DNA from: a virus | DNA length: 20,053 bases | Virus record (IMG/VR): IMGVR_UViG_3300031773_000062 | Location: 1 to 20,053 of that record | Reading direction: 5' to 3' (one strand) | Shown: positions 1 to 20,053 of the stretch, piece after piece | Numbering within the stretch: the stretch's first letter is position 1 | Layout of the letters: every line of letters begins with the position of its first letter | Made by a program: the position numbers and the translations under genes | The notes under the pieces: generated by a model | What the model was told of the DNA's origin: nothing | The model's database searches: none | What the model saw: the letters and a program-made list of their open reading frames with translations, nothing else

Positions 1-31
1 AATAAAGCGTTTCGACCCCTTTAAGTAATAT

Positions 32-253
32 ATGACAAATAAACCAATAATTAATCTGAAAGACCCTAACCCAACTTGGTTCAACTTGAACTTACAGACT
101 AAGCTAGAGATTGATACTGATCTTATCATAAATAATGCTAAGGCCAAGGTTGATGACAAACATTACAGAAAAAGTTCTACGTTTAAAAAGCGTAAGCAAC
201 TAAGAAAGACAGGGGGATATAATCCAGAAGAGATTTACCCCTCCGTAAACTGA
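32..253 (+). CDS. small hypothetical protein, 73 aa
   Basis: I do not recognise this gene. The product is polar, with an Asn/Pro-rich N-terminus (IINLKDPNPTW) and a strongly basic stretch near residues 45-60 (KSSTFKKRKQLRK), which could bind nucleic acid, though that is only inference. No membrane segment or signal peptide is visible. The ATG is preceded by A/T-rich DNA without a Shine-Dalgarno motif, as for nearly all genes here. The stop lies just before the -35 box of the next unit at 257, so it closes a transcription unit that begins left of the window. Confidence 0.6.
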   Translation: MTNKPIINLKDPNPTWFNLNLQTKLEIDTDLIINNAKAKVDDKHYRKSSTFKKRKQLRKTGGYNPEEIYPSVN

Positions 254-256
254 GGC

Positions 257-284
257 TTGACAATTAATTCAACCATGTCATAAT
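257..284 (+). promoter_or_regulatory. promoter, leaderless start for 292 gene
   Basis: TTGACA (257-262), 16-bp spacer, CATAAT (279-284). The ATG of the SprT-like gene begins 7 nt after the -10 box, so the transcript should start at or within a base or two of the start codon. Confidence 0.75.
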
Positions 285-291
285 TAAAGGC

Positions 292-792
292 ATGAAATTG
301 ATAAAAGCTCAAATCTTGTGTGTGCGTCTCATGGTTAAATGGGGCGTTTTTGGTAAAGGCAACCTCAAGTGGAAATGGGGTGGATTCACGAACAAGCGGA
401 AAACGCTAGGTGAATGTTACATTGAGGAAGGGGATCGTAAGATTTGTTTGAGCAGGCATTACGTTGACCAGAATGACGAGGCAATGGTAACGAATACAAT
501 TTTACATGAAATTGCCCATGCCCTAGATACATTGGAGCGTGGAGATTCAGCACATGACGAAAACTTCAGAAAGTGGTGCAGACACGTAGGATGCCCAGAA
601 GATACTCGCAACGGCAACGCAAAGGTTAAATATTTATACAACGACAAATGTTGTGGCACTAACTTCCGCAGACATCGCCTATTTAAAGAGAACACTTATC
701 ATTGCAAGAAATGCGATAGAGAATTGTTTGTTAAGCAAAAAACAGCAAAACAATATAACTTAAATCCAGACGATATTATATCAATACGATGA
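292..792 (+). CDS. SprT-like zinc metalloprotease
   Basis: A 166-aa SprT/Spartan-type putative zinc metallopeptidase. The HEIAH motif at about residues 72-76 supplies two zinc-ligand histidines and the catalytic Glu, and the downstream HDENF (around residue 88) carries the expected third ligand. The C-terminal third holds a small zinc ribbon, with cysteine pairs near 120-121 and 138/141 (CHCKKC-like spacing), typical of the SprT family. Family members cut DNA-protein crosslinks in cells, and phage copies are common but uncharacterised. The start at 292 is fixed by the promoter whose -10 box ends 7 nt upstream. The stop overlaps the ATG of the next lipoprotein gene by 4 nt (ATGA), implying translational coupling. 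Confidence 0.88.
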   Translation: MKLIKAQILCVRLMVKWGVFGKGNLKWKWGGFTNKRKTLGECYIEEGDRKICLSRHYVDQNDEAMVTNTILHEIAHALDTLERGDSAHDENFRKWCRHVGCPEDTRNGNAKVKYLYNDKCCGTNFRRHRLFKENTYHCKKCDRELFVKQKTAKQYNLNPDDIISIR

Positions 793-1031
793 AATACATT
801 ATAATCACATTATTATTCTTATCAAGTTGCGCCACTAACGATATAGTGGAATTGCACAATACAGGGTCAACACGGGTAACTCCAGATGATTTAGGAGACA
901 ATGACCTAGAGCATCGCCTTAAGGCTCAAGAGCTAGGTATTTCCTATGTAGACTACCTTCACCTCCTTAATAATAACAAGACAAGAGTAAATAGGTCGTA
1001 CTTTAAATTAAGACATGACCATAATGAGTAA
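789..1031 (+). CDS. small predicted lipoprotein, 80 aa
   Basis: The N-terminus is a short basic/hydrophobic signal peptide ending in a lipobox-like LFLSSC at about residues 9-14, so the mature protein should be lipid-anchored at Cys14 in the cell envelope of the infected host. The rest is soluble and charged, with a motif LKAQELGISYVDYL around residues 45-58. No family is recognised. Phage lipoproteins sometimes act in superinfection exclusion, but nothing here proves that. It is translationally coupled (ATGA) to the SprT-like gene. Confidence 0.72.
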   Translation: MKYIIITLLFLSSCATNDIVELHNTGSTRVTPDDLGDNDLEHRLKAQELGISYVDYLHLLNNNKTRVNRSYFKLRHDHNE

Positions 1032-1104
1032 ATGTGAGGATAAAAAAATATTAGGCAAATATAAAGAAAATTTCTGTAAGTTAATGGTTGAAGGGTTGAG
1101 CTAA
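1024..1104 (+). CDS. possible 26-aa peptide
   Basis: A short reading frame (MSKCEDKKILGKY...) overlaps the 3' end of the lipoprotein gene by 8 nt and stops just before the first 33-bp hairpin. The charged, Cys-containing composition looks protein-like and the overlap fits the tight coupling seen elsewhere. At this length it is only a candidate. Confidence 0.35.
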   Translation: MSKCEDKKILGKYKENFCKLMVEGLS

Positions 1105-1120
1105 AAAATCATCCTAGAAA

Positions 1121-1153
1121 TTGGCACGGAAATCGCAGCCCGCCCCGTGCCAA
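1121..1153 (+). repeat. 33-bp hairpin repeat, copy 1
   Basis: Arms TTGGCACGG and CCGTGCCAA flank the conserved core GCAGCCCGCC. It lies 40 bp upstream of the TTGCGT box of the next promoter. The left half of the core (AAATC) departs from the consensus, so only the outer 9 bp pair cleanly. Confidence 0.9.
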
Positions 1154-1193
1154 TTATACAGCCAAAGTTTTTTCAATTTCACGCTTTTTTTTC

Positions 1194-1221
1194 TTGCGTA
1201 TTACAGGAAACTCTATTTAAT
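1194..1221 (+). promoter_or_regulatory. promoter, second class (TTGCGT / TTTAAT)
   Basis: TTGCGT (1194-1199), 16-bp spacer, TTTAAT (1216-1221) inside the shared block CTATTTAATTAA. The ATG at 1229 is 7 nt downstream, predicting a leaderless mRNA. Matching promoters lie at 3126, 4429 and 11196. Confidence 0.65.
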
Positions 1222-1228
1222 TAAAGGT

Positions 1229-1639
1229 ATGAAAAGTAGAAAACCACATGACCCACGTTATGACCTCGATGACTCTCGCAAAGTATTCATCTATAAGAAC
1301 CTGCACAAAGATTGCTGGTCTATTAAACAGGACGGATTGGTGAAGGCTCATTCCGATAAAGACCCGATTAATTTATACAGCGCAAGTATGTATGTCAACA
1401 GCAAGGGCAGACAGAGAGTATTGAGGGAAAAGAGGAAAAACGTTCATGCAGGAATCAAAGGATACCTTTCCCATCCCGATCCATCCTTTGAATCTTGGGA
1501 TGACGTAGGATGGTGGGAAATGGCCCCCATTACCTATAACCCCTACAAGTATAAATCTTTTGTAGATAAACGAACGGAAAAACCAAGATGGTTCGCCTCA
1601 TTCGTAAAATTGTACCCAAACGAAGTAAGAGTGATATAA
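1229..1639 (+). CDS. conserved phage hypothetical protein, 136 aa
   Basis: The frame is open upstream through the hairpin repeat, but the start is taken at 1229 because the -10 box ends 7 nt before it. The segments NLHKDCWSIKQ (residues ~25-35) and RVLREKRKNVHAGIKGY (~65-80) resemble a widespread uncharacterised phage and bacterial family with an 'NLH-CWS ... RxRVLREKxKNVHA' signature. The C-terminal half (YKYKSFVDKR...) looks like a second small module. No catalytic motif, signal peptide or membrane segment is seen. It heads a co-directional cluster of six small genes ending in tRNA-Cys. Confidence 0.8.
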   Translation: MKSRKPHDPRYDLDDSRKVFIYKNLHKDCWSIKQDGLVKAHSDKDPINLYSASMYVNSKGRQRVLREKRKNVHAGIKGYLSHPDPSFESWDDVGWWEMAPITYNPYKYKSFVDKRTEKPRWFASFVKLYPNEVRVI

Positions 1640-1640
1640 A

Positions 1641-1883
1641 ATGTTATTACAAAGCCAACTACTACAAGAACACCTTGACCACGAATTCGGAGCAAGATAT
1701 GATGATGTGCGTGAGCGTTACTCTGCTGAAATTAGAGATTTAGAGATTGACGATCTTATGACCGCAGACTATCATGAATACATGGATAAAGTTTATGATG
1801 CAGGTTATGGAGATGACTCTGACGCATATGAAGCTAATTGGAAAAGAACTAAAGAATACGCAGAACTAAACCTTAATGGATAA
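1641..1883 (+). CDS. acidic helical hypothetical protein, 80 aa
   Basis: An Asp/Glu/Tyr-rich protein, mostly predicted helix, with repeated DD and EY motifs and no Cys. It starts 1 nt after the upstream stop and overlaps the next gene by 8 nt, so it should be made from the same transcript. The strong acidity is shared with several neighbours and would suit a DNA-mimic or protein-binding role, but no family is recognised and that is speculation. Confidence 0.7.
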   Translation: MLLQSQLLQEHLDHEFGARYDDVRERYSAEIRDLEIDDLMTADYHEYMDKVYDAGYGDDSDAYEANWKRTKEYAELNLNG

Positions 1884-2163
1884 AAAAATGGATATACCTA
1901 ACTACGACTACTTACAACTGCATCAAGATGAATACGGCTTTACTGTCAAAGGTTACCTTAACGATGGTTACCCGAAGAATTCCGTTTGTGTGGGCATGAC
2001 AAGGATTGATTTCCTCGACACGTTTGATACGGAAGAGGATGCCCTTTCTGCCTTCCCTTCTTTGAAAGGGGAAGACGGAGAGATTTCTTATGGACATAAA
2101 CTCTTTGATGACGAACTCAAAGACGTTTCCCACATTCCAAACACACCTGACCTATATATGTAA
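1876..2163 (+). CDS. small phage hypothetical protein, 95 aa
   Basis: The central segment GFTVKGYLNDGYPKNSVCVG followed by FLDTFDTEEDALSAFP looks like a compact beta-then-helix domain that I have seen in small phage and marine bacterial hypothetical proteins. Function is unknown. The ATG at 1876 overlaps the preceding gene; a second in-frame ATG at 1888 is an alternative start. No membrane segment is visible. Confidence 0.72.
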   Translation: MDKKMDIPNYDYLQLHQDEYGFTVKGYLNDGYPKNSVCVGMTRIDFLDTFDTEEDALSAFPSLKGEDGEISYGHKLFDDELKDVSHIPNTPDLYM

Positions 2164-2164
2164 A

Positions 2165-2395
2165 ATGAGAAAATTCAGAATACCAGTAACTTGGGAAGTT
2201 AACGCTGTACAAGAAATTGAAGCAGACAGCCTAGAAGATGCAATCTCTATTGCCGAAGTAGACCAAACCCTTGACCTGCCCGAAAAGGTAGACTTTGTCG
2301 AAGGTTCTTACAAAGTAGATAAAACATTAATTGCTATGGTGGTCGAGTCTGTTGGGCTTGACAATCTTGCCGATAACGAAATGCTAAACATATGA
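2165..2395 (+). CDS. small hypothetical protein, 76 aa
   Basis: The product opens FRIPVTWEV and continues EIEADSLEDAISIAE, a beta-strand/helix pattern shared by many small phage proteins that read 'VTWEVxGxxxVEADSxEEAIxxAE'. The start at 2165 is 1 nt after the previous stop; an upstream in-frame ATG lies deep inside the preceding gene and is rejected. The stop overlaps the ATG of the next gene (ATGA at 2392-2395). Confidence 0.72.
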   Translation: MRKFRIPVTWEVNAVQEIEADSLEDAISIAEVDQTLDLPEKVDFVEGSYKVDKTLIAMVVESVGLDNLADNEMLNI

Positions 2396-2544
2396 ATTAC
2401 AGCGAATTATTCTTTGAGAAAAACAACGGCAATGACATGGATTTCTTTGTGGATCTAATCTCTCGCTTTCAACAACAGGGCGTAGACTTTGAGATTGAAG
2501 ATAGTACAGCAACTGGGTGCATAAGATTATTAATTAAAAAGTAA
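2392..2544 (+). CDS. 50-aa hypothetical protein
   Basis: The gene starts in an ATGA overlap with its upstream neighbour and stops 1 nt before the next ATG, so its place in the operon is well supported although it is short. The peptide begins MNYSELFFEKNNGND, is acidic in the middle and ends in a basic tail. No domain is recognised. Confidence 0.6.
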   Translation: MNYSELFFEKNNGNDMDFFVDLISRFQQQGVDFEIEDSTATGCIRLLIKK

Positions 2545-2545
2545 A

Positions 2546-2842
2546 ATGGATATGGACAGCAACAGATGTGCAGTAACCGATAGCGAAGACATTATTGATG
2601 ATTGCTATATTGAGATATCATTTGGCTATGGGTCTCCCAGAGATTTACAGACTTATAAATTTGGTGCGATTAAACATTGCATAGGCGAAGACATTTTGCA
2701 ATTGATTGCAGAAAAATTAGCTTGCGGTAAAACCCTAGAAGAATTTAGGACAGATAGTTTCGCACTTGAACGACTTAGTGATGACGAAAAATTTGACATG
2801 AGACATCCAAACCAAAACGACAGAACAGGTGTGGATGATTAA
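2546..2842 (+). CDS. acidic hypothetical protein, 98 aa
   Basis: A charged protein with a central beta-like block (CYIEISFGYGSPRDLQTYKFGAI is the region at residues ~20-42) and an acidic tail. I do not recognise it. The gene follows its neighbour by 1 nt, and its TAA stop is directly abutted by the first base of tRNA-Cys, so mRNA and tRNA must be separated by processing. Confidence 0.65.
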   Translation: MDMDSNRCAVTDSEDIIDDCYIEISFGYGSPRDLQTYKFGAIKHCIGEDILQLIAEKLACGKTLEEFRTDSFALERLSDDEKFDMRHPNQNDRTGVDD

Positions 2843-2916
2843 GTACCGATGGCCGAGCGGCTAGGCAGGGGTCTGCAAAACCCTTTACGTGGGTTCGAAT
2901 CCCACTCGGTACTCCA
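2843..2916 (+). tRNA. tRNA-Cys (GCA)
   Basis: A canonical 74-nt cloverleaf. The acceptor pairs GTACCGA with TCGGTAC, the D arm is GCC/GGC, and the anticodon loop CTGCAAA has GCA at 2875-2877. The T arm is GTGGG-TTCGAAT-CCCAC and the discriminator is U73, as expected for tRNA-Cys. CCA is encoded (2914-2916). It starts immediately after a stop codon and is followed 1 nt later by a hairpin repeat. Confidence 0.95.
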
Positions 2917-2917
2917 T

Positions 2918-2950
2918 TTGGCATCGGGCGTGCAGCCCGCCCCGTGCCAA
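2918..2950 (+). repeat. 33-bp hairpin repeat, copy 2
   Basis: This is the variant with TTGGCATCGGG in the left arm, and it begins 1 nt after the tRNA-Cys CCA. The only near-identical sibling is copy 4, which likewise follows a tRNA. It lies 40 bp before the -35 box at 2991. Confidence 0.9.
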
Positions 2951-2990
2951 TTTGTCCATAAAAAAAATTTTGTTTTTTGTGCGATTGCCC

Positions 2991-3018
2991 TTGACTTAAT
3001 CGTAAAAAAAGTCATACT
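2991..3018 (+). promoter_or_regulatory. promoter, leaderless start for 3026 gene
   Basis: TTGACT (2991-2996), 16-bp spacer, CATACT (3013-3018) within GTCATACT. The ATG at 3026 is 7 nt after the -10 box. The upstream A8/T6 tract resembles an UP element. Confidence 0.7.
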
Positions 3019-3025
3019 TAATGTT

Positions 3026-3139
3026 ATGAAAGTTAAGGTAAGAAAGACAGGAATCTTTAGTAAGGCTCGCCCTCACCAGCGCGTCAACAAAATCTTGCCT
3101 CGGAAACAAAAGCACAAAAAAAGTGTTGACGTTTCCTAA
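3026..3139 (+). CDS. basic 37-aa peptide
   Basis: A very basic small protein (KVKVRKTGIFSKARPHQRVNK...), rich in Lys, Arg and His, consistent with binding nucleic acid. Its own promoter places the -10 box 7 nt before this ATG; another ATG lies 5 nt further upstream in a different frame. The 3' end of the gene contains the -35 box of the next promoter (3126). No family is recognised. Confidence 0.5.
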   Translation: MKVKVRKTGIFSKARPHQRVNKILPRKQKHKKSVDVS

Positions 3140-3153
3140 AAAACCTATTTAAT
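3126..3153 (+). promoter_or_regulatory. promoter, second class, for DUF932 gene
   Basis: TTGACG (3126-3131), 16-bp spacer, TTTAAT (3148-3153) within CTATTTAATTAA. Transcription should start near 3160, giving a ~28-nt A/C-rich leader without a Shine-Dalgarno motif before ATG 3189. Confidence 0.65.
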
Positions 3154-3188
3154 TAAACGTAACAATTAACCAAAAAACAAAAAAAACT

Positions 3189-3962
3189 ATGCAACAACTC
3201 AACTTGTCCATCTGCGGTTCTGATCGTACTAAAGCATCCTTTGAAGAAGTTCTGGCAGTTCAGACTCCTCAAAAGACCGAAACTTGGACTCCTATTAGTC
3301 ATGGGTTCCTCATTGACCAAACCAAGAAAAAGCTCGATGAAAATGGTTTCGACATTGTCGATGAGAATCACAACCTTGCTCGTTTTGGTCAGCGTTACTT
3401 TGGCCTGATGCAAGTGCAAGATCGCTCGGCTCCAGAAAATCCAGATCGGGCAACTATCGTTGGTCTTCGCAATGGTCACGACAAGTGCTTTCCTGCTGGC
3501 ATTATGGCTGGGGATGCACCTTTCGTTTGTTCCAATCTTATTTTTAACAATGAGATCGTGATCGCTCGCCGTCATACTAAGAACATTGACAACCTAGATG
3601 TAGCTGGCAATATCTTCCAGAAGATTGCCAATGCCATTGGTCAACTGCGTGAATCTTGGGTTGGTCAAGAAAAACGTGTCAACTCTTACAAGGAATATGA
3701 CCTTTCCTCAACCTCGGAGGCTAATGACCTCATTATCCGTGCGTTCCAAAATGGTTCTTGCTCCAAAACTCAAATTGCTGATATTGTCGGGCAATGGAAC
3801 AAACCAAATCACAACGAGTTTGCAGATCGGAATCTGTACTCTCTTTACAATTCATTCAGCGAGGTCTGGAAGGGTAATCTCGGATTGCTTCCTAATCGTT
3901 CAACTCAACTTCACGCCCTGTTTGACTCGGTGGCTGAATCACCTGAAGTGGTGGAGGTTTAA
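3189..3962 (+). CDS. DUF932-family phage/plasmid protein
   Basis: A 257-aa protein resembling DUF932 (phage/plasmid-like protein TIGR03299 group). The recognisable core is LRNGHDKCFPAGIMAGDAP-F-CSNLIF followed by EIVIARRHTKNI at about residues 95-135; the rest is helical. Family members are widespread in phages, plasmids and integrative elements, and their function is not established. The gene is larger than its neighbours, has its own promoter and an A-rich leader, and uses many C- and T-ending codons. It begins a two-gene unit that ends in a clear intrinsic terminator at 4284. One in-frame overlap on each strand is a shadow. Confidence 0.83.
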   Translation: MQQLNLSICGSDRTKASFEEVLAVQTPQKTETWTPISHGFLIDQTKKKLDENGFDIVDENHNLARFGQRYFGLMQVQDRSAPENPDRATIVGLRNGHDKCFPAGIMAGDAPFVCSNLIFNNEIVIARRHTKNIDNLDVAGNIFQKIANAIGQLRESWVGQEKRVNSYKEYDLSSTSEANDLIIRAFQNGSCSKTQIADIVGQWNKPNHNEFADRNLYSLYNSFSEVWKGNLGLLPNRSTQLHALFDSVAESPEVVEV

Positions 3963-4012
3963 ACCTCCCCCACTTACTTAACTTAAAAATGAATAAACTA
4001 TATTATTATATT

Positions 4013-4252
4013 ATGAGAAACACCGCATCCAACATTGATCAAGTAGTAGTCGGCGCACAAGGCCGTTTCGTTTCCCTTCTCGTAGGTAAGGGAATTAATC
4101 GTCAAGCTCATTCGGCCAAGATTGATCGGGTGACTGATTCATTCGTTTATTTTACCGATTACAATTCGGGCAAGACTGCTCGCAAGGTTCGCACCGATGC
4201 GGTTTTGCGTGTCGCTTGTGGCAAGGCTATTTACTCTCGAGTAAAAGTTTAA
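4013..4252 (+). CDS. conserved small phage protein, 79 aa
   Basis: The product (MRNTASNIDQVVVGAQGRF...) is a beta-rich small domain; the segments VVGAQGRFVSLLVG, KIDRVTDSFVYFTDYNSGK and TDAVLRVACG recall a common small phage hypothetical family. An ATG 24 nt upstream (3989) is in frame, but its extra residues MNKLYYYI derive from an A/T-rich promoter-like stretch, so 4013 is preferred. It follows the DUF932 gene by 50 nt and may be co-transcribed or have a weak promoter of its own. Confidence 0.72.
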   Translation: MRNTASNIDQVVVGAQGRFVSLLVGKGINRQAHSAKIDRVTDSFVYFTDYNSGKTARKVRTDAVLRVACGKAIYSRVKV

Positions 4253-4283
4253 GCCCTATACATCCCTACCCCTTGCTGAAACG

Positions 4284-4313
4284 CCCCTTCCCTTAATTGG
4301 GAGGGGGTTTTTT
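4284..4313 (+). terminator. intrinsic terminator
   Basis: CCCCTTCCC (4284-4292) pairs with GGGAGGGG (4299-4306) around a TTAATT loop, followed by six T. It closes the DUF932 unit. Confidence 0.85.
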
Positions 4314-4346
4314 ATTTAGAAATTATACCGACCAGGCCCTTGCAAA

Positions 4347-4379
4347 TTGGCACGGGACGGGCTGCCGACCCCATGCCAA
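4347..4379 (+). repeat. 33-bp hairpin repeat, copy 3
   Basis: TTGGCACGGG and CCCATGCCAA arms around an ACGGGCTGCCGA core. The ATG in the right arm replaces GTG, giving one G.T pair. It follows a conventional terminator by 33 bp, so here the hairpin is not needed for termination. Confidence 0.88.
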
Positions 4380-4428
4380 TCCGTCAAGCTTTTATTATTA
4401 TCTTTTTTCTTACTTTATGATTTTTTTC

Positions 4429-4456
4429 TTGCGTATTTCTCAAAAATCTATTTAAT
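4429..4456 (+). promoter_or_regulatory. promoter, second class, leaderless start
   Basis: TTGCGT (4429-4434), 16-bp spacer, TTTAAT (4451-4456) in CTATTTAATTAA, nearly identical to the promoter at 1194. ATG 4464 is 7 nt downstream. Confidence 0.65.
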
Positions 4457-4463
4457 TAAGGTT

Positions 4464-5099
4464 ATGAAAATTAAACAATTATTCGCAAACATAAAACCAT
4501 CTCATCTTCCCATAAATCCTGACACCATCACAAAGTATGATCGTAATCGCAGGGAACTTGAAAACTTCCTAGTCTTTTCAATCGTGGTCGCAGGAAAGAA
4601 GTCCGACATCCAAGCTCAAAAGCTCAAGGAGTTTTATGCTTCGCGTATGTTACATGGTGCAGATCATCTGGGCCTATTCGATTACATTCGCCAACTAAAG
4701 AGTAGTAACGCACTTATACCAGAGTTGCAGTTGGTTAAAATGGGGCAGTACATTAGAATCAGCAATGCATTATCTTCTTTAGTGGATAAAAAATTGAATC
4801 TATTTGAATGCTCGCTTGAAGACCTAGTTTCAGTAAAAGGAATCTCATTCAAGACAGCAAATTTTTTCTTGACTCACACAAGGAGGAGGCATAACGTACC
4901 TGTATTAGATACTCACGTTCTTAAATTCTTAAAAGACCAAGGGATAGAAAATGTACCAAAGTCAACTCCACAAGTTTTTAAGGTATATAATTTCTTTGCA
5001 GATAAGTTTGTCGAGATAGCAGAACGGATGAAGATGTCAGTTGCTGACCTTGACTTGAAAGTCTGGAAACAATACTCAAAATCAACCATAAGGGGATAA
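4464..5099 (+). CDS. HhH-GPD DNA glycosylase-like protein
   Basis: A 211-aa base-excision-repair glycosylase of the HhH-GPD superfamily. The helix-hairpin-helix is LVSVKGISFKTANFFL (residues ~121-136). Lys130 aligns with the catalytic lysine of endonuclease III/Ogg1-type enzymes, and VPVLDTHVLKFL (145-156) carries the conserved catalytic Asp149. There are no C-terminal Fe-S cysteines. The N-terminal part (ELENFLVFSIVVAGK, GQYIRI) and C-terminal part (DLDLKVWKQYS) match what I recall of phage '8-oxoguanine glycosylase-like' proteins. The frame is open upstream through the hairpin, but the promoter position sets the start at 4464. It likely removes damaged bases or generates abasic sites; the substrate is unknown. 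Confidence 0.83.
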   Translation: MKIKQLFANIKPSHLPINPDTITKYDRNRRELENFLVFSIVVAGKKSDIQAQKLKEFYASRMLHGADHLGLFDYIRQLKSSNALIPELQLVKMGQYIRISNALSSLVDKKLNLFECSLEDLVSVKGISFKTANFFLTHTRRRHNVPVLDTHVLKFLKDQGIENVPKSTPQVFKVYNFFADKFVEIAERMKMSVADLDLKVWKQYSKSTIRG

Positions 5100-5327
5100 A
5101 TGACTGAAGCTATACCACATCCAGTAATGGAACCAAAACTATACGAACTGAAGATTGCATCTTCTGTTTACGAACCGCAGTACAATGTAGATTGGTGCGA
5201 CAAGGTAGACGCATGGATCACGACATTTGTAGATCATTATAACAAGGACGATACAATGGAGTATATGTTCAACTCAAAAGATAAACTAGAAGAAATTCTT
5301 CTTGAACTAATGGAGGCAATTAACTAA
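5100..5327 (+). CDS. acidic hypothetical protein, 75 aa
   Basis: It starts at the base after the glycosylase stop and is followed without a gap by the next gene, so it belongs to the glycosylase transcript. The product has Pro/Tyr-rich N-terminal segments and an acidic, probably helical C-terminal half (SKDKLEEILLELMEAI). No family is recognised. Confidence 0.68.
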   Translation: MTEAIPHPVMEPKLYELKIASSVYEPQYNVDWCDKVDAWITTFVDHYNKDDTMEYMFNSKDKLEEILLELMEAIN

Positions 5328-5528
5328 ATGAAAAAGCTAAAAGTAGAAATCATTCATCCAGGGCTACGTGGACACTTCACTCAAGCAGGACAAAAGACAA
5401 TTAAATTCTGGGGAGCAAAAGGGTCAATCCGAAAAGGTGACGTTCGCCAAGACTTCTTTACTAAAGAGGTATTTAAGGTGCTAGAAGTGGATAGAAAAAA
5501 AGCTGAGATATTCCCAGAAGACTCTTGA
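5328..5528 (+). CDS. basic hypothetical protein, 66 aa
   Basis: A basic, beta-looking small protein (LKVEIIHPGLRGHFTQAGQK...). It directly abuts its upstream neighbour, and its TGA stop lies within the -35 box TTGACT of the next promoter. Such promoter-in-stop packing recurs at 11383, 11750 and 13104. Function unknown. Confidence 0.68.
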   Translation: MKKLKVEIIHPGLRGHFTQAGQKTIKFWGAKGSIRKGDVRQDFFTKEVFKVLEVDRKKAEIFPEDS

Positions 5529-5552
5529 CTCAACGCTAAATTCTGTCAGACT
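5525..5552 (+). promoter_or_regulatory. promoter, leaderless start for 5559 gene
   Basis: TTGACT (5525-5530, overlapping the preceding stop), 16-bp spacer, extended -10 TGTCAGACT with CAGACT at 5547-5552. ATG is 6 nt downstream. Confidence 0.75.
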
Positions 5553-5558
5553 ATTATA

Positions 5559-5780
5559 ATGAAAGATATAAAACAATTAGTAGGAATCGAATCAACGCAA
5601 GTCGCTGACCTGATTCAGCATCACCAAGATGTTCTTAAAGAAGATGAGCAGATTGTGGCAGACATAACTACTGCCAGATTGAGCTTGGAGTTCTTCATGG
5701 CATTAAAAGAAGACAATCGGGCTTATTACGAAGCAAAGAATATTAAACAAAAAATCTTACAACACTTGGGATTAGTATAA
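5559..5780 (+). CDS. helical hypothetical protein, 73 aa
   Basis: An almost entirely helical, charged protein (VADLIQHHQDVLKEDEQIVADI...) that may form a coiled coil. The start follows the -10 box by 6 nt, predicting leaderless translation. Its final A is the first base of the next gene's ATG (TAATG, 1-nt overlap), so the two are coupled. No family is recognised. Confidence 0.7.
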   Translation: MKDIKQLVGIESTQVADLIQHHQDVLKEDEQIVADITTARLSLEFFMALKEDNRAYYEAKNIKQKILQHLGLV

Positions 5781-5989
5781 TGAATAAAACACTAGTATTA
5801 GATACGCCAGAAGCAATCGATGGTTTTCGGGTTCGGGCTTTAAGGAGTGCGTTAAAACTTGAAGTCTTGGGTATGACCCGAAGAGGCGTTTCAGTTTACC
5901 GAATGGTTAAGGATGAATTCGGCTTTAAGGGAAGCAAACAAAAAGTCCTCGACCAACTGCTTGCTTATATAAAAGAGCATAACATTTAA
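5780..5989 (+). CDS. conserved phage/bacterial small protein, 69 aa
   Basis: The pattern VLDTPEAIDGFRVRALRSALKLEVLGMTRRG-S-Y-MVKDEFGFKGSKQKVLDQL matches a small uncharacterised family common in phages and prophages ('LRLEVLGMKRRGRSAYAIVKEEFGFKGNKQKVLxQ' type). It is helix-rich and basic. Its function is unknown, and nucleic-acid binding would be a guess. It overlaps the upstream gene by 1 nt and is the last gene before the tRNA-Leu region. Confidence 0.78.
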   Translation: MNKTLVLDTPEAIDGFRVRALRSALKLEVLGMTRRGVSVYRMVKDEFGFKGSKQKVLDQLLAYIKEHNI

Positions 5990-6000
5990 TAATATTATTT

Positions 6001-6108
6001 TAAGCGTCCAGTACAACGCCTTCATAGCCTCAATTTCGTTTGAATGTAAAAGAGGACAGGAGCGGTAAGACACTTTAGGATTTATTGGGAGTGGCGTCCC
6101 AACGCTTA
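6001..6108 (+). ncRNA. possible structured RNA upstream of tRNA-Leu
   Basis: This gap between a gene and tRNA-Leu has no credible ORF. TAAGCGT (6001-6007) is the exact complement of ACGCTTA (6102-6108), closing a 108-nt region. Inside, ACGCC (6016-6020) can pair with GGCGT (6093-6097), or TTGGGA/TCCCAA can form a competing hairpin, and CCTC/GAGG encloses a small A/T hairpin. It could be a tRNA leader or a small RNA; no family is recognised. Confidence 0.3.
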
Positions 6109-6118
6109 TATCACTTTT

Positions 6119-6204
6119 GCCCAAGTGGTGGAATGGTAGACACTACGGACTTAAAATCCGTTGCCGTAACAGGCGTGAGGGTTCGACTCCCTCCTTGGGC
6201 ACCA
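6119..6204 (+). tRNA. tRNA-Leu (UAA)
   Basis: An 86-nt class II tRNA. The acceptor pairs GCCCAAG with CTTGGGC. The anticodon stem is ACGGA/TCCGT with loop CTTAAAA (anticodon TAA at 6152-6154). It has a long variable arm (TGCCGTAACAGGCGTG), T arm GAGGG-TTCGACT-CCCTC, discriminator A and encoded CCA (6202-6204). It would read UUA codons, which are frequent in the A/T-rich genes of this window. A hairpin repeat starts 2 nt after the CCA. Confidence 0.95.
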
Positions 6205-6206
6205 AT

Positions 6207-6239
6207 TTGGCATCGGGCCTGCAGCCCGCCCCGTGCCAA
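6207..6239 (+). repeat. 33-bp hairpin repeat, copy 4
   Basis: Differs from copy 2 at a single base in the left core and shares its TTGGCATCGGG arm. Both follow a tRNA CCA end, suggesting that tRNA plus hairpin was duplicated or moved as a unit. Confidence 0.9.
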
Positions 6240-6272
6240 AAGTCAACCCCTAAAAAAAGATTATTTTCGCAG

Positions 6273-6300
6273 TTGACACCACCTTTTATTCTGTCATGAT
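6273..6300 (+). promoter_or_regulatory. promoter, leaderless start for GP88 gene
   Basis: TTGACA (6273-6278), 16-bp spacer, CATGAT (6295-6300) in TGTCATGAT. ATG 6308 is 7 nt downstream. The ATG at 6296 lies inside the -10 box and cannot be the start. Confidence 0.72.
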
Positions 6301-6307
6301 TATATCT

Positions 6308-7102
6308 ATGAAAACTGAAAAAACCATACCGAACCTATTGTCAACACCTTCGAAAATGCCTTGCTTTTCTTTTAACATTCCAGCTTGGAAGTATTGCCCA
6401 GGAGCTAAGGTCTTTATGAATATGGCCAAGAAAGCCAAGGAAGCTTTGGATAATGTCATTTGTTCCTCGTGCTACGCCCTGAAAGGTTTTTATCAAATGC
6501 CAAACGTCGCCGATGCATTAAAGAACAAAGCAAACTTTATTACTGACTCCATTAAAAAAGACAATGGAGATTCTTTTGTTGCTGAAATGGTTGGGCAAAT
6601 TAAAAGAAAGTATTACAAGTCAAATGGTCAAAAGAAAACTTTAAAGAATTGCGACACAGATTTATTTCGTGTTCATGATGCTGGCGATTTGTTTTCCGCA
6701 AAGTATATTAACTGCTGGATTCGAATCTGTGAAGCATTGCCTGACATCCGTTTTTGGTTTCCTACCCGTGAGCATACAAGGGTTGACCAAATGGCTCATT
6801 TGCAACAATTAGCTTTACAACCAAATGCCTGCCTCAAGCCTTCGGCTTTACGATTGGATGAACCCGCTCCACAAATTAAAGGCTTAGATGCGGGGACGTC
6901 TGTTTATACTTCCGAGGAAAAAGCTTTAGAAGACAACCATTACATTTGCCCTGCAACAATTCACGCCTTCCGTATGGGAAAAAAGGAATGGAGAAAAGTT
7001 GACAAGAAAGAACGGGCCAAACTTTCTTCTTGTGCTGGCAATGGCTGCAAGTTATGCTTCATTAAAGGATGCAAAAAAGGCATTGCATACATGGCCCATT
7101 AA
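6308..7102 (+). CDS. GP88-domain phage protein
   Basis: A 264-aa protein resembling the 'Gene product 88' family of phages and mobile elements. Visible hallmarks are MPCFSFNIPAWKYCPGA (residues ~18-34), CSSCYALKGFYQMPNV (~55-70), FRVHDAGDLFSAKYINCW (~120-137) and FWFPTREH (~150). Later Cys-rich segments (HYICPATIHAF, LSSCAGNGCKLCFIKGCKKG) have the spacing of a metal or cluster site; whether it binds zinc or Fe-S is unproven. The family function is unknown. The start is set by the promoter whose -10 ends 7 nt upstream. Two short genes and a terminator follow. Confidence 0.85.
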   Translation: MKTEKTIPNLLSTPSKMPCFSFNIPAWKYCPGAKVFMNMAKKAKEALDNVICSSCYALKGFYQMPNVADALKNKANFITDSIKKDNGDSFVAEMVGQIKRKYYKSNGQKKTLKNCDTDLFRVHDAGDLFSAKYINCWIRICEALPDIRFWFPTREHTRVDQMAHLQQLALQPNACLKPSALRLDEPAPQIKGLDAGTSVYTSEEKALEDNHYICPATIHAFRMGKKEWRKVDKKERAKLSSCAGNGCKLCFIKGCKKGIAYMAH

Positions 7103-7141
7103 TTTATTATAAACAATTAACCTTAAAAAATAGAAAAATGA

Positions 7142-7204
7142 ATGGATATATTAATTATACTTATAGGAAGCTTATTAATGTTTGAGATGTGGAGAAGACA
7201 GTGA
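7142..7204 (+). CDS. 20-aa single-pass membrane micropeptide
   Basis: A tiny frame encoding MDILIILIGSLLMF and a basic tail EMWRRQ: one hydrophobic helix with positive charges at its C-terminal end. Its TGA overlaps a GTG start (GTGA, 7201-7204), the same coupling used throughout. Similar micropeptides occur at 9551, 13532 and 14827, which raises its credibility. Function unknown. Confidence 0.45.
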   Translation: MDILIILIGSLLMFEMWRRQ

Positions 7205-7359
7205 ACTATAATTATTATATCGAAGTTATTAGAAATTACGAAAAGTTATTGGCTGAGGGGAACAGTGAAATTGATGCGGCTTATTTTTTAGCTACAGTGT
7301 TCCCTAATGAGATAACGTTATTACTGACTCAAGGATATTTTAAGGTTCTGAATAATTAG
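7201..7359 (+). CDS. 52-aa hypothetical protein (GTG start)
   Basis: A GTG-initiated frame overlapping the membrane micropeptide by 4 nt. The product is helical and Tyr/Leu-rich (NYYIEVIRNYEKLLAEGNSE...). It stops 12 nt before a strong intrinsic terminator, which fits the last gene of the GP88 unit. No family is recognised. Confidence 0.55.
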   Translation: MNYNYYIEVIRNYEKLLAEGNSEIDAAYFLATVFPNEITLLLTQGYFKVLNN

Positions 7360-7371
7360 TTGCATGCTAGG

Positions 7372-7398
7372 GCACGCCCCGTCTTGGGGCGTGCTTTT
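7372..7398 (+). terminator. intrinsic terminator
   Basis: GCACGCCCC (7372-7380) pairs perfectly with GGGGCGTGC (7386-7394) around loop GTCTT, followed by TTTT. The T run is also the start of the next hairpin repeat. Confidence 0.87.
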
Positions 7399-7429
7399 GG
7401 CACGAAAACGGCAGCCAACCCCGTGCCAA
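7397..7429 (+). repeat. 33-bp hairpin repeat, copy 5
   Basis: TTGGCACG / CGTGCCAA arms with a diverged left core (AAAACGGCAGCCAACC). It lies 40 bp before the -35 box at 7470; the interval holds an A7-CTTTAG-T6 tract. Confidence 0.87.
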
Positions 7430-7469
7430 TTACTCCACAAAAAAAACTTTAGTTTTTTCAAAAAAACCC

Positions 7470-7497
7470 TTGACTTGTAACCTCTATAGTCTATTAT
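7470..7497 (+). promoter_or_regulatory. promoter of the tRNA-like RNA
   Basis: TTGACT (7470-7475), 16-bp spacer, TATTAT (7492-7497). Transcription should begin near 7504, about 25 nt before the tRNA-like 5' end. Confidence 0.7.
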
Positions 7498-7528
7498 TGG
7501 AGATAGTTAATTGAAAGACTTTTATTGT

Positions 7529-7652
7529 GTCCGCGTAGTTTAGTCAGGTCTAGAACAGCGTCTCCTTTACTTCATCTATTCTAGATAATGGTGAAGCAAC
7601 CTGATCAGTTGTGGGATAGGCGAAGACGAGGGTTCGAATCCCTCCGTGGACT
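7529..7652 (+). ncRNA. tRNA-like RNA with enlarged anticodon domain
   Basis: Both ends are those of a tRNA. The acceptor GTCCGCG (7529-7535) pairs with CGTGGAC (7645-7651). A normal D arm follows (GTTT/GAAC around AGTCAGGTCTA, with the conserved GG), and the T arm is GAGGG-TTCGAAT-CCCTC (7628-7644). Between them lie 71 nt instead of about 22. They can form a 12-bp helix 7570-7582 with 7613-7625 (one A-C mismatch) that nearly abuts the T arm, as P2 does in tmRNA. Alternatively they form a hairpin 7570-7596 plus an arm GCAAC-CTGATCA-GTTGT whose 7-nt loop shows an Ile GAU triplet. No CCA is encoded, unlike the two normal tRNAs. It could be a tRNA with an insertion, a decoy, or a processing signal. 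Confidence 0.6.
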
Positions 7653-7653
7653 G

Positions 7654-7728
7654 CTTTTTCTGTAGATCGAAAGATTGAACAACGAGGCGTCAGAGCACGC
7701 CTACAACCCGAAGGGGAGAGAGAAAAAG
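7654..7728 (+). ncRNA. three-hairpin RNA domain after the tRNA-like element
   Basis: CTTTTTCT (7654-7661) is complementary to AGAAAAAG (7721-7728). Within it lie three hairpins: GATC-GAAA-GATT, with a GNRA tetraloop; AGGCGT (7685-7690) with ACGCCT (7697-7702); and CCC-GAAG-GGG. No sensible ORF occupies this strand. The nested symmetry strongly suggests a folded RNA on the same transcript as the tRNA-like element. Confidence 0.5.
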
Positions 7729-7750
7729 GTACAACACACAATTTCACTTT

Positions 7751-7848
7751 GCTAGGTCAGCATGGAGCATGGAACGTGGGAGATGCATCTCCCAAGGCGG
7801 TGCATGTCGCGTTCGCTGAGTACTCGGAGAACTTCCAGCTGACCTAGT
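7751..7848 (+). ncRNA. long-stem RNA domain
   Basis: CTAGGTCAGC (7752-7761) pairs exactly with GCTGACCTAG (7838-7847), and after one bulge the helix continues as TGGAG/CTTCCA. The interior contains the perfect palindrome GGGAGATGCATCTCCC and an outer GAACG/CGTTC pairing. The domain ends just before a new promoter, so it is probably the 3' end of the tRNA-like transcript. No known RNA family is recognised. Confidence 0.5.
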
Positions 7849-7869
7849 ATTAATTTCACAAAAAAAGCA

Positions 7870-7897
7870 TTGACAAAAACCCAAAAACATACATTAT
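7870..7897 (+). promoter_or_regulatory. promoter, leaderless start for 7905 gene
   Basis: TTGACA (7870-7875), 16-bp spacer, CATTAT (7892-7897). ATG 7905 follows after 7 nt. Confidence 0.75.
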
Positions 7898-7904
7898 TAA
7901 AACT

Positions 7905-8132
7905 ATGAAAACTATAAAAAGAATCATCGCATGGCTATCGCCGAAATTCACCTTAACCTATCGCAAGCTCAATGGCGAAGTAGGTAAGTATAAAATCCGT
8001 AAGTTGGATTATTATAACTACTTTGGCAACCTGAAAGAAAATTGGCCTAATGTTGGGGTAAGAGCCTATTGTTACCAGCGGAAAGGAGTTCGCTCCTTTC
8101 GATACGAAGGGATTATCTCAATAGATTCTTAA
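7905..8132 (+). CDS. small WYL-like domain protein, 75 aa
   Basis: After a short basic N-terminus the product reads FTLTYRKLNGEVGKYKI and ends VGVRAYCYQRKGVRSFRYEGIISI. The latter resembles the end of WYL domains ('LRAYCxLRxEVRTFRLDRI'), a ligand- or nucleic-acid-sensing fold found in regulators. At 75 residues only a minimal domain is present, with no DNA-binding helix-turn-helix visible. Stand-alone phage proteins of this type exist, with unknown function. Its TAA overlaps the next ATG by one base. Confidence 0.68.
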   Translation: MKTIKRIIAWLSPKFTLTYRKLNGEVGKYKIRKLDYYNYFGNLKENWPNVGVRAYCYQRKGVRSFRYEGIISIDS

Positions 8133-8500
8133 TGAAGTATTTTTTTATTATATTATTTCTTGCCGTTTCCCCACTACTGGGGAGGCGTGACCGACATGTG
8201 GCTATTGAATGGAATACTTATTCCGTAAATTTAGAGAAGGGGTTATTTAGCTCAGGAAACTCATGGCATGTTTCTCCTTGGCTTGGAGCTTATTATCAGA
8301 CTCAAGAGTGGTGGGTATTCCATTGTGATAAAGGATGGCTTTATCCAGAGAGTGATGGTAACCGAGGGGTATGGTTATATTGGAACAAGGAAAGTGCGTG
8401 GGTCTGGACTAAAGAAGGGGTTTATCCATATGCATGGCACGCTTCAAAAGAAGCATGGTTTGATTTCTGCGTTAAGCCGACAGTCCTAGCAGTGAAGTAG
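8132..8500 (+). CDS. secreted Trp-rich protein, 122 aa
   Basis: A signal peptide (MKYFFIILFLAVSPLLG) precedes a short mature domain with about ten Trp residues: WHVSPWLGAYYQ-Q-WWVFHCDKGWLYPES, GVWLYWNKESAWVWTKEGVYPYAWH and EAWFDF. This pattern of GWLYP / WLWT / YPYLY / WLYF motifs is one I associate with secreted and surface proteins of Verrucomicrobia (Puniceicoccales/Opitutae) and relatives. That suggests capture from, or mimicry of, a host envelope protein. It probably acts outside the cytoplasm; its role is unknown. Coupled by 1-nt overlap to the WYL-like gene. Confidence 0.75.
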   Translation: MKYFFIILFLAVSPLLGRRDRHVAIEWNTYSVNLEKGLFSSGNSWHVSPWLGAYYQTQEWWVFHCDKGWLYPESDGNRGVWLYWNKESAWVWTKEGVYPYAWHASKEAWFDFCVKPTVLAVK

Positions 8501-8502
8501 TT

Positions 8503-8535
8503 TTGGCATGGGGCGAGCAGCCGCCGCCGTGCCAA
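8503..8535 (+). repeat. 33-bp hairpin repeat, copy 6
   Basis: TTGGCATGGGGCG and CCGCCGCCGTGCCAA give an extended, nearly continuous stem around GAGCAG. The core is the GCAGCCGCCGCC variant shared with copy 8. It starts 2 nt after a stop codon and 41 bp before the next -35 box. Confidence 0.9.
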
Positions 8536-8576
8536 TCTTATTCCACAAAAAACTTTACATTTTGTGCAATTAGGGG

Positions 8577-8604
8577 TTGACTATATCTATATTTTTGTCA
8601 AACT
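8577..8604 (+). promoter_or_regulatory. promoter, leaderless start for 8611 gene
   Basis: TTGACT (8577-8582), 16-bp spacer, CAAACT (8599-8604) in TGTCAAACT, giving a TTGAC/GTCAA inverted repeat. ATG is 6 nt downstream. Confidence 0.77.
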
Positions 8605-8610
8605 ATAGGT

Positions 8611-8808
8611 ATGTTTAAAAGATTAAAAGTTATAAAGCCACTACGCATAAACGAACACCTCCTTGAAGTCGGAGATGTCTTTGAAGTTACACAGGTTGCA
8701 CATGATGCGTCAACTAATGCAATCTTCTTTCACCCTGCCGATGTAAAGGGGATGCCTAAAGGGACTTACTGGTTATTCACCGATAAAACTTTTGAGATTA
8801 TAGCTTGA
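8611..8808 (+). CDS. small beta-barrel-like protein, 65 aa
   Basis: The product (LKVIKPLRINEHLLEVGDVFEVTQVAHD...TYWLFTDKTFEII) has the alternating strand pattern of a small SH3-like barrel, with the LxVGDVF motif that often begins one. No family is recognised. It is a one-gene leaderless unit; the next promoter starts inside its last codons. Confidence 0.68.
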   Translation: MFKRLKVIKPLRINEHLLEVGDVFEVTQVAHDASTNAIFFHPADVKGMPKGTYWLFTDKTFEIIA

Positions 8809-8832
8809 CACTAGCTCAAAAATCTACATTAT
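8805..8832 (+). promoter_or_regulatory. promoter, leaderless start for 8840 gene
   Basis: TTGACA (8805-8810, overlapping the preceding stop), 16-bp spacer, CATTAT (8827-8832). ATG 8840 is 7 nt downstream. Confidence 0.73.
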
Positions 8833-8839
8833 TATAATC

Positions 8840-8992
8840 ATGAAAACAATAGATGTAACACCAACATGGGAGGCTCTTATGCCAGCAATGGTTCAAGTCC
8901 TCAGAAACCCAAAAGCCAACAAGGAATCCGTCCAAGGCATTACCGAAGAACTTCTTCGCCTTGCACGAATCGTAGATAGCCAAAACTCATGA
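8840..8992 (+). CDS. 50-aa conserved phage protein
   Basis: The sequence MKTIDVTPTWEALMPAMVQVLRN, then ITEELLRLARIVD, matches a very common small phage protein pattern ('IDVTPTWxxLxPxLLxxL ... EELxRMAxxAD'). It is amphipathic and helical; its function is unknown. A fixed promoter-to-ATG distance supports the start. Its TGA overlaps the next ATG (8989-8992). Confidence 0.72.
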   Translation: MKTIDVTPTWEALMPAMVQVLRNPKANKESVQGITEELLRLARIVDSQNS

Positions 8993-9294
8993 GAAACGAA
9001 GATATGCCACCAGCTCCACCCGTAGATCACTCTCCCATCCTTGACTTATTGGATGATTTCAATCACGCCAGAGAAGCATTGGTGCAGGGACTTAAAAAGA
9101 TTGGATTCTCCGATGAACAAGCTTATGCAAAGATTATGCGTTACCAAACAGAGACACAACGGATGTATAGGACATTTAAAGAAAAACCTAATTTCCGTGA
9201 GGCAGTTTATGATTGGGACGGCAAAGCAGTCTATGATTGGAAAGGCCGTAAAAAAGTCACAATCACCCATAAAGACCTTGACACCGAAGCATAA
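8989..9294 (+). CDS. hypothetical protein with duplicated motif, 101 aa
   Basis: A Pro-rich N-terminus precedes a helical middle (FNHAREALVQGLKKIGFSDEQAYAKIM). Near the C-terminus the motif AVYDWDGK is followed at once by AVYDWKGR, a small internal duplication also visible at DNA level (gcagtttatgattgg / gcagtctatgattgg). No family is recognised. The next promoter lies in its final codons. Confidence 0.7.
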   Translation: MRNEDMPPAPPVDHSPILDLLDDFNHAREALVQGLKKIGFSDEQAYAKIMRYQTETQRMYRTFKEKPNFREAVYDWDGKAVYDWKGRKKVTITHKDLDTEA

Positions 9295-9305
9295 ATCCAC
9301 ATTAT
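9278..9305 (+). promoter_or_regulatory. promoter, leaderless start for 9312 gene
   Basis: TTGACA (9278-9283, inside the preceding gene), 16-bp spacer, CATTAT (9300-9305). ATG 9312 is 6 nt downstream. Confidence 0.73.
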
Positions 9306-9311
9306 TGAATT

Positions 9312-9554
9312 ATGATTAAATTAAAAGATGCACTAAAGAACCTGGGACTGACACAAGAGTTTTACAATGACCTTGAGGCCGATGTACAATCAGACAACAT
9401 TTTAGCTCAAACAGGATTGATCCAATCCACTAAAGAAGATGTGGAAGATGAAGTTGAGCAGTTGGATACCACGGAAGATGCTCGGGACGAAAACGATGAA
9501 AGCGAAGTAGATATGAATATCTTATCTCCAACAATGAAAGCGGTTTACAAATGA
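9312..9554 (+). CDS. acidic protein, paralogue of 16440 gene, 80 aa
   Basis: A highly acidic protein with an amphipathic N-terminus and a C-terminal block STKEDVEDEVEQLD, then DENDESEVDMNILSPTMKAVY. The same C-terminal architecture (SKEDIQDE..., DENDENEIDMTFVSPSMRAVF) ends the protein at 16440, so the two are paralogues. The short conserved SPxMxAV tail looks like a linear docking motif following an acidic linker, which is inference. Its stop overlaps the membrane micropeptide start (ATGA, 9551-9554). Confidence 0.74.
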   Translation: MIKLKDALKNLGLTQEFYNDLEADVQSDNILAQTGLIQSTKEDVEDEVEQLDTTEDARDENDESEVDMNILSPTMKAVYK

Positions 9555-9622
9555 TGATACCAATTGTAATTCTTAGTCTTCTTTGCCTTGTTGTAATTGG
9601 AATATTAACTGACACATTATGA
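9551..9622 (+). CDS. 23-aa single-pass membrane micropeptide
   Basis: Encodes one hydrophobic helix (IPIVILSLLCLVVIGIL) with a short polar tail. Its start overlaps the upstream stop by 4 nt, and its own stop overlaps the next ATG by 4 nt (ATGA, 9619-9622). This double coupling is hard to explain by chance and supports translation. Function unknown. Confidence 0.55.
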   Translation: MMIPIVILSLLCLVVIGILTDTL

Positions 9623-9822
9623 AATTCACTTATCCCAGAGAACTCTCATTTGCACATCCAGATTATAAGGTTGCATGTGATGAAAAAGAAACTCCCACCA
9701 TTGGCGTGGACAACAAGACATATCTGATGGTATGGAACACAATCAAAAAGATTCACGACTATTATTGTTTTGAAGACGATATATTTTATAGCGTGAAAGA
9801 ATACTGGGAAAGGGCAGAATAA
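9619..9822 (+). CDS. hypothetical protein, 67 aa
   Basis: An aromatic-rich small protein (KFTYPRELSFAHPDYKVACDEKE...IHDYYCFEDDIFYSVKEYW). No membrane segment or known motif is seen. It is translationally coupled to the micropeptide upstream and separated by 2 nt from the next gene. Confidence 0.66.
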   Translation: MKFTYPRELSFAHPDYKVACDEKETPTIGVDNKTYLMVWNTIKKIHDYYCFEDDIFYSVKEYWERAE

Positions 9823-9824
9823 TT

Positions 9825-10061
9825 ATGGAAGCAGGAATCGACAGACTAACTTATCAAGTAACTAGCATTCCAGAGTCTATAGACGTTGAATATCCTAACT
9901 TAAAAATTGATGATATTAGCTCTGAGGATTGGCCAAGAAGAAAACGCAAACACGGGGGATGGGAGTACAATGGAAACAAAGTAGGTCAAACCATTGAGTC
10001 CGATGCTGGAACTAAATGGATAATCACAAAAAAGGAATTTATATTAAAATGCATACAATAG
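9825..10061 (+). CDS. hypothetical protein, 78 aa
   Basis: A mixed polar protein with a basic patch PRRKRKHGGWEYNG around residues 36-49 and a C-terminal strand pattern KWIITKKEFILK. I do not recognise it. It overlaps the next gene by 13 nt. Confidence 0.66.
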   Translation: MEAGIDRLTYQVTSIPESIDVEYPNLKIDDISSEDWPRRKRKHGGWEYNGNKVGQTIESDAGTKWIITKKEFILKCIQ

Positions 10062-10213
10062 ACACAATAGAAACAGATTCCACAATTAAAGATATGAATC
10101 TAACACGGGCGCAATTGATTGATTACCTTCTTGACCTTATGGTACATGGAGACAAAGAAGAAAGAAAAGAGGCGCAAGAAAAATTGTATGTAATTTGCCC
10201 AAAGAGGTATTAA
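10049..10213 (+). CDS. small helical protein, 54 aa
   Basis: Starting at 10049 the product is MHTIDTIETDSTIKDMNLTRAQL..., a charged helical protein (LIDYLLDLMVHGDKEERKEAQEKL). An in-frame ATG at 10016 lies well inside the upstream gene and is less likely. It is the last gene of the unit that starts at 9312 and is followed by an intrinsic terminator. Confidence 0.62.
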   Translation: MHTIDTIETDSTIKDMNLTRAQLIDYLLDLMVHGDKEERKEAQEKLYVICPKRY

Positions 10214-10262
10214 AAATTTGTATTGTATATATAGGGAGTTGTTTCCCTCTTGTTATTACTGG

Positions 10263-10302
10263 CCCCTGTCGAGGTTGACGCCCTCGGCAGGGGTTCTTTT
10301 TG
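10263..10302 (+). terminator. intrinsic terminator, CCCCTG-type
   Basis: CCCCTGTCGAGG (10263-10274) pairs over 12 bp with CCTCGGCAGGGG (10282-10293), one G.T pair, then TTCTTTTT. The same stem sequence recurs at 12436 and, diverged, at 13639. Confidence 0.87.
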
Positions 10303-10417
10303 TATAAGTCAAGTTGCCCGTTTTGCCCGTTTTCTGCAAATAGGCTTAATAGGTACTTGCCAAATATATCCTCTATAGGGCATTTGCCCTGCTGGGGCGA
10401 AAAACCACTAAACCAGA
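10303..10417 (+). other. non-coding interval with short repeats
   Basis: No credible gene. It holds a direct repeat TTGCCCGTT/TTGCCCGTT (10315-10331 region) and two small hairpins, GGGCA-TT-TGCCC (10378-10389) and GCCC-TGCT-GGGGC, just before hairpin copy 7. These may be further RNA 3'-end structures; otherwise I see nothing here. Confidence 0.4.
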
Positions 10418-10450
10418 TTGGCACGGGATTTGCAGCCCGCCCCGTGCCAA
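10418..10450 (+). repeat. 33-bp hairpin repeat, copy 7
   Basis: TTGGCACGGG / CCCGTGCCAA, 10-bp arms, with core ATTTGCAGCCCGC. The following -35 box is only 29 bp away, the shortest interval in the set; the A7-CTTTATC-T6 tract abuts the repeat directly. Confidence 0.9.
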
Positions 10451-10479
10451 AAAAACTTTATCTTTTTTGCAATTAAGTG

Positions 10480-10507
10480 TTGACTTTATAGAATTTTCTG
10501 GCAGACT
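10480..10507 (+). promoter_or_regulatory. promoter, leaderless start for 10514 gene
   Basis: TTGACT (10480-10485), 16-bp spacer, CAGACT (10502-10507) within GGCAGACTATAAT. ATG is 6 nt downstream. Confidence 0.75.
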
Positions 10508-10513
10508 ATAATC

Positions 10514-10702
10514 ATGACTAAATCAAAAACCACATTAAAAGAGGGCGACATCGTAATCGCAAGCACAAATGAAATTTACATTATTGAAGAAATTGTGAAT
10601 CATCCGACGTGGGGAGAGGTTGCAAACTGCCGTTTGTATCAGTCACAAGTCAGGCATGGTATCCGTTGCAAGGGATTGAGAAAGCATCCATTTTTTTCCT
10701 AA
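10514..10702 (+). CDS. small beta-barrel-like protein, 62 aa
   Basis: A basic protein with LKEGDIVIASTNEIYIIEEIV, the strand pattern of a small SH3/KOW-like barrel, then a Cys/Arg-rich tail (GIRCKGLRKHPFF). RNA or DNA binding would fit but is inference. One-gene unit; the next promoter begins 5 nt after its stop. Confidence 0.66.
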   Translation: MTKSKTTLKEGDIVIASTNEIYIIEEIVNHPTWGEVANCRLYQSQVRHGIRCKGLRKHPFFS

Positions 10703-10707
10703 AAGCC

Positions 10708-10735
10708 TTGACTTCACTAAATTTTTTGTCATACT
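10708..10735 (+). promoter_or_regulatory. promoter with A-rich leader
   Basis: TTGACT (10708-10713), 16-bp spacer, CATACT (10730-10735) in TGTCATACTATTATTA. The predicted leader of ~33 nt contains ATTAAGATTAA and ends AAAAAACC-ATG. Confidence 0.76.
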
Positions 10736-10774
10736 ATTATTAGAATTAAGATTAACCTCATATTATAAAAAACC

Positions 10775-11071
10775 ATGTCAGACCCAACCAAAACCTATAT
10801 TACCGACGGCAACCAAATCGGCAAAGACGCATTCGATGCAGGCTATGAGGGTCGGCTGTCCGATTGCATGAACCCCTCCGTCTACGCTGACGTGGGTGAG
10901 AACTGGCGCATCTGGTCTGAGAATTATCAGGCTGGCCAACGTGACGCTCGTTCTGACGAGATGGATTTTGTGGCTGATGCTCAGTCCCCTGATGCTACTG
11001 GTCAAAACCAGTGGAGGCAGGACGAGGCCGTGGATCTCGACTATGGTTACCACGCCTTTCACGACATGTGA
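10775..11071 (+). CDS. acidic hypothetical protein, 98 aa
   Basis: A polar, acidic protein (TDGNQIGKDAFDAGYEGRLSD...YQAGQRDARSDEMDF). The 'AFDAGYEGR ... YQAGQRDAR' pair resembles two copies of an A-x-x-AGxxGRxxA-type helix motif. Codons are strikingly C/G-ending compared with leaderless neighbours, suggesting selection for high expression. It stands alone behind its own leadered promoter and is followed 2 nt after its stop by a hairpin repeat. No family is recognised. Confidence 0.72.
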   Translation: MSDPTKTYITDGNQIGKDAFDAGYEGRLSDCMNPSVYADVGENWRIWSENYQAGQRDARSDEMDFVADAQSPDATGQNQWRQDEAVDLDYGYHAFHDM

Positions 11072-11073
11072 GA

Positions 11074-11105
11074 TTGGCACGGGGCGGGCAGCCGCCGCCA
11101 TGCCA
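11074..11105 (+). repeat. 33-bp hairpin repeat, copy 8
   Basis: TTGGCACGGGGCGGGC and GCCGCCGCCATGCCA form the longest stem of the set around AGCC; the final A of the right arm is changed to T. It lies 90 bp before the next -35 box. Confidence 0.88.
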
Positions 11106-11165
11106 TATTGTTTTATAGGTATTTGTATGCATTTATATTAAAAGTGCATACATCCTACAGTACGA
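11106..11165 (+). repeat. TGCATACA inverted-repeat spacer element, copy 1
   Basis: The extra ~50 bp between hairpin and promoter contains TGTATGCA (11124-11131) and TGCATACA (11145-11152), inverted around TTTATATTAAAAG. Similar DNA follows copies 10 and 11, and partly copies 9 and 12. Confidence 0.65.
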
Positions 11166-11195
11166 AAAAAAAAGATAAAAAAGGTAAAAAAAATG

Positions 11196-11223
11196 TTGAC
11201 CTTTTCAAAAAATTCTATTTAAT
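11196..11223 (+). promoter_or_regulatory. promoter, second class, leaderless start
   Basis: TTGACC (11196-11201), 16-bp spacer, TTTAAT (11218-11223) in CTATTTAATTAA. ATG 11231 is 7 nt downstream. Confidence 0.68.
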
Positions 11224-11230
11224 TAAAATC

Positions 11231-11386
11231 ATGAAAAGTTGGAAAAGAAAAGTAGTTTGGATGTCGTTGCCTATGCCAAAGTTGGATTGGGAAACCTTTA
11301 AGAGAACCTGTTCACACTTGAGTGTTGAAGACGCCAAGGATCGTGCAGTTGTAGTGATGGAAAGAATACAAAAGAAAAAGTCTTGA
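11231..11386 (+). CDS. basic 51-aa hypothetical protein
   Basis: A Lys/Arg/Trp-rich small protein (KSWKRKVVWMSLPMPKLDWETF...) with a helical C-terminus. The start is placed by the promoter; an upstream in-frame extension runs through the A/T-rich spacer and is not believable. Its TGA lies in the -35 box of the next promoter. Function unknown. Confidence 0.64.
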   Translation: MKSWKRKVVWMSLPMPKLDWETFKRTCSHLSVEDAKDRAVVVMERIQKKKS

Positions 11387-11410
11387 CTTAACGAAAAATT
11401 CTGTCAGACT
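11383..11410 (+). promoter_or_regulatory. promoter with A-rich leader
   Basis: TTGACT (11383-11388, overlapping the stop), 16-bp spacer, CAGACT (11405-11410) in CTGTCAGACT. The leader to ATG 11445 is ~28 nt and A-rich. Confidence 0.76.
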
Positions 11411-11444
11411 TAAAGACATAAAATTAAACGAATCAAAAAAAATT

Positions 11445-11705
11445 ATGACACAAGGAAAAGAATACAATGGCTGGAGCAATCACGCAACCTGGAACGTTGC
11501 ATTATGGATCAACGGAGAAGAAGGAATTCATACTTTCGCAAAGTATTTTTCAAACTATCTCGATTTTGTCGCTGGCATGAAGGAAGTCAGCGAAGGATCA
11601 TTGGCTTTTGAGACTCCTGATGGAGTAAGCTGGACAGATTCGGCTCTCGACCATGACGAGCTTAACGAGATTTTTTCTGACATGGAAGAGGAAAATTCTC
11701 TATGA
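11445..11705 (+). CDS. DUF7249-like small phage protein, 86 aa
   Basis: The N-terminus KEYNGWSNHATWNVALWINGEEGI matches the 'YNGWxNxATWxVxLW' signature of a small family widespread in phages that I associate with DUF7249. The rest is acidic and helical, ending in an Asp/Glu-rich tail. Function is unknown. The stop overlaps a 20-codon frame by ATGA (11702-11705). Confidence 0.76.
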   Translation: MTQGKEYNGWSNHATWNVALWINGEEGIHTFAKYFSNYLDFVAGMKEVSEGSLAFETPDGVSWTDSALDHDELNEIFSDMEEENSL

Positions 11706-11764
11706 AAGACCAAGCTTGGAAACCTTACTCGGAAGAATTAAAATTCTATTTGACAAAACAATAA
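11702..11764 (+). CDS. possible 20-aa peptide
   Basis: A short frame (MKDQAWKPYSEELKF...) coupled by an ATGA overlap to the DUF7249-like gene. Its last codons contain the TTGACA box of the next promoter. The composition is soluble and amphipathic, unlike the membrane micropeptides. It could equally be a relic left where a cassette was joined. Confidence 0.35.
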   Translation: MKDQAWKPYSEELKFYLTKQ

Positions 11765-11777
11765 AAACCCACATACT
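11750..11777 (+). promoter_or_regulatory. promoter with A-rich leader
   Basis: TTGACA (11750-11755), 16-bp spacer, CATACT (11772-11777). The leader to ATG 11803 ends ATCAAAAAATT-ATG. Confidence 0.65.
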
Positions 11778-11802
11778 TAAACACATAGAAAATCAAAAAA
11801 TT

Positions 11803-11976
11803 ATGACAAAAGAAACACTAGCAATGATCGTGGCCGAAAACTTTGAAAAAGCCAAGCATGGAGATGCCTTTGCGATTTCTGCCATTATTGGGGCACAAGA
11901 GGAATTGAAAAAGATTAAAGAGCTTGAGGATAGAATCGCCCAAGGAAACCCATTGCCATCAAACCCATTAGTATAA
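11803..11976 (+). CDS. helical hypothetical protein, 57 aa
   Basis: Starting at 11803 the product is almost wholly helical (TKETLAMIVAENFEKAKHGDAFAISAI...) with a coiled-coil-like EELKKIKELEDRI segment and a Pro/Asn tail. An in-frame upstream ATG lies inside other genes and is rejected. It is followed 4 nt later by the next gene. Confidence 0.66.
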   Translation: MTKETLAMIVAENFEKAKHGDAFAISAIIGAQEELKKIKELEDRIAQGNPLPSNPLV

Positions 11977-11980
11977 AACC

Positions 11981-12313
11981 ATGAAAACATTTGACGACCT
12001 AGAATTTAATCCTCACGCCAACAACCCTAAAAGCGTTCAAGCTCGTTGCTCTCTTGGCAACAGCATCTCAATTTCTGTCGTAGCTGGCGAAAGCCTTTAC
12101 GGAAGCGTTGAGTCTGCCCTTTATGAAGTTGGAGCGTTTCAAGGTAGGGAGTGGATTCCACTTTCTTGTGCTGATGACGTTATAGGATGGCAAAGTCCAG
12201 AACAGATCACGCAGTTGATGGCTCAACTGCAAGCGGATAATGTCCAAGACTGGATTAAGCAAAAGATTGGCGAGAAACTTGATTGGCAAGAAGAAAACAT
12301 ATATACTGCATAA
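11981..12313 (+). CDS. conserved phage hypothetical protein, 110 aa
   Basis: The product opens KTFDDLEFNPHANNPKSVQARCSLGNSISISVVAGES and later shows a ...DDVIGWQSPEQITQLMAQLQ segment. This 'FDDLEFxPH ... NGxxxSVV ... DDVIGxLTxExVxxLMxxVQ' plan matches a small protein found in many phages. It is probably a two-part alpha/beta fold; function is unknown. Its TAA is followed by A/T-rich DNA and then two hairpins that end the unit. Confidence 0.76.
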   Translation: MKTFDDLEFNPHANNPKSVQARCSLGNSISISVVAGESLYGSVESALYEVGAFQGREWIPLSCADDVIGWQSPEQITQLMAQLQADNVQDWIKQKIGEKLDWQEENIYTA

Positions 12314-12350
12314 GTATTAAAAAGTATTAACTTTTTTAGTGTTAGTGTTC

Positions 12351-12419
12351 ATGATAAAAGGTATTGTAGCGGGGTCTATTTCCCTGGTTAGATTTGACGC
12401 CTTTCCGATAACTACATAA
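12351..12419 (+). CDS. doubtful 22-aa peptide
   Basis: A short frame, MIKGIVAGSISLVRFDAFPITT-like, placed as the 14827 micropeptide is (after a GTATTAACTT motif), but less hydrophobic. It may be a decayed relative; weakly supported. Confidence 0.2.
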   Translation: MIKGIVAGSISLVRFDAFPITT

Positions 12420-12435
12420 AAGTCGGAGTCGCCGT

Positions 12436-12471
12436 CCCCTGCCGAGGTTAGTGAGGTTTCCTCGGCGGGGG
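12436..12471 (+). terminator. CCCCTG-type hairpin, second copy
   Basis: CCCCTGCCGAGG (12436-12447) pairs over 12 bp with CCTCGGCGGGGG (12460-12471). No long T tract follows; the 33-bp hairpin begins 2 nt later, making a double hairpin. Confidence 0.65.
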
Positions 12472-12473
12472 AT

Positions 12474-12506
12474 TTGGCACGGGAGCGGCAGCCCGCCCCA
12501 TGCCAA
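12474..12506 (+). repeat. 33-bp hairpin repeat, copy 9
   Basis: Consensus-type copy: TTGGCACGGG, AGCGGCAGCCCGC, CCCATGCCAA. Identical in its left 23 bases to copies 11 and 12. Confidence 0.9.
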
Positions 12507-12565
12507 TTGCATTTGTATTAAAAGTGCATACATTTAGCGCTAACGAAAAAACTTTCAGAAACCTC

Positions 12566-12593
12566 TTGACTTTATAAAATTTTCTGTCAAACT
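12566..12593 (+). promoter_or_regulatory. promoter for 12603 gene
   Basis: TTGACT (12566-12571), 16-bp spacer, CAAACT (12588-12593) in TGTCAAACTA, with the TTGAC/GTCAA inverted repeat complete. ATG is 9 nt after the -10 box. Confidence 0.77.
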
Positions 12594-12602
12594 AGTACCA
12601 TA

Positions 12603-12875
12603 ATGACAAAAAGAGAAGTAGAAGAAAAAAGAAAGCGCGAAGAAGCTCAGGGACTGAAGGAATTTCTTGCCAGCGATAAGTATAAGGTTTTTGCCAAGGA
12701 AACTCTAGAAGCCAACGCAAAGCTTTGTGAAACTGGCCTTTCAGATGCAGAATTTCCTCCTGACCCCGAAGCTCAAAAGTCCTTTGCCAAGCGTTTTCGT
12801 GCGTCCATGCTGGGAGTGGTTGACCAGTACAATGCAGACGAATTCCCTGGGGTTGAATTCACCGAAGAAAGTTAA
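12603..12875 (+). CDS. charged helical protein, 90 aa
   Basis: The N-terminus is a dense Lys/Glu/Arg helix (TKREVEEKRKREEAQGLKEF), followed by a second helical part and an acidic tail. Coiled-coil formation is likely. No family is recognised. Leaderless or nearly so; followed within 10 nt by the next promoter. Confidence 0.7.
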   Translation: MTKREVEEKRKREEAQGLKEFLASDKYKVFAKETLEANAKLCETGLSDAEFPPDPEAQKSFAKRFRASMLGVVDQYNADEFPGVEFTEES

Positions 12876-12884
12876 ACAAAGCCC

Positions 12885-12912
12885 TTGACTTTATGAAAAA
12901 AGTTGTCATACT
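12885..12912 (+). promoter_or_regulatory. promoter with A-rich leader
   Basis: TTGACT (12885-12890), 16-bp spacer, CATACT (12907-12912) in TTGTCATACTA. A short leader ends TTAAAAAACC-ATG. Confidence 0.76.
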
Positions 12913-12936
12913 AAAATTATAGAAAATTAAAAAACC

Positions 12937-13107
12937 ATGCAAAAACAAATCATCATCGGCAACCTAACCAAACTAATCGGCAAAGCCAATGCCCCAAGCG
13001 ATTTTGCCATCGCCACCACAATGGTCAGACATGCTGACCTTGACAATTCAAGCAAGATAAAACTGCACACATTTATTGCCCAGAAAAAGATTCAAAAAGG
13101 GCATTGA
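12937..13107 (+). CDS. 56-aa hypothetical protein
   Basis: The product MQKQIIIGNLTKLIGKANAP... is a basic, helical small protein with mostly C-ending codons, like other genes with A-rich leaders. The start follows the AAAAAACC-ATG leader end found in front of several genes. Its TGA overlaps the next -35 box. No family is recognised. Confidence 0.62.
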   Translation: MQKQIIIGNLTKLIGKANAPSDFAIATTMVRHADLDNSSKIKLHTFIAQKKIQKGH

Positions 13108-13132
13108 CAAAAACCTTTTTATTTGCCAGAAT
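13104..13132 (+). promoter_or_regulatory. promoter with A-rich leader
   Basis: TTGACA (13104-13109, overlapping the stop), 17-bp spacer, CAGAAT (13127-13132) preceded by TG. The leader ends ATCAAAAAACC-ATG at 13166. Confidence 0.55.
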
Positions 13133-13165
13133 TATTTAAACTCAAAATCAACGTATCAAAAAACC

Positions 13166-13348
13166 ATGACAATCGATCAATTAGCCCATCAAGATTCTGC
13201 CGATCAACTCGCATCTTGCCCCGATTACAATCGTTGGCTTGACAAGCAACAGGAACAAACCTTGCAACTGATGGAGGAACATTTTCGTTCACTCAATCAG
13301 GGCAACGGGCAAACCTACGACAACCTAGAGGATCAACTCTCTCATTAG
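13166..13348 (+). CDS. 60-aa hypothetical protein
   Basis: A Gln/Asp-rich helical protein (TIDQLAHQDSADQLASCPDYNRWLDKQQ...). The start is taken at the AAAAAACC-ATG leader; an upstream in-frame ATG at 13076 overlaps the preceding gene and promoter. It is separated by 1 nt from the next gene. Function unknown. Confidence 0.66.
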   Translation: MTIDQLAHQDSADQLASCPDYNRWLDKQQEQTLQLMEEHFRSLNQGNGQTYDNLEDQLSH

Positions 13349-13349
13349 A

Positions 13350-13535
13350 ATGATTACAATCAAAAGACATCCTAACCTTGACAATTGGATCGAGGTTAGA
13401 CACTTCTCCAAGCTACTTGATCAATTCAGCTCACGAGTGCAAGCGTATCGTTTTGCTTGTGAACAGGCAGAAAAGCGTAGGACAAAAATGATGGATCTTG
13501 ACAAGGGGGAAATCAACTACCGCCCACTAAGATGA
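13350..13535 (+). CDS. small phage protein, 61 aa
   Basis: The pattern TIKRHPNLDNWIEVRHFSKLLDQFSSRVQAYRFACEQAEK recalls small phage proteins with one beta hairpin and a basic helix that read 'HPxxxGWIEVRxxxKLxxxxxxRxxAxRLA'. Function is unknown. It ends in an ATGA overlap with a membrane micropeptide. Confidence 0.68.
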   Translation: MITIKRHPNLDNWIEVRHFSKLLDQFSSRVQAYRFACEQAEKRRTKMMDLDKGEINYRPLR

Positions 13536-13588
13536 TTATTTTAGCGTTAGCAATGGGAGTGATTATATTTGCATACATTACCCGATAA
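13532..13588 (+). CDS. 18-aa single-pass membrane micropeptide
   Basis: One hydrophobic helix (MIILALAMGVIIFAY) with a short ITR tail, coupled by ATGA to the gene upstream. The same placement at the end of a unit as at 14827 supports it; on its own it would be too short to call. Confidence 0.45.
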   Translation: MIILALAMGVIIFAYITR

Positions 13589-13638
13589 AGATATTAAAAT
13601 GTATTAACTTTTAGTCGTATATACATACCTCAGTCAAT

Positions 13639-13674
13639 CCCCCATCGAGGTTAGTGGTTTTTCCTTGGTGGGGG
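13639..13674 (+). terminator. CCCCTG-type hairpin, third copy (diverged)
   Basis: CCCCCATCGAGG (13639-13650) pairs with CCTTGGTGGGGG (13663-13674) through two G.T pairs. Stem length is kept although bases differ from 12436, which suggests the fold is under selection. It is followed 2 nt later by the 33-bp hairpin. Confidence 0.62.
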
Positions 13675-13676
13675 AA

Positions 13677-13709
13677 TTGGCACTCGGCGGGCTGCCCGTC
13701 CCATGCCAA
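13677..13709 (+). repeat. 33-bp hairpin repeat, copy 10
   Basis: TTGGCACTCGGCGGGCTGCC / CCCATGCCAA; the left arm is altered after TTGGCA but the right arm is intact. It lies 89 bp before the next -35 box. Confidence 0.85.
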
Positions 13710-13760
13710 TTTGTTTTATAAGTATTTATATGTATTTATATTAAAAATGCATACATTTTA
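13710..13760 (+). repeat. TGCATACA spacer element, copy 2
   Basis: TTTATAAGTATTTATATGTAT, then TTATATTAAAA and ATGCATACAT: the same inverted-repeat element as at 11106, with one changed base in the left arm. Confidence 0.6.
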
Positions 13761-13798
13761 CCTCACGAAAAAAAAGTGAAAAAAGTTTCACAAAAGGG

Positions 13799-13826
13799 TT
13801 GACTTTATAAAAAAAACTGTCAGACT
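13799..13826 (+). promoter_or_regulatory. promoter with A-rich leader
   Basis: TTGACT (13799-13804), 16-bp spacer, CAGACT (13821-13826) in CTGTCAGACTATTATTAT. The leader of ~30 nt is A-rich. Confidence 0.77.
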
Positions 13827-13863
13827 ATTATTATAACAATCAAAAAAGAAAGAAAAATCACAT

Positions 13864-14058
13864 ATGCAATTCATTATCAAACCACCCTCCAAGTACGGCA
13901 ACTACTGCATGACCGTTTTTAACTGCGGTTATCGCATCGCAATTCACAACTCTCAGAGCCGCAAGTACATTTCGCGAGTGATCCGCAAGTATACCGACAG
14001 AATGGCAAGTCCATCCCATGCCGCACATGGCAAAGCTGTTCAGATCGTTTGGAACTAA
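13864..14058 (+). CDS. basic hypothetical protein, 64 aa
   Basis: A basic, Ser/Tyr/Arg-rich small protein (FIIKPPSKYGNYCMTVFNCGYRIAIH...) with strand-like N-terminal and helical C-terminal halves. Codons are largely C-ending. No family is recognised. It is followed by a 57-codon gene 19 nt later. Confidence 0.66.
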   Translation: MQFIIKPPSKYGNYCMTVFNCGYRIAIHNSQSRKYISRVIRKYTDRMASPSHAAHGKAVQIVWN

Positions 14059-14077
14059 AACCTAACTTATATTAAAA

Positions 14078-14251
14078 ATGATTAAAATTAACGACATAGT
14101 CCTTACCGCGCAAAACAATCTTTGCAAGGTGCAATCCATTCGCAGTAAAATTGCTTTACTCAAGGGCGTTGGCTCAGATAAAAAGCTCATTGCTTGCGTA
14201 AAGGATCTCCGCACCTTAAAACCTTTTCATGGGGCAACAACAATTATTTAA
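14078..14251 (+). CDS. 57-aa hypothetical protein
   Basis: The product MIKINDIVLTAQNNLCKVQSIRSKIALLKG... has the short-strand pattern of a small SH3-like barrel (INDIVLT..., CKVQSI..., IALLKG). It is A-rich upstream of the ATG, with no Shine-Dalgarno motif. It is followed 18 nt after its stop by the next promoter. Confidence 0.6.
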   Translation: MIKINDIVLTAQNNLCKVQSIRSKIALLKGVGSDKKLIACVKDLRTLKPFHGATTII

Positions 14252-14269
14252 AAAAACTTTGCTATTCGC

Positions 14270-14297
14270 TTGACTTTACCAAAAATTCTGTCAAACT
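14270..14297 (+). promoter_or_regulatory. promoter with A-rich leader
   Basis: TTGACT (14270-14275), 16-bp spacer, CAAACT (14292-14297) in CTGTCAAACTA. The leader contains GAATTAAGATTAAAACCAC and ends AAAAAACC-ATG, closely matching the leaders at 10742 and 15132. Confidence 0.78.
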
Positions 14298-14336
14298 AGT
14301 TAAAGAATTAAGATTAAAACCACTAACTAAAAAACC

Positions 14337-14600
14337 ATGTTTCAGATCACATTAGAAGTAACACAAGTAACCCCTCGCACTTGGCTAGAAGTCGGCCATG
14401 TCAAAACAATCAAGATGGATCAGGCATTGCCTATCGGTTCTGAGATCAACGATTTCGGCCACGTTGCCAAGGTCATTGACGTTCAAGAGATTGAAGAAAC
14501 TCCTTGGACAGAAGAACAAGAAAAGAAGATGCAAGCCAACATGGCAAAAGACATCAACGCATCCTTTGACAGGAAAACAAGAAGGATTTTCAACTCATGA
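14337..14600 (+). CDS. hypothetical protein, 87 aa
   Basis: Beta-rich N-terminal half (FQITLEVTQVTPRTWLEVGHVKTI) followed by an acidic/basic helical C-terminal half (WTEEQEKKMQANMAKDI). No family is recognised. It ends in an ATGA overlap with the next gene. Confidence 0.7.
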   Translation: MFQITLEVTQVTPRTWLEVGHVKTIKMDQALPIGSEINDFGHVAKVIDVQEIEETPWTEEQEKKMQANMAKDINASFDRKTRRIFNS

Positions 14601-14806
14601 GTACAATTGACGAACCTCCATTTATATTAACAACACTTAACGAACACAACATAATTTTGAGAAAGGACAATCCATATTATAAACCAACAGGAAAAGATAT
14701 GCCTTTAGGGATTGAGTGCGTAGTCGCCAACTCGGACAGACTGGTCGAGATTACAAAAGATTTAAATCTTGATGAAGATAATGTGGTGTGGCTGTTGAAT
14801 GATTAA
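14597..14806 (+). CDS. acidic hypothetical protein, 69 aa
   Basis: A soluble protein (STIDEPPFILTTLNEHNIIL...LGIECVVANSDRLVEI) ending in an acidic stretch. It is translationally coupled to the upstream gene and followed by GTATTAACTT and a membrane micropeptide. Function unknown. Confidence 0.66.
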   Translation: MSTIDEPPFILTTLNEHNIILRKDNPYYKPTGKDMPLGIECVVANSDRLVEITKDLNLDEDNVVWLLND

Positions 14807-14826
14807 AAAGTATTAACTTATATTAT

Positions 14827-14901
14827 ATGATAATTGTATTGACTATATGTGCAGGGTTTGCGATTGGGTCGGTTAGCCTTTGCTTATTGTGTTTGAGGTA
14901 G
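14827..14901 (+). CDS. 24-aa single-pass membrane micropeptide
   Basis: A strongly hydrophobic helix (MIIVLTICAGFAIGSVSLC) with Cys residues and a terminal Arg. Unlike the others it is not overlapped by a neighbour; it begins 20 nt after the upstream stop. The last base of its TAG starts a small GGGC/GCCC hairpin. Confidence 0.45.
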   Translation: MIIVLTICAGFAIGSVSLCLLCLR

Positions 14902-14940
14902 GGCTGTAGCCCGCTCTATGACTGGCCTCACGAGGCCCCG
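14901..14940 (+). terminator. pair of short GC hairpins
   Basis: GGGC-TGTA-GCCC (14901-14912) and GGCCTC-AC-GAGGCC (14924-14937) stand in tandem, without a T tract. They may act with the 33-bp hairpin that follows to end the transcript. Confidence 0.4.
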
Positions 14941-14977
14941 CAACCCGCATAAACACTGGGCTGGGGGCCGATAGAGA

Positions 14978-15010
14978 TTGGCACGGGAGCGGCAGCCCGC
15001 CCCATGCCAA
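14978..15010 (+). repeat. 33-bp hairpin repeat, copy 11
   Basis: Identical in sequence to copy 9 over all 33 bases (TTGGCACGGG, AGCGGCAGCCCGC, CCCATGCCAA). The following -35 box is 90 bp downstream. Confidence 0.9.
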
Positions 15011-15062
15011 TTTACTTTATAAGTATTTGTATGCATTTGTATGCATTTTGCATATGTTTTAG
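15011..15062 (+). repeat. TGCATACA spacer element, copy 3
   Basis: TTATAAGTATTTGTATGCATT with a second TTGTATGCATT and then TTGCATATG: same family as 11106 and 13710 but with the left arm doubled. Confidence 0.55.
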
Positions 15063-15100
15063 AGGGCCTAAAAAAACTTTATTTTTTTTTCGATTAGGGG

Positions 15101-15128
15101 TTGACTTTATCAAAAATTCCGTCATACT
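15101..15128 (+). promoter_or_regulatory. promoter with A-rich leader
   Basis: TTGACT (15101-15106), 16-bp spacer, CATACT (15123-15128) in CCGTCATACTATTATTAT, with an A6-CTTTA-T10 tract 12 bp upstream that resembles an UP element. Confidence 0.78.
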
Positions 15129-15165
15129 ATTATTATATTAAGATTAAAACCACGAATTAAAAATT

Positions 15166-15360
15166 ATGCATCACTTAAAAGTAGACATCCTAAACCCTGA
15201 CACCAACGAAGTTTTAAAGCACAATGTTAACATGAGCTTTGATGGAAAAAAGTCCATTGGCGAGATGAATGCCGTTTTGCTTGCTCAAGGTGGCAATTGT
15301 TTTCGGGTTATCGAAATCGTTAAAGAAAACCCCGCCCTTCCCCCTGTTCGCTTATTTTAA
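15166..15360 (+). CDS. hypothetical protein, 64 aa
   Basis: A small alpha/beta protein (HHLKVDILNPDTNEVLKHNVNMSFDGKKSIGEM...) with C-terminal Pro-rich tail. No family is recognised. First of three genes, each preceded by its own A-rich, SD-less stretch rather than by overlaps. Confidence 0.67.
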   Translation: MHHLKVDILNPDTNEVLKHNVNMSFDGKKSIGEMNAVLLAQGGNCFRVIEIVKENPALPPVRLF

Positions 15361-15384
15361 CCTAAAACCATAAATCAAAAAACC

Positions 15385-15552
15385 ATGTTTAAAGTAATTA
15401 GAGTATCCTTCGACATCGACACAGGCAACGAATCCGAGGACGTTATTGTCCACACGCCAGACCAAGATTTTGCGAATCAGATTCGCGATGAGATTAACCT
15501 TGAGAATCAAATCCCTGGCCACGAGCATTTTGCCGTCACTATTCATGTTTAA
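15385..15552 (+). CDS. acidic hypothetical protein, 55 aa
   Basis: The product MFKVIRVSFDIDTGNESEDVIVHTPDQDFANQIRDEI... looks like a short beta hairpin followed by a helix. The leader end AATCAAAAAACC-ATG matches the recurring motif and fixes the start. Function unknown. Confidence 0.64.
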   Translation: MFKVIRVSFDIDTGNESEDVIVHTPDQDFANQIRDEINLENQIPGHEHFAVTIHV

Positions 15553-15576
15553 ACCACAAACCAAAAAAAAATTATT

Positions 15577-15774
15577 ATGACCAAGAAACATTTTGAACTT
15601 ATCGCCCAAACCCTCAACAAGGCTTACACTATTGCGTCTCCTGGGTCTGCAAGTCACCACCATGCAGTAATGAATGTTGTTGAAGCAATCGCCTTTGACC
15701 TGTCAGTAAAGTTTCAAGATCTCAATCCAAACTTTGACCAAGATCGATTTGTCGAAGCGGTAACAGAAGATTAA
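15577..15774 (+). CDS. conserved small phage protein, 65 aa
   Basis: The pattern TKKHFELIAQTLNKA, then AIAFDLSVKFQDLNPNFDQDRFVEAV, matches a widespread small phage family ('KHFxAIAxxLRxA ... LAxxFAxxNPNFDRxRFLxAV'). It is helical; function is unknown. It closes a three-gene unit and is followed by a 12-bp tandem repeat and a hairpin. Confidence 0.78.
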   Translation: MTKKHFELIAQTLNKAYTIASPGSASHHHAVMNVVEAIAFDLSVKFQDLNPNFDQDRFVEAVTED

Positions 15775-15776
15775 GC

Positions 15777-15824
15777 CTTATGTATAGGGTTATGTATAGC
15801 CTTATGTATAAGGTTATGTATAGC
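15777..15824 (+). repeat. four tandem 12-bp repeats
   Basis: CTTATGTATAGG, GTTATGTATAGC, CTTATGTATAAG and GTTATGTATAGC follow one another without a gap. Adjacent units are partly self-complementary (CCTTATGTATAAGG), so the array can fold; it ends 3 nt before the next hairpin repeat. Confidence 0.8.
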
Positions 15825-15827
15825 GTT

Positions 15828-15860
15828 TTGGCACGGGAGCGGCAGCCCGCGCCGTGCCAA
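15828..15860 (+). repeat. 33-bp hairpin repeat, copy 12
   Basis: TTGGCACGGG, AGCGGCAGCCCGC, GCCGTGCCAA. The left 23 bases equal copies 9 and 11. It precedes a long non-coding gap without a class-typical promoter. Confidence 0.9.
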
Positions 15861-16127
15861 TTAGCTCTATCACTGGGCTAGCGGCCGATGATGCATTTAT
15901 ATTAAAAGTAGTATTTATTCCGAATTAAATCGAATTAATTAATTTGCCGACGAATTTTCCGCAACTTAAAGAGCTTTAAGAGTTTTTTTATGCATTTATT
16001 TTGCTGTTTGGCTCTATTAGTGGTCTCAGGGCCGATCTTTTTCCTCGTATTTTTCGGAAAATGGTTTATAATGTATTACATAGAAAATTAAGAAAGACCT
16101 TTTTAAAAACCACAAACCAAAAAAATC
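15861..16127 (+). promoter_or_regulatory. non-coding gap with TATAAT promoter
   Basis: No credible gene. It contains ACTGGGCT-AGCGGCCGAT (also near 14955), part of the TGCATACA element (ATGCATTTATATTAAAAG) and an A/T-rich hairpin CTTAAAG/CTTTAAG (15965-15980) followed by T7 that could be a weak terminator. TATAAT at 16067-16072 has no good -35 box. The following leader is A-rich and ends ACCAAAAAAATC-ATG. Confidence 0.45.
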
Positions 16128-16364
16128 ATGCAATTATTCAAAGCCACTCATTTCGTCATCACCCCTCACGCTGGAGATTCCGCTTGCGGATTCGGCTTCT
16201 CCAAGTCACCCAAGCAAGCCATTAAGCTTGCCAAGGCTAACGCTTGGGACGGCCTCAGCCGTTGGGACAATGCCAATGGGCATTGCTCCTCCATCGGTGG
16301 GGAAGTCACCCACCTCCTTAACGCCACCAATGGCAAGGTGGTCAAGCAGATCCTTGATCTGTAA
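16128..16364 (+). CDS. hypothetical protein, 78 aa
   Basis: A small protein (QLFKATHFVITPHAGDSACGFGFSKSPKQAIKLAKANAWDGL...) with a helical AIKLAKANAW segment, where AKxxAW recalls enzymatic or nucleic-acid-binding folds only vaguely. Codons end in C unusually often, contrasting with A/T-rich leaderless genes. Its leader is nearly the same as that of the 15577 gene. No family is recognised. Confidence 0.67.
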   Translation: MQLFKATHFVITPHAGDSACGFGFSKSPKQAIKLAKANAWDGLSRWDNANGHCSSIGGEVTHLLNATNGKVVKQILDL

Positions 16365-16381
16365 AAACTTCACTTATACCC

Positions 16382-16409
16382 TTGACTTTATCAAAAAAGT
16401 TGTCAAACT
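16382..16409 (+). promoter_or_regulatory. promoter with A-rich leader
   Basis: TTGACT (16382-16387), 16-bp spacer, CAAACT (16404-16409) in TTGTCAAACTA. This is the last clear promoter of this class in the window. Confidence 0.77.
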
Positions 16410-16439
16410 AGTAGAATAAATTAATTAAAAAACCACATT

Positions 16440-16670
16440 ATGAAAAACATCTCATCCCTCCCACAAGAATTTCAAAACATCTTTGCCCAGCTTAAGGCAG
16501 AGCAAGATGCCGAAAACGCCATTGATGGCACGCAGACAAAAGCCTCGAAAGAGGACATTCAAGACGAAAGAAATCTTTTTGATGCCGACGTTGAAAAAGT
16601 CGACGAAAACGACGAAAACGAAATTGACATGACTTTCGTTAGTCCGTCCATGCGTGCAGTCTTCCAGTAA
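16440..16670 (+). CDS. acidic protein, paralogue of 9312 gene, 76 aa
   Basis: N-terminal helix (SSLPQEFQNIFAQLKAEQDAE), then an acidic linker and the C-terminal block SKEDIQDERNLFDADVEKV-DENDENEIDMTFVSPSMRAVF shared with the 9312 protein. The first 40 residues are barely alike while the tail is strongly conserved, suggesting that the tail carries the function. It is the last rightward gene before the strand switch. Confidence 0.74.
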   Translation: MKNISSLPQEFQNIFAQLKAEQDAENAIDGTQTKASKEDIQDERNLFDADVEKVDENDENEIDMTFVSPSMRAVFQ

Positions 16671-16823
16671 AGATATTAACTTATATTAAGATGGCTGGGG
16701 CAGTTCAAGCACTCCCCCCATTAATCAAAAAAAAAGCTTGACGTGTTCTCTGATTTTTGCGGGGGGGTGGTTATTCTCATAATCAGATTCAAATTCCAAT
16801 TAAAACTACGCGATCAATTAAAA

Positions 16824-16846
16824 TTGGCACGGAGTAGTCGTGCCAA
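16824..16846 (+). repeat. hairpin repeat, copy 13 (shortened)
   Basis: Only 23 bp: TTGGCACG and CGTGCCAA around GAGTAGT. The outer arms are perfect but the conserved GC core is lost. No promoter follows. It is the last copy in the window. Confidence 0.75.
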
Positions 16847-16927
16847 AATGAAATGAAATAAGTAAGCAGGTCCCCCCATTAATAGAATTAAAAGCCAAAA
16901 AACCCAACTGCATTAGATCGATAAGTC

Positions 16928-16964
16928 AAAAAAAAATCGACCCTACTAAAAAATAGAGCCGATT
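16928..16964 (-). terminator. intrinsic terminator of the leftward operon
   Basis: Read leftward, AATCGGCTCTA (16964-16954) pairs with TAGGGTCGATT (16945-16935) over 11 bp including two G.T pairs, around a T-rich loop, followed by about nine T (16936-16928). Confidence 0.85.
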
Positions 16965-16992
16965 TAATTATGAGGGTTAGTGTACCTAAGAA

Positions 16993-17373
16993 CTAATTAT
17001 TTTTATCGCAATCTTCGTTATCGCAAGATTCTGGTTCTTCGCAACATTCATCTGCTGGTTGGTCTGAAGAGTTTGCAAACTGTGCTGCGGCTTCAGTTTC
17101 ATTTGCCTGCTGTTCGTAAGCGGATTCAAGATTTTGCTGCATATCCGCAAATAGCTTTTCAAGATCTTCTTCCGAAGCGGCATCCACTCGCTGGTCCGCT
17201 TGTTGGCGGCATTGCAAGTCGATAGTAGCAAGGACTTGTTGAAACGAAACGGTATTAAACATTCTGGAGGCGACAAAGAGTTTTAGCTCTTTTTTTGCTT
17301 CTTCGTTAAATTTCGATTCCTCTAAAGGAGGAGGGTCGATTACGGCTGTATTAGATTCTGTATCATTACTCAT
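16993..17373 (-). CDS. acidic hypothetical protein, 126 aa
   Basis: A Glu/Asp/Gln-rich protein with a disordered N-terminus, a central helical region (LKLFVASRMFNTVSFQQVLATIDLQC) and a long acidic, Gln/Ala-rich tail ending in clustered cysteines (CCEEPESCDNEDC). No membrane segment or known domain is seen. An A/T-rich TATCATAA box lies 3 nt before the start, so this gene may also be transcribed leaderless in addition to being read from upstream. It is the last gene of the leftward operon, 20-odd nt before a strong terminator. Confidence 0.75.
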   Translation of the reverse strand: MSNDTESNTAVIDPPPLEESKFNEEAKKELKLFVASRMFNTVSFQQVLATIDLQCRQQADQRVDAASEEDLEKLFADMQQNLESAYEQQANETEAAAQFANSSDQPADECCEEPESCDNEDCDKNN

Positions 17374-17402
17374 ACGTTATGATAACAGATTAGGATAAAA
17401 AA

Positions 17403-17624
17403 TCAAAAAATAATTGGATAAACTTTTTCGAAGTTAACGATAGAGTATTTTTTATTTTCGCGTACCACTCTTTTAGTTTTAAAGCCTAAAGAGTCTAGCC
17501 TTTCTTGGAGCTGAGGGATCGCAGCTTTTTCGATACGAATAATAATATTGGTTATATCAGGGTTGTGAAAAATCTCATTTGAAAATTCTAGACAAATATC
17601 TAGCGCCTGGTCTTGTTGGTTCAT
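17403..17624 (-). CDS. hypothetical protein, 73 aa
   Basis: A small alpha/beta protein (NQQDQALDICLEFSNEIFHNPDITNIIIRIEKAAIPQLQERLDSLGF...), perhaps one ferredoxin-like half. The ATG overlaps the stop of the next gene upstream by 4 nt, so the two are coupled. Function unknown. Confidence 0.7.
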   Translation of the reverse strand: MNQQDQALDICLEFSNEIFHNPDITNIIIRIEKAAIPQLQERLDSLGFKTKRVVRENKKYSIVNFEKVYPIIF

Positions 17625-17812
17625 TTTTTCTTCCTTTTCTTTTTTTCCTTTTCTTTTTTTAATAAATTCATAATTGGCTCGATATTATTTTCGCTTAAAT
17701 ATTTTGCTGGATTATCTCCATTTAGTTCTTGTTTAGGTTCGCTCAACCATTTAGCCGCTTGGTATAGTGGGAAAGTGGAAGATAATTCTTTCATAAATTG
17801 GATTCTATTCAT
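17621..17812 (-). CDS. small protein with antitoxin-like C-terminal motif, 63 aa
   Basis: From the preferred start the product reads MNRIQFMKELSSTFPLYQAAKWLSEPKQELNGDNPAKYLSENNIEPIMNLL, followed by a tail of nearly pure Lys/Arg/Glu. The 'WL-xP-xxLNGxxPxxYL...IMxLL' segment resembles the short C-terminal domain of ParS/MbcA/Xre-type antitoxins. No toxin partner is visible, so this is a weak structural hint only. An in-frame ATG 57 nt upstream would give 82 aa but overlaps the upstream gene heavily. Confidence 0.6.
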   Translation of the reverse strand: MNRIQFMKELSSTFPLYQAAKWLSEPKQELNGDNPAKYLSENNIEPIMNLLKKEKEKKKRKKK

Positions 17813-18053
17813 AAGTGGCCATAAAATGTAGCACGGTACTATTGTAAAGCTTTTGTCGCTGTTTTTCATTTAATTCTTCTAGTTTCTCAATGATTTTTTG
17901 TTGCTCTGTTGAGATATCTATTAGTGCGTGAAGAATTTTGTTTTGTTGGTTATGTAATTTCTGTGATTTTTTAATTTGGTATTTGAGTTCATAAAGCTCT
18001 TCGTTTGGCTGTGAGACGAACCCCTGAACAAGGATAAAGATTATTAAAAACAT
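17805..18053 (-). CDS. membrane-anchored coiled-coil protein, 82 aa
   Basis: A hydrophobic N-terminal segment (MFLIIFILVQGFV) acts as signal anchor or signal peptide, followed by a long heptad-like coiled coil (YELKYQIKKSQKLHNQQNKI...IIEKLEELNEKQRQKLY). The short length and N-terminal anchor recall spanin- or holin-associated phage proteins, but nothing specific supports that. The frame is open further upstream across the divergent promoter region; 18053 avoids overlap with phoH. First gene of the leftward operon. Confidence 0.65.
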   Translation of the reverse strand: MFLIIFILVQGFVSQPNEELYELKYQIKKSQKLHNQQNKILHALIDISTEQQKIIEKLEELNEKQRQKLYNSTVLHFMATYE

Positions 18054-18086
18054 AAAAATTCTAAGACTCACATATAATTTATACAC
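18054..18086. promoter_or_regulatory. divergent A/T-rich -10 region
   Basis: ATATAATTTATAC (18072-18084) reads TATAAT rightward and TATAAATTATA leftward, so one short stretch could serve both the phoH unit and the leftward operon. No -35 box is evident, unlike the promoters of the left region. Confidence 0.45.
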
Positions 18087-18107
18087 ATGAGAGTGTATCA
18101 TAAGATA

Positions 18108-18842
18108 ATGGCAAGAAAAAAGAATTCCGATCAGGAACAAAAATTGTTAGGCAACCTCGCAAATTTTAACGGACTAACCTCAAATTTTCATGTTCAATCT
18201 AAGAGGCTTACTGTAAAACAAAAGGCATTTGTAGATTTATCTTTAGATCTAAATACTAACGTAGTTTTCTGCGCAGGTCCAGCAGGTACAACAAAGACTT
18301 ATGTAGCGGTATATTCTGCATTAAGATTTCTGAGTGCAGATCCTGATTTAGATTTATATTATGTTAGAACGGTAGTAGAAAGCGCAGACAGGGGGCTGGG
18401 AGCTTTGCCTGGAGACATAGACGACAAATTCAATCCTTACATGGCTCCTCTAGATGATAAACTTAGAGAGATGGTAAAGCCCACAATCATACCAGAGCTT
18501 ATCCAAAAACGCAGGATCGAAGCCATGCCTATAAACTATTTACGAGGTGCGAGCTTTAGGGATAAAATTGTTATCGCTGACGAAGCTCAAAATTTCACGT
18601 TTCAGGAGTTAACCACTCTAATCACTAGAATCGGAGAGAATAGCAGGCTTTTTGTATGCGGGGACTTTATGCAGTCAGACATTAATGGTAAGACGGGATT
18701 TCGCAAGATGTATGATATTTTTGATGATGATGCTAGCAAAAAACGAGGGATCCATACTTTTGAATTTGGGATAGAAGATATTAAGCGAAGCAAGATCTTA
18801 TCTTATATAATTAAAAAGATCCAAGGCAGTTCAAGTGTATAG
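18108..18842 (+). CDS. phoH: PhoH-family ATPase
   Basis: A 244-aa P-loop ATPase of the PhoH family. Walker A is GPAGTTKT (residues ~57-64), where the usual Gly before Lys is Thr. Walker B is KIVIADEAQN (~153-162), and the family's VRTVVESADRGLGALPGD (~86-103) and GDFMQSDI segments are present. PhoH genes are frequent in marine phages; the family is related to the ATPase core of helicases and the E. coli protein is induced by phosphate starvation, but the phage role is not settled. An in-frame ATG at 18087 lies 8 nt after TATAAT and is a possible leaderless start. It is followed 7 nt later by the GAF-like gene. Confidence 0.9.
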   Translation: MARKKNSDQEQKLLGNLANFNGLTSNFHVQSKRLTVKQKAFVDLSLDLNTNVVFCAGPAGTTKTYVAVYSALRFLSADPDLDLYYVRTVVESADRGLGALPGDIDDKFNPYMAPLDDKLREMVKPTIIPELIQKRRIEAMPINYLRGASFRDKIVIADEAQNFTFQELTTLITRIGENSRLFVCGDFMQSDINGKTGFRKMYDIFDDDASKKRGIHTFEFGIEDIKRSKILSYIIKKIQGSSSV

Positions 18843-18849
18843 ATAGTAA

Positions 18850-19425
18850 ATGGATCTTATTATAGCAGCAGCAATCGCAGCACTCGCCAGCATCGCAACG
18901 GTAATTATTAGAGCAAAAATGGATCGGGCACAGAGGCCCTGTAAGCTTCAAAAGCATACCGTTCAAAACGAAGACGTATATAAGGCTTTAGAGTTTATGC
19001 TTTCTAACTTAAATGCGGACAGGGTAGTGGTATATGAATTCCATAACGGCGACGTTTATTATTCTGGCAGCTCCCAGCAAAAATTTAGCAACACCTATGA
19101 AGTTTTAGCTGAAGGGATAAGTTCTGAAATCAGGAAACAACAAAATCTTAGGGTATCATCCTTCAATAGGTTTGTTAAGCCTTTAATTGATAATGACATA
19201 TATGATTACGCAGAAATATCTAAAATAGATAATGTAGGAGTAAAAGAATTTTTCGAAGACCAAGGGACAAAAAGTACTTTTTGTGTACCTATAAGACTTT
19301 TGACAGGGAATATCATCGGGATCCTAGGAGTAGACTACGTTAAGCAATCTACGTTCTTAACTAAAGATCAGCTTCATTTTATTAAAAATCAGGCAACAAT
19401 TATCTCTGGTTATTTAAAAGATTAA
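18850..19425 (+). CDS. membrane-anchored GAF-like domain protein
   Basis: A 191-aa protein with one N-terminal transmembrane segment (residues 2-20, LIIAAAIAALASIATVII) and a GAF-like domain. Features of the latter are ADRVVVYEFHNGDVYY (~55-70), CVPIRLLTGNIIGILGVDYV (~150-170) and a closing amphipathic helix (LTKDQLHFIKNQATIISGYL). GAF domains bind small molecules or serve as dimerisation modules. Copies of this anchored type appear beside phoH in phage genomes I recall, with unknown function; it is likely exposed to the cytoplasm at the inner membrane. Confidence 0.75.
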   Translation: MDLIIAAAIAALASIATVIIRAKMDRAQRPCKLQKHTVQNEDVYKALEFMLSNLNADRVVVYEFHNGDVYYSGSSQQKFSNTYEVLAEGISSEIRKQQNLRVSSFNRFVKPLIDNDIYDYAEISKIDNVGVKEFFEDQGTKSTFCVPIRLLTGNIIGILGVDYVKQSTFLTKDQLHFIKNQATIISGYLKD

Positions 19426-19445
19426 AAAAAATTTTATTATAAGTC

Positions 19446-19865
19446 ATGAATGTTGAATATTGTACAGAATGTGGATATAAAAATAGCTATGCTCTTCATG
19501 CTCCTAATTTTTGTGGAGGTTGTGGGGTTAAAATTGGAACTAGCACTGCAACAGTAAAAAAGGCTCCGACTATAAAACCTTCGCCAAGAGATAGTTTGCG
19601 GCGCCAACCCAGAGAAGAAGTGGTTGAGGAAGAAGTGTTTGAAGAAGTGCCTAATATTTCTAAGCTAGAATATGATATAGATAGCTCTTTTGGGAATCAA
19701 AAAATTACAATAGGCGACATTATGAAGGAGGGCCCTTCGAAAGGGGCAACGCCTAGAGTAAGGCAAGGGGTTTCGAAAGCCAAATCCAAGGAAGAGATTT
19801 TAGAAGAAAGCTTAAAAAGTTGTAAAAGCGCAAGAGCGCAGCCTCCTGAAGATGTCGAAGGATAA
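19446..19865 (+). CDS. zinc-ribbon protein with disordered tail
   Basis: A 139-aa protein whose N-terminus holds a zinc ribbon, CTECGYKN...NFCGGCGVKIG, with two CxxC pairs at residues ~6-9 and ~23-26. The remainder is low-complexity, first Lys/Pro/Arg-rich, then Glu-rich (EEVVEEEVFEEV), then basic, with a conserved-looking KITIGDIM segment. It probably contacts nucleic acid or protein as an adaptor. TATTAT lies 5 nt before the ATG, so it may have its own leaderless promoter. Its end overlaps the next gene by 14 nt. Confidence 0.75.
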   Translation: MNVEYCTECGYKNSYALHAPNFCGGCGVKIGTSTATVKKAPTIKPSPRDSLRRQPREEVVEEEVFEEVPNISKLEYDIDSSFGNQKITIGDIMKEGPSKGATPRVRQGVSKAKSKEEILEESLKSCKSARAQPPEDVEG

Positions 19866-20053
19866 GACTCTCAGTTATAGCGATTGTTCAGAAATTATTG
19901 ATAACGAACTTCACAAAAGGAGAGGGAAGTGGTTCCTCTATTCTATTGCGTGGTTGGATTTTGATGACGTCTGTCAAATTATTCGTGCCCATATCAATAA
20001 AAAGTGGGACCAATGGGATCAAGAAAGAGCGTTAGAGCCATGGTTAAATAGAA
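19852..20053 (+). CDS. sigma-70-like factor, partial (cut by window end)
   Basis: The visible 67 codons read MSKDKTLSYSDCSEIIDNELHKRRG and DFDDVCQIIRAHINKKWDQWDQERALEPWLNR. The second part matches region 2 of sigma-70 family factors, whose core-binding helix typically ends 'LEPWLxRI', and recalls the short sigma factors of T4-type and marine phages (gp55-like). If correct it would direct host RNA polymerase to phage, probably late, promoters. The C-terminal promoter-recognition part is outside the window. It overlaps the zinc-ribbon gene by 14 nt. Confidence 0.62.
   Translation, partial: MSKDKTLSYSDCSEIIDNELHKRRGKWFLYSIAWLDFDDVCQIIRAHINKKWDQWDQERALEPWLNR

Follow-up and report, generated by a model that had tools for sequence, protein, structure and literature searches.

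The window, by which we mean the whole stretch of 20,053 nucleotides analysed here (IMG/VR virus record IMGVR_UViG_3300031773_000062), contains an ordinary tRNA-Cys and an ordinary tRNA-Leu, both with an encoded CCA (read for tRNA-Leu from the sequence after position 6201), and a tRNA-like element at 7529-7652 whose sequence, as the original prediction correctly stated, encodes none. That prediction recognized in the element a tRNA-like acceptor stem, D arm and T arm. All three are present, and the Rfam tRNA model RF00005 matches 7529-7652 at 40.9 bits (gathering score 29, E 1e-5), while ARAGORN does not call the region. The observation was real and its interpretation right in part: the conserved structured RNA runs beyond 7652 into a second domain, to about 7729, and the element first described is only the front half of an RNA of about 200 nt. 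The features of the locus are as follows, with hp1 to hp3 denoting the three small hairpins of the second domain.

6254/6296-7102, plus strand: GP88 family gene (PF17338, Pfam 3.4e-25), candidate partner; upstream, a recurrent same-strand neighbour
7470-7497, plus strand: sigma-70-like promoter TTGACT-16-TATTAT, 32 nt upstream; hexamers kept in relatives L003-L007
7500-7528, plus strand: leader, near identical in L003, L004, L006, L007 and L070
about 7529-7729, plus strand: whole structured RNA, tRNA-like plus 3' domain, about 201 nt; one conserved unit in 45 distinct elements
7529-7651, plus strand: tRNA-like domain, from the Rfam tRNA match and comparative structure
7529-7535, plus strand: acceptor stem, 5' strand, pairing with 7645-7651; double changes in 6 of 7 pairs
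7538-7556, plus strand: D arm, GUUU-loop with GG-GAAC; 100% of cells paired, double changes in 3 of 4 pairs
7559-7565, plus strand: P stem, 5' strand; CGUC with GGCG at 7619-7622, UCC with GGA at 7614-7616
7570-7596, plus strand: hairpin A, CUUCAUC/GGUGAAG, 13-nt loop; double changes in 4 of 4 aligned pairs
7580-7585, plus strand: loop A hexamer UCUAGA, proposed kissing site; all 54 cells self-complementary over 18 sequences
7597-7611, plus strand: hairpin B, CAAC-CUGAUCA-GUUG, 7-nt loop with GAU; 100% of cells paired, double changes in 4 of 4 pairs
7602-7607, plus strand: loop B hexamer UGAUCA, proposed second kissing site; 96.3% self-complementary
7628-7644, plus strand: T arm GAGGG-UUCGAAU-CCCUC, a covarying helix
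7645-7651, plus strand: acceptor stem, 3' strand, with no CCA after it, as in 44 of 45 elements
7654-7728, plus strand: 3' domain, an 8-bp stem enclosing three small hairpins, beginning two nt past the acceptor stem
7654-7661, plus strand: outer stem, 5' strand CUUUUUCU; 42 elements have 20 different stems, each fully paired
7665-7676, plus strand: hp1, GAUC-GAAA-GAUU; larger RNA domains instead in L085, L101 and L138
7677-7706, plus strand: near-invariant GAACAACGAGGCG...CGCCUACAA with hp2 stem AGGCGU/ACGCCU; invariant alignment columns, partly by construction, the same sequence having served as search pattern
7707-7716, plus strand: hp3, CCC-GAAG-GGG, a conserved hairpin
7721-7728, plus strand: outer stem, 3' strand AGAAAAAG, pairing with CUUUUUCU

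Relatives were found through the 3' end of the T arm with the acceptor (two close ones), then through the GP88 gene (a second sequence type, L006 and L007), and, in the case of many more, through the strongly conserved flank 3' of the acceptor stem. Pattern scans gave 45 distinct elements in which the tRNA-like part is followed by the 3' module, nearly all of them in phage sequence, with contigs reaching 458 kb. The contigs of three (L153, L159 and L179) had been assigned to bacterial MAGs; these were the real ones among 48 genome-collection matches to the 3' pattern, and the remainder were archaeal 23S rRNA or protein genes. The 18-sequence alignment used below consists of well-aligning relatives, all recovered by the 3' motif and therefore not selected for their loops.

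Run unguided on the 18 relatives, RNAalifold recovered the helices of the acceptor, the D arm, the P stem, hairpins A and B and the T arm, and 26 of its 31 pairs carry double changes. For the named structure of the 5' domain, 96.7% of cells are paired, against 76.2% in shuffles and 38-48% in slid structures, and 30 of 36 pairs show double changes; none of the shuffles reached any of these measures. Since the folding energy of the 7529 element is unremarkable on its own (z -1.3), the excess over chance comes from the comparative evidence. The acceptor stem consists of seven pairs, one of them G-U, the P stem has double changes in 5 of 6 pairs in the same alignment, and hairpin A is preserved in L003 by way of a G-U change. 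The acceptor, T and central helices all covary among the homologues, where no plain tRNA with a decayed insertion was seen. In the comparative structure, the anticodon stem (P) leads into a three-way junction that bears hairpins A and B. The centre of the element had originally been read as some 71 nt that could form either a long helix beside the T arm or two hairpins. The extra stretch exists, with 56 nt counted within the anticodon stem by the tRNA model, and covariation upholds the two hairpins, set on the P stem CGUC/GGCG. The long helix is contradicted, because L003 and L004 change U7561 to C, which turns a P-stem U-G into C-G and would break the alternative pairing CGUCU/AGACG.

The tRNA signatures T8, A14, GG, A21 and the T-loop are kept in 40-45 of the 45 elements. 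These signatures, the Rfam score above gathering, and a loop B with the anticodon-loop-like 7-nt form YU-NNN-N-A would suit a tRNA-Ile(GAU), functional now or in the past, with an intron or insertion in its anticodon loop, an identity originally offered in its insertion form, but on several grounds we consider it very improbable. The 7529 RNA lacks a standard 5-bp anticodon stem with a 7-nt loop at the normal place, and no anticodon or U33 is conserved where the insertion starts. The GAU loop is the self-complementary loop of hairpin B, which becomes UUAGCUA, UUCGCUA or UAAUUA-bearing among relatives; it follows the palindrome, reading as GAU, AGC, CGC and AAU anticodons, instead of holding a constant isoleucine anticodon, and position 37 is C in the window and a pyrimidine, C or U, rather than a purine in most relatives. 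Far from decaying, the insertion keeps a conserved structure, and nearly all elements lack CCA and have a base-paired 3' flank; no relative with a plain tRNA-Ile at the same place was found. The insertion is also below the size of known self-splicing group I or II introns, which counts against the intron version. An apparently conserved isoleucine anticodon proved to be an artefact: our first loop pattern forced CTGATCA, and once all statistics had been recomputed from elements recovered through the 3' motif, other loops emerged.

Two further RNA types combine a tRNA-like part with something else. A tmRNA variant or ribosome-rescue RNA would likewise have additional helices beside its tRNA-like part, and in L075 and Streptomyces phage LuckySocke a relative is immediately followed by a short tmRNA-like RNA; the element, however, has a full D stem, neither tag frame nor pseudoknots, no RF00023 match and no ARAGORN tmRNA call, so that the likeness to tmRNA first remarked on is not sustained and this is the least probable of the identities considered. 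Bacterial Y RNAs join a tRNA-like module to another stem, and a YrlA-like RNA tethering a phage Ro60 (TROVE) protein might be imagined from TROVE matches in two jumbo-phage records, but the other 14 of the 16 RNA-bearing records, which may be incomplete or fragments, have no TROVE match, and with E allowed up to 1 no YrlA (RF02553) match turned up on the element, either in the window or in the loci scanned; we hold this to be very unlikely. The 7529 RNA is, in sum, not a working tRNA-Ile, not a tmRNA and probably not a Y RNA.

The 3' domain is more conserved than the tRNA-like domain; the window's copy forms a closed four-way fold (z -3.0). Its outer stem exists in 20 distinct versions that are always paired, with every position variable except the last; elsewhere the strands are CUCUUUCU/AGAAAGAG, CUUACACU/AGUGUAAG, CACACAGU/ACUGUGUG, CUGAUUUU/AAAAUCAG and others. 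This stem was counted directly because MAFFT misaligns hp3 and the 3' strand of the outer stem, so that RNAalifold on that alignment sees only hp2. Inside the stem come, in order, UGUAG, hp1, the near-invariant GAACAACGA, hp2, UACAACC and hp3. Replacement of hp1 by much larger hairpins in L085, L101 and L138 is as expected of an extendable arm. The link from acceptor stem to outer stem is a constant two nucleotides, NG in 38 of 45 elements, and by this comparative evidence the tRNA-like and 3' domains are shown to form one RNA unit, rigidly joined. No Rfam 15 family covers the 3' domain, for which no match was obtained even at E up to 1. A boxA within the domain was considered and rejected: UGCUCUUU occurs in one subgroup, and since the same strand reads CUUACACU or CACACAGU in other relatives, the stem, not boxA, is the conserved feature.

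The loops of hairpins A and B change in a particular manner. Within the 18-sequence alignment loop A contains UCUAGA, ACUAGU, CCUAGG or ACAUGU; more distant members have GUUAAC, GGUACC or UGUACA, and every one of these is a perfect palindrome. It is palindromic in 18 of 18 aligned sequences, with double changes in two of three pairs, namely the outer pair and that of the two central adjacent bases. Its flanks are fixed in the main group (AU before, UA after), and L060 and L099, with near-identical surroundings, differ by the double change ACUAGU to UCUAGA (A..U to U..A). Loop B is UGAUCA in most members, UAGCUA in L080 and L129, UAAUUA in L077, L084 and L100, and UCGCGA in L139; non-palindromic forms are UUCGCUA (L075 and L105) and CCGAUCA (L079 and L081), in which only GAUC is self-complementary. 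A hammerhead core (CUGANGA) was discarded as an explanation of this loop, which reads CUGAUCA, is closed by a stem and is not conserved. A palindromic hexamer lies in a hairpin loop of 25 of 30 non-redundant insertions, against 10.2 (sd 2.5, maximum 18) in 400 shuffles, and two such hexamers occur in 12 of the 30, against 2.3 (maximum 7), a statistic with a sizeable background and computed on related sequences.

Adjacent central bases of a loop cannot pair within one chain, and their covariation therefore points to pairing between two chains. In most members, moreover, the complement of the hexamer is found nowhere else in the RNA, leaving no intramolecular partner, so that the partner would be another molecule; exceptions include the window, L003 and L084, where the D arm holds another UCUAGA with which loop A could pair intramolecularly. 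Pairing of loop A with loop B was rejected as a general rule, complementary pairs being no commoner (2 of 30) than in shuffles (1.0), though L133 has such a pair. For OLE and GOLLD, Kretsch et al. 2025 (PMC12286853) took covariance of adjacent bases within palindromes as support for symmetric kissing loops between molecules, and the same palindrome-to-palindrome covariation is found in the 7529-type RNAs. Such switching in two loops suggests that copies of the RNA stick together, and we infer with moderate confidence that A-A and B-B kissing makes a dimer or a larger assembly.

Two other readings of the palindromes were weighed. The RNA might act on other molecules, through protein-binding or antisense loops or as a decoy for host tRNA-processing or anticodon-cleaving enzymes, the palindromy being a side effect of a symmetric partner. 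The intact tRNA elbow and acceptor, the anticodon-like loop B, and the existence of bacterial tRNA mimics (Y RNAs) accord with this; the wide change of loops that nonetheless stay self-complementary is not what a fixed protein or mRNA target predicts, and loop A is not anticodon-like. We judge it unlikely, though well worth keeping in mind. Alternatively, the hexamers, which are typical of DNA sites, might serve in DNA as sites for a dimeric regulator and have no role in RNA. This we find barely credible, given that the palindromes sit exactly in covarying RNA hairpin loops and that many different hexamers occur between fixed flanks, AU before and UA after.

A promoter of its own had been proposed for the RNA, in agreement with the promoter-like sequence at 7470-7497. 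Elements resembling boxA occur in leaders of ribosomal RNA operons. In marine-type relatives, a boxA-like AGUUCUUU follows the promoter, in the leaders of L074, L076, L080, L082, L085 and L101, and boxA-like leaders are a possibility for part of the family. The GP88 gene lies within 4 kb on the same strand at 28 of 74 RNA loci (25 contigs) and at 0 of 114 loci without the module. This association is a correlation for which shared phage ancestry remains a sufficient explanation; between the two main phage groups, GP88 protein identity is only about 20%, and an AlphaFold model of GP88 (mean pLDDT 54.8) was too poor for a fold search. A DUF932-like gene (window 3153-3962) also recurs near the RNA in other phages, as GP88 does. 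Downstream lies a second conserved structured element (window 7744-7856, L006 4413-4508, L007 9883-9980; absent from L004 and L008), with an outer stem CUAGGUCAGC...GCUGACCUAG and an inner hairpin GGGAG-AUGCAU-CUCCC whose loop is palindromic.

Departures from the common architecture were also seen. L117 has the 3' domain but no insertion in its tRNA-like part: at 5257-5421 (plus strand) a tRNA-like sequence of ordinary length, called tRNA-Phe(aaa) by ARAGORN, precedes the 3' domain, with a structured hairpin domain just upstream. L129 keeps one hairpin, and L070 and L078 are without the 7-nt B loop. In L075 the first RNA is followed by a second, tandem tRNA-like copy (5512-5638, minus strand), whose loops are UCUAGA and GUAAUUAC and whose 3' domain is truncated. 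Near relatives of the tRNA-like half occur, unannotated, between tRNA-Val and a tmRNA-like RNA in Streptomyces phages LuckySocke and Alone3, in LuckySocke, a phage of Streptomyces lividans with only this half, within a tRNA cluster. The short tmRNA-like RNAs, 64-81 nt long and directly behind tRNA-like relatives in L075 (5423-5486, minus strand) and L088, which is LuckySocke (3138-3218, plus strand), with similar ones in L024 and L036, match the ends of the Rfam tmRNA model at 57-59 bits (cut-off 47) and have neither tag frame nor pseudoknots. Between two early genes, Escherichia phage HK639 (L089, 2501-2573) has an unannotated tRNA-like sequence with a CUGAUCA hairpin, which many lambdoid prophage contigs share in the same or almost the same form. 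Several named phages have a motif resembling hp2, AACGAGGCGUCNNNACACGCCUA, in unannotated gaps that often lie by tRNAs or tRNA-like sequences, as at L190 1201-1227 (CUS-3, between Q and S) and L193 901-927 (Pseudomonas phage D6, behind a tRNA-OTHER), and further at L194, L191, L195, L192 and L056; this hairpin is possibly common to a wider family.

Comparison of the relatives establishes the two-domain architecture, its joint conservation and its covariation. We think it probable that this is a phage RNA, about 200 nt long and not described before, whose copies form dimers or oligomers with one another by means of loops A and B on a tRNA-like scaffold. The 5' domain, with acceptor, D and T arms kept and the anticodon stem ending in the junction with A and B, would fold like a tRNA elbow into a rigid scaffold that host tRNA enzymes may recognise, for folding and stability, and its 5' end may be cut by RNase P. 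The 3' end, lacking CCA and paired again two nucleotides on, would escape tRNA maturation. Each of loops A and B would then join its counterpart in another copy, so that A-A plus B-B contacts close a dimer or a larger oligomer forms. More speculatively, the near-invariant linkers of the 3' domain may bind a protein or ligand, for which GP88 is a candidate only. We put at about even the chances of the broader proposal, a widespread class of self-assembling phage RNAs with a tRNA-shaped scaffold, two kissing loops and a 3' binding domain, which in the infected cell would assemble into closed dimers, filaments or particles, perhaps together with GP88.

The suggestion of a new phage RNA class is supported: the RNA is carried by many phages, covaries strongly and is described by no Rfam family, and cmscan against all 4227 Rfam families gave no GOLLD or ROOL match on any sequence scanned. 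No description of the 7529-7729 RNA was found in the open-access literature, and within open-access papers and Rfam we rate it a new class, with oligomerisation as its putative property. Both tRNA finders and phage annotation overlook such RNAs, as when ARAGORN misses the element and the LuckySocke relative stands unannotated in its tRNA cluster. Natural self-assembling RNAs are few and were long thought rare, and GOLLD, ROOL and OLE were solved only recently. A much smaller RNA whose architecture can be read, and which has many variants, a tRNA core and perhaps a conserved neighbour gene, would make the question of what self-assembling phage RNAs are for testable in vitro.

Among known RNAs, the 7529-type RNA shares with tRNA (RF00005) the acceptor, D and T arms, the elbow signatures and a score over the gathering threshold, but differs in having no anticodon arm in place, a three-way-junction insertion, no CCA, and a 3' end locked in a second domain. 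Like tmRNA (RF00023), it has a tRNA-like part with extra helices; unlike tmRNA, whose tRNA-like part has no D stem, it keeps that stem and has no tag frame or pseudoknots. With bacterial Y RNAs (YrlA, RF02553) it shares tRNA mimicry joined to a second domain, whereas most of its records have no Ro60 gene match and the element has no YrlA match. The phi29 packaging RNA and retroviral dimerisation hairpins, likewise of viral origin, oligomerise through pairing between loops. Neither by sequence nor by architecture is a relation to them shown; phi29 loops pair with a different loop, while each loop of the 7529-type RNA would pair with itself. Both are named in PMC12286853, as are GOLLD and ROOL, phage or prophage RNAs that assemble into cages, with 14 copies in GOLLD and 8 in ROOL. 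By analogy, GOLLD and ROOL appear nearest in kind. They are several hundred nucleotides long, whereas the 7529-type RNA, of about 200 nt, has a tRNA-like core and a 3' domain of its own, and in place of their cages it has putative oligomers. GOLLD linkers sometimes hold tRNAs, while here the core itself is tRNA-like. As with GOLLD and ROOL, the RNA is phage-encoded, non-coding and often near tRNA genes, combines a conserved 3' region with a variable 5' part, and has palindromic loops that covary as symmetric kissing loops would.
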